This document shows, piece after piece, positions 1 through 37,074 of a stretch of 37,074 nucleotides of DNA. Position 1 is the first letter of the stretch. The number at the start of each line of letters is the position of its first letter. Location of the stretch: IMG/VR virus record IMGVR_UViG_3300013131_000113, positions 1 to 37,074 of that record, one strand, 5' to 3'. The stretch comes from a virus. Both the position numbers and the translations under genes were made by a program. The notes beneath the pieces are model-generated. The model was not told where the DNA came from. It saw nothing but the letters and a program-made list of their open reading frames with translations, and made no database searches.

Positions 1-327
1 ACTTTTATTCACGTAAAAGACATCGCTCGTTCATTTTTGTTCGCAATTGAGAATCATGAAAAGATGTCGGGAGAAGTCTATAACGTGGGTGGCAACTCGA
101 TGAACTATAGTAAAAGAGATGTGTGTAATCTAATTCAAGAAAAAATTGATTATTATCTACATTTGGCGGATATTGGTATGGATGCGGACAAACGTGACTA
201 TGTGGTTTCATATGACAAAATAAACAAACTCGGTTTCGAAACAACAATCAGTTTAGAACAGGGTATTGAGGAGCTTGTAAAGGGAATAAAGACAATCAAA
301 TACAACGACCCTTATGCTAATGTCTGA
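1..327 (+). CDS. NAD-dependent sugar epimerase/dehydratase, C-terminal end (partial)
   Basis: The reading frame is open from the first base, so the gene begins upstream of the window. The visible start of the fragment reads TFIHVKDIARSFLFAIE, which matches the conserved FIHVDDVA segment of extended short-chain dehydrogenases that act on nucleotide sugars. It is followed by GEVYNVGG, another family hallmark, and a C-terminal helix pair (residues about 80-105) typical of the substrate-binding lobe. The Rossmann fold and the YxxxK catalytic pair must lie upstream. The role is probably nucleotide-sugar modification feeding the glycosyltransferases downstream. It overlaps the next gene by 14 bases, so the two are probably co-transcribed. 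The exact substrate cannot be read from this fragment. Confidence 0.85.
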   Translation, partial: TFIHVKDIARSFLFAIENHEKMSGEVYNVGGNSMNYSKRDVCNLIQEKIDYYLHLADIGMDADKRDYVVSYDKINKLGFETTISLEQGIEELVKGIKTIKYNDPYANV

Positions 328-1069
328 AACTTACTACGAAAAGTATTCCAAATATTATGACACTATTCATATCGATAAGGACTATGAAATAGAAAGTAAT
401 TTAATATACAGATACTCACCGAACAAAAATTCACTTCTTGATATCGGATGTGGCACCGCAAATCATTCAATTATTCTTTCAGAATACTTTGGGAAAATTG
501 TCGGTGTTGATTTGTCTGAACCAATGTTGAATGAGGCAAAAAAGAAAATTGACTCACTCAAAATCTCCAATATTGAACTAACAAATTTGGAATTGTGTAA
601 AATTGATGGGACATTTGATACAGTAATTTCCATGTTCAATGTTGTTAATCACATTCAAAATTTGGAAGACCTGTCTATGTTCTTCGAAGATGTTAAGAAC
701 AAATTAAACGAGGATGGAATTTTTATATTTGATTGTTGGAATGGCACCGCCTGTAGAATGGAAATACCCACTGAATACCACAAAAAATTTGTTAATTATG
801 ATTGGTACACATTGGAGTTGGAGACCAACACTACTTCCAACTTGTTTGATGCTTGGTCTTTAGTAGAAACGAATGTAAATGTCTACTCAGAAGGGGATAA
901 GGTCGATGAGTTCAAATATGGGATTCTCCACAAACTTTGGACCCCTGATATTTTGAAATCTTTGATAGAAATATCGGGTATGAAAGTTGTAAACATAATT
1001 CCAAGTTTTAATGATGAGGAAGTTGCCAAAGCCAATGATTATCGGATTACTTTTATTTGTGAAAAATGA
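314..1069 (+). CDS. Class I SAM-dependent methyltransferase
   Basis: About 250 residues with the class I methyltransferase core: motif I LLDIGCGTANHS (residues about 41-52), the acidic end of strand 2 at VGVDLSEPML, and FDTVISMFNVVNHI for motif IV. The N-terminus (YYEKYSKYYDTIH) resembles small-molecule or sugar methyltransferases of phage and surface-glycan clusters. The first ATG is at 314, with a second in-frame ATG at 320 giving MSETYYEKYSK. Both overlap the end of the epimerase gene and either could be used, since no Shine-Dalgarno signal helps. It overlaps the FkbM gene by ATGA. The likely job is methylation of a sugar or of a glycan-linked group; the substrate is unknown. Confidence 0.88.
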   Translation: MLMSETYYEKYSKYYDTIHIDKDYEIESNLIYRYSPNKNSLLDIGCGTANHSIILSEYFGKIVGVDLSEPMLNEAKKKIDSLKISNIELTNLELCKIDGTFDTVISMFNVVNHIQNLEDLSMFFEDVKNKLNEDGIFIFDCWNGTACRMEIPTEYHKKFVNYDWYTLELETNTTSNLFDAWSLVETNVNVYSEGDKVDEFKYGILHKLWTPDILKSLIEISGMKVVNIIPSFNDEEVAKANDYRITFICEK

Positions 1070-1722
1070 AAAAAGTAATTGTTGAAGTTGGAGCAAACAG
1101 AGGTCAAGATACTGAAAAGTATGTCAACGAAGAAAACTCCTTTGTCTATTGTATTGAACCCGTACCAAAATTGGTAGAACAACTCAAAGAAAAATTCAAT
1201 GGGCACACTAACATCGAGTTTTTTCAAATCGCAATTTCAGACTTTAATGGCAAATCAAAATTTGGTCTGTCTGCCCCCTTTACTGATGGTTTAGAATCCA
1301 CAATGGCATGTTCTTCACTTTATGATTTTGTAGATGACCCTAAAAAAAAGTGGGGAGAAAACAGAAATGATTTCTTCATGACGGAACACATTGAGGTAGA
1401 GGTTTTACGAATGGACACATTTATTGAACAAAACAATATAGAACGAATTGATTTTTTTCACTGTGATTCTCAGGGAGCCGACTTGAGGATTTTGGAATCA
1501 TTCGGAAAATATTTGAAAATATTGAAAAGTGGGAAGTGTGAAGCATCCAACACAGTTAACCTTTATAAAAATGCCGATAATAGCTTCGAAAAAATAGAAA
1601 ACTTTTTGGAAACAAATGGTTTTAAAATAACCAAAATATTTGACCATTTCGGAAATCTTGTAAATCGTTACAACATAAAAAGAGCCACACAAGAAGTTGA
1701 TATTCACTTTGAACGATTATAA
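1066..1722 (+). CDS. FkbM-family methyltransferase
   Basis: The protein has 218 residues. The N-terminus VIVEVGANRGQDT is the SAM-binding motif in its FkbM form. It is followed by YCIEPVPKL, the EVEVLRMDTFIEQ segment and IDFFHCDSQGADLRIL, which is the FkbM signature IDfxKiDvQGaEl with His-Cys in place of the usual Lys-Ile. FkbM enzymes O-methylate polyketides and sugars, and many in surface-polysaccharide clusters act on glycan residues. The start ATG overlaps the stop of the previous methyltransferase (ATGA), so the two are translationally coupled. In context it is the second methyltransferase of a glycan-modification run. Substrate unknown. Confidence 0.88.
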   Translation: MKKVIVEVGANRGQDTEKYVNEENSFVYCIEPVPKLVEQLKEKFNGHTNIEFFQIAISDFNGKSKFGLSAPFTDGLESTMACSSLYDFVDDPKKKWGENRNDFFMTEHIEVEVLRMDTFIEQNNIERIDFFHCDSQGADLRILESFGKYLKILKSGKCEASNTVNLYKNADNSFEKIENFLETNGFKITKIFDHFGNLVNRYNIKRATQEVDIHFERL

Positions 1723-1736
1723 ATAACATTTGTGAT

Positions 1737-2231
1737 ATGATTACAGTACCTGTAAGTGTCGGAGAAATTATTGATAAGCTATCAATACTCCAAGTAAAAA
1801 AAAATAACATTAAAGACCAAACCAAGTTGCGTGAAGTAGAGAAAGAGTTTAACGCCCTTAATGAAATTTCAAAACCTTACCTTGGTGATAAAGATATCTT
1901 TAATATCTATGACGATTTGATTACCACAAACTCGAAACTTTGGGATATTGAAGATAAATTGAGGATTCATGAAAAAAATCAAATTTTTGATGATAAATTT
2001 GTGGAGTTAGCACGTTCAGTATATTATACCAATGACGAGAGATTCTCCCTTAAAAATAAAATAAACCAATTAACAAACTCAGAATTGAAAGAACAAAAAA
2101 GTTACGAGGATTACAGACCTGAAACAGGTAAGTCTGAAAAAACTTACATTTTCGAAAGTCCTGACGGAGGGAAAACCGTATACAGAAGAGAATTTGGAGC
2201 TCCCCATGAAACTCGGGAACTTATTAAATAA
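1737..2231 (+). CDS. DUF6165-like protein with extra C-terminal segment
   Basis: The protein has 164 residues. The first part (MITVPVSVGEIIDKLSILQ, then a Lys/Glu-rich helical stretch to about residue 120) resembles the DUF6165 family as I remember it, which occurs beside glycosyltransferase genes. The last 40 residues (YRPETGKSEKTYIFESPDGG and following) look like a separate short beta segment rich in Gly, Tyr and Arg, so this may be a small fusion. No catalytic motif is evident. It sits 14 bases after the FkbM gene and 6 bases before phoH. The function is not known; a helper role in glycan assembly is only guilt by association. Confidence 0.65.
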   Translation: MITVPVSVGEIIDKLSILQVKKNNIKDQTKLREVEKEFNALNEISKPYLGDKDIFNIYDDLITTNSKLWDIEDKLRIHEKNQIFDDKFVELARSVYYTNDERFSLKNKINQLTNSELKEQKSYEDYRPETGKSEKTYIFESPDGGKTVYRREFGAPHETRELIK

Positions 2232-2237
2232 TTTTAG

Positions 2238-2984
2238 ATGAAGAAGAGACCCATACAGAGCGGAACCTCCAACAACGGAGACGACCAATATCGTTCTAAA
2301 AAAGAAATAATTAGCACGATTATCAAAAGAAAAACTAAAGAAAAATTTTTGTCAGCAAGTCAAAAAGAATATTATGAAAAACTTTATAATTCTCAAATAA
2401 CAATCTGCTCAGGGCCCGCGGGAGTCGGTAAAAGTTACATCGCAATGAAATGTGCGATTGATTTGATAGCAGACCCGAATACCCCTTACGAAAAAATAAT
2501 AATTGTCAGACCTGCTGTAGAAGCCGAAGAAAAATTGGGGGCTCTACCCGGTAATGTTGAGGAAAAGTTAGACCCTTATATTTTCCCAACTTACTACTTA
2601 CTGAACAAAATTGTTGGTAAAGATGTTAGGGAAAGACTCAAAGACTTGGAGGTTATTGAAGTTTTTGCCTTAGCATATATGAGGGGTATGAATATTGACA
2701 ACTCAATTTTGATTTTCGAAGAGGCCCAAAATTCTTCACCCAATCAGATGAAACTTTTGTTAACCCGTATTGGTTTCAACTCCAAATTTTTTATCTCGGG
2801 TGATGTCGAACAGACCGATAGATACAGAGATAAAACTCACTCGGGTCTCTTTGACGCCATAAGAAGATTTGGTAATATGGAACAGATTGGTGTCCATGAA
2901 TTCAAAGACTCTGACGTTGTCCGTAATCCCTTGATTACAAAAATATTACAAAGATACAATAGTCCAAATGAAGATAGGAATTGA
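2238..2984 (+). CDS. phoH: PhoH-family P-loop ATPase
   Basis: The protein has 248 residues. The Walker A motif GPAGVGKS (residues 59-66) follows a YxxxLYNSQITICSG lead-in, and Walker B is ILIFEEAQN (about 157-165), an EEAQN variant of the family's DEAQN. KFFISGDVEQTD matches the family's SGDxxQxD sensor region. PhoH-like ATPases are common in marine and T4-like phages. Cellular relatives are linked to phosphate starvation and RNA metabolism, often as a PhoH domain with RNA-binding or PIN partners, but the phage role is unsettled. Here only the ATPase domain is present. It lies inside the glycan-related run and overlaps the next gene by 17 bases. Confidence 0.92.
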   Translation: MKKRPIQSGTSNNGDDQYRSKKEIISTIIKRKTKEKFLSASQKEYYEKLYNSQITICSGPAGVGKSYIAMKCAIDLIADPNTPYEKIIIVRPAVEAEEKLGALPGNVEEKLDPYIFPTYYLLNKIVGKDVRERLKDLEVIEVFALAYMRGMNIDNSILIFEEAQNSSPNQMKLLLTRIGFNSKFFISGDVEQTDRYRDKTHSGLFDAIRRFGNMEQIGVHEFKDSDVVRNPLITKILQRYNSPNEDRN

Positions 2985-3579
2985 AGTTAACGGTGTTTTA
3001 AGGGATACCATTACTAAAGTTTTTCAAGTTTACGAAAAATGGTATATTGACAACCCGCTTCTCGAAAAAAAAGAGGGGGACTTTGAATATGGTGTCATCT
3101 CAGAAATTACTTCATTGAATCTTAGTGAACATCTCAAGTTTGAGAATCCCGATGAGGTTTACGATTTTTTATACACAGAACATTGTATGGAAATTTTTGG
3201 ACACGCACCTTCGGTAGAAATGAGTACCTTTATTGATTTCAACGAATTTTATGTGGACAATCGTGACAAACACGAAATCTTGATTGTTTCCGATGAAATA
3301 GGTAAATCAAAACCAGCAACACTTTTTTTCCTTTCCAAGTTTGGGTGCCAAGTAGAAAAAATAAAATTTTATAGTAAAATCACTTTAGATTCAATGTGGG
3401 ATGAAGTTGATGTTTTACTTACAGCAAGTCCCGACCTATTATTAAACCATCCCGAAAACAAAAAAGTAATCAAATTTGAGTCTCCATATAATAAAGAAAT
3501 TCAGAATGATATTACAATTGAAGAGTTCAAGGAACTAAACGAAGTAATAAAAAATTTAGATGTTACAAGTTTTCAATGA
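2968..3579 (+). CDS. HAD-like protein lacking the catalytic aspartates (inferred pseudo-enzyme)
   Basis: The protein has 203 residues. Its start, IGIEVNGVLRD, lines up with the DxDGVLRD motif I of HAD phosphatases and deoxynucleotidases, but both aspartates are replaced (Glu6 and Asn8). A motif II-like strand follows at ILIVSDE (Ser108), with GKSKPATLFFLSKFG after it, and a motif IV-like strand at VDVLLTASPDLL (about 147-158). If the alignment is right the fold is kept while catalysis is lost or changed. Overlaps of 17 and 20 bases with both neighbours indicate an operon. The assignment comes from motif order and not from a search, so fold confidence is moderate and function is unknown. Confidence 0.55.
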   Translation: MKIGIEVNGVLRDTITKVFQVYEKWYIDNPLLEKKEGDFEYGVISEITSLNLSEHLKFENPDEVYDFLYTEHCMEIFGHAPSVEMSTFIDFNEFYVDNRDKHEILIVSDEIGKSKPATLFFLSKFGCQVEKIKFYSKITLDSMWDEVDVLLTASPDLLLNHPENKKVIKFESPYNKEIQNDITIEEFKELNEVIKNLDVTSFQ

Positions 3580-3835
3580 GACGTACTTTATTGACTTTGA
3601 CGCAATAGAAAAGTACATAGACATGAAAGAATTGACGGAGCCTGAATTTTCGGGTTCTTCAGAGCAAAAAATTAACGTGGTCAAGTTCGAACTTGTCAAG
3701 TTAATGTTGGATGTAATTATGTCCGAAAACGAAGGACATGATGAAAAGTTGGGCTTGAAAAATTCGGATAGTTCTATACCTTTCAGGCTCGCATTTAATT
3801 CACTACTAAATAAAAACTTAATCAATCATTATTGA
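3560..3835 (+). CDS. Small hypothetical protein, 91 residues
   Basis: I do not recognise this protein. It is short, acidic in the middle and mostly helical by composition (IEKYIDMKELTEPEF, then VKFELVKLMLDVIMSENEG), with no Cys pair, membrane span or signal peptide. Its start overlaps the previous gene by 20 bases and its stop lies one base before the next gene's ATG, so it fits tightly in the operon. An antisense frame covers the same span but breaks this packing and is a shadow. Confidence 0.7.
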   Translation: MLQVFNETYFIDFDAIEKYIDMKELTEPEFSGSSEQKINVVKFELVKLMLDVIMSENEGHDEKLGLKNSDSSIPFRLAFNSLLNKNLINHY

Positions 3836-3836
3836 A

Positions 3837-4892
3837 ATGGATTCTGAACAAATTCAAAAAGTAAAAAATTCCATACAAAACTTGAGGGAAAAGAAATCTA
3901 AATTTCTCTTTTTCATTCATGACACTAAGGGTAACGCCAAAGCCTCTATAAGATACATTTACGACATGGCATTAACTCTCCAAAGAAATGGTTTCAACAC
4001 CGTCATACTCCACGAGAAAAAAGATTATGCTGGAGTTGCTACTTGGTTAGGAGAAGAGTATATGACAGAACTAACACACCAATCTATTGAAGGTGAAAAA
4101 ATTGAAGTGACTCCTGAAGACTTTTTAATTGTACCTGAAATTTTTGCGTTTATGATGGAACAAGTAAAATCTCTACCTTGTGCTAAGGTTGTACTGGCAC
4201 AACAATATGCTCACATGTTAGAGACCCTTCAACCAGGACAAACATGGAACCAATTTGGATTTCTGAAATGTATCACTACATCTGAAAAACAAAAAGAATA
4301 CATCAATCGTGTCTTTAGAAATATCTCATACGATGTTGTAGAACCCTACATTACAGATAAGTTTGAAAAAAGACAACTTCCTCCCATGCCGATTATTGGA
4401 GTTCATTCAAGAGAACAAGAGGATACTGTTAATTTGATTAAAACTTTTTACCTTCGTTTTCCTCAATATCGTTGGTTTACTTTCAGAGACCTCCGAGGTT
4501 TAACTGAAGACCAATTCGCAGACGCACTCAAAGAGTGTTTCGTTTCTGTTTGGATTGATAGAAAAAGTGCTTACGGCACGTTCCCCTTGGAGTCTATGAA
4601 AGTCGGGGTTCCTGTAATTGGTATTCAACCTGAATTGGTACCAAGTTGGATGAATGAAAATAATGGTATCTGGGTTAAAGATGAAATCATTTTACCCGAA
4701 CTCTTAGCCGATTGGGCACAAAATTGGTTAGAAGATAATATCTCACAAGAAGTTCACACAAATATCCAAAATACAGTAGACACACTTCAGTCCCGTGAAC
4801 AATATGAGGCTAAAGTAGTCAGTCTATTTGAATCTTATCTAAACAACAGAGCGTCTTCAATGGAAGAACAAATTTCTAAATTTTCAGAGTAA
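3837..4892 (+). CDS. GT-B fold glycosyltransferase (GT4-like)
   Basis: The protein has 351 residues. The N-terminal half has FLFFIHDTKGNAKASIRYIYDMA, a GT-B acceptor-side Rossmann start, and a long central part that crosses to a donor-binding half. AYGTFPLESMKVGVPVIG (about residues 242-259) is the GT4 signature region, in which Glu contacts the donor nucleotide sugar and the following hydrophobic-Gly-Pro-Val-Ile-Gly strand closes the site. It would move a sugar from a nucleotide donor onto an acceptor in the cytoplasm. It lies 3 bases before a second glycosyltransferase, and the pair plus the epimerase and methyltransferases suggests that the phage makes or edits a glycan on virion protein, DNA or host surface. 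Confidence 0.82.
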   Translation: MDSEQIQKVKNSIQNLREKKSKFLFFIHDTKGNAKASIRYIYDMALTLQRNGFNTVILHEKKDYAGVATWLGEEYMTELTHQSIEGEKIEVTPEDFLIVPEIFAFMMEQVKSLPCAKVVLAQQYAHMLETLQPGQTWNQFGFLKCITTSEKQKEYINRVFRNISYDVVEPYITDKFEKRQLPPMPIIGVHSREQEDTVNLIKTFYLRFPQYRWFTFRDLRGLTEDQFADALKECFVSVWIDRKSAYGTFPLESMKVGVPVIGIQPELVPSWMNENNGIWVKDEIILPELLADWAQNWLEDNISQEVHTNIQNTVDTLQSREQYEAKVVSLFESYLNNRASSMEEQISKFSE

Positions 4893-4895
4893 GTT

Positions 4896-5702
4896 ATGAG
4901 CAACAAATTAGATTTAACAATCATCCTACCCATCAAGTCTTCTTTAGCCAAAGATTTTGATGAGTATTTTACCAAGGCGATTGCCTCAGTTAAAAATCAA
5001 AAAGTACAAGTGCAAGAATTGTTAATTGTAGCAACTGTAGAAGAACAATTAAAATCATATCTTGAGTCTTATGATTTTGGAGATTTGAATGTCAGAACTG
5101 TTGTTTGGGACAAAGAACCAAGTTATAGTTCTCAGGTTAATTATGGTATTGAACAATCAACTACAAAATGGGTTTCATTATTTGAATTTGACGATGAATA
5201 CGCTAACATTTGGTTCGATAATGTAAACAAATACATTAATTACTTTCCTGAGGTTCAGGCCTTCCTTCCTGTTGTTGTTGACACAGACGAAAAAGGTATG
5301 TTTGCCGGATTTACCAATGAAGCAGTGTTTGCCGCTAACTTCTCCCAAGAAATGGGTATTCTTACCAATGATGTTCTTCAAGACTATCAAAACTTTCAAA
5401 CTTCAGGTATGGTTTTTCAGAAAAGTGTTTATGAAGATTTTGGTGGTTTCAAATCAAGTATTAAACTGACTTTTGTTTACGAATTTTTGTTAAGACTTAC
5501 TTATAATTCTGTCAATATTATGACGATTCCTCGTTTGGGTTACAAACATACAAACATGCGGGAAGGTTCTGTCTTTTGGAATTACAAGTTCGGTGGTGAA
5601 AGAATGGTTGACGATGAAGTTAAGTTTTGGGTACAAACAGCTAAGAAAGAATATTTCTTCAGAGACGATAGAACCATAAAATATTCTTCAGAAAATGTTT
5701 AA
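4896..5702 (+). CDS. GT-A fold glycosyltransferase (GT2-like)
   Basis: The protein has 268 residues. It begins LDLTIILPIKSS and continues FTKAIASVKNQ, the usual GT2 nucleotide-binding start. FEFDDEY (about residues 95-101) is positioned as the DxD metal and donor site, and the tail from YQNFQTSGMVFQKSVYEDFGGF matches the GT2 acceptor-side strand. The family transfers sugars from UDP-, GDP- or dTDP-donors with inversion. It follows the GT4-like gene after 3 bases, and its stop codon overlaps the sigma factor start by one base (TAATG), so sugar genes and the late-transcription gene share an mRNA. Donor and acceptor are unknown. Confidence 0.8.
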   Translation: MSNKLDLTIILPIKSSLAKDFDEYFTKAIASVKNQKVQVQELLIVATVEEQLKSYLESYDFGDLNVRTVVWDKEPSYSSQVNYGIEQSTTKWVSLFEFDDEYANIWFDNVNKYINYFPEVQAFLPVVVDTDEKGMFAGFTNEAVFAANFSQEMGILTNDVLQDYQNFQTSGMVFQKSVYEDFGGFKSSIKLTFVYEFLLRLTYNSVNIMTIPRLGYKHTNMREGSVFWNYKFGGERMVDDEVKFWVQTAKKEYFFRDDRTIKYSSENV

Positions 5703-6448
5703 TGACTGAAACGTTGTCGGCACAAACCGAAGATGTCGCGTCAAAAAAAAGGGGTAGAAAGGCCACCACAACTAATTACTTCGATGTACGTGAGGAGGAG
5801 GCTGTAAGAGCGTTTCTTATAGCCGAATCCTACGAAGAAAAAAACAAAATCTACAACGAATTTTTACGGGCTCCCTTAGACAAGATGATATCTTCGATTA
5901 TTCGGAGGTACAAGTTGTATAGGAAAGATATGGATTTCAGGGAAATTCATGTGGACACCCATTCTTTCCTTATGACTAAAGTAGATAAGTTCAAACCGGC
6001 CAAAAACAAAAAGGCCTACTCATACTTTGGAACAATTTGTAAAAATTACTTGATGGGTCAAATCATCAAAGACCAAAAAGAAACGAATCGTAAAATTTCA
6101 TACGAAGATATTTCTTCGAGTCTTGAGGAACGACCCGATTTAGTTTATGAGATTGATATCGATGTTGTTGAAACCGATTTATTGATTAATACATATCTTT
6201 CGGATTTAAGGGATTTTATTCAGAGTGAGAATTTGTCTGAGAGTGAAAAAAAACTTGGTCTTGCCCTTATTGACCTTTTTGAAAATTACGACTCAATATT
6301 TGCTGGTACTGACAATAATAAGTTTAATAAAAACATTATTCTTTTGTCTTTAAGAGAGATGACAAACTTGACAACAAAAGAAATTAGAAACTCCATGAAA
6401 AAGTTCAAAAAACTATATCTTTTAGTACAAACCAAAATGAAAGACTAA
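5702..6448 (+). CDS. gp55: Late-transcription sigma factor (T4 gp55-like)
   Basis: The protein has 248 residues. After a basic linker (KKRGRKATTTNYF) comes a helical domain with SIIRRYKLY, DTHSFLMTKVDKFKPAKNKK and AYSYFGTICKNYLMGQIIK. This corresponds to the sigma region 2 helix of T4 gp55, where a phrase of the kind 'F.P.k...a.aYf..i..n.' precedes the basic helix. T4 gp55 is 185 residues; this one has extra N- and C-terminal sequence. Established role of gp55: it recruits host RNA polymerase to the short late promoter with the sliding clamp as activator. The likely target here is the TATTTAT element found before many virion genes. There is no sign of region 4, as expected for gp55. Confidence 0.72.
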   Translation: MTETLSAQTEDVASKKRGRKATTTNYFDVREEEAVRAFLIAESYEEKNKIYNEFLRAPLDKMISSIIRRYKLYRKDMDFREIHVDTHSFLMTKVDKFKPAKNKKAYSYFGTICKNYLMGQIIKDQKETNRKISYEDISSSLEERPDLVYEIDIDVVETDLLINTYLSDLRDFIQSENLSESEKKLGLALIDLFENYDSIFAGTDNNKFNKNIILLSLREMTNLTTKEIRNSMKKFKKLYLLVQTKMKD

Positions 6449-6474
6449 GAAATTTTGGGTTTCGTGGTTCAAAA

Positions 6475-6484
6475 TATTTATTAG
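6475..6484 (+). promoter_or_regulatory. Putative late promoter TATTTATTAG
   Basis: TATTTATTAG ends two bases before the ATG at 6486. The same element at the same distance precedes the genes at 12781 (+) and 30833 (-). It resembles the T4 late box (TATAAATA) in length and position but is a different word. Confidence 0.6.
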
Positions 6485-6485
6485 T

Positions 6486-6854
6486 ATGCCAAGACCGCAA
6501 AAAAAAGAAATTAATTTTACCAAGGACTCCATCTTGTCCTTGATGCAGGAAATCTACAATGAACTTGTAGAACAAAGAAACACTGCTATTAGAATACAAA
6601 ACAAGATGATTTCAATGATGAAAGAACCTGAAGATATGAAATCCATTGGGCCTGTCATTGAAAAACAACAGAGAGTAATCAACGATTGTGTTGAGAAAAA
6701 GTTAACTCTTTCAAAACTTCAATCAACTATTTGGGAAAAATCAAATAATCAACAAGAGAATTTCAGTCTATCAGATTTAGATGACGACCTAATAAATTCT
6801 CTAATTGATAAGGACTCAAATGTGGATGATGAACCCACATATAGAATGAAATAA
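6486..6854 (+). CDS. Small acidic-tailed protein, possible late co-activator
   Basis: The protein has 122 residues and no family that I recognise. It starts MPRPQKKEINFTKDS, continues as a long helical, coiled-coil-like stretch (residues about 15-90), and ends in an acidic hydrophobic segment FSLSDLDDDLINSLIDKD. T4 gp33, the late co-activator, is of similar size (112 residues), and both gp33 and gp55 bind the sliding clamp through short acidic-hydrophobic C-terminal tails. The position directly after the sigma gene makes a gp33-like role possible, but this rests on size, tail and context only. It carries its own TATTTATTAG element. Confidence 0.6.
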   Translation: MPRPQKKEINFTKDSILSLMQEIYNELVEQRNTAIRIQNKMISMMKEPEDMKSIGPVIEKQQRVINDCVEKKLTLSKLQSTIWEKSNNQQENFSLSDLDDDLINSLIDKDSNVDDEPTYRMK

Positions 6855-6855
6855 G

Positions 6856-8997
6856 ATGCCCTTAAAAGATTATCTACAATCAACCGACGTTGCGCAGGGA
6901 TATAAAGACATCAACAGTCAAATATCCGCTCTTCAAGCTTACAACGCAGTTTCGCAAAGTGAGGTAGATACACAAAAACTCCAAGGTAATTCACAAGCCC
7001 AATATACAGGAATCTACGCTACTCAATTAGATAAGATTGCCGAACAACAAAAAAGGTTTCAGAGAAATACTCCCACCTCATATAACGAATTGATAAAGCT
7101 TATAGGAGCAACAAAAGGAAACGGACCTGAAAGTCTTAAACAAATAAGAAAAATTTTTTTGGAGTCGGCTTTAAAACTCGAACCAAAAGTTGCTCAAATT
7201 GTTGCTGAAGAAGCCTTTAAGGTTCTTGGTTGTTCTCAAGAACAGACATATAAGGGTATAAGTCAAACAACCTTACAAACAATACCCTCACTCAGAAATT
7301 TACAAGCTCAAGAAGGAATCTATGTAAGAATTCAAGATATCGATTGGTCAGGGGCTCTTAAGTTAAAGACAACTTCGAAACTTGGTAAAATTTACTACGA
7401 GAAAAAAGACATCGGAAGTCTAACCTCATACGTAAACTACAGAGGAGACCAAAAGTTTCCAATGAATTTTGAATTAAGGAAACGTATTGAAAATAACAAC
7501 GACACTTTCAAGGACCAATATGGAGTCCCCTATGATGGAGTTTCTCAACAAAACATTTTCGATATTACCTATGCTTCTGAGAATGAAAATTTAGTACAAG
7601 GGGATTATTTCCGAGTATTCCTATTAGATAGGAGTGGTTCTCCTGTGACTCCACCTCCTGGTAATCCACTTATTTATTCCGCCAATACAATTGTAACATC
7701 CCTAACTGATTACTACAAGACCCTTAAAATGTTCGACGCAAAAACATTGTTAGGAAACTTATTGAATTTAACGGTTTGTACTTTGAATAACTCCCTTTCG
7801 ATAAATCAAATTGAAGGACAAACAAGATTGAATCTTATTATCAATAGAATTTTGGGTAGATGTGAAGGTGGGAAGTCGGAAATCGACGTGGCTGGTACCG
7901 CAAAACTATCAGAACTTGATGTAGTAGATGACCAATTCTTTGAATTCACCGAACAGGATGAAAGGTTTATTAACCAAACTGCCAACAATTTTAAAAACAA
8001 CGTTGTAGAATACGTAGAGTGTGACAACGTTAAACTACCCGTTGACAACGATTCACTTCAAGACCAATTGATTAACTTGGGAGACCGTTTAGAAAATCTT
8101 ACCGTTGAAGAACAAGTTTCTGAGATGGAACGAATTTTGGATTCGATTCCTGAGAAATGGGCACAAGACTCTCTCAGACCAACAATAGATTTACAAAATC
8201 CGTTCAATCAAGATTTATTAGACAAATTTGTAAATGCGATTGTCACTTCGGTTTTGACACCCAAACATCTACTACCAGTTCTTACTTTTTCACAGGTAAT
8301 CCAAAATCAGGTATTAGGTTTTGCCAACAATATTGTTGTACAAGGTAACCAAGTAGTCCAACAAACAAACACTCAAATTGGTCAAGCCAACAACCTGAAT
8401 AGTCAAATCAACCAACAAATTTTGAGTGGTGTGGACTTTGTAAAAAAATTCAAAAAATTTGTTTTCGGTGTTGTTGGAAGAATTTTAGAATTATTTTTGG
8501 AAATTCTCTTTGAAATTCTTAAAAAAGAACTCCTCAAACTTATTAAAACAATTCTACGAGACATATACAAATCCACAAGAAACAAGTATGTTTTAATGGT
8601 GACCTCATTGTTGGAAGTTGGAGAATTTGTGATTGATACTTTTAGAAGTTATCGAGAGTGTAAATCCTTGGTCACACAAATTCAAAAAATCCTCAAACTC
8701 ATCGCCAAAAACATTCCACTCTCCCCTGAAATCAGTAGAGAACTACTTTTACTTTCTAAGGGTCTTCCTGGTATATCAAGTGAGAGGGCAGTTTTACGAG
8801 CAATCCAAAAAATGCAGAAGAAGGGGTTACCCACAGGACCTCTTCCTGATGGGTCACCCAACAAAATGGTACAATTTTTAATCGCTATGACTGGAGGTTC
8901 ATACGAAGAGTTTTTGGCAAATGGAAAACTTCAAGCCTTTGGTATAACACCACCTGTTGCCGGTGGGTATGTTGAGGTATTTGGTAAAGCTATTTAA
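6856..8997 (+). CDS. Large virion/baseplate-region protein of unknown function
   Basis: The protein has 713 residues, one base after the previous stop. I do not recognise a named family. The N-terminus (residues about 1-75) is Gln/Ala-rich and helical (SQISALQAYNAVSQSE). The middle holds YQP-type beta segments, including VQGDYFRVFLLDRSG and a PVTPPPGNP turn. Residues about 530-580 form an unusually hydrophobic, Lys-punctuated helix run (KKFVFGVVGRILELFLEILF and onward) that could be an amphipathic or membrane-active helix or a buried core. The C-terminus is Gly/Pro-rich. Location before the gp5-like baseplate gene suggests a baseplate or tail-tube-associated structural role, which is inference. 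Confidence 0.75.
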   Translation: MPLKDYLQSTDVAQGYKDINSQISALQAYNAVSQSEVDTQKLQGNSQAQYTGIYATQLDKIAEQQKRFQRNTPTSYNELIKLIGATKGNGPESLKQIRKIFLESALKLEPKVAQIVAEEAFKVLGCSQEQTYKGISQTTLQTIPSLRNLQAQEGIYVRIQDIDWSGALKLKTTSKLGKIYYEKKDIGSLTSYVNYRGDQKFPMNFELRKRIENNNDTFKDQYGVPYDGVSQQNIFDITYASENENLVQGDYFRVFLLDRSGSPVTPPPGNPLIYSANTIVTSLTDYYKTLKMFDAKTLLGNLLNLTVCTLNNSLSINQIEGQTRLNLIINRILGRCEGGKSEIDVAGTAKLSELDVVDDQFFEFTEQDERFINQTANNFKNNVVEYVECDNVKLPVDNDSLQDQLINLGDRLENLTVEEQVSEMERILDSIPEKWAQDSLRPTIDLQNPFNQDLLDKFVNAIVTSVLTPKHLLPVLTFSQVIQNQVLGFANNIVVQGNQVVQQTNTQIGQANNLNSQINQQILSGVDFVKKFKKFVFGVVGRILELFLEILFEILKKELLKLIKTILRDIYKSTRNKYVLMVTSLLEVGEFVIDTFRSYRECKSLVTQIQKILKLIAKNIPLSPEISRELLLLSKGLPGISSERAVLRAIQKMQKKGLPTGPLPDGSPNKMVQFLIAMTGGSYEEFLANGKLQAFGITPPVAGGYVEVFGKAI

Positions 8998-8998
8998 G

Positions 8999-9211
8999 AT
9001 GACACAAGAAGAATTCAAAGTAATACAAGAAAACGCTGTCAACGTAGACAAGATACCAAACGCAAAACTCGAAGAAAGTATGGATAAACTTTCTCAAGAG
9101 TTTGAGGAAATCAAAAACTCAATTATTGGAATGAGTTTTTATTTGGATAAAATCGAAGAACTCTATAACAGGATATTAAAAGAATATCAAAATAGGAATG
9201 GCAGAGCGTAA
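8999..9211 (+). CDS. Small coiled-coil protein, 70 residues
   Basis: The preferred start is the ATG at 8999, one base after the previous stop, giving MTQEEFKVIQENAVN. An earlier in-frame ATG at 8957 would add 14 residues read out of frame through the end of the previous gene and is less likely. The protein is almost entirely heptad-like helix (LEESMDKLSQEFEEIKNSI, FYLDKIEELYNRIL), so a short coiled coil or assembly factor. It overlaps the gp5-like gene by 14 bases. In such a place a baseplate assembly chaperone or tape-end connector is possible, but nothing proves it. Confidence 0.7.
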   Translation: MTQEEFKVIQENAVNVDKIPNAKLEESMDKLSQEFEEIKNSIIGMSFYLDKIEELYNRILKEYQNRNGRA

Positions 9212-10706
9212 TTGGTTTTATGGTAAGGTTGTTGACAACCAAGACCCATTGAATTTAGGGAGATGTAGAATTCAAGTCATCACCGACAGAATTGCGGCTA
9301 TGCAGATAGGTGCTGGAAATGGATTCAATCAATTATTAGATAAATGGCAGGAAAACGACCCATTTGTATTCAACTCGCTCCTTCCAATCTTTGTTTACGC
9401 CGTACCACAAATTGATGAATTAGTACAAGTATATTACCACAACCCAGATGCCCCATTTCTGAACAGATATTACGTACAAGCACCATTTTCAAGGATACAA
9501 AATATTGGTCAAGAAGATTATAACCAAGAACAGAAGTACACTGATATTAATGGTTTACAAATTTCGGGGGCGACATCAATTAGAAACTTAGATGGTACTT
9601 ACAAGGACTCCCGTAGCAGAGGGGTATTTCCTGAGCCGGGTGATAAAGCAATTATGGGTCGAGGTAGTGCCGACATGATTGTAAAAGAAGATGAGGTTTT
9701 AATAAGAGCATCGAGATTCTCAGGACAACTAAGAAATGGAGTATCTCCAATTGCTAACCCAAACCGAGCATTTTTACAACTCTCAAAACTTCAACAAAAA
9801 GTTAGTTTCGGAGCACGTCAAAAACAAGCTCAGGTGAAAGTTAAAAATGTTCAGGTTAAATTCTTAGTAGAATACGACATTACTAACCCTGAAACACAAC
9901 TTAATCCCCCCATCTTCAATGGTTCGGTAAGATTATACAGATTATTACCCTCACCACTTACCACTTCAGATAATTTAAAAGTAGATTCAAACGTTGAAAA
10001 CCTTAAATTAATTGTTGCCCAAGAAAACTTCAGTAACTTAGACGAAACATCAACTATTAATTTCATCAATGGATTTATTGACACTTGTAATTCTAAATTA
10101 AAAACCAAGACGGGGGTTGTTCTATTCAACGTCTTAGAAGAAAGATTTCCCATTTTCTTTAGACCAACTCCGTTGGATTATCAGTTGATGAAAACCTCTT
10201 CGGATTCTTTCACCAAGAATAACTTGTCGGCCGTTTACCAAAATATTAAACTCAACACAAACGATAAAAGAGGAGGTTGGGGATTGATTATTGAGGAAAA
10301 CAAAACAGGACAACCTATAGAACTTGTTATCCAATCTTTTCGGGATAGAATCAATTCGGCGGTTCCTGAAACGTATGGTTTGATGGGGGCAAATTACTTG
10401 TACCTACTTTCACAATTCTCCTCAATACCTGGCAAGGAAAAAATCAACTTTGACAATTCATTATATGGATTCAATGAGGAACAAATAGGACTAAATATTC
10501 GACCTAATACATCTTCTATGGTTAGAGGGGAGGAACTATTAGAACTCTTGAATTTCATCGTTAGATTCGTTATTTCACATACCCACGGGTTTCCTGGTGA
10601 AGCACCCGTTCCCGTTACAGAAGATGGTATTACCGTGGCTCAGGTACTAACCACACTTAATGACGCCAACCAAAAGGTACTTAATCAATATATTCGGTTG
10701 AATTGA
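9198..10706 (+). CDS. Baseplate protein with gp5-like OB-fold N-terminus
   Basis: The protein has 502 residues. The N-terminus NWFYGKVVDNQDPLNLGRCR followed by IQVITDRI matches the start of the T4 gp5 N-terminal OB-fold, seen in many contractile-tail spike and baseplate-hub proteins (F.G.V....DP...GR..V.V). PIFVYAVPQIDELVQVYYHN continues it, as in the domain that sits on the hub. No lysozyme domain and no gp5-type beta-helix octapeptide repeat is visible, so it differs from T4 gp5 proper. The C-terminus contains FVISHTHGFPGEAPVPVTED, a His-rich loop typical of such proteins near the spike. It is therefore a central baseplate component rather than the cell-wall hydrolase itself. Confidence 0.72.
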   Translation: MAERNWFYGKVVDNQDPLNLGRCRIQVITDRIAAMQIGAGNGFNQLLDKWQENDPFVFNSLLPIFVYAVPQIDELVQVYYHNPDAPFLNRYYVQAPFSRIQNIGQEDYNQEQKYTDINGLQISGATSIRNLDGTYKDSRSRGVFPEPGDKAIMGRGSADMIVKEDEVLIRASRFSGQLRNGVSPIANPNRAFLQLSKLQQKVSFGARQKQAQVKVKNVQVKFLVEYDITNPETQLNPPIFNGSVRLYRLLPSPLTTSDNLKVDSNVENLKLIVAQENFSNLDETSTINFINGFIDTCNSKLKTKTGVVLFNVLEERFPIFFRPTPLDYQLMKTSSDSFTKNNLSAVYQNIKLNTNDKRGGWGLIIEENKTGQPIELVIQSFRDRINSAVPETYGLMGANYLYLLSQFSSIPGKEKINFDNSLYGFNEEQIGLNIRPNTSSMVRGEELLELLNFIVRFVISHTHGFPGEAPVPVTEDGITVAQVLTTLNDANQKVLNQYIRLN

Positions 10707-10716
10707 TATTTATTAG
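10707..10716 (+). promoter_or_regulatory. Putative late promoter TATTTATTAG
   Basis: The same ten bases as before 6486 and 12781, here 12 bases ahead of the ATG at 10729. It lies in the short gap between the gp5-like gene and the next structural gene. Confidence 0.55.
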
Positions 10717-10728
10717 AAAAACTAATTG

Positions 10729-12240
10729 ATGTCAATTTTAAGGTCATATTTTAGTCGTAACGATACACTACTTTCCAACAGTTATACAAACACGGGGAGA
10801 AACCCTGTTGTAGAATTAAATTTTGGTTCTGCCGACTTGGTTGTACCAAATTTTGGTTTTACCCGTTTTATCTTTGATTTGGACTTGGACCTGCTCCAAG
10901 AAAAACTTGCCACAGGAGAAATCTCCACGGGATGTACCTCAGCCATGACCCATACCCTAACCATGACCAACACTTCATCATTTGATGATGACCTTCTTAA
11001 TACAAACATGTCGAATGGTAGAAAAAGAGCAACATCATTTGATTTGATTCTATTTAGAATCCCTAAGTTCTCAGGTAACACAGGAATCCCTCAACCATGG
11101 GACGAAGGTGTAGGATACGACTACACACAATCACTCACCAAAAATGGTGTGTCGGGGTCAATTACAGCAATCCAACAAAACAACGACATTATGTTCTCAA
11201 CAAGACCAGCGAACTGGTATCAGAGAACAACTGTAAACAATTGGTCTCAACCAGGTCTCTACGACAACTCAAATAGTCTTACAGGTCTGACGGGACTCAA
11301 CTACTCAGCCATCACAATAATTGATGAACAACACTTTGAGTTTGGTAATGAAGATGCCAATTTTGATATGACAAACGAAATCAACTCAATACTTGATGGT
11401 TCGTTAACAGGTGTAACAGGGTGGGGTATTGCTTACAAACCCGATTTGGAAAGATTGACAGGTCTGACAGAATCTTACAGTGTTGGTTTCTTTGGTAGAT
11501 TGACACAGACATTCTACCAACCATTCCTTCAGACAACATACAACGACCTTATCCAAGATGACAGAAATCTTTTCTTAAAAAACCAAACAAACAAATTGTA
11601 CTTATACATCTATCAGAATGGAGATTTCAAAAACTTGGACGAACTACCTGTTGTTGATGTATTAGACCAAGCAGGTGACCCTGTCGTGGGGGCACAAGGA
11701 CTTACCGCTTGTACGGTTACAAAAGGTGTGTATGAAGTTACAATTCCGAATGTATTTACGGGTTCACCAACACCATGTGTATTTTACGATAATTGGACTA
11801 ATTTGAAAATTAACGGACAAAATATTCCAACAGTAGAGAATCAGTTCATATTACAAGCCTACCAAGCTGGAATCCAAATTGGTTCATTGTCACAAGAACC
11901 AAAAAAATATGGGTTTGCCTTTTATGGTATTTTACAAAACGAAAAAATCCTGAACACCGAAACTCGCAAAATTGGTGTTGTGGTAAAACAAGAATGGTCA
12001 GCTAGTGTCATGTTGGAAAATGTCGACATATACTACCGAGTTTATGTTAGAGAAGGGACCACAGAAGTTCAAGTTCAAGACTGGACACCTGTAAATCGTA
12101 CTCCAAACGAATACTATTTTATCTTTGATATGAGAGATAAAATCCCAAATGAATACTTTGTGGATATCAGGGTAGATACTAGTGGAGAGAAAGATATTTA
12201 TAAAGACACATTACAATTCCAAATTGTTAACAAAAAATGA
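10729..12240 (+). CDS. Probable tail or baseplate structural protein, 503 residues
   Basis: The start is taken at the ATG at 10729. A TTG three bases earlier is also in frame but adds only one residue. The protein is beta-rich, with many Thr, Asn and Gly, low Cys and no signal peptide or membrane span. Features include LNFGSADLVVPNFGFTRF, a Ser/Thr-rich loop (TSAMTHTLTMTNTSSFDDD) and Tyr-rich strands late in the protein (VDIYYRVYVREGTTEVQVQD). This composition fits a virion tail, baseplate-wedge or adhesin protein. I do not recognise a family. Its stop overlaps the next gene by ATGA. Confidence 0.7.
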   Translation: MSILRSYFSRNDTLLSNSYTNTGRNPVVELNFGSADLVVPNFGFTRFIFDLDLDLLQEKLATGEISTGCTSAMTHTLTMTNTSSFDDDLLNTNMSNGRKRATSFDLILFRIPKFSGNTGIPQPWDEGVGYDYTQSLTKNGVSGSITAIQQNNDIMFSTRPANWYQRTTVNNWSQPGLYDNSNSLTGLTGLNYSAITIIDEQHFEFGNEDANFDMTNEINSILDGSLTGVTGWGIAYKPDLERLTGLTESYSVGFFGRLTQTFYQPFLQTTYNDLIQDDRNLFLKNQTNKLYLYIYQNGDFKNLDELPVVDVLDQAGDPVVGAQGLTACTVTKGVYEVTIPNVFTGSPTPCVFYDNWTNLKINGQNIPTVENQFILQAYQAGIQIGSLSQEPKKYGFAFYGILQNEKILNTETRKIGVVVKQEWSASVMLENVDIYYRVYVREGTTEVQVQDWTPVNRTPNEYYFIFDMRDKIPNEYFVDIRVDTSGEKDIYKDTLQFQIVNKK

Positions 12241-12716
12241 AAAAGGTAATCAAACTCACAGAAAATGACTTACAGAAATTAGTCGATAAAGTTCTCAAAG
12301 AGGCTGAGCACGAACATAGTCGTTACATGTTCTTCAGTAATCTTGAACAAATTAAAAGACAAGCGGAACTTTTATTGGAGTTAGATGATGACGTAATCAG
12401 TCAAATCTTAGAAAACGGTCATGACTGGGCGGATGACCATATCACCGTCGCCAAAGAAAATATGGACCAAGTTTTTGATTTCTTAATGAATGAAACACAA
12501 GATTCTGAAATGGACATGTCCATGATGGATGATGTCACTATAATCGAGGGACGTAAAAAAACAGGTACCAAATTATGTGCTCGTGGTAAAGCAGCCGCCA
12601 AAGCCAGATACGACGTATTTCCAAGTGCTTATAGCAACGGACACGGAGTACAAGTTTGTAAAGGAAAAATTAAAGGTCTCGACGGGAAAAAACGATGTTC
12701 CCCACCTTATTGTTAA
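12237..12716 (+). CDS. Virion-type protein with LTExDL-KVLKE N-terminus and conserved LC-GKAAAK domain
   Basis: The protein has 159 residues in two parts. The N-terminal amphipathic helix KVIKLTENDLQKLVDKVLKE (residues 3-22) is followed by Ala, which matches the (I/L)xE cleavage rule of T4-type prohead proteases. Residues 23-105 are helical and acidic. The C-terminal domain (about 106-159) reads GTKLCARGKAAAKARYDVF, SAYSNGHGVQVCKGK and CSPPYC, a Cys/Lys/Gly domain that I have seen in many hypothetical phage proteins, with paired Cys that may bind metal. It could be a capsid-internal or DNA-associated protein. The ATGA overlap with the structural gene before it fits a late operon, and a terminator follows. 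Confidence 0.7.
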   Translation: MKKVIKLTENDLQKLVDKVLKEAEHEHSRYMFFSNLEQIKRQAELLLELDDDVISQILENGHDWADDHITVAKENMDQVFDFLMNETQDSEMDMSMMDDVTIIEGRKKTGTKLCARGKAAAKARYDVFPSAYSNGHGVQVCKGKIKGLDGKKRCSPPYC

Positions 12717-12722
12717 AAAATG

Positions 12723-12748
12723 AAAGAGGCATTTAGTCTCTTTTTTTT
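12723..12748 (+). terminator. Intrinsic terminator after the baseplate block
   Basis: Stem AAAGAG (12723-12728) pairs with CTCTTT (12738-12743) across a 9-base loop, followed by a T run to 12748. It ends the + strand structural unit. Confidence 0.75.
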
Positions 12749-12769
12749 GGTTTATAATGTCTATCCATA

Positions 12770-12779
12770 TATTTATTAG
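12770..12779 (+). promoter_or_regulatory. Putative late promoter TATTTATTAG (decides the HNH start)
   Basis: TATTTATTAG is followed by T and then ATG at 12781, exactly as at 6475-6488 and at the minus-strand copy 30835-30844. This argues against the longer frame that begins at 12757, because that start would read through the promoter. Confidence 0.6.
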
Positions 12780-12780
12780 T

Positions 12781-13269
12781 ATGGGAAGACAATGTAGTAA
12801 ATGTGGAAATGTTAAATCAAATGATGATTTTTACGAAACCCAAAGAGGTAATAGGTGTAAGGAGTGTATTTTAATTGGGACGAGGGAGTATAAGAGAAAA
12901 AAAAGATTGAACCCTGAACATAGAAAAAATGAAGGTATTAAACAAAAAGAAAGAAGAATAAGACTTTGGCAAAATACTTTAATACACGATTCGAAACACC
13001 GTAAAATTGAGAATACCTTAACCGTTGATGATATAAATGAAATATTCGATAAACAAAACGGTTTATGTTATTGGTTCAAAATCCCTTTGATACCTTCGAA
13101 TCATAAAAAACACCCTCAACAACCTTCATTGGATAGACTTGATAGAAATTTAGGTTACACTAAAGACAATGTGGTCTTATGTTGTTATTCCGCTAACATC
13201 GGTAGGAATGAAAACGATATTGATACTTGGAAATCTTTTTTAGAAATTTTGTTCCGAGACAATAATTGA
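12781..13269 (+). CDS. Free-standing HNH endonuclease with zinc-ribbon N-terminus
   Basis: The protein has 162 residues from the ATG at 12781. CSKCGNVKSNDDFYETQ with CKEC forms a Cys4 zinc ribbon (Cys5, Cys8, Cys26, Cys29). A basic linker follows (TREYKRKKRLNPEHRKNEG). The HNH-type module at the end reads NGLCYWFKIPL, PSLDRLDRNLGYTKDNVVLC and CYSANIGRNEND, the pattern of phage HNH and homing endonucleases that carry SLDRid...GYt.dNv. It probably nicks or cuts DNA. It sits between the baseplate block and unrelated genes, as mobile endonuclease genes often do, and uses the phage's own late-type promoter. It is not inside an intron here. Flanking open frames are intact. Confidence 0.8.
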   Translation: MGRQCSKCGNVKSNDDFYETQRGNRCKECILIGTREYKRKKRLNPEHRKNEGIKQKERRIRLWQNTLIHDSKHRKIENTLTVDDINEIFDKQNGLCYWFKIPLIPSNHKKHPQQPSLDRLDRNLGYTKDNVVLCCYSANIGRNENDIDTWKSFLEILFRDNN

Positions 13270-13279
13270 TGTATATTTG
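13247..13279 (+). promoter_or_regulatory. Host-type (Bacteroidota) promoter for 13297-14027
   Basis: TTTTG at 13247-13251, a 20-base spacer, and TATATTTG at 13272-13279 match the Bacteroidota housekeeping promoter TTTG / N19-21 / TAnnTTTG. The first elements lie in the end of the HNH gene. Predicted transcription starts about 10 bases before the ATG at 13297. Confidence 0.72.
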
Positions 13280-13296
13280 TAGTCAAATATCAACTG

Positions 13297-13701
13297 ATGA
13301 ATAACCTCTACCACAAATTCCGTCGGTTTGTCCAACGGCAAACCATCAAATCTATCCGTTATGTTCAAACGGATTACGAAAAGTCGGTCTACGAAAACGA
13401 CTCCATGTCTATTTGTAAGAAGTTGATTAACCAAAAGGAATCAACCCTCCTTCTCACACCAAGAAGTGGAAAAAGATACATCAAAAGTGAAACCTCAGAT
13501 GTTTTTATTATTCTTGATAGCCATAGAATCAAAATCATCAATCACATCTATGCTTACGACATCTATGTCACTGATAAGTCTTGGACAAAGTTGTTAGACT
13601 ATTTTGATACTGAAGTGGAAAAGAGGAGAGATGAGTATGAAAAACAAATTACCTCAAACATTCAAAGTTCACTCAAAAAGATTTTACACGAAGTCAAATG
13701 A
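13297..13701 (+). CDS. Hypothetical basic protein, 134 residues
   Basis: No family recognised. The protein is basic, with an Arg/Gln-rich N-terminus (YHKFRRFVQRQTIKSIRY), a central beta portion (STLLLTPRSGKRYIKSE, DVFIILDSHRIKIINHIYAY) and a C-terminal charged helix (EVEKRRDEYEKQITSN, ending SLKKILHEVK). It could be nucleic-acid-binding. It is the first gene behind a host-type promoter and is coupled to the next gene by an ATGA overlap, so it may be expressed early, before the phage sigma factor acts. Confidence 0.65.
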   Translation: MNNLYHKFRRFVQRQTIKSIRYVQTDYEKSVYENDSMSICKKLINQKESTLLLTPRSGKRYIKSETSDVFIILDSHRIKIINHIYAYDIYVTDKSWTKLLDYFDTEVEKRRDEYEKQITSNIQSSLKKILHEVK

Positions 13702-14027
13702 AACACCCATTCCACACCCTGTTCTACATCGGTTTTTTCACCATGGTTTTCATCGGTGGTTTCTTGAGTTTAGTTATTATTAACCTCAAAGAAATTCTAC
13801 CTTCAAAATTTAGTGACAATCAAGAAGTGGTTGTAACTAAAGATGTTATAGTTCCTACGCCAATCAAACAACTCGTTACACCAACTACGCAGGTTAAACC
13901 CATAGAAAAAGTTATTCCTAAAGAATCTCCCAAGACTACTACTACAATTTTGGCACCCGTTGTACCCGTGCCTGTCGTAGACAGTACAATCAAATCAGAA
14001 ACTATTGATTCGACAAAGACTCCTTGA
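13698..14027 (+). CDS. Single-span membrane protein with Pro/Thr/Val-rich tail
   Basis: The protein has 109 residues. Residues about 8-29 (FYIGFFTMVFIGGFLSLVII) form one membrane segment with a short basic cytoplasmic start, so the tail is predicted outside the cytoplasm. The tail is rich in Pro, Thr, Val and Lys (TPIKQLVTPTTQVKPIEKVI, TTTILAPVVPVPVVDS), an extended, TonB-like linker composition. Such proteins can be inner-membrane spanins, superinfection-exclusion factors or envelope linkers; none can be chosen from sequence alone. It is co-transcribed with 13297 from the host-type promoter, and its end overlaps the convergent gene at 14002 by 26 bases. Confidence 0.65.
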   Translation: MKHPFHTLFYIGFFTMVFIGGFLSLVIINLKEILPSKFSDNQEVVVTKDVIVPTPIKQLVTPTTQVKPIEKVIPKESPKTTTTILAPVVPVPVVDSTIKSETIDSTKTP

Positions 14028-14736
14028 GTACTTTGTGAATCAGATTTCTCAAACCTTCATTCTTTTTCTTTGGTTTGTAAGATGTCATAGTTGGTTTGTT
14101 ACCCTTACCAACTTTGGGGTCTTTTTTCTCTGCGGCTCTTTTTTGAGCACAGGCAGCCCTTTTTTGAGAATCAGTCATCTTTGACGCCACACCGGCAGCT
14201 CTACATTTAGGATAACCTTTTGATTCTCCTTCAGGTCTACCACATGGCGGATGTCCTCCACCTTCCTTTTTTCTACAAATATTTACCCAAGGACCTTTCG
14301 GTTGTTTTGACCCTTTTGGTTTTTTCTTGGTACCAAACCAAACGGCTAAATCTTCTTTTATCATAATTGGTTCGTAATCTGATTTTGGTAGATTGGCTAA
14401 TTTCTTTATGTAGTCAGGTGTACCAGGTTGTGAAACACCACTTGGGTCATATCCGTTGACAGGATTACCTCCCTTGTCATTTTGAGTAAAATTCTTCTTG
14501 GCAATCTTAGCCTTTTTCAGGGCAATTCTTTCGTTTTTGGAAATTTGTTTTTCGTTCCTTTCCATGTTCCCATCATACGAATCATAAGCATTTACTGTAG
14601 AAACATATTCAGAAACAGGAATATCAAAAGGAGCCACCGTGTGTTTGTCCCAAATATGAGGTGCTAAATTCAAAGGTACCTTAAAGCTACCAGCATTCAC
14701 AGCACCTGTAGATTCCTTGAGATTTTTCTTTTCCAT
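14002..14736 (-). CDS. Lys/Gly-rich phage protein with conserved PKCRAAG domain and KVLKE tail
   Basis: The protein has 244 residues. The first half is polar and has no obvious domain. The second half contains VWFGTKKKPKGSKQPKGPW, VNICRKKEGGGHPPCGRPEG and GYPKCRAAGVASKMTDSQKR followed by ACAQKRAAEKK. This is a Cys/Lys/Gly module that I associate with hypothetical proteins of T4-like phages. The four Cys may bind zinc, and the basic composition fits DNA or RNA contact. The C-terminus LRNLIHKVLKESL resembles the N-terminal helix of the protein at 12237. It is a single gene in its own unit, with a TATTTAT element upstream, so probably late and perhaps packaged in the head. Confidence 0.65.
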   Translation of the reverse strand: MEKKNLKESTGAVNAGSFKVPLNLAPHIWDKHTVAPFDIPVSEYVSTVNAYDSYDGNMERNEKQISKNERIALKKAKIAKKNFTQNDKGGNPVNGYDPSGVSQPGTPDYIKKLANLPKSDYEPIMIKEDLAVWFGTKKKPKGSKQPKGPWVNICRKKEGGGHPPCGRPEGESKGYPKCRAAGVASKMTDSQKRAACAQKRAAEKKDPKVGKGNKPTMTSYKPKKKNEGLRNLIHKVLKESLSNQ

Positions 14737-14747
14737 TGTATATTACC

Positions 14748-14754
14748 ATAAATA
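14748..14754 (-). promoter_or_regulatory. Putative late promoter TATTTAT for 14736
   Basis: Read on the minus strand, CTATTTATGG lies about 12 bases before the ATG at 14736. Confidence 0.5.
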
Positions 14755-14769
14755 GTTTAATTAAGAAAA

Positions 14770-14997
14770 ATGGAAGAGTTAAATTCAATAGGTGTCTTAT
14801 TTGATAAAATCCAATATACAGGTCCTGAAGACTTTGAAAAATTGGTAATAGAATTATCAGAACCACAAGCTTTTTATGTTTTACAAGTTGCGTTGGAGAA
14901 ATCTTATAATTCTGGTATATTTACTTTACAGGAGGCAGAAATATTATCCAAATCGTTAAGAATGTTAAATAAACCATCCATAGAAAAAAAAATTTAA
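14770..14997 (+). CDS. Hypothetical protein, 75 residues
   Basis: No family recognised. The protein is acidic and helical, with EELNSIGVLFDKIQYTGPED, ELSEPQAFYVLQVALEKSYN and TLQEAEILSKSLRML. It has no Cys, membrane segment or signal. It is divergent from 14736, with 33 bases between the two starts, and it is followed at once by a good intrinsic terminator, which supports it as a real transcribed gene. Confidence 0.6.
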   Translation: MEELNSIGVLFDKIQYTGPEDFEKLVIELSEPQAFYVLQVALEKSYNSGIFTLQEAEILSKSLRMLNKPSIEKKI

Positions 14998-15001
14998 AAA
15001 C

Positions 15002-15025
15002 AAGTCCGTTAAGGACTTTTTTTTT
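15002..15025 (+). terminator. Intrinsic terminator after 14770-14997
   Basis: Stem AAGTCC (15002-15007) pairs with GGACTT (15013-15018) around a GTTAA loop, followed by a T run to 15025. Confidence 0.85.
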
Positions 15026-15033
15026 GCTTAGTC

Positions 15034-15213
15034 ATGACTGAAAAAGATATTATCAAAAGAATTGTAGAGGGAGAACTCGAATTAACCATGGCAGTCAGAA
15101 ATGGTCATAAACCATACATTGGTGACAAGTATCAACCATTAAGAACTGAAGTGGAAATCTTCAGATGTTTGTATTTCGGCTACGATTCGAAATTTTGTAA
15201 ACATAGAAAATAA
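15034..15213 (+). CDS. Small hypothetical protein, 59 residues
   Basis: A complete frame runs from ATG 15034 to TAA 15213 and is just short of a 60-residue cutoff. It starts MTEKDIIKRIVEGELELTMA and has KPYIGDKYQPLRTEVEIFRC in the middle, ending in KFCKHRK. The protein is basic at the end with two Cys. It lies between two intrinsic terminators, and the open frame fills the space between them, which supports its reality. No promoter is clear, since the previous terminator ends 9 bases before. Function unknown. Confidence 0.6.
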   Translation: MTEKDIIKRIVEGELELTMAVRNGHKPYIGDKYQPLRTEVEIFRCLYFGYDSKFCKHRK

Positions 15214-15215
15214 AA

Positions 15216-15240
15216 AAAGGGGACCGAAGTCCCCTTTCCT
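15216..15240. terminator. Bidirectional terminator between 15034 gene and capsid gene
   Basis: GGGGAC (15219-15224), CGAA loop, GTCCCC (15229-15234), with an A run on the left and T-rich TTTCCTTTT on the right. It can stop both the + strand small gene and the minus-strand capsid transcript. Confidence 0.85.
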
Positions 15241-15258
15241 TTTGTATATTGAGATAGA

Positions 15259-17052
15259 TTATCTCAATTCTCTCAAGTCGAATGTTCTTACACCATCAAC
15301 TGTGATACGTCCGTAGAAACGGTTGTTCACCACCTTCTTAGCGTATCTAGTCATGATACCCTTGATTGGTGTGAAGTTGAATGGGTTGTACATTGTTGGA
15401 GTGAGTTGTAGAGGTACATACGGTGCGTAGATGTAACCTGTGTCAAGTAACGATGTACCTTTGTGACCCAACAACACTTGGTTTGCTGGGAAGTAAGGGT
15501 CACGGTAAACTTGATATCTACCTGCCAAAGTACCAACTCTCTCGATACCCATGTTGTATTGGTCCTGCTCAGGAGCTGCGTTCGATACGTGGAAGTACTC
15601 CAAGTCGTCGAAGATAGCAGATACCTCAGAAGATACAACAATCCAGTTAGCTCCACCTCTTAAGGTAGATTTGTGGATTTGTGCTGAGATTTGGTTGATT
15701 GCTGTGATAAGAGTTTGGTTCCAGTCCTTCTGAGTGTAAGGATTTGAACCATTTCCATTTCCAAGTCTCTTCCAACCGTTGTAGTCCCATCTCAAGTTCC
15801 AAGCCGCAGCTTTTCTCAAGTCTCTAAGGATTTCACGGTCGATTTCAGCCGCTACTTGCTCCGACAACAACGCTGTCAATTCAGCTTCAGCGTCGATGTT
15901 ATGGAACGCAGCAACGTCCTGAGCCATTTCAGGAGACCATTGTGCTCTTAATTTTCTTTCTGTTACAGATACAGTAACTGACTCAAGGTCGAAAGAAACT
16001 TCACCTAATCTGTCTTCAAACTCCAAATTCTTGTAGATTCTGTATCTAGTTATAAATGCAGTGTTAACAAGTGAGTTAGAAGAGAACGAAGAACCAGTGT
16101 AACCATCCATTGAAGGACCACAAGTCACACATACAGGTGTCTGAAGGTCAACTTCCAAGTAGATTTTACCGTTCGCGTCACAAACATCGTAGTAAGTACC
16201 ACCGCCAGTCTCAGAGTTAGGGAAACCTAAGGTTTCATTCTGACCGTACTGAACGATACCATCTCCATATCTTTGAGTTACAACTCTGAAGAGGTAGTTA
16301 TTCTGAGTGTTTGCCGATGTGTAAACGTTTTCGAGTTGACCACGAATTTCCAAACTAGCAAGGAAAGTTTCTGTATCCATTGGGTTTCCATCAGGACCAA
16401 TCAACTGACCAGCACCCGCGTTTGCGAAACCTGACATAACAAGAAGAACTTTTCTGTAGTTGTCCTCTCCGTAACCAGTGATAATCAAGTTGTCACCAGC
16501 CCAAGCTACCGTAGTACAGCTACCTGTAATAGCTGAGAACTGACCTCTTGAGTAGTCGAAAAGACCTGGTGGGTCAAGAGCTGGTTCGTTACCTTCGTAG
16601 AATCTATCGTAAAGGTCTTTAGTGTTTTGGTAGTCGTAACCACTGTTTGGTGTTTGGTCAGCAGCTGCGTTAGGTGCTCCGTAAGGTGCCCAGTGTTGAT
16701 TAGCTGCATCCTCGTACGACTGAATGTTAGGTACAAAGTAGAACAACTTACCGATAGGTAGGTTCATAGCCTGTACTGATACGATATCGTTAGCAAGAAG
16801 TTTAGAGAAAACTCTTCTTACGATAGGGAAAACTACAGTCTCGAAAGAACCCGAGTCAGCTGTTGAAGATGCTTCGTTGATTAAGTGCGAAGCTTGGTTT
16901 TCATACAACTGTGCTACGTTCTCCTTAAGGTGACCCTTAAGTCCATCGAGGAAACCTAATTTTTCCCATTTGTTGATTGTGTCTTCTTTGATAACTTTAA
17001 GGTGCTTAAGACCGATGTTACCAACGAGACCTGATTCAAGTAATGCTCCCAT
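15259..17052 (-). CDS. gp23: Major capsid protein (T4 gp23-like)
   Basis: The protein has 597 residues. The N-terminal propeptide ends LYENQASHLINEASS. INE followed by Ala at residues 58-61 is a match to the T4 prohead-protease cleavage rule (I/L)xE, so about 60 residues would be removed on maturation, close to the 65 of T4. The mature start continues FETVVFPIVRRVFSKLLAND and IVSVQAMNLPIGKLFYFVPN, the hallmark gp23 segment (FP.VRR.F..L...D.V.VQ.M..P.G..FY). Insertions with Gly/Thr-rich loops (about 180-330) are probably surface domains. It is the last gene of the head operon (gp22 just upstream, 28 bases apart) and is stopped by a bidirectional terminator. Confidence 0.95.
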   Translation of the reverse strand: MGALLESGLVGNIGLKHLKVIKEDTINKWEKLGFLDGLKGHLKENVAQLYENQASHLINEASSTADSGSFETVVFPIVRRVFSKLLANDIVSVQAMNLPIGKLFYFVPNIQSYEDAANQHWAPYGAPNAAADQTPNSGYDYQNTKDLYDRFYEGNEPALDPPGLFDYSRGQFSAITGSCTTVAWAGDNLIITGYGEDNYRKVLLVMSGFANAGAGQLIGPDGNPMDTETFLASLEIRGQLENVYTSANTQNNYLFRVVTQRYGDGIVQYGQNETLGFPNSETGGGTYYDVCDANGKIYLEVDLQTPVCVTCGPSMDGYTGSSFSSNSLVNTAFITRYRIYKNLEFEDRLGEVSFDLESVTVSVTERKLRAQWSPEMAQDVAAFHNIDAEAELTALLSEQVAAEIDREILRDLRKAAAWNLRWDYNGWKRLGNGNGSNPYTQKDWNQTLITAINQISAQIHKSTLRGGANWIVVSSEVSAIFDDLEYFHVSNAAPEQDQYNMGIERVGTLAGRYQVYRDPYFPANQVLLGHKGTSLLDTGYIYAPYVPLQLTPTMYNPFNFTPIKGIMTRYAKKVVNNRFYGRITVDGVRTFDLRELR

Positions 17053-17080
17053 TTTTTAATTATTTAAGGAATTTATTTAT

Positions 17081-18691
17081 TTAGATTTTTGACATTAAAT
17101 CCTTAATTCTCATGAACTGAGGATTTTCGTATGTCTTAGATTCAATCAAAGTTGCTGAGGAACCTGAAGTCATTTGATTGTTGAGTTTTCTTTCAACATT
17201 CTCATTGACGCTCTGTGTTTCAGTTTTACCCAATTCTTCTTTGATTGTCTTATAGAGAGATTTCGATTCTTTAAGATTTTCTACAGAATCAAATCTTCTT
17301 AAGATATTGATTTTTTCTTTCTTGGTAGTCGAATGTTCAGTGAACAAACGGGTTGCGTATGCCAAGTTTGAGTTAAATACAGCAACTTCATTTAGTTTCT
17401 CTCTGAAAACGTTGAGTGCTTGTCTGTACTCCTCGTTTTTCTCTCTGAGAACCTTTAATTCAGCTTCTACAGATTCAACCTTCACACCATTATTACCATA
17501 TACGTAATTACGGTTGTTGGTGATTCCTTTTCTCAAACCTCTACCTTCTTTAGAGCCCATTCCATAAGTTCTAGCAGCTTCTTTCGTTTCTTCTTTGGTT
17601 TCATAGTCTTTTTTACCGGGATGTGTCTTAGACTTATCACCTTTGTTACCACCGAATTTTCCTTCGTAGTCTTTGTAGTGTCCATCTTTGTCACCAGCCT
17701 TCTTTTCGACACCGTCTACTTTCTTACGTTTGTATTCGTGTTTTTTAGAACCCCGGTTCTCCTCCATTTCGCCTTCTTTAAATTCGAATTTAGCTTTGCC
17801 AGTTCCCATAGTTTTGGGTCCCTCTTTTTTGTCTTCGTCGAAGCCCTTCTTAGGTAATGACTTATCATACTTAAATTTGGGACTTCCTATACCAACGCCT
17901 TTTGGTTTTACAGTCATCTTAGCTTCTTCGAGATTGTATTCTTCAGAACCCTCTTCCATTTCAGACTCATCCATTTCTTCTTCCATTTCTTCGTCCATTT
18001 CCATAGACTCGTCCATTTCTTCTTCCATTTCTTCATCCATTTCCATATATTCTTCCATTTCTTCCATCTCGTCGTCGTCTTCTGACATTTCGATTTCATA
18101 GACTACTTCTTCGTCCATTTCTTCTTCCATATCTCCAGAGTTAGAATTATACAAAGCAGATAATACAGCCTCCAAGTCGGGGTCAGCTTCATCGAGTTCT
18201 TCGAACTCCATACCTTCTTCCAACTCTTCGTCCATTTCTTCCGCTTCGTTCATTTTAACGATGTATTCCACATCTTCATCATTGTCCTTGATATGAACTT
18301 CGTCGTCATCCTTGGATACAATAATTCCGTCTTCTTCACCCATAGCTTTGAAAATTTTCAAAATTTCCTCGTCCGATGCGTCTCTTAAATCGATAGTGTC
18401 ATCTAAAAAATCCATTTCGAGTTCGTCTTCCGACTCGTCATCATCTTCAGACCCACTTAGGTCAAAATCAACTTCATCTTCATCACCCATGGTATCCATA
18501 GGTAAATCCAATTCGGTATCGACTTCAATCTCATCCTCAACATCTTGTTCGGTAAGAGATTCTTTTACTAACTGACTGATTTCTTCCTTCATTGTAGAAG
18601 CAAGTATTCCTTTTGCGTTTTCGGCTATAACATCTTCAACGTTTTTCATTTGAATCAGAGCCTCTTCAACTAAATTTTTAGTTTCTTGCAT
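17081..18691 (-). CDS. gp22: Prohead core scaffolding protein (gp22-like)
   Basis: The protein has 536 residues, larger than T4 gp22 (269). A helical N-terminal region (MQETKNLVEEALIQMKNVED) is followed by a very acidic Asp/Glu/Met-rich zone (residues about 50-260, with EEMEEEMDES repeated in tandem). A Lys/Gly-rich basic zone comes next (about 265-395), then a C-terminal coiled coil with AELKVLREKNEEYRQALNVF and a tail ending FMRIKDLMSKI. The place directly upstream of gp23 and downstream of gp21, and the charged coiled-coil design, match T4 gp22, the core around which the shell assembles and which gp21 degrades. The acidic/basic two-block structure is unusual. Confidence 0.8.
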   Translation of the reverse strand: MQETKNLVEEALIQMKNVEDVIAENAKGILASTMKEEISQLVKESLTEQDVEDEIEVDTELDLPMDTMGDEDEVDFDLSGSEDDDESEDELEMDFLDDTIDLRDASDEEILKIFKAMGEEDGIIVSKDDDEVHIKDNDEDVEYIVKMNEAEEMDEELEEGMEFEELDEADPDLEAVLSALYNSNSGDMEEEMDEEVVYEIEMSEDDDEMEEMEEYMEMDEEMEEEMDESMEMDEEMEEEMDESEMEEGSEEYNLEEAKMTVKPKGVGIGSPKFKYDKSLPKKGFDEDKKEGPKTMGTGKAKFEFKEGEMEENRGSKKHEYKRKKVDGVEKKAGDKDGHYKDYEGKFGGNKGDKSKTHPGKKDYETKEETKEAARTYGMGSKEGRGLRKGITNNRNYVYGNNGVKVESVEAELKVLREKNEEYRQALNVFREKLNEVAVFNSNLAYATRLFTEHSTTKKEKINILRRFDSVENLKESKSLYKTIKEELGKTETQSVNENVERKLNNQMTSGSSATLIESKTYENPQFMRIKDLMSKI

Positions 18692-18712
18692 AGAAAATGT
18701 TTTTATTTACCT

Positions 18713-18720
18713 TATAAATA
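18713..18720 (-). promoter_or_regulatory. Putative late promoter TATTTATA for gp22-gp23
   Basis: On the minus strand ACTATTTATAAGG lies about 21 bases before the gp22 start. On the plus strand the same bases read TATAAATA, the T4 late box, but orientation is assigned from the consistent pattern at other genes. Confidence 0.5.
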
Positions 18721-18737
18721 GTGTAGTAAATAAAAAA

Positions 18738-18782
18738 GTTCATTTCTGTCACATCCAAACGGACAAAATGACAGAAATGAAC
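18738..18782. repeat. 14-base perfect inverted repeat with 17-base loop
   Basis: GTTCATTTCTGTCA (18738-18751) pairs perfectly with TGACAGAAATGAAC (18769-18782). An A run lies to the left, so the minus-strand transcript would read stem-loop then UUUUUU, making a second terminator possible. It could also be an operator, as it contains TGTCA and TGACA half-sites like those upstream of clpC. Confidence 0.8.
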
Positions 18783-18784
18783 AA

Positions 18785-18810
18785 ACAAAAAAAAGTGGGT
18801 CACCCCACTT
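18785..18810 (-). terminator. Intrinsic terminator after the DUF4494-like gene
   Basis: AAGTGGG (18793-18799) and CCCACTT (18804-18810) form a stem with a 4-base loop. On the minus strand it is followed by a T run. It lies 4 bases past the stop of the gene at 18815, so gp21 transcripts may be separated here from gp22-gp23. Confidence 0.78.
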
Positions 18811-18814
18811 ATAA

Positions 18815-19024
18815 TTAATCGATTACTTCATCAATCTTACTTTCGCTTACAGAAAAAATTCTCCACTCGTGTTGAAACCCTGTATACTTTGCGGTAACCT
18901 TTGCCTCAACGTCAGTAACGGAATAACCCTTTACCAACTTTTCCTCTCGGATTTTTTTTATTCTACCTGAGTTCTCATCAGGCATATCGTAAACAACTTT
19001 TGCTACAAAAAATTTCTCATCCAT
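18815..19024 (-). CDS. DUF4494-like small protein
   Basis: The protein has 69 residues: FFVAKVVYDMPDENSGRIKK, IREEKLVKGYSVTDVEAKVT and EWRIFSVSESKIDEVID. The pattern of a short beta protein starting 'wF.akv.Y' with 'yLVda.s.teAea' and ending 'i..v....i.ev' resembles DUF4494, a family I know mainly from Bacteroidota. That would be a sign of gene exchange with the host group. It is 13 bases after gp21 in the same operon and is followed by a terminator. Its role in the head region is not known. Confidence 0.6.
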   Translation of the reverse strand: MDEKFFVAKVVYDMPDENSGRIKKIREEKLVKGYSVTDVEAKVTAKYTGFQHEWRIFSVSESKIDEVID

Positions 19025-19037
19025 AATTTTGGTTTTT

Positions 19038-19754
19038 TTATCTTGCCAAAAAATCGGATAATTTTTTCATTAAATCAACAGACTTTTCCATTCCGTGACT
19101 CTGAGCGAGTTGTTTTTTCTCCTCATCGAGATTTTCCTCGTACTGTCCTCTCTCGTCAACATTACTGAATAGGTAAGCCCCAGGAGTGGAGGGTGATGAA
19201 ACCAAATCAAAACAAATCAATTCAAAATCATCTTGTACTTCATTCTGTTCTCCCTTTTTAGCCAAAGAACCCACACCTCTTGAGGAGACTCCCATGGTCA
19301 CACCTTGTCTCATCAGGTTAGCTGCGATATCACCCTTTGTGGATACGATACCTTTCTCATGGAAACCTGGCGAGGTGAGTAGTTTCAACTTACCCATCAA
19401 TATATTTCCATCCCACCAAATGTCGGTAATGATGTGAGATACTCTATCCAAATCAATCAACGAAGATTCAGGGTGATTCAACTCAGAGGTTGAGAGACCT
19501 TTCTTGATTATGTTTTTGTACTTGTCAGCCTCTCTCTTGAGGATTCTTTCAGGGTACACTCTACCATTACGATTAGGTACACCAAACTTCTGTAGAACGG
19601 CGTAGAATTCAAAAGGATTTCTATAATCTGAGTCCTTTTGTTCTTTTAAGAAATCTTCATTCAGTCTATCTTTGGGTGATACATATCCCGCGTCCATCTC
19701 AATAAGGATACCCTTACCTGTGTCACGAGGTCCCAAAATTTTTAAATCTTTCAT
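19038..19754 (-). CDS. gp21: Prohead core protease (gp21-like)
   Basis: The protein has 238 residues. NPFEFYAVLQKFGVPNRNGR with VYPERILKREADKYK is the start of the phage prohead serine protease domain. LSTSELNHPESSLIDL carries the catalytic His (His94). GVTMGVSSRGVGSL carries the catalytic Ser (157 or 158) in a family-typical strand. FELICFDLVSSPSTPGAYLF follows. T4 gp21 is 212 residues. The protease is expected to cut scaffold, capsid propeptide and other head proteins after (I/L)xE. The order portal, protease, scaffold, capsid is that of T4. A TATTTATC element precedes it. Confidence 0.92.
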   Translation of the reverse strand: MKDLKILGPRDTGKGILIEMDAGYVSPKDRLNEDFLKEQKDSDYRNPFEFYAVLQKFGVPNRNGRVYPERILKREADKYKNIIKKGLSTSELNHPESSLIDLDRVSHIITDIWWDGNILMGKLKLLTSPGFHEKGIVSTKGDIAANLMRQGVTMGVSSRGVGSLAKKGEQNEVQDDFELICFDLVSSPSTPGAYLFSNVDERGQYEENLDEEKKQLAQSHGMEKSVDLMKKLSDFLAR

Positions 19755-19767
19755 TATCTCTTTTAGA

Positions 19768-19775
19768 GATAAATA
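19768..19775 (-). promoter_or_regulatory. Putative late promoter TATTTATC for gp21
   Basis: The minus strand reads TAATATTTATCTC about 13 bases before the gp21 ATG. A short inverted repeat TCTCTAAAAGAGA lies between the box and the start. Confidence 0.5.
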
Positions 19776-19780
19776 TTAGG

Positions 19781-20233
19781 TTATGGATTAGTTTTCCTTT
19801 TACCTGTTTCTTTGGAGTGTGAAAAGACAAAATAGTCATTTTTTATAACACAATCTTTATACACTTCTCGGAGGATTTTCTTAACTGATTCCTTTAATCT
19901 ATTTCCTTTGAAATCTAATTCTTCTTTTGTGAAAAGGTTTATTTCCAAATTCAGAAAAGATTTTTTTTCCAATTGGATTCCACTTGTTCTCAAGTCCAAA
20001 TCCACAATAAAATTTTCTTTGAATAAACTTCTATCCAAACTCTCGTAAACAGAATGTTTTACTTCACGAGACAAATTACCTACTACACGGGTCCAATTTT
20101 CTGAATCTTGAATGGGGGTGACCCATGTCTGAATGTTTATGTATAATGACTTTAGATTTTTTGAATCAACCGTTCCGTATAATGTTTTTAATGAATCGTA
20201 TTGGTTAATCTTGACTGTTTTCCCTTTTTTCAC
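19781..20233 (-). CDS. Hypothetical protein, 150 residues, GTG start
   Basis: No family recognised. The only start that gives the full frame is GTG at 20233 (VKKGKTVKINQYDSLKT read as Met). The protein is basic with mixed beta-helix character; SLYINIQTWVTPIQDSENWT looks beta, and GNRLKESVKKILREVYKD is an amphipathic helix that ends in an (I/L)xE motif. The position between the portal-proximal gene and the protease matches small prohead core genes in T4 (67, 68), but there is no sequence sign of homology. No TATTTAT box is seen upstream, where instead the divergent bS21 gene begins 79 bases away. Confidence 0.55.
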   Translation of the reverse strand: MKKGKTVKINQYDSLKTLYGTVDSKNLKSLYINIQTWVTPIQDSENWTRVVGNLSREVKHSVYESLDRSLFKENFIVDLDLRTSGIQLEKKSFLNLEINLFTKEELDFKGNRLKESVKKILREVYKDCVIKNDYFVFSHSKETGKRKTNP

Positions 20234-20311
20234 GTGGGTTAGAATATTTCACTCCGTTTATTTTATCTAATTATAGGAGTCTTTTTTAAATTTCCAAAAT
20301 ATTTCTTAAAT

Positions 20312-20494
20312 ATGCTAGTTGTAATAGTTAACTCAAACATAGAAAAGGCTTTGAAAACTTTAAAATCCAAAGTAATCAAAACCAAACAGTCCCAAATACT
20401 AAATGGTAGAAAAGAGTTTGCCAAAAAATCAGTGGCCAGACGTAAACAAAAATTGTCAGCGGTCTATAAACAAAAACTTAGTTCTCTTGACTAA
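20312..20494 (+). CDS. rpsU: Ribosomal protein bS21 homologue
   Basis: The protein has 60 residues: MLVVIVNSNIEKALKTLKSK, then VIKTKQSQILNGRKEFAKKS and VARRKQKLSAVYKQKLSSLD. The bS21 layout is clear: a short beta start, the 'ieKALk.lK.K' helix, a Gln/Arg-rich middle, 'ReFakKs.aRRkqk' and a basic C-terminal helix. The length equals that of Bacteroidota bS21 (about 60-65). bS21 sits near the 3' end of 16S rRNA on the 30S subunit, and in Bacteroidota it takes part in hiding the anti-Shine-Dalgarno sequence. A phage copy could replace the host protein and change which mRNAs start. It is alone on the + strand inside the minus-strand head block, and its end overlaps the convergent gene by 17 bases. 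Confidence 0.85.
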   Translation: MLVVIVNSNIEKALKTLKSKVIKTKQSQILNGRKEFAKKSVARRKQKLSAVYKQKLSSLD

Positions 20495-21185
20495 GTGACT
20501 CCTCGAGTTGTTTTAGTCTGACGTAATTAACTTGGTCAAAGTTCTCTAATTGAATTTTTTCAATTGTCTCTGAAATTCTTGTTTTCATTTCAGATTCCGA
20601 TTGTTCCTCGTATAAAGAGTTCAATTTAGAAATTGTAGATTCTTTAAGATTTGTATATTCTTTTTCCAAGTCATCCGATTTAGAAGCCAAAATATGAAAC
20701 ACCTCTTTTTTAGTTGTTTCATCCAAACTTGTCAGATAGTTTTGAATAGTTTGGTTGGCAATGTTAACCATCGATTTGATTGGGATACTTACAGATTCTT
20801 TTTTCTTTGAAGTTTCTGTCATCAAAGTTTTGAGAATATTTTTCCTTGACTCCAATCTCTCTTGGATATTGATTTTGGTATAATAAACCAAGTTGTCCAA
20901 ATCTTCGTATACGTTTACCACATCACTTCCTTTTTTAGGGAGCTGAGTAGTCTCGAGAATATGCCTAATAACTTCGATACCCTCCTCAAGATATTCTCTC
21001 GCCTCAGATTCTTCAAACCCTTTGGACGACGATAAATCATCATACAAAGAGTAAAGTTTGGCAAAATTTTTATTTTCTAAAACGTTATGTTTGAATTCCT
21101 TCAGTGTTTGTTTGAAGGAGGCGGGCTTGTTGTAGGACTCAACTAAGTTTTTTTCAATTATGGATTTTATCTGTCCGAAGGTCAT
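20478..21185 (-). CDS. Helical prohead-region protein, 235 residues
   Basis: No family recognised. The protein is nearly all charged helix, with FGQIKSIIEKNLVESYNK at the start, LYDDLSSSKGFEESEAREYL in the middle and ISETIEKIQLENFDQVNYVR near the end. It has no Cys and no membrane span. Lying just after the portal gene (28 bases apart), where T4 has the small core proteins gp67 and gp68 ahead of gp21, it is a candidate prohead core protein; that is inference from position and composition. It has its own TATTTATT element. Confidence 0.65.
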   Translation of the reverse strand: MTFGQIKSIIEKNLVESYNKPASFKQTLKEFKHNVLENKNFAKLYSLYDDLSSSKGFEESEAREYLEEGIEVIRHILETTQLPKKGSDVVNVYEDLDNLVYYTKINIQERLESRKNILKTLMTETSKKKESVSIPIKSMVNIANQTIQNYLTSLDETTKKEVFHILASKSDDLEKEYTNLKESTISKLNSLYEEQSESEMKTRISETIEKIQLENFDQVNYVRLKQLEESLSQEN

Positions 21186-21205
21186 TTGGGATGTAATTTA
21201 TCATA

Positions 21206-21213
21206 AATAAATA
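21206..21213 (-). promoter_or_regulatory. Putative late promoter TATTTATT for 21185
   Basis: The minus strand reads AATATTTATTTATG, with the box about 20 bases before the ATG at 21185. A second, out-of-frame ATG lies directly after the box. Confidence 0.5.
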
Positions 21214-23076
21214 TTACGAATTCAACAACTTGTCTAATTCATCACCAATTTCTCCTAAAGATTGTTGACCTACACTCAAATCCAAAAATTTACTACCCCA
21301 CATATCACTTTCAATCAAGATATTCATGTCTTTCGTTTTTGATTCAGGAGTGACTTCGCCACCAGCTGTTGCTGCGGCAGCTTCTTCACCCGCCGGTGGA
21401 GTTTCACCACCTAATTCAGGTCCTCCAGTTTCAGCCCCCAAATCAGACAATCCACTTGGCATACTTGGTGGTGGAACTGATTCTTCGCCAGCGGCAGTTG
21501 CCTGAGCAGTTGTTTCTCCACTACCCTTCGTTCCGTAAAGTTTGTCTATAGTATCAAACAAGCCAGTTTTACTGATAACAACTGGCGTTTGTTTCAATTC
21601 CTCACCTATGGCTCTCTCGAGACGTTGTTGTAACAAGTCCAAACGAATTTCTTCGTCAGAGAAATTAAAGATATGTTTTTTCGCCCATGTTGAAGATGTT
21701 GGTTGAATACCATTACCTGGGTCAGAAACCATATCACGATAAAGAAGAACTTTTTCTTTCCAAATATCTACCTTTAACAAATCGGCTTGGGTCGAGGGGT
21801 TGGTTAGGCCCAAAGTGAAATTCGAGATTTCTTCTTCAAATCCCAACAAGAAAAGATGAACAATAGCAATCTTGTTCAACTCTTGAATCATCGATTTTTG
21901 AATCCTGTTGATGGTACGTGCGAAACGAATATCCATCAAAGCCAAAGTCTTTCCATCACCAACAGTTTCCTCAAATCCGAGGAAAGCTTTTGGTATACGA
22001 AGAGCGGTAACCAATTTTTTCTGAATGTATTCAATGTCAGCAATCTCAGATAAGTTCTGAGCTCCCGCCAATGTTTCGATTGGGGAAGGTGTTGAAGGGT
22101 CACGAACAGGAATAAAGTAATCTTGGTCAACCGCCATTTGGTTGAATCTCATATCTACTTGTCCTGTTTTGGAATCAACAATTTGTTGTCTTTTGAATTT
22201 GTTGGCAACACGCTGTACATAAGCCTCCACATCATCATCGTTCATGTTTCCAACATAAACCTTGAAAATTCTTCTTTCAGGTGCTCGAGAAGTACGATAA
22301 ATTAACATCGCATCCTCTGATAACAAAAGTTGTTTCCAAATACGACGTGATTTTTCCAACATTGATGTACCATAAGGAAGTTTTCTGTCATCACCCAATA
22401 ATCTAAAGTGAGCAATTTCCCAAGGTTGGAATTCCATGTTACGGGTTCTCCATTGGAAAGTGAGACCCTTATTTTCTTTGGAAGGTTTAATGTCAGAAGT
22501 AATGTTTCTTTCCATCATACCTGATTCGAATCGTTCTACCTCGATGTTTGGAAGTTGTTGACAACCAATAACCCCCTTTTCAGGGTCCAAACGAAGGTAA
22601 ACAAAATTATCACCGTACTTACATGTATTCCTTGTCCACATGGGTAAGTTGGTATTAATGTCCAAGTTATTGTTGAACAAATCGGCTAAGACTGATTTTA
22701 TCCTCTTTGATTCAGAATAAATCTGTAAAATGAATCCATCCTCATTCGGAGTGGTAGATTCTTCGGCGTAAATGTCAAGTGCTGCAGAAATTTCAGGAGT
22801 ATACTCCATCGACTCATAGTCATAATACGAAGCAAGTCTGTTGGGTTCGTAATAGATTGCTTGGGTGTAAAGATTACTTTCAACCTTAGCAAATTGATTC
22901 GCCAAATAGATACTTTGCTGAGCCTGTAACTTTTCTTTCTCGTAAGTTGCTTTGTCAGTAGTTCTAAGAAGTTCTTTCTTGTCGAACTTGTAAGTTGGGA
23001 AATCTTGACTCAGTAGAGCATCAGGACCGAGAGCTCTCGATAACCTTTGCCAAACTGTCATATTCTTTTGCTCCAT
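21214..23076 (-). CDS. gp20: Portal vertex protein (gp20-like)
   Basis: The protein has 620 residues, against 524 in T4. Typical gp20 segments are RLASYYDYESMEYTPEISAA followed by LDIYAEEST, the TRNTCKYGDNFVYLRLDPE strand, FQPWEIAHFRLLGDDRKLPY and GTSMLEKSRRIWKQLLLSED with AMLIYRTSRAPERRIFKVYV. NTLFSDE-type ends follow, with ALRIPKAFLGFEE. The portal forms the dodecameric ring at the head vertex through which terminase drives DNA. An unusual 100-residue C-terminal extension is Ala/Gly/Pro/Glu-rich (AAGEESVPPPSMPSGLSDLG and on), a disordered tail not in T4. It lies upstream of the protease genes and downstream of terminase, as in T4. Confidence 0.95.
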   Translation of the reverse strand: MEQKNMTVWQRLSRALGPDALLSQDFPTYKFDKKELLRTTDKATYEKEKLQAQQSIYLANQFAKVESNLYTQAIYYEPNRLASYYDYESMEYTPEISAALDIYAEESTTPNEDGFILQIYSESKRIKSVLADLFNNNLDINTNLPMWTRNTCKYGDNFVYLRLDPEKGVIGCQQLPNIEVERFESGMMERNITSDIKPSKENKGLTFQWRTRNMEFQPWEIAHFRLLGDDRKLPYGTSMLEKSRRIWKQLLLSEDAMLIYRTSRAPERRIFKVYVGNMNDDDVEAYVQRVANKFKRQQIVDSKTGQVDMRFNQMAVDQDYFIPVRDPSTPSPIETLAGAQNLSEIADIEYIQKKLVTALRIPKAFLGFEETVGDGKTLALMDIRFARTINRIQKSMIQELNKIAIVHLFLLGFEEEISNFTLGLTNPSTQADLLKVDIWKEKVLLYRDMVSDPGNGIQPTSSTWAKKHIFNFSDEEIRLDLLQQRLERAIGEELKQTPVVISKTGLFDTIDKLYGTKGSGETTAQATAAGEESVPPPSMPSGLSDLGAETGGPELGGETPPAGEEAAAATAGGEVTPESKTKDMNILIESDMWGSKFLDLSVGQQSLGEIGDELDKLLNS

Positions 23077-23077
23077 A

Positions 23078-23107
23078 TTAGGATAAACTTAACTTAGTGT
23101 AGTCCAT
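23078..23107 (-). CDS. Nine-codon upstream mini-ORF before the portal gene (tentative)
   Basis: Directly after the TATTTATT box, ATG at 23107 opens a frame MDYTKLSLS that stops with TAA one base before the portal ATG (TAATATG). If transcription begins at or next to the box, this mini-ORF would be read leaderless, and termination would place the ribosome at the portal start. It may equally be chance. Confidence 0.3.
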   Translation of the reverse strand: MDYTKLSLS

Positions 23108-23115
23108 AATAAATA
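23108..23115 (-). promoter_or_regulatory. Putative late promoter TATTTATT for the portal gene
   Basis: The box reads TAGTATTTATTATGG on the minus strand, next to the mini-ORF ATG and 31 bases before the portal start. It begins directly after the terminase stop. Confidence 0.5.
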
Positions 23116-24879
23116 CTAACGGATACCAAATAACCACCCGTACTTTTGATAATCCTCACGAGAGACTTGTTGGTTTGGTCTTCCCATTCCATTTTGACTC
23201 GGAAATTGTGGAATCATTGGATTAAAGTAATCAGACCTATCAGTATTTTCATTTACATGAGTTGACCATGAGTTAAGCATCGCCTTGGTATGGTTCGCCA
23301 CTTTTACCAAAGATGGAAATGCGGCTTCGGCTGCGTAGAGGGCAATCGCAATTGACATAATACAGTCATCGTGGTGTCCTCTTTGGTGGTCAGGTCTTCC
23401 GTTAATGTAAATAAATGTACCCATTTCATTGATTAATCGACTACTTCTTACTTTGAATTCATGTCGAATATTTTCCTCAAAAGCGGCAATAATCTGAACT
23501 CGTTTACTGTTGAAGTTAATACCAGGAATCTTGTCTTTTACTTTGGGGTCAAACTTCCACAAATTTGTCATGTCGACCCCATCATAGTAAAATAATTCGT
23601 ATCCAAGTTCTTGGAGTTTTCTTGAAGTGGCAACACCCATCCCACCAGTCAAATCCGTAACACACAGGGCGCTATACATAATCCCCCACTTGTAAGCAAT
23701 TTCCGCTAATACATCAGGTGGAACTTTTCCAACAAATTCTAATACTTGTTCCCGACTATCAAAATCAATAATTTCAATACAAGAAAAGTCCTCAGAATCA
23801 CCACGGGAAACGTCAATACCCATCACATATTTGTGACCATTTTCAGGTTCTTTCCAAATCCAAAGTTGTCCACCTATTAATTTAGCCGCCGGTTCTCTTA
23901 CATCATTTTTCATGATTGTCTGAACCAACTGAGAATCAAAAACGTTGTCACCTGAACCTAAGAAGTTACACTCCAATTCCTGAGCGACTTTACGTTTGTC
24001 GTATTTGAGTTTTTTCACCATGCTCTCAAACCACGAAGAACATGGTTTGTAACCATCGGCAATAAATCCCTGTAAGTCTGTCAGAGTTCTTTCACGGTGA
24101 TTTTCGTGTGATAAATCTACAACAACATCTTTAGGATATTCTTCTTTGTTTAGGAGATAATGAACAATGTCGTTACACTTTACCATGTACAGGTCCCTTG
24201 TATAACGTGGGTCACGGAACCAATACATTTCAGTAATTTTGAAATCATTCATTCCACGAAGTGCTTGGTCGTAAATTTCGTAGTAAATCGGGTCAAATCC
24301 GTTCGGTGTTGAAATTACAATCACCTTACCACCTGTAGAGAGTGACGCCATACAAGCCGCCCAGAAATCACTGTCGGCTTCGATAAACGCCGCTTCGTCA
24401 AAAATAAGAATCGTGGGGGTGTATCCACGAAGGGCATCCTTTGAAGTTGCCACCGCTTTTACCTCACATCCGTTGTTTAACTTGTAATGTTTTGCGGCGT
24501 TTTTTTCGTTGGCAAAACCGATTCCAACCCAACTAGGCCATTGTTCCGTGAAAGCCCTGATTTTGTTGGCAAATTCGACTGAAGTATCAAGTTTGTTGGC
24601 AATAATCAAAACCTTTTCAGGTTTTTCTTTACGGGCAAATGCCAATCTTTTACTTGCCCAAGCGGCAGTAACCGTTGATACACCGGCTTGCCGGTATTTC
24701 AGTGCGATATTTTCGTTGAAATTCTCATAGTCATTTACCAATACTACTTGGTCTGAGAATAGTTCTAACGGAACATATTTGGATACTGTATTATCGTACG
24801 TTTGTAAATATGTCCTAAGAGCATAGGGTGTGCTCTTAAGACATTTTTTGTACTCAATAATAAGTTGTTCTTTAGTCAT
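23116..24879 (-). CDS. gp17: Terminase large subunit (gp17-like)
   Basis: The protein has 587 residues, against 610 in T4. The ATPase domain has the variant Walker A RQAGVST (residues 63-69) after IALKY, and Walker B PTILIFDEAAFIE (Asp161-Glu162). VIVISTPNGFDPIYYEIY is motif III. The nuclease domain starts at KYVMGIDVSRGDSEDFSC (Asp356, Asp361), with VTDLTGGMGVATSRKLQELG and the closing HHDDCIMSIAIALYAAEAAF as further RNase-H-like metal sites. It packages DNA by pumping through the portal and cuts concatemers. No small terminase gene is seen next to it. It is the first recognised head gene in the minus-strand block. Confidence 0.95.
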   Translation of the reverse strand: MTKEQLIIEYKKCLKSTPYALRTYLQTYDNTVSKYVPLELFSDQVVLVNDYENFNENIALKYRQAGVSTVTAAWASKRLAFARKEKPEKVLIIANKLDTSVEFANKIRAFTEQWPSWVGIGFANEKNAAKHYKLNNGCEVKAVATSKDALRGYTPTILIFDEAAFIEADSDFWAACMASLSTGGKVIVISTPNGFDPIYYEIYDQALRGMNDFKITEMYWFRDPRYTRDLYMVKCNDIVHYLLNKEEYPKDVVVDLSHENHRERTLTDLQGFIADGYKPCSSWFESMVKKLKYDKRKVAQELECNFLGSGDNVFDSQLVQTIMKNDVREPAAKLIGGQLWIWKEPENGHKYVMGIDVSRGDSEDFSCIEIIDFDSREQVLEFVGKVPPDVLAEIAYKWGIMYSALCVTDLTGGMGVATSRKLQELGYELFYYDGVDMTNLWKFDPKVKDKIPGINFNSKRVQIIAAFEENIRHEFKVRSSRLINEMGTFIYINGRPDHQRGHHDDCIMSIAIALYAAEAAFPSLVKVANHTKAMLNSWSTHVNENTDRSDYFNPMIPQFPSQNGMGRPNQQVSREDYQKYGWLFGIR

Positions 24880-24887
24880 AGACTTTC

Positions 24888-26102
24888 TTAGTCAGGTCGG
24901 GAGATACCCAATCCTGCTAAGAAATCTAAACCATCTTCGTCGTCGGAATCGTCTGATTCAAACCCTTCGAATTCTTCTTTCTTTTTTTTGGCAATTTCAA
25001 GAATTTCTCTAAAACTGTCTTCCCCTTTTCTATTCTTTTTCGGGTCCTCAGAAATGATATTCCCAATAATTTGTAGAAATTCCTCAGCAGGAAGTTTATA
25101 AAGTTCCATTTGGAACCAGTTTATTATTCCTCTATTCTCATCATCGTATACCTCATCAGGTAAAGCAAACCTGAGTTTTTCAACGATTTCAGGTCCAATT
25201 CTCAGTGTCCACGCCTCCATAGGGAGAGTATCGGTTTGTCCAAGAACTACTTGTCTAACTTCTTCGTCCTCAGGGAAACCATATCTACCTTTGGCTTCTT
25301 CTAAACCTTTGATAATTTCGTGACACAAAATTGGGAAAATGAGACCTGAAGCTTTGATTCTGGTATCAGGACCACCATCACCATCTTCATCAGAACTTTC
25401 AGCGTCCTCCAATTTTACGTAACCACCAATACCACTTTGTGTTTGACTCATTCTTTCAATCATTTCATCAAAGGTGAAATACATGAAATCGTTAAGAGCC
25501 ATAATTTTAAGATAGTTCTCGTAAAGGGATGGGTCTATATCATTTAATCGTTCACGAATATCAGGTTTCTGAAAAACATAGTGTCCTTTTTTGGCAGTTC
25601 CTTGTATTATGGCGTTGATGATGTTCCTTTTATGCATTTCTGTGGTAACATCATATTCTTTACCCATAGTCACTTTTGGTGGTTTTCCACTACCCATAGG
25701 TAAATCGGGTGCTTGGTCGGGACCAAGGTGAGCATCGATTTCAAACCAATCCTCAGGCATTTGAATTTCATCCAATGATGCTTCGATTGCCAAATCTACA
25801 AGTTCTTGATTGTGTTGAGACTCGATTCTCATGACCTGCATGGTAGCTCTCATGAGTTCACTACCAATCATTTCTTGTACTTGTTGTGGAGTGATTGCCG
25901 CACCCGTAACACCTCTCAGTTTATTGGCAACCTCTTTGAAACGGTTAGTAACTAGTCTTTGGACATCCTTTTCTCTTTTCACAAAGGCAGGATTTGTAGC
26001 AAAAGGAGATTCAGGGTCAGAAATTTTTCTTTCTAACGAACGACTCATTCTTTCGGGAGTATCCCCGTAATCAATTTCTTCTTTGATTCTTTTACTTGCC
26101 AT
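24888..26102 (-). CDS. Hypothetical protein, 404 residues, upstream of terminase
   Basis: No family recognised. The N-terminus is polar (KRIKEEIDYGDTPERMSRSL), followed by a helical region (TNRFKEVANKLRGVTGAAIT and QVMRIESQHNQELVDLAIEA). A more conserved-looking globular part has LIFPILCHEIIKGLEEAKGR and TDTLPMEAWTLRIGPEIVEK. The C-terminal tail is acidic (FEGFESDDSDDEDGLDFLAG). It is coupled to the terminase gene (8 bases apart) and overlaps the gene before it by 11 bases. The LC-type acid tail and operon position suggest a head, neck or packaging-accessory role. Confidence 0.7.
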   Translation of the reverse strand: MASKRIKEEIDYGDTPERMSRSLERKISDPESPFATNPAFVKREKDVQRLVTNRFKEVANKLRGVTGAAITPQQVQEMIGSELMRATMQVMRIESQHNQELVDLAIEASLDEIQMPEDWFEIDAHLGPDQAPDLPMGSGKPPKVTMGKEYDVTTEMHKRNIINAIIQGTAKKGHYVFQKPDIRERLNDIDPSLYENYLKIMALNDFMYFTFDEMIERMSQTQSGIGGYVKLEDAESSDEDGDGGPDTRIKASGLIFPILCHEIIKGLEEAKGRYGFPEDEEVRQVVLGQTDTLPMEAWTLRIGPEIVEKLRFALPDEVYDDENRGIINWFQMELYKLPAEEFLQIIGNIISEDPKKNRKGEDSFREILEIAKKKKEEFEGFESDDSDDEDGLDFLAGLGISRPD

Positions 26103-27021
26103 TGAGAATGTCTTTGATAATTTTCAAAACGTCTTTTTTTGCTTTTTCAGCCATTGCCTTTGGAGCAGGATTGACACCTGGCTGAGGGTTTTTACCAGGA
26201 TGAGATGGTCTTACCCCTGGTCCTGGTTTAGTTGTTGGTCTTGTTTTTGGTGGAGCAATCGTAGGGGCATCCTCGGTTGCCATCGTTTTACCTAAAGACA
26301 TGAGTTTACCAATTGGTTTATTCATTTTCATATTACCAACAAGTCCTTTAGTCTTAGGACGATAAAGGGGTTTACGTATCATAGGAGATTCCTCAATCAT
26401 TTTCATCAAATCTTTTTTAGTCATCCTTGGTTGGATGTAACTCTCCACCAAAGATACGATTTTTTCCTCGATGAAAAAAGCGTAGGGTGATTCTCCCTCT
26501 TTCAAACTTTTCTTAACCTTCCTAACACATCTCTCGAACTTGTCGTCTCTCTCAGGACCAAGTTGGGCGTGGCATATCGCAAATGGATTTGACTCTTTCT
26601 TTTTAAGTTCTTTTGACTTTTGTTCAGTCATATCTTCATACTTGTCAATTTGCTTGTCACTATCATCGTCCATACCGTCAGGAGACATAATTTGGTGAGG
26701 AGCTTGGGTGGTAGCACCTCCCATAGCCGAACCCATTACGTCAACATTGTCTTCTTTCATTTCACCTTCAGCCGCGTGCATGACCACGATATTGCCTGAA
26801 GGGTCTGTCTTGATTGAGGCACCATCTACAACCGCCCCCGTAGAACGAGCGGTTGAAGATGGGATTGTGGTAGTCTTAACCGTTTTGGTAGTTTGTCTAA
26901 CTTGTTCAGACAATCCGAACTTTTCGAACAGAATATCGATTTGATTTTCATTCAATTTGGAAATTACGTTGGAACTCAGTCCAATTTCCATAAGAGTCTT
27001 TCTTTTGTTATTAGTTCTCAT
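26092..27021 (-). CDS. Hypothetical Thr/Pro/Lys-rich protein, about 309 residues
   Basis: The start is set at ATG 27021 (MRTNNKRKTLMEIGLSSN), which overlaps the stop of the previous gene. A TTG further up (27039) is in frame but weaker, and MEIGLSSN at 26991 is a third choice. The first part has NENQIDILFEKFGLSEQVRQ, then a Thr-rich linker. Residues about 120-170 are acidic with CHAQLGPERDDKFERCVRKV, a Cys-pair helix that looks like a short conserved phage motif. The end is Pro/Gly-rich (TRPTTKPGPGVRPSHPGKNP) followed by an amphipathic helix, KKDVLKIIKDILNGK. Function unknown. Confidence 0.6.
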   Translation of the reverse strand: MRTNNKRKTLMEIGLSSNVISKLNENQIDILFEKFGLSEQVRQTTKTVKTTTIPSSTARSTGAVVDGASIKTDPSGNIVVMHAAEGEMKEDNVDVMGSAMGGATTQAPHQIMSPDGMDDDSDKQIDKYEDMTEQKSKELKKKESNPFAICHAQLGPERDDKFERCVRKVKKSLKEGESPYAFFIEEKIVSLVESYIQPRMTKKDLMKMIEESPMIRKPLYRPKTKGLVGNMKMNKPIGKLMSLGKTMATEDAPTIAPPKTRPTTKPGPGVRPSHPGKNPQPGVNPAPKAMAEKAKKDVLKIIKDILNGK

Positions 27022-27406
27022 AAACCACAGTTTTTTCAAATTCGAGAATCAAATCTCTTTCGTAAAGTTTATTTTTAACGGTTTTTTCTTCTTCTCCAAA
27101 ACGGAACACCAACCTTTTACCGACACTCTCTTCGTTTACCTCCCAACCCAACGCTACAACATCATCCATGGCATCTGACATGTTGAAGAAATCGGAATTT
27201 TGAATTAACTCAAATTTTATGTCTGTATTTCTGAGTGTACCTACCTTTCTAATGTGTTTGAGGTCAGGAGGAGAAGGGTATCCATTAGATGGATTCGCTT
27301 CCCACGCCTCACCCCAAACGTCCAATTCATCCGAAAAGATAAACTCGTATAAATTGTTACCTTTGTAGTCAGGACCAAGCCCGTTTACATAGATAAGGTA
27401 ACTCAT
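27011..27406 (-). CDS. Hypothetical acidic protein, 131 residues
   Basis: No family recognised. It starts MSYLIYVNGLGPDYKGNNLY and has the beta-rich EFIFSDELDVWGEAWEANPS. Aromatic and acidic residues are common, which fits a small globular virion or regulatory protein. It overlaps both neighbours by 4 to 11 bases, so it is firmly in the same operon as 27403-28596 and 26092-27021. No TATTTAT box is present, as expected for an internal gene. Confidence 0.7.
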   Translation of the reverse strand: MSYLIYVNGLGPDYKGNNLYEFIFSDELDVWGEAWEANPSNGYPSPPDLKHIRKVGTLRNTDIKFELIQNSDFFNMSDAMDDVVALGWEVNEESVGKRLVFRFGEEEKTVKNKLYERDLILEFEKTVVYEN

Positions 27407-28596
27407 AATACGATTCCTTCAGGAGATACTTTTACTTGTTTAGTTTTGTTTTCAAAAACCAAGTTGTTCAAGTTAGTTTTTCCCACCAAACGGTAATCTG
27501 AATTTTCTTTTACAAATTCTTTTCCCGCTAACTCCTGTTCAATGGTTTGTGAAAGTTCTTCGATTTTGTCAACCATGAAGTTGATTTGACTCTCAGTCAA
27601 AGACTTTCTTTCTTTTTGAACTTCTTTGTTGAACTTTTCCTCTGACTCAGTGATTTCAAAATACTTACTTAATACTCTGTCAACCTTACTTTCTTTGTAA
27701 AGAGAATCGTAGATGTGTGTTTTGTCATGAGCCTCATCCGTTGGACCTTCCATAGAAATTTCCATATCTTCGTCACTCATGTCAATTTCGGGTTCACCCA
27801 TTGGCATTTCTGAACCCATATCCATTTCTTCATCCGCTTCGATATCTTCGAATTTTGACATAATATCTTCAGTATCTTCAGCCGACAACTTAGCCAAATC
27901 CAAAGACGCCAACACCATGTTGATAACGTACTTAATATTTTCGGAAGTCATTTCCTCATCGTCAGCAAACATTCTTAACTTCTGAGTGAGTTTACCTGTA
28001 AGTTTTTGAATCACTTTCCAAGAAACTTTATCGTCAACTTCCATACCACCAATGTTTCCCTCTTCCGAATCCAAAGGTACATCTGTCATGTCCATTTCAT
28101 CACTTGAAGTCACATCAATTTCTTCACCCGCATCGTCTTGGGGTAATTCTGGTTCAGGTACTACAGGTGGTTCAGCTGGTACCGCTGGTTCATCCGCAAC
28201 AGGTGCGATTGGCTCCACAGGTTTCGGAGACTTAAGAACGAACTTTTTTTGTTCTCCAAAAAGAGCCACCTCCTCTTCATGACCATTCAAGGTGTTAACT
28301 TCTTTGATAATCAAGTTAAGTCTTTTCAATGCCTGTGAATAAGAGTTATAATATTTTCTGTTTTCGATTGGCTCAATGTAATCAGAAGTGGATTCATTAA
28401 CACCCTTTTTGATAATGTAACCGTTTTTTTCTTTTACAATATGATAAGTGTTTCCGTCAACCAAACCGATTGAGTAATCTGAGGAACCTTCAGAAATTGT
28501 GGAATTCGGCATTTGGTATGTCGCAATCTCCATAATTCTTCTGAGTTTGTCCTCACCTTGTAGTTTTTCACTACCGATAGGTTTAAGTTTTGCCAT
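27403..28596 (-). CDS. Multi-part acidic protein, 397 residues
   Basis: No family recognised. Residues 1-120 form a small globular domain (SIGLVDGNTYHIVKEKNGYI). About 125-160 is Pro/Val/Glu-rich (PKPVEPIAPVADEPAVPAEP). About 150-290 is very acidic with Met/Asp/Glu repeats (DEEMDMGSEMPMGEPEIDMS), similar in composition to the scaffold at 17081. The C-terminus is a coiled coil (KVDRVLSKYFEITESEEKF) and a beta tail (SDYRLVGKTNLNNLVFENKT). It could be a second prohead core or tail-sheath-region protein, which is inference. ATGA-type overlap with 27011-27406; 16 bases separate it from the fibre-like gene upstream. Confidence 0.68.
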   Translation of the reverse strand: MAKLKPIGSEKLQGEDKLRRIMEIATYQMPNSTISEGSSDYSIGLVDGNTYHIVKEKNGYIIKKGVNESTSDYIEPIENRKYYNSYSQALKRLNLIIKEVNTLNGHEEEVALFGEQKKFVLKSPKPVEPIAPVADEPAVPAEPPVVPEPELPQDDAGEEIDVTSSDEMDMTDVPLDSEEGNIGGMEVDDKVSWKVIQKLTGKLTQKLRMFADDEEMTSENIKYVINMVLASLDLAKLSAEDTEDIMSKFEDIEADEEMDMGSEMPMGEPEIDMSDEDMEISMEGPTDEAHDKTHIYDSLYKESKVDRVLSKYFEITESEEKFNKEVQKERKSLTESQINFMVDKIEELSQTIEQELAGKEFVKENSDYRLVGKTNLNNLVFENKTKQVKVSPEGIVL

Positions 28597-28612
28597 GGTC
28601 TTGTTTTTGTTA

Positions 28613-29455
28613 TTAGTTATTTAATCCGTTAAATCCACCAAGAGCAACAGCACTCATATCGATTACCGTTCCTTGGCGTTGTCCGTCGGGACCTACAGGT
28701 ACCCAATCCACGGGGTGTGGGGCGTCTCTTGTAATTGTATCACCTGAACAAGTGTAACAATCATAATAGGTATATTGTACATCAACCTCAAAAATACCAA
28801 AGTTAGATGGGGTTGGTGTTACAGTCGGAGTAACTGAAGGAGTGACTGTTGCTGTGACTGATGGGGTGGGGGTGTTAGTTGGTGTGTTCGAAGGTGTGTT
28901 AGCGGGGGTAGATGAAACCGAGGGTGTTGGCGTTTGCGAAGACGTAACGGTTGGCGTCGGGGTTTCGGACGAAGTAACAGTCGGTGTTGGGGTCTCAGAT
29001 GACGTGACAGTTGGTGTCGGAGTCCTTGAGGATGTGACACTAGGTGTAGGAGTCGGTGTCACTGAAGAAGTAACACTTGGTGTTGGGGTTCTTGTGGGTG
29101 TAACGGTTGGTGTTACCGAACTCGTAACAGATGGAGTTATAGACGGAGTTGGTGTTACTGAACTCGTTACTGTTGGGGTTGGTGTTTCTGTTGGAGTCGC
29201 AGTTGGGGATGGTGTTGGATTCGCCGCTAAACAAGTTCCACAATCCCCGTAATTTGTACCTAACGCTCCCGTAACTTCATCTGTACCTGTGCCAGGCTCA
29301 GCGGTATCAACAATCTCATAACAACCTTGTTCAGTTTCCCCTGTAAAGTACAAATAGTAGTTTCCGCCTACAACAGGTAATGTGCTAGCACTAAACTCAA
29401 CGGTTACTGCCGACCCACCGGCACAAGGGGCTATTAAATACGTTACGGTTGCCAT
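28613..29455 (-). CDS. Fibre-like virion surface protein with Thr/Pro/Ser linker
   Basis: The protein has 280 residues in three parts: an N-terminal beta domain with Cys (residues 1-80, YLIAPCAGGSAVTVEFSAST and CYEIVDTAEPGTG), a long low-complexity linker (about 82-205) of TPTPTVTSSE-type repeats, and a C-terminal beta domain with CxxC (YTYYDCYTCSGDTITRD). The design, head-linker-head with a stiff Pro/Thr/Ser stalk, is like that of phage decoration or adhesin proteins. The linker offers many Ser/Thr for O-glycosylation, and the window also encodes glycosyltransferases. No signal peptide. It has a TATTTATAGG box and heads the operon that runs through 27403-24888. Function not proven. Confidence 0.65.
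   Translation of the reverse strand: MATVTYLIAPCAGGSAVTVEFSASTLPVVGGNYYLYFTGETEQGCYEIVDTAEPGTGTDEVTGALGTNYGDCGTCLAANPTPSPTATPTETPTPTVTSSVTPTPSITPSVTSSVTPTVTPTRTPTPSVTSSVTPTPTPSVTSSRTPTPTVTSSETPTPTVTSSETPTPTVTSSQTPTPSVSSTPANTPSNTPTNTPTPSVTATVTPSVTPTVTPTPSNFGIFEVDVQYTYYDCYTCSGDTITRDAPHPVDWVPVGPDGQRQGTVIDMSAVALGGFNGLNN
28840..29212 (-). repeat. Thr/Pro/Ser-coding tandem repeat array
   Basis: Degenerate repeats encoding units like TPTPTVTSS(E/Q/V) fill about 370 bases of the fibre-like gene. The codons vary between units, so the protein repeat seems selected rather than freshly duplicated. Antisense frames over this array are an artefact. Confidence 0.85.
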
Positions 29456-29465
29456 CTATTTTTTT

Positions 29466-29509
29466 CCTATAAATATACCTTAAAAAGGGAATTATTTAAC
29501 TTATAAATA
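29466..29509 (-). promoter_or_regulatory. Two putative late promoters TATTTATA before the fibre-like gene
   Basis: Minus-strand TATTTATAGG (29466-29475) lies 10 bases before the ATG at 29455, and a second TATTTATAAG (29502-29509 core) lies 47 bases before it. This doubled element is unique in the window. Confidence 0.5.
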
Positions 29510-29522
29510 TTCCAATTATCCC

Positions 29523-30275
29523 TTAATCTATTTTTCTTACCTCAACTGATAGTTCTTTGTCTGATTGTTTGTTGACGGTGTCATATAATTTCTCTATCAA
29601 ACCTGACCTGCGCAGGTATTTGAAGACCAAATTTTCATAAGAAAACTCTCCACCCTTTTCCAAACCTGCGGTTCTATACTCTTTCAATTTGTCCTTGAAA
29701 GTTTTCAACTTAGTTTCGGATTTTTCTAATCCATTTTTTTTAATATCAGAAATCAGAGTTTCGATTTTTTGTTTCCAAGAGTTTGCCTTGCTTCTTAAAG
29801 TCTCTCTATCAATTTCTTCGGCTTTCTTTGAAGGTGTTTTTACCCATTTGTCATTCTGAACTGAATATACACCACTACTAAAATGTTGTTCTTCAGCATC
29901 TTGAGGATACAACTCAACCTCGTATCCATAAATCTTAATATCGTGTTTGTTGTTGAAGAGTTGTTTTTTCAATTGAAACAGTTCTTCGTAGAGTTCTGAT
30001 TGGTTTTTGAATTGTTTGTAATTGATAACCAAGTGTAAATCAAAATCAGAATATCTTGACCAATTAAAGTTTGCCAATGAACCAGTCAAAATTACATCGT
30101 CAACTTCAAGGTCTTCGGATAAGTCTTCTTGAAACTTTTCAGCAATTTTCATCAGTGCCTCACGTACTTTTGGTTTCATACGTGAGTCTTTGACACTATC
30201 GGCATTTTCCCAAATTTTAGGATTTAATGTATCTTGTAATCCAAAACTGCCAAGAATGTTTGTCTCGTCACTCAT
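29523..30275 (-). CDS. Nucleotidyltransferase-fold protein
   Basis: The protein has 250 residues. VILTGSLANFNWSRYSDFDL (Gly-Ser at 65-66, Asp77 and Asp79) followed by HLVI is the hallmark GS...DxD of the polymerase-beta nucleotidyltransferase superfamily. A third acidic residue lies in GYEVELY about 35 residues later. The C-terminal half is helical and basic (LISDIKKNGLEKSETKLKTF). Proteins of this kind are recurrent in large T4-like phages. They add nucleotides to small molecules, RNA or protein, and some cellular relatives act as toxins, so host takeover is possible. Substrate unknown. It carries a TATTTATTAAGG box, and the gene upstream (30296) is 20 bases away. Confidence 0.82.
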   Translation of the reverse strand: MSDETNILGSFGLQDTLNPKIWENADSVKDSRMKPKVREALMKIAEKFQEDLSEDLEVDDVILTGSLANFNWSRYSDFDLHLVINYKQFKNQSELYEELFQLKKQLFNNKHDIKIYGYEVELYPQDAEEQHFSSGVYSVQNDKWVKTPSKKAEEIDRETLRSKANSWKQKIETLISDIKKNGLEKSETKLKTFKDKLKEYRTAGLEKGGEFSYENLVFKYLRRSGLIEKLYDTVNKQSDKELSVEVRKID

Positions 30276-30278
30276 CCT

Positions 30279-30287
30279 TAATAAATA
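30279..30287 (-). promoter_or_regulatory. Putative late promoter TATTTATTA for 30275
   Basis: The minus strand reads TCGTATTTATTAAGGATG, with the box ending three bases before the start at 30275. Confidence 0.55.
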
Positions 30288-30295
30288 CGAATGGT

Positions 30296-30538
30296 TTAGA
30301 GTTTGTTGTATTGGTATTTTTTGGAAATATTGATGGTAAAAAATTTACCTTGAGATTCTGACATTCTAAATTGAGTGTAGACCTTATGGGGTACTTCCGA
30401 ATACTCGTATTTACTTCCATTGCTGAATTCAACAATCATTTTTTTTGTTGCGGTATCGTATTCACTACGAACCATATTTGAGGATTTAATCTCGTTCAGG
30501 ATTTTCGTCCCTTGTATCTCCTCTTTCGTTATCGACAT
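30296..30538 (-). CDS. KTSC-domain protein
   Basis: The protein has 80 residues. SSNMVRSEYDTATKKMIVEF with SNGSKYEYSEVPHKVYTQFR and GKFFTINISKKYQYNKL follows the KTSC domain (SSN...i.YD..t..L.v.F.nG..Y.Y.dVp..vy..f..a.S.Gk.fn..Ir..Y). The domain is found alone and fused to lysyl-tRNA synthetase-like proteins; its role is unclear. The start overlaps the gene at 30486 by 53 bases. The domain starts at about residue 18, so the longer start is sensible. Confidence 0.8.
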   Translation of the reverse strand: MSITKEEIQGTKILNEIKSSNMVRSEYDTATKKMIVEFSNGSKYEYSEVPHKVYTQFRMSESQGKFFTINISKKYQYNKL

Positions 30539-30833
30539 CGTTTAGGGGGAATAAGTCATTTATTGGTTTTATTTTGTTCTCTAAGTAAACAGACACCAAT
30601 TCGTAGTCATCAATTCCAAAGATACTTTTGAACTCTTTTCTTAATTGTTTTAATTCCTGTCCAAAAGTCAATTGTTGTCGAACTAATTCGGGTGTTACTA
30701 TGTTCACACGGTGAATTGTTTTTTCAGAAAATCCAAGCTTTTTGAGTTCCATGCGGATGCCGATATAAGCATCCTTAACATTCTGCCATGTGACAGAATT
30801 TTCAAGATACCTATCAAAAAGTTTGTCATACAT
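30486..30833 (-). CDS. Hypothetical protein, 115 residues
   Basis: No family recognised. MYDKLFDRYLENSVTWQNVK opens a helical protein; QQLTFGQELKQLRKEFKSIF is a central charged helix, and the tail NDVDNERGDTRDENPERD is very polar. It overlaps the KTSC gene by 53 bases and carries the TATTTATTAG box at the same spacing as 6486 and 12781, so it heads a late unit. Confidence 0.62.
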   Translation of the reverse strand: MYDKLFDRYLENSVTWQNVKDAYIGIRMELKKLGFSEKTIHRVNIVTPELVRQQLTFGQELKQLRKEFKSIFGIDDYELVSVYLENKIKPINDLFPLNDVDNERGDTRDENPERD

Positions 30834-30834
30834 A

Positions 30835-30844
30835 CTAATAAATA
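30835..30844 (-). promoter_or_regulatory. Putative late promoter TATTTATTAG for 30833
   Basis: The minus strand reads TATTTATTAG, then T, then ATG, identical in word and spacing to the + strand boxes at 6475 and 12770. Confidence 0.6.
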
Positions 30845-30871
30845 CAAAAAACCCCCACTTTGAGTGAGGGT
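30845..30871 (-). terminator. Intrinsic terminator after the UVR gene
   Basis: ACCCCCACT (30851-30859) and AGTGAGGGT (30863-30871) form a stem with one mismatch. On the minus strand it ends in six Ts. It separates the UVR gene from 30833. Confidence 0.8.
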
Positions 30872-30876
30872 CTCTT

Positions 30877-31335
30877 TTAGTCTCGGTATTTTTTTAATTC
30901 TTCCCTGATTTTTATGGAAGTTTCAAAGTCTTGTTTTTCAATCGAATCTTTAAGGTCTTGTTCGAGTTTCTCAACAATATCCTTGTTACTTTCCTTTTCT
31001 TTAATCATATCTCGGATTTTGATTGCTAAGAGGAAGTCTTCATTTTCTACCGCTCTGTCCAACTCACGTTTGAGGTTTTCGATTGTGTTTGTTTTCTTAC
31101 GTGGTTTAGCGAACATGTTCATAAATTCTTCAGGTCCCCCTGAAGTTCTTATAAAGCTATGTATTTGGATTTGACCGTCTTCTGAGGTGTATGTATTTTT
31201 TGTCCATTCACCGTTTTCGTCTTTCCCTTTTTCAACTTCTCTATCTCCACGAATCATAGATTCATGACCGAAAAATTGACGGAAGATTTCATCGAGGTCT
31301 TCCCATCCTCCAAAAAAGTTTCTTCTGTTTCTCAT
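30877..31335 (-). CDS. Double-UVR-domain protein, ClpC adaptor candidate (McsA-like)
   Basis: The protein has 152 residues. The N-terminus has FFGGWEDLDEIFRQFFGHES, an aromatic acidic segment, then EDGQIQIHSFIRTSGGPEEF. Two UVR motifs follow: LKRELDRAVENEDFLLAIKI with RD (residues 88-110) and LEQDLKDSIEKQDFETSIKI with RE (124-145). UVR motifs occur in UvrB/UvrC, in ClpC middle domains and in McsA, which binds ClpC. No Cys4 zinc finger of McsA is present, so it is not a standard McsA. The gene is divergent from clpC, with 164 bases between, which suggests a partner role. The start is supported by the TATTTATCAT box. ClpC binding is inferred. Confidence 0.75.
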   Translation of the reverse strand: MRNRRNFFGGWEDLDEIFRQFFGHESMIRGDREVEKGKDENGEWTKNTYTSEDGQIQIHSFIRTSGGPEEFMNMFAKPRKKTNTIENLKRELDRAVENEDFLLAIKIRDMIKEKESNKDIVEKLEQDLKDSIEKQDFETSIKIREELKKYRD

Positions 31336-31337
31336 AA

Positions 31338-31346
31338 TGATAAATA
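31338..31346 (-). promoter_or_regulatory. Putative late promoter TATTTATCA for 31335
   Basis: The minus strand reads TATTTATCATTATG, with the box ending two bases before the ATG at 31335. Confidence 0.55.
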
Positions 31347-31400
31347 TTTTTTGTTTATCTTTGTGTGATGATAGTCAAGTTATGTACCAAAATCAAATTA

Positions 31401-31466
31401 CTGACAAAATGTCAGGTCAAATTATTTTCGTGTGACAGATTGTCAAAAGATTTGGAATTGTCCAAA
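31401..31466 (+). promoter_or_regulatory. Three palindromic half-site pairs upstream of clpC (candidate operators)
   Basis: Two copies of TGACA-N3-TGTCA (31402-31414 and 31433-31445) are spaced 31 bases apart start to start, about three helical turns. A third palindrome, TTTGGA-N4-TCCAAA, covers 31451-31466 and overlaps the -33 element. This is a strong layout for a dimeric repressor or activator. A TATCTTTG at 31356-31363 may mark an extra upstream promoter but has no clear -33. Confidence 0.6.
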
Positions 31467-31482
31467 TTTTGATTAACCTTTG
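31451..31482 (+). promoter_or_regulatory. Host-type promoter for clpC
   Basis: TTTG at 31451-31454, a 20-base spacer and AACCTTTG at 31475-31482 (one mismatch to TAnnTTTG). The ATG follows 17 bases after the -7 element. Confidence 0.6.
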
Positions 31483-31499
31483 TAAAAAATTCAAATACT

Positions 31500-33497
31500 A
31501 TGAACGAAACAATGGACGACGACGACAAAACCACCAGCAGAAAGAAATCTGAATCGGGAACCCCCGTGTTGGATAATTTCTCACGGGATTTGAACAAGTT
31601 GGCAACCGAAGGCAAACTCGACCCTGTCATCGGACGGGAACGGGAAATCCTCCGTATTGCTCAGATTCTCTCCCGTAGGAAGAAGAACAATCCAATTATC
31701 TTGGGTGAACCCGGTAGTGGTAAGACTGCTATTGTCGAAGGATTGGCAATGAAGATTGTTCAAGGGGAATGTCCCAAGAACTTGTTGGACAAACGTATCG
31801 TTACTTTGGACCTGACCGCTGTGGTTGCCGGTACCAAGTATCGTGGACAGTTTGAAGAACGTCTTAAGGTTATCTTGGAAGAACTTCAAAACAACCCCAA
31901 CATCATCATCTTCATCGATGAGATTCACACCTTGATTGGTTCAGGTAATTCATCAGGTTCTTTGGATGGTTCCAACATTTTCAAACCGGCTCTTGCTCGG
32001 GGTGAACTTCAATGTATCGGAGCTACCACCTTGGATGAATACCGTAAATCTTTTGAGAAGGATGGAGCTCTTGAGCGTCGATTCCAAAAGGTTATCGTTG
32101 ACCCATCAACGGTTTCTGAGACCATCGAGATTCTCAAGAACATCCGTGATAAGTACGAAGCCTATCACAAGGTTTCATACTCGGATGAGATTGTCGAACT
32201 CTGTGTCAAACTCGCAGACCGTTACATCACAGACCGTGAGTTCCCTGACAAAGCATTCGATATCTTGGATGAGGTTGGTGCTCGCTCCCAAACCGACCAA
32301 AAAATTCCCGAGTCAATCGAGAAGCTCAAGAAGGAGGCTGCAGATGTGAAACAACAGAAGATGAACGTTGTTAAACGTCAGAATTACGAACAAGCGGCTG
32401 AGCTCCGTGACAAAGAACGTAAGGTCTTGGCACGACTCGAAGCTGAAAAGAAGAAGTACGAGGAAGAGTTTGCCTCTACTCGTAATCCCATCTCCGCAGA
32501 ACAAGTCTATGATGTGGTTTCCTCGATGACCAAAATCCCCGTGAATAAGATGTCCATTGACGACACCAAGGCACTTATCAACATGGATAAGTCTATTCAA
32601 GGTAAGGTCATTGGACAGGACGAGGCAATTGAGAAAATCGTCAAGTCCATTCGTCGTAATCGTATTGGAATCAAAGACCCCAACCGACCGATTGGTTCGT
32701 TTATCTTCTTGGGTTCAACGGGTGTTGGTAAAACACACTTGGCTAAACAAATTGCCAAAGAGATGTTTGGCTCTGAAGATGCTCTTATCCGAGTGGACAT
32801 GAGTGAATACCAAGAAAAACACACCGTATCTCGTTTGGTTGGAGCACCTCCAGGATATGTGGGTTACGAAGAGGGTGGACAACTTACCGAACAGGTAAAG
32901 AACAAACCTTACTGTGTAATCTTGTTCGATGAAGTTGAGAAGGCTCACAAAGACATCTTCTCAATCCTTCTTCAGATTCTTGACGATGGTCACGCAACCG
33001 ATTCACTCGGTCGTAAAATCAACTTCAAGAACACCCTTATCATCATGACCACAAACCTTGGGGTCAAGAAACTTCAAGACTTCGGTTCAGGTATTGGCTT
33101 CTCGTCCAACAAGTACTCAAACGAGGAAGCTAAGAAACAAATCCTTATGAAGGAAATGAAGAACTTCTTCTCTCCTGAATTCTTGAACCGTATCGATGAC
33201 ACCATCGTATTCAAGACCTTGAACAAGGAGAATATCGACCAAATCGTTAGTTTGGAACTCAACAAACTGATGGGACGTATGAAGGAGTTAAAGTACGAAT
33301 TCACTTACGACAAAACTTTGGTTGATTACATTTCCAAAATCGGTTTCGATGAGGTCTATGGAGCACGTCCTATCAAACGGGCAATCCAAGACAAGATTGA
33401 AGACTACATCTCAGAATTGGTTCTCACCGAGAAAATCAAGGAAGGGAAGAAGTACAAACTTAAAGTCGAAAACGAGGAAGTGAAACTCGGTAAGTAA
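31500..33497 (+). CDS. clpC: ClpC-type double AAA+ unfoldase without N-domain
   Basis: The protein has 665 residues, shorter than cellular ClpC (about 810-850), because the N-terminal Clp repeat domain is absent: only a 20-residue charged tail precedes TPVLDNFSRDLNKLATEGKL. AAA1 has Walker A GEPGSGKT (69-76) and Walker B FIDE (138-141). The middle domain carries a UVR-like helix, NYEQAAELRDKERKVL (295-310), which marks ClpC rather than ClpA. AAA2 has GSTGVGKT (405-412), pore loop GYVG (452-455), LFDE (475-478) and IGF (532-534), the ClpP-docking loop. It should therefore unfold substrates and feed host ClpP. Codons lean to G/C third positions (AAG, CTC, ATC), unlike neighbours, which suggests recent transfer. 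A terminator follows. Confidence 0.92.
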   Translation: MNETMDDDDKTTSRKKSESGTPVLDNFSRDLNKLATEGKLDPVIGREREILRIAQILSRRKKNNPIILGEPGSGKTAIVEGLAMKIVQGECPKNLLDKRIVTLDLTAVVAGTKYRGQFEERLKVILEELQNNPNIIIFIDEIHTLIGSGNSSGSLDGSNIFKPALARGELQCIGATTLDEYRKSFEKDGALERRFQKVIVDPSTVSETIEILKNIRDKYEAYHKVSYSDEIVELCVKLADRYITDREFPDKAFDILDEVGARSQTDQKIPESIEKLKKEAADVKQQKMNVVKRQNYEQAAELRDKERKVLARLEAEKKKYEEEFASTRNPISAEQVYDVVSSMTKIPVNKMSIDDTKALINMDKSIQGKVIGQDEAIEKIVKSIRRNRIGIKDPNRPIGSFIFLGSTGVGKTHLAKQIAKEMFGSEDALIRVDMSEYQEKHTVSRLVGAPPGYVGYEEGGQLTEQVKNKPYCVILFDEVEKAHKDIFSILLQILDDGHATDSLGRKINFKNTLIIMTTNLGVKKLQDFGSGIGFSSNKYSNEEAKKQILMKEMKNFFSPEFLNRIDDTIVFKTLNKENIDQIVSLELNKLMGRMKELKYEFTYDKTLVDYISKIGFDEVYGARPIKRAIQDKIEDYISELVLTEKIKEGKKYKLKVENEEVKLGK

Positions 33498-33504
33498 AAG
33501 GAAA

Positions 33505-33528
33505 GGGGGACGAAAGTCCCCCTTTTTT
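33505..33528. terminator. Bidirectional terminator between clpC and the peptidase gene
   Basis: GGGGGAC (33505-33511), GAAA loop, GTCCCCC (33516-33522), T run to 33528, and A-rich sequence on the left for minus-strand use. Confidence 0.9.
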
Positions 33529-33529
33529 G

Positions 33530-34360
33530 TTAGAATACGTAACTTTTATATTTTGGTATTCCCTTTTCTTTGTAGTGAAGATTACATCCAAGAGAGGCAA
33601 TCATCTTTCTACCCATCTCAATTCCGTTTTCCACATCTTCAACCACCACGTATTCGTTGGCGGAATGGTAATCGTAATATCCGATTGAGAAGTTGATACA
33701 TTGAAAGTCAAACATTCCTCGTAGGGAATAGACATCAGTGTAGGGGTGAACCATATATTGTTGTCTTCCACCGGTCCCTTCGGTCAAGATATTATCACAG
33801 ACCTCAAAAAACTTGGATTCACGTTCAAAGAGTTGTTGACCGAAACAATATTCGGTAACCATCCAATTCTCGGGAGCATCAAACTGAATACCATAACCAA
33901 CGTTTTTGAAAAACTCAGGGTCGGCTTTCATTGAACCGTGACAACCTGTTTCTTCTGACACAAAGAATGCCGCTTTCAAATCGGGGAGTTCTTCCAATAG
34001 GGTAAGACAAGCAAAGACGCCAGCCTTATCATCACCACCGATTCCTGTGGGGTTTCCGTGGTTGTTATATGCTTTTAGAGCCAACTTAATATCCTCTTGT
34101 GCGTTAGGGAGGTATTCCTCTTTTACGTTGATGTCTTCCAAGTGGTGAACCGTGTCGGTATGAGAAATGACACAAGGAAACCATTCAACATTTTGGTCTG
34201 ATTGTTTTGTGGCATACACATTCAGGTGTTCGTCAACATAATGTGGAATTCCTTTTTCAGAGAGCCAATTGGTAATAAATTCAACCATCAAACCTTCTTT
34301 GTAGGTTTTGGTTGGAACAGAGAGAACTTTCTTCAGAAGTTCAAATTTTTCAGGTGTCAT
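33530..34360 (-). CDS. M20/M28-type zinc peptidase
   Basis: The protein has 276 residues. The metal-site order fits the M20 (peptidase T-like) and M28 co-catalytic zinc fold: SHTDTVH (His67, Asp69), IGGDDKAGVFA (Asp110 or 111), SEETGCHGS (Glu136-Glu137, acid/base and ligand), QFDAPE (Asp161) and YDYHSANEYV (His232). The usual M20 dimerisation lid domain seems lacking, given the short length. It would release amino acids or cut small peptides in the cytoplasm. It lies convergent to clpC, with a host-type promoter upstream, suggesting peptide recycling after ClpCP degradation; that link is inference. No signal peptide. Confidence 0.85.
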   Translation of the reverse strand: MTPEKFELLKKVLSVPTKTYKEGLMVEFITNWLSEKGIPHYVDEHLNVYATKQSDQNVEWFPCVISHTDTVHHLEDINVKEEYLPNAQEDIKLALKAYNNHGNPTGIGGDDKAGVFACLTLLEELPDLKAAFFVSEETGCHGSMKADPEFFKNVGYGIQFDAPENWMVTEYCFGQQLFERESKFFEVCDNILTEGTGGRQQYMVHPYTDVYSLRGMFDFQCINFSIGYYDYHSANEYVVVEDVENGIEMGRKMIASLGCNLHYKEKGIPKYKSYVF

Positions 34361-34375
34361 GATATAATCTTTTCA

Positions 34376-34407
34376 CAAAGATAAAGAAAATTATCAACAA
34401 TTACAAG
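34376..34407 (-). promoter_or_regulatory. Host-type promoter for the peptidase gene
   Basis: On the minus strand CTTG (34404-34407), a 20-base spacer and TATCTTTG (34376-34383) fit the Bacteroidota consensus. The ATG at 34360 lies about 15 bases downstream. Confidence 0.65.
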
Positions 34408-35712
34408 TTAAGAGTTGTTGAATGAATCTAACAATTCTTCAAATGAAACGTTATGTGTTTTACCGTTATAATCCATAATGATTAATTTGTTGTCCTCGGG
34501 TCTTATTTTTTGTATTTCAATCGGACCCTCAACATACAATCCGTTTGGAAAACGAAAATCCTTTTTTTCAAACAATTTTGGTACTTTTAATATTTTGTCA
34601 CGAATTACAACTCCTTCCTTTAAGGGACCCGATTTTATTTCCTGTAACATTTGAGTGAAGACTCTATTTAACCCTTCCTCCAATTTTTTTTGTTCATCAT
34701 CTGAATATACTGGGTCTAAAGCATGAACGTCAGTAAACTCATAATTGTTAAACGATTTTTTGAAAATTGACCTCAAGACATCCGTTAGGTTGAAATAAGT
34801 TTTAGAATTTGTTAAACCTCTTGCCATCAAATTTGACGCCCTTGTAATTAAATAATCCCCTTCGAAATCATAAATGAAACCATAATCGGAAAAATACTCG
34901 AAGAAACTTTTCTGAATAAACCTTTTGTTGGCGTTGAATGTACCATCATTATCGTACTCCAATTGGTATTGTAATATATCATCAACTAAATCAGGAAAAA
35001 AAGTTTCAAAAACTTTTGCGTTCACATCCTCAGTTCCGGCTTCCAACTCTACATAGGGAGCTAAAAAGGATTGAATAAACCAAACTTTTTGTTCAGGGTC
35101 CCTTGTCCACAGATAGTAGTTTCTCAATTCATCACCATTGCGGAACACACTCCAATTTTCATACACATCTTCTAAAGAAAAAAAATTGTAGTCCTCCTGA
35201 AACATAATATTATTTATGACTTTAATATCTTCATCGGATAAATCAGTTATTTCGGCAAGTTGCTCCAAATTATATCCAAAATAAATCTCAGAACCACCAA
35301 AATTTCCGTCTTTTTCTTTTTTAATTATATCCATCACTTGAGGATATTTGTTCTCTAACACCGTTGAGTCCCCATTCTTTATAAATGAATTCAAAGAATA
35401 TAAAAAGAAACCATTTTCGGCGATGATGGAATAGTAAGCACGTCTGAATTCTAAATCACCCACTAGAAAAGGAATTGCGTACATCTCGTCATTACGAGAG
35501 TTGAATATACGGTCCACCTCTGTGTCTTTCAAAATTATGGAAAATGAGTCGTATTGTCTTAAAACAAAAATACCACCCAACTTTTCGTAAGCAACTAAAT
35601 TCAAATCCGCCCATGAGGTTTGGGGATACTGCTCGATTACTTCATCAGCACTATAATATCTTTTGATAAAATAGTTTGGATGTCCAACTATTGTCTTTAC
35701 GGGTTTTGACAT
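34408..35712 (-). CDS. Large hypothetical protein, 434 residues
   Basis: I do not recognise a family. The protein is acidic and aromatic-rich with no Cys pattern, no membrane segment and no signal peptide. Segments include PNYFIKRYYSADEVIEQYPQ, YFGYNLEQLAEITDLSDEDI, LRNYYLWTRDPEQKVWFIQS and a C-terminal beta portion, FRFPNGLYVEGPIEIQKIRP, that resembles a small SH3-like or KOW-like fold. It is a single gene with a TATTTATTG box and overlaps in promoter space with the divergent oxygenase gene. The early/late switch is visible there: late box on one strand, host box on the other. Confidence 0.68.
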   Translation of the reverse strand: MSKPVKTIVGHPNYFIKRYYSADEVIEQYPQTSWADLNLVAYEKLGGIFVLRQYDSFSIILKDTEVDRIFNSRNDEMYAIPFLVGDLEFRRAYYSIIAENGFFLYSLNSFIKNGDSTVLENKYPQVMDIIKKEKDGNFGGSEIYFGYNLEQLAEITDLSDEDIKVINNIMFQEDYNFFSLEDVYENWSVFRNGDELRNYYLWTRDPEQKVWFIQSFLAPYVELEAGTEDVNAKVFETFFPDLVDDILQYQLEYDNDGTFNANKRFIQKSFFEYFSDYGFIYDFEGDYLITRASNLMARGLTNSKTYFNLTDVLRSIFKKSFNNYEFTDVHALDPVYSDDEQKKLEEGLNRVFTQMLQEIKSGPLKEGVVIRDKILKVPKLFEKKDFRFPNGLYVEGPIEIQKIRPEDNKLIIMDYNGKTHNVSFEELLDSFNNS

Positions 35713-35735
35713 ATGACAATAAATACTTATCTTTG
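35704..35735 (+). promoter_or_regulatory. Host-type promoter for the oxygenase gene (decides its start)
   Basis: TTTTG (35704-35708), a 19-base spacer, TATCTTTG (35728-35735). Transcription would start near 35742, so the ATG at 35713 cannot be used and the ATG at 35743 is at or next to the first mRNA base. Confidence 0.75.
35717..35725 (-). promoter_or_regulatory. Putative late promoter TATTTATTG for 35712
   Basis: The minus strand reads AGTATTTATTGTCATATG, with the box ending four bases before the ATG. It overlaps the + strand host-type promoter for the oxygenase. Confidence 0.5.
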
Positions 35736-35742
35736 TAGAGTT

Positions 35743-36477
35743 ATGTTAAGTAATAAGACACTAAGAAACATCGACGAATACGCCAGAGCGTTTCAAACCG
35801 ACACACCATTCAATCACATTGTTATGGATGACTTCTTCCGTGAGGATGTCATAGATAAACTTTTAGATGAAGTTGAGTTTATCTCTTCTAACCCATCAGA
35901 AATTTGGAGATTTGTTGGACATGGGGAATACGACCAACATGAGTCACAAGTTAACAAAAAACAAATCTATGAATTCGGTAACATGTTACCAACTATGCAA
36001 GAGGTCATTAAGTATTTGAATTCACCTTTTTTCTTAGGTATTGTGTCCAAAATTACAGGTCTTGAAAACTTGACTCACGAATCAAATGGTTATGCTAACG
36101 CCGCGTACCACCAAAAAGGAAGAGGTGGAAGATTAGAAGTACATCATGATTTTAATGATAGCCAAGTTAGACCTGACCTTTTCAGACACGTAAATCTTTT
36201 GGTGTATCTAAATGCGTATTGGGACCAACTTTGGAATGGTGATTCGGAATTGTGGTATAAAAATATGTCAGGTCCTTGTAAAACAATTTCCCCTATAAGT
36301 AACCGTGTTGTAATGTTCAATATCGATAAAGCACCTCACGGTCACCCACATCCCTTGACTTGTCCTGATGGAATCACCAGAAAAAGTTTAGCTCTATATT
36401 ACTATAACAATAAAAAACCTGAGTTTGAATTAGTTAGTAGAGCAATTTGGAAATCTGAAATAGATAATTTGGAATAA
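35743..36477 (+). CDS. 2-oxoglutarate/Fe(II)-dependent oxygenase (prolyl-hydroxylase type)
   Basis: The protein has 244 residues from ATG 35743. FNHIVMDDFFREDVIDKLLD is the usual start of P4H-like proteins. The iron ligands are clear: H134-x-D136 in GRLEVHHDFNDS and the distal His (H199) in APHGHPHPL. Arg213 in TRKSLALYYYNN is the 2OG-binding residue. VNLLVYLNAYW is the jelly-roll core. It hydroxylates a side chain (Pro, Asp, Asn or Lys) or a sugar or base. Phage 2OG oxygenases are frequent in marine T4-like genomes. The promoter places it among early, host-type units, so a host or ribosomal target is possible; this is not proven. Confidence 0.88.
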   Translation: MLSNKTLRNIDEYARAFQTDTPFNHIVMDDFFREDVIDKLLDEVEFISSNPSEIWRFVGHGEYDQHESQVNKKQIYEFGNMLPTMQEVIKYLNSPFFLGIVSKITGLENLTHESNGYANAAYHQKGRGGRLEVHHDFNDSQVRPDLFRHVNLLVYLNAYWDQLWNGDSELWYKNMSGPCKTISPISNRVVMFNIDKAPHGHPHPLTCPDGITRKSLALYYYNNKKPEFELVSRAIWKSEIDNLE

Positions 36478-36499
36478 CACCATTCAATACTTATCTTTG
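36468..36499 (+). promoter_or_regulatory. Host-type promoter for the tmRNA
   Basis: TTTG (36468-36471), a 20-base spacer, TATCTTTG (36492-36499). A 21-base stretch (36486-36506) is identical to 35722-35742 at the oxygenase promoter. The first tmRNA base (36519) lies 19 bases after the -7 element, leaving a short 5' leader for RNase P to remove. Confidence 0.75.
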
Positions 36500-36518
36500 T
36501 AGAGTTCTTTGAAATAAT

Positions 36519-36907
36519 GGGGGTGACCGGTATTGATTGGCAGGGTTAGTCATACGGGGCATGCGGTGAGAAGTTTCCTATCACCTTAATCTACGGAGGC
36601 AAAAACCAAACGGCGAAACTTTCGCAAAACTCGAGGCAGTGGGTCTTCTCTCTGCTGAGGAAGTTACTGTAGCCTAAGGCTATATTAACAATGGGTCGAT
36701 GGACATATAACCTAGAAACAGAAGTCCCTACGGTGTGGTTTCTACCTTAAAAGGAATGGAGGTTATGTTTGGTGTTCTACCGATTTGAGTGAACACCCCA
36801 CAGTTGCTGGTGACGATGGCAAAATAGAAACCAGATATTTCGGAGGGTGTGAAAAACCCTGACCTAAGCATGTAGTCCTTTATGGGTAGACTGAGCAAGA
36901 CGCGGGT
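36519..36907 (+). ncRNA. ssrA: tmRNA (SsrA), 5' exon up to the T-loop
   Basis: The 5' end GGGGGTGACCGGTATTGATT matches the tRNA-like acceptor and D-arm start of tmRNA. GGGGCATGCGGTGAG matches the conserved helix that follows. PK1 is formed by GGTGA/TCACC, with loop GTTTCC pairing with GGAGGC (36595-36600). The 3' part CCTAAGCATGTAGTCC and GACGCGGGT matches the downstream helix and the T-arm of bacterial tmRNA. tmRNA rescues stalled ribosomes with SmpB and adds a degradation tag. The T-arm is cut after GCGGGT at 36907 by an intron, so the molecule cannot work until spliced. The acceptor 3' half is beyond the window. Confidence 0.92.
36612..36677 (+). other. tmRNA tag reading frame (21 codons + TAA)
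   Basis: Counting about 11 bases after PK1, as in E. coli, gives the resume codon GGC at 36612. The frame reads GETFAKLEA, continues VGLLSA and ends EEVTVA, with TAA in the loop of a perfect hairpin TAGCC-TAA-GGCTA. The start GET agrees with the Gly-Glu start of Bacteroidota tags. The end VTVA differs from the usual LAA. The other two frames give basic or over-long peptides with no stop in that hairpin. The frame is inferred. Confidence 0.7.
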
Positions 36908-37074
36908 TAAGAATCGAGCCCCTTCATATCGTGAGATATGTCGAAAATCGGATGAATTCAGGGGAAGTCCTTCGGGATAATCCTGAGCCAAGCCTGGTAG
37001 GAACAGGAAGGTGCAGAGACTAGTGGGTGGTAGACGCTTCTACCGTAATACCACATTAGCGTCCGACATCTTGA
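36908..37074 (+). ncRNA. Group I intron (IC3-like) in the tmRNA T-loop, 5' part
   Basis: P1 forms between exon GGGU plus U36908 and AGCCC (36917-36921), with the diagnostic U-G pair at the 5' splice site after 36907. P2 is CATATC-GTGA-GATATG (36925-36940). The core follows: GAATTCAGGGGAAGTCC (P4), a UUCG-capped P5, ATAATCCTGAGCCAAGCC (P4'/P6) and GGAAGGTGCAGAGACTA (P6'/P7). These match the order and wording of tRNA introns such as that of cyanobacterial tRNA-Leu. A P8-like hairpin (GGTGGTA/TACC) starts at 37026. The second P7 strand (expected TAGTCC-like), P9, the terminal G and the 3' exon lie outside the window. An open frame in P8 or P9 cannot be judged. Confidence 0.87.

Follow-up and report, generated by a model that had tools for sequence, protein, structure and literature searches.

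Bacterial tmRNAs interrupted by group I introns are the closest described relatives of the locus considered here. The main text of a survey of such genes lists 883 unique intron-form sequences from at least 21 phyla, all of them interrupted in the TψC-loop, at four subsites: subsite 7 is found mostly in Bacillota, 8 in Saprospiraceae, 3 in Bacteroidia, and 2 in Anaerolineae and one member of Myxococcota (PMC11915505). As there described, these introns resemble the phage introns reported below in most respects: both sit in the TψC-loop, follow the rules of a U·G pair at position −1 and a terminal omega-G, use subsites already known (2 and 3), mostly come without a homing endonuclease, and have a P7.1 region, the description of which agrees with the phage intron. 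The first-pass annotation of our locus, which spoke of ‘a few’ bacterial introns at or near the T-loop, was right that the site is a known target and wrong about how few there are. Phages, too, encode tmRNAs; the 2025 database contains 79 from bacteriophages (PMC11915505), and among huge phages there are some that encode both tmRNA and SmpB (PMC7162821). These genes are like the one described here, and one contig of our phage group carries SmpB as well, but they are not described there as interrupted, and the main text of PMC11915505 makes no mention of an intron-form tmRNA in a phage. The tmRNA intron itself is therefore of a known kind; we found no published report of the phage setting, of the two minor subsites together within a single group of phages, or of the gain/loss polymorphism described below.

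The DNA analysed (the window) is the whole of IMG/VR record IMGVR_UViG_3300013131_000113, 37,074 nt; position 37074 is therefore the end of the contig, and the interrupted gene is cut there. The contig is from a tailed phage, with genes for a T4-like major head protein, portal and terminase. The T4-like head protein recurs in 20 of 28 contigs, and the best matches of the portal include Flavobacterium phage immuto and Rhodothermus phage RM378, plus a Microcystis phage. A promoter-like sequence, TTTG-N20-TATCTTTG (36468..36499, plus strand), lies 20 bp upstream of where the tmRNA begins; its consensus is of the −33/−7 type of Bacteroidota. The pattern TTTGN{19,21}TANNTTTG occurs five times in the window, where 1.2 occurrences are expected. 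The portal matches and this promoter together make a Bacteroidota host likely. Directly upstream of the tmRNA lies a 2OG-Fe(II) oxygenase gene (35713-36477, plus strand), which adjoins the tmRNA in the uninterrupted relative L004 too.

The 5' exon of the tmRNA (36519..36907, plus strand, as are all features of the window given below) begins with GGGGGTGACCGG and runs from the mature 5' terminus as far as U54 in the T-loop. It is 91% identical to that of L004, which RF00023 matches over 374 of 374 positions with 80.7 bits; the same model leaves the 5' part in the window unscored because the gene there is interrupted and cut. ARAGORN detected a tmRNA neither in the window nor in any of the loci scanned (L002–L011), L004 included. 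The 5' strand of the acceptor stem, GGGGGUG (36519..36525), finds its 3' partner in L004 and in the intron-bearing relative L008, and with CACCUCC of the relatives it forms G3·U70, the alanine identity pair. A tag reading frame occupies 36612..36677, with GGC, by analogy, as its probable resume codon. The 5' strand of the T-stem is GCGGG (36902..36906), and the T-loop breaks off after GCGGGT (36902-36907). Taken together, L004 and the 5' exon of the window provide what defines an ssrA product: a tRNA-like domain with G3·U70, D-loop and T-arm, plus the tag ORF.

What follows the break is a group I intron, of which the window holds the first 167 nt (36908..37074). RF00028, the one RNA family found by Rfam in the window, matches 36898-37074 (52.6 bits, E 9.8e-11) and is truncated at the 3' end. 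Within the intron, the P10 strand AAUCGA (36912..36917), complementary to UCGAUU of the relatives' 3' exon, is followed by the internal guide sequence GCCC (36918..36921), which pairs in P1 with GGGU of the exon (36904-36907), so that the U·G pair at the splice site is 36907·36918. The P2 hairpin, CAUAUC-GUGA-GAUAUG (36925..36940), is kept in 16 distinct versions. P3 joins UCGGAUG (36948..36954) to CGUCCGA (37060..37066); P4 (36958-36962/36982-36986, spanning 36958..36986) encloses P5, a predicted hairpin (36967-36970/36975-36978); P6 (36987-36989/37010-37012, spanning 36987..37012) contains P6a (36993-36996/37004-37007). The 5' strands of P7, GACUA (37018..37022), and of P8, CAUCUU (37067..37072), have their partners past the contig end, that of P7 being UAGUC in the relatives; the window thus ends before the 3' strands of P8 and P7, the omega-G and the 3' exon.

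Between P7 and P3' lie two hairpins, P7.1 and P7.2 (37023..37054); the segment, 33–36 nt long, folds into this shape in most of its 21 distinct versions. Among the group I classes, P7.1/P7.2 is a feature of the IA type, and by its predicted fold the intron is therefore IA-like. The subtype first assigned, ‘IC3-like’, is ruled out by the same hairpins; IC3 introns of the cyanobacterial tRNA-Leu type, unlike the phage tmRNA intron, are without them. The P7/J6-7 consensus GGUGCAGAGACU is common to both.

The missing half is supplied by relatives. IMG/VR was scanned with intron and tmRNA patterns, which gave 45 complete introns (31 distinct), plus partial loci. The intron of L008, 195 nt in full, is 100% identical to that of the window over all 167 nt; after these come the 3' strands of P8 and P7, the omega-G, and then TCGATTCCCGCCACCTCCACCA. 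The P8 and P7 3' strands and a 3' exon are likewise present in the 44 other complete loci, and full-length RF00028 matches in the relatives score 71.6–88.6 bits. The first-pass annotation had predicted a second P7 strand, a terminal G, and a 3' exon of the form TCGA..CCCGC with an acceptor strand complementary to GGGGGTG; all of these are found in the relatives. Its central claim is right as well: the T-loop of a phage tmRNA gene is broken by a group I intron, and the U-G pair of P1 falls exactly at the break. The terminal base is omega-G in 41 of the 45 complete introns, L008 included. The remaining four introns (L039, L056, L057 and L068, all at subsite 3) carry a final A in place of the expected omega-G, which may mean that splicing is inefficient in some copies. 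One further locus, L120, has two tmRNA-like matches ~620 bp apart, one of them very divergent.

Because MAFFT misaligned the 3' ends belonging to the two subsites, the counts for P1, P10 and the T-arm were made by parsing each intron directly. In 31 of 31 distinct introns the base at −1 is U, paired with G in a P1 of 4–7 bp, and every distinct intron forms a P10 of 3–7 bp. After splicing, the T-stem is paired at 5/5 positions in all 31 (and in all 45 complete introns). Over 25 distinct rows of the spliced T-arm, 100% of cells are paired, against 80.7% in shuffled and 38–65% in slid alignments; 24 cells change on both sides, and the covariation score is 0.50 versus 0.09. As the two strands of the T-stem flank the intron on opposite sides, this covariation across the intron is, among the sequence comparisons, what argues most strongly for joined exons in the mature RNA. 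Compensation is seen in the acceptor stem as well: L009 has GGGGATG/CATCTCC in place of GGGGGTG/CACCTCC. In the core helices P3, P4, P6, P6a, P7, P7.1 and P8, 98.3% of positions are paired, versus 28–41% when slid, and seven pairs change on both sides: three in P6a (100% paired), two in P7.1 and two in P8 (98.9% paired). P3 is paired at 99.5% across the 31 distinct introns. P4 is invariant (paired in 31/31) and P7 never varies either, so both are neutral as evidence; P5 and P9 are variable or lost among relatives. The minimum-free-energy fold of L008 recovers P2, P3, P4, P5, P6, P6a, P7.1/P7.2, P8 and the T-stem (z −2.3). The sequence elements of a group I intron are there: a P3-P4-P6-P7-P8 core with a covariance-model match, U(−1)·G in P1 and, through the relatives, omega-G. 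So are those of an intron-form tmRNA, namely a T-loop that carries such an intron at one of the known subsites (2 or 3) and a T-arm that splicing would reconstitute.

Two classes of intron occur in these phages, at subsites one nucleotide apart that are served by the same core. Introns at subsite 2 have the guide GCCC, measure 192–197 nt and have lost P9; those at subsite 3 have the guide GACCC, measure 220–226 nt and retain P9. In L006 (GTGGGT|AAAAATCG, with the 3' part cut after TCGAT) a single T precedes the intron, which places the 5' splice site after U54, that is, at T-loop subsite 2; we infer this number by mapping the site onto the loop description of PMC11915505. In that survey's account of bacteria (PMC11915505), subsite 2 is confined to Anaerolineae and one member of Myxococcota and subsite 3 to Bacteroidia, whereas one phage group has both; unlike the bacterial set, moreover, the phage set combines near-identical cores with empty sites in near-identical genes. 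Between L009 (subsite 3) and L008 (subsite 2), the identity of the introns is 98% from P4' to P7', 58% in P1-P2 and 25% at the 3' end. The simplest reading of such a shared core with differing ends would be recombination that swaps the site-specifying ends. A single intron in L025 has the 5' end of subsite 2 and the 3' end of subsite 3; it probably arose as a chimera during assembly, but might be a natural recombinant.

The exon tree of the tmRNAs comprises 138 phage rows, 93 uninterrupted, 22 with an intron at subsite 2 and 23 at subsite 3. Intron presence and absence on this tree requires 21 changes, at least 15 of them forced by well-supported branches; in about fifty related virus contigs, the same intron has been gained or lost at two neighbouring positions. 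L008 carries the intron and L013, L021 and L022 do not, with exons 99–100% identical; the same holds for L018 (intron) and L017 (none), with exons 96% identical. L010 (subsite 2) and L009 (subsite 3) have exons 96% identical and introns just 73% identical; conversely, L018 and L008 share introns that are 94% identical in exons only 64% so. The 21 gains and losses, with near-identical introns in tmRNAs whose exons are ~65% alike, show on these comparisons that the introns have recently been mobile between phage tmRNAs. The first-pass annotation held that such an intron in a T4-like Bacteroidota phage would be notable; the phage is T4-like and probably of Bacteroidota, and the intron is no single oddity but recurs, and moves, within a group of phages.

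The introns are too short for an endonuclease gene and have no ORF inside, and a search for a homing endonuclease as neighbour turned up sparse GIY-YIG/HNH matches in the contigs, without a link to the tmRNA. Since the intron lacks an endonuclease of its own, recombination or homing in trans is the most likely route; reverse splicing is possible. When bacterial genomes were scanned with exact patterns for this intron or its junction, nothing matched and hence no bacterial donor emerged; a plasmid search returned matches to the intron core only, none covering most of the query. An intron at subsite 7, the most frequent position among bacteria, was sought with a pattern that left the site open; all 87 matches had an intact T-arm.

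Other phage group I introns have a similar core and differ in location. In Vibrio and Klebsiella phage records the core is 75–80% identical over ~170 nt. The phage introns examined lie in protein genes, near tRNAs or in intergenic DNA, some with endonucleases, whereas introns of the window's type lie in tmRNA, measure 192–226 nt and have no ORF. Isolated phages gave matches to the intron core only, and the examples opened were in psbA, terminase, ribonucleotide reductase, a tRNA cluster and intergenic DNA, none in a tmRNA. Flavobacterium phage immuto (L169, MW353176.1 144931-145186) has a group I intron of similar P7.1 architecture downstream of its tail fibre gene, not in a tmRNA. Members of the same core family also interrupt tRNA genes of phages: in L035 (~12057, minus strand) the intron follows the GTA anticodon of a tRNA-Tyr, and in L041 (~10975, minus strand) it lies in another tRNA. 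A further member, in L065, lies in an apparent protein gene.

Is the interrupted tmRNA used? One might suppose that the intron is real and the phage tmRNA a degenerate, unused passenger, a landing pad for a selfish intron. The host should have a tmRNA of its own, just a single contig of the group was seen to encode SmpB, and four introns lack omega-G, all of which would suit a passenger. Such a gene, however, would hardly keep its T-stem and acceptor pairs by compensatory changes across the intron; nor would it keep its tag frame, which is conserved with synonymous changes from GETFAKLEAVGLLSAEEVTVA* in the window to, for example, GNTFAKLQAVGLLRTEEVTVA and GNVYNNMEVAGLLATSKVAA in others. A conserved ClpC-like gene also neighbours the tmRNA. 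In the window, this is an AAA+ unfoldase of 665 aa (31500..33497; Pfam AAA/AAA_lid_9/AAA_2/ClpB_D2-small) with an IGF ClpP-docking loop. The loop is IGF or VGF in the family, and in all 16 loci holding both genes the unfoldase shares the strand of the tmRNA and stands 2.9–5.7 kb upstream; the family is present in 25 of 30 contigs, further from the tmRNA in a few, and ClpP in 11 of 30. We therefore consider an unused tmRNA unlikely: tag conservation and the ClpC/ClpP/SmpB context support, as far as gene content and conservation can, a functional phage tmRNA, and the ClpC-like unfoldase with tmRNA (and ClpP) is a possible phage tag-and-degrade module. The phage tags themselves are long (~21 aa) and conserved, and end in VTVA or KVAA instead of ALAA. 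The SmpB gene encodes a full-length protein of 146 aa (161 bits; L177:631-1071, minus strand) and belongs to the 142-kb L067 contig, the tmRNA of which bears an intron.

In a second alternative, the intron would be a regulatory switch, delaying tmRNA maturation until the GTP or translation status of the infected cell is right. By general group I chemistry, the mature RNA is made only after a GTP-dependent reaction, and introns turn up across many separate lineages of tmRNA, both of which would suit such a switch; against it, the many close relatives that do well without an intron (93 rows of 138) better fit a neutral or selfish element, and we regard a switch as improbable. The remaining alternative, a broken tmRNA with a stray intron piece and a contig end that is a chimeric assembly join, could appeal to metagenomic contigs that end in or near the intron (the window's own, L006, L025, L027 and L062) and to the chimeric look of L025, but it is scarcely credible beside 45 complete loci from many samples in which an intact 5' exon is followed by the intron and by a 3' exon that matches; one of these loci (L008) has the identical intron with full flanks, and contig ends at this place are expected if co-occurring phages share near-identical introns.

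The reading we hold with high confidence is that a T4-like phage, probably of Bacteroidota, carries a tmRNA with a spliceable, mobile IA intron. The phage tmRNA would be transcribed from the Bacteroidota-type promoter, with the compact ORF-less intron placed at subsite 2, after U54 and before U55 of the T-loop. Before splicing, GGGU of the 5' exon would pair with the guide GCCC to form P1 with its U·G; guanosine would attack the 5' splice site; P10 (AAUCGA with UCGAUU) would then align the 3' exon for ligation, which would restore GCGGG-UUCGAUU-CCCGC and the acceptor stem. The mature tmRNA could then accept alanine and add its tag to stalled proteins, and intron copies would move between phage tmRNAs. 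We infer, and given the host's own tmRNA only infer, that phage ribosome rescue depends on this splicing.

A wider proposal can be offered tentatively: phages may be both reservoir and vector, among the tmRNAs of which ORF-less IA introns circulate, switching between subsites 3 and 2 by exchange of P1-P2/P9 ends around a shared core, with the interrupted tmRNA part of a phage tag-and-degrade module with a ClpC-like unfoldase, ClpP in some phages and SmpB in one. In bacteria, tmRNA introns have been met here and there, with little to show how they spread; phage genes that are nearly identical apart from having or lacking the intron, or from having it at one or the other of two adjacent sites, make gain, loss and site shift directly testable. 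Introns of ~195 nt without P9 are useful compact ribozymes. The polymorphism suggests that phages carry tmRNA introns, and these viruses look like a natural store of them. If the phage tmRNA works, it would be a phage-borne ribosome-rescue tag, dependent on a ribozyme for its maturation and placed beside the phage's own Clp unfoldase.
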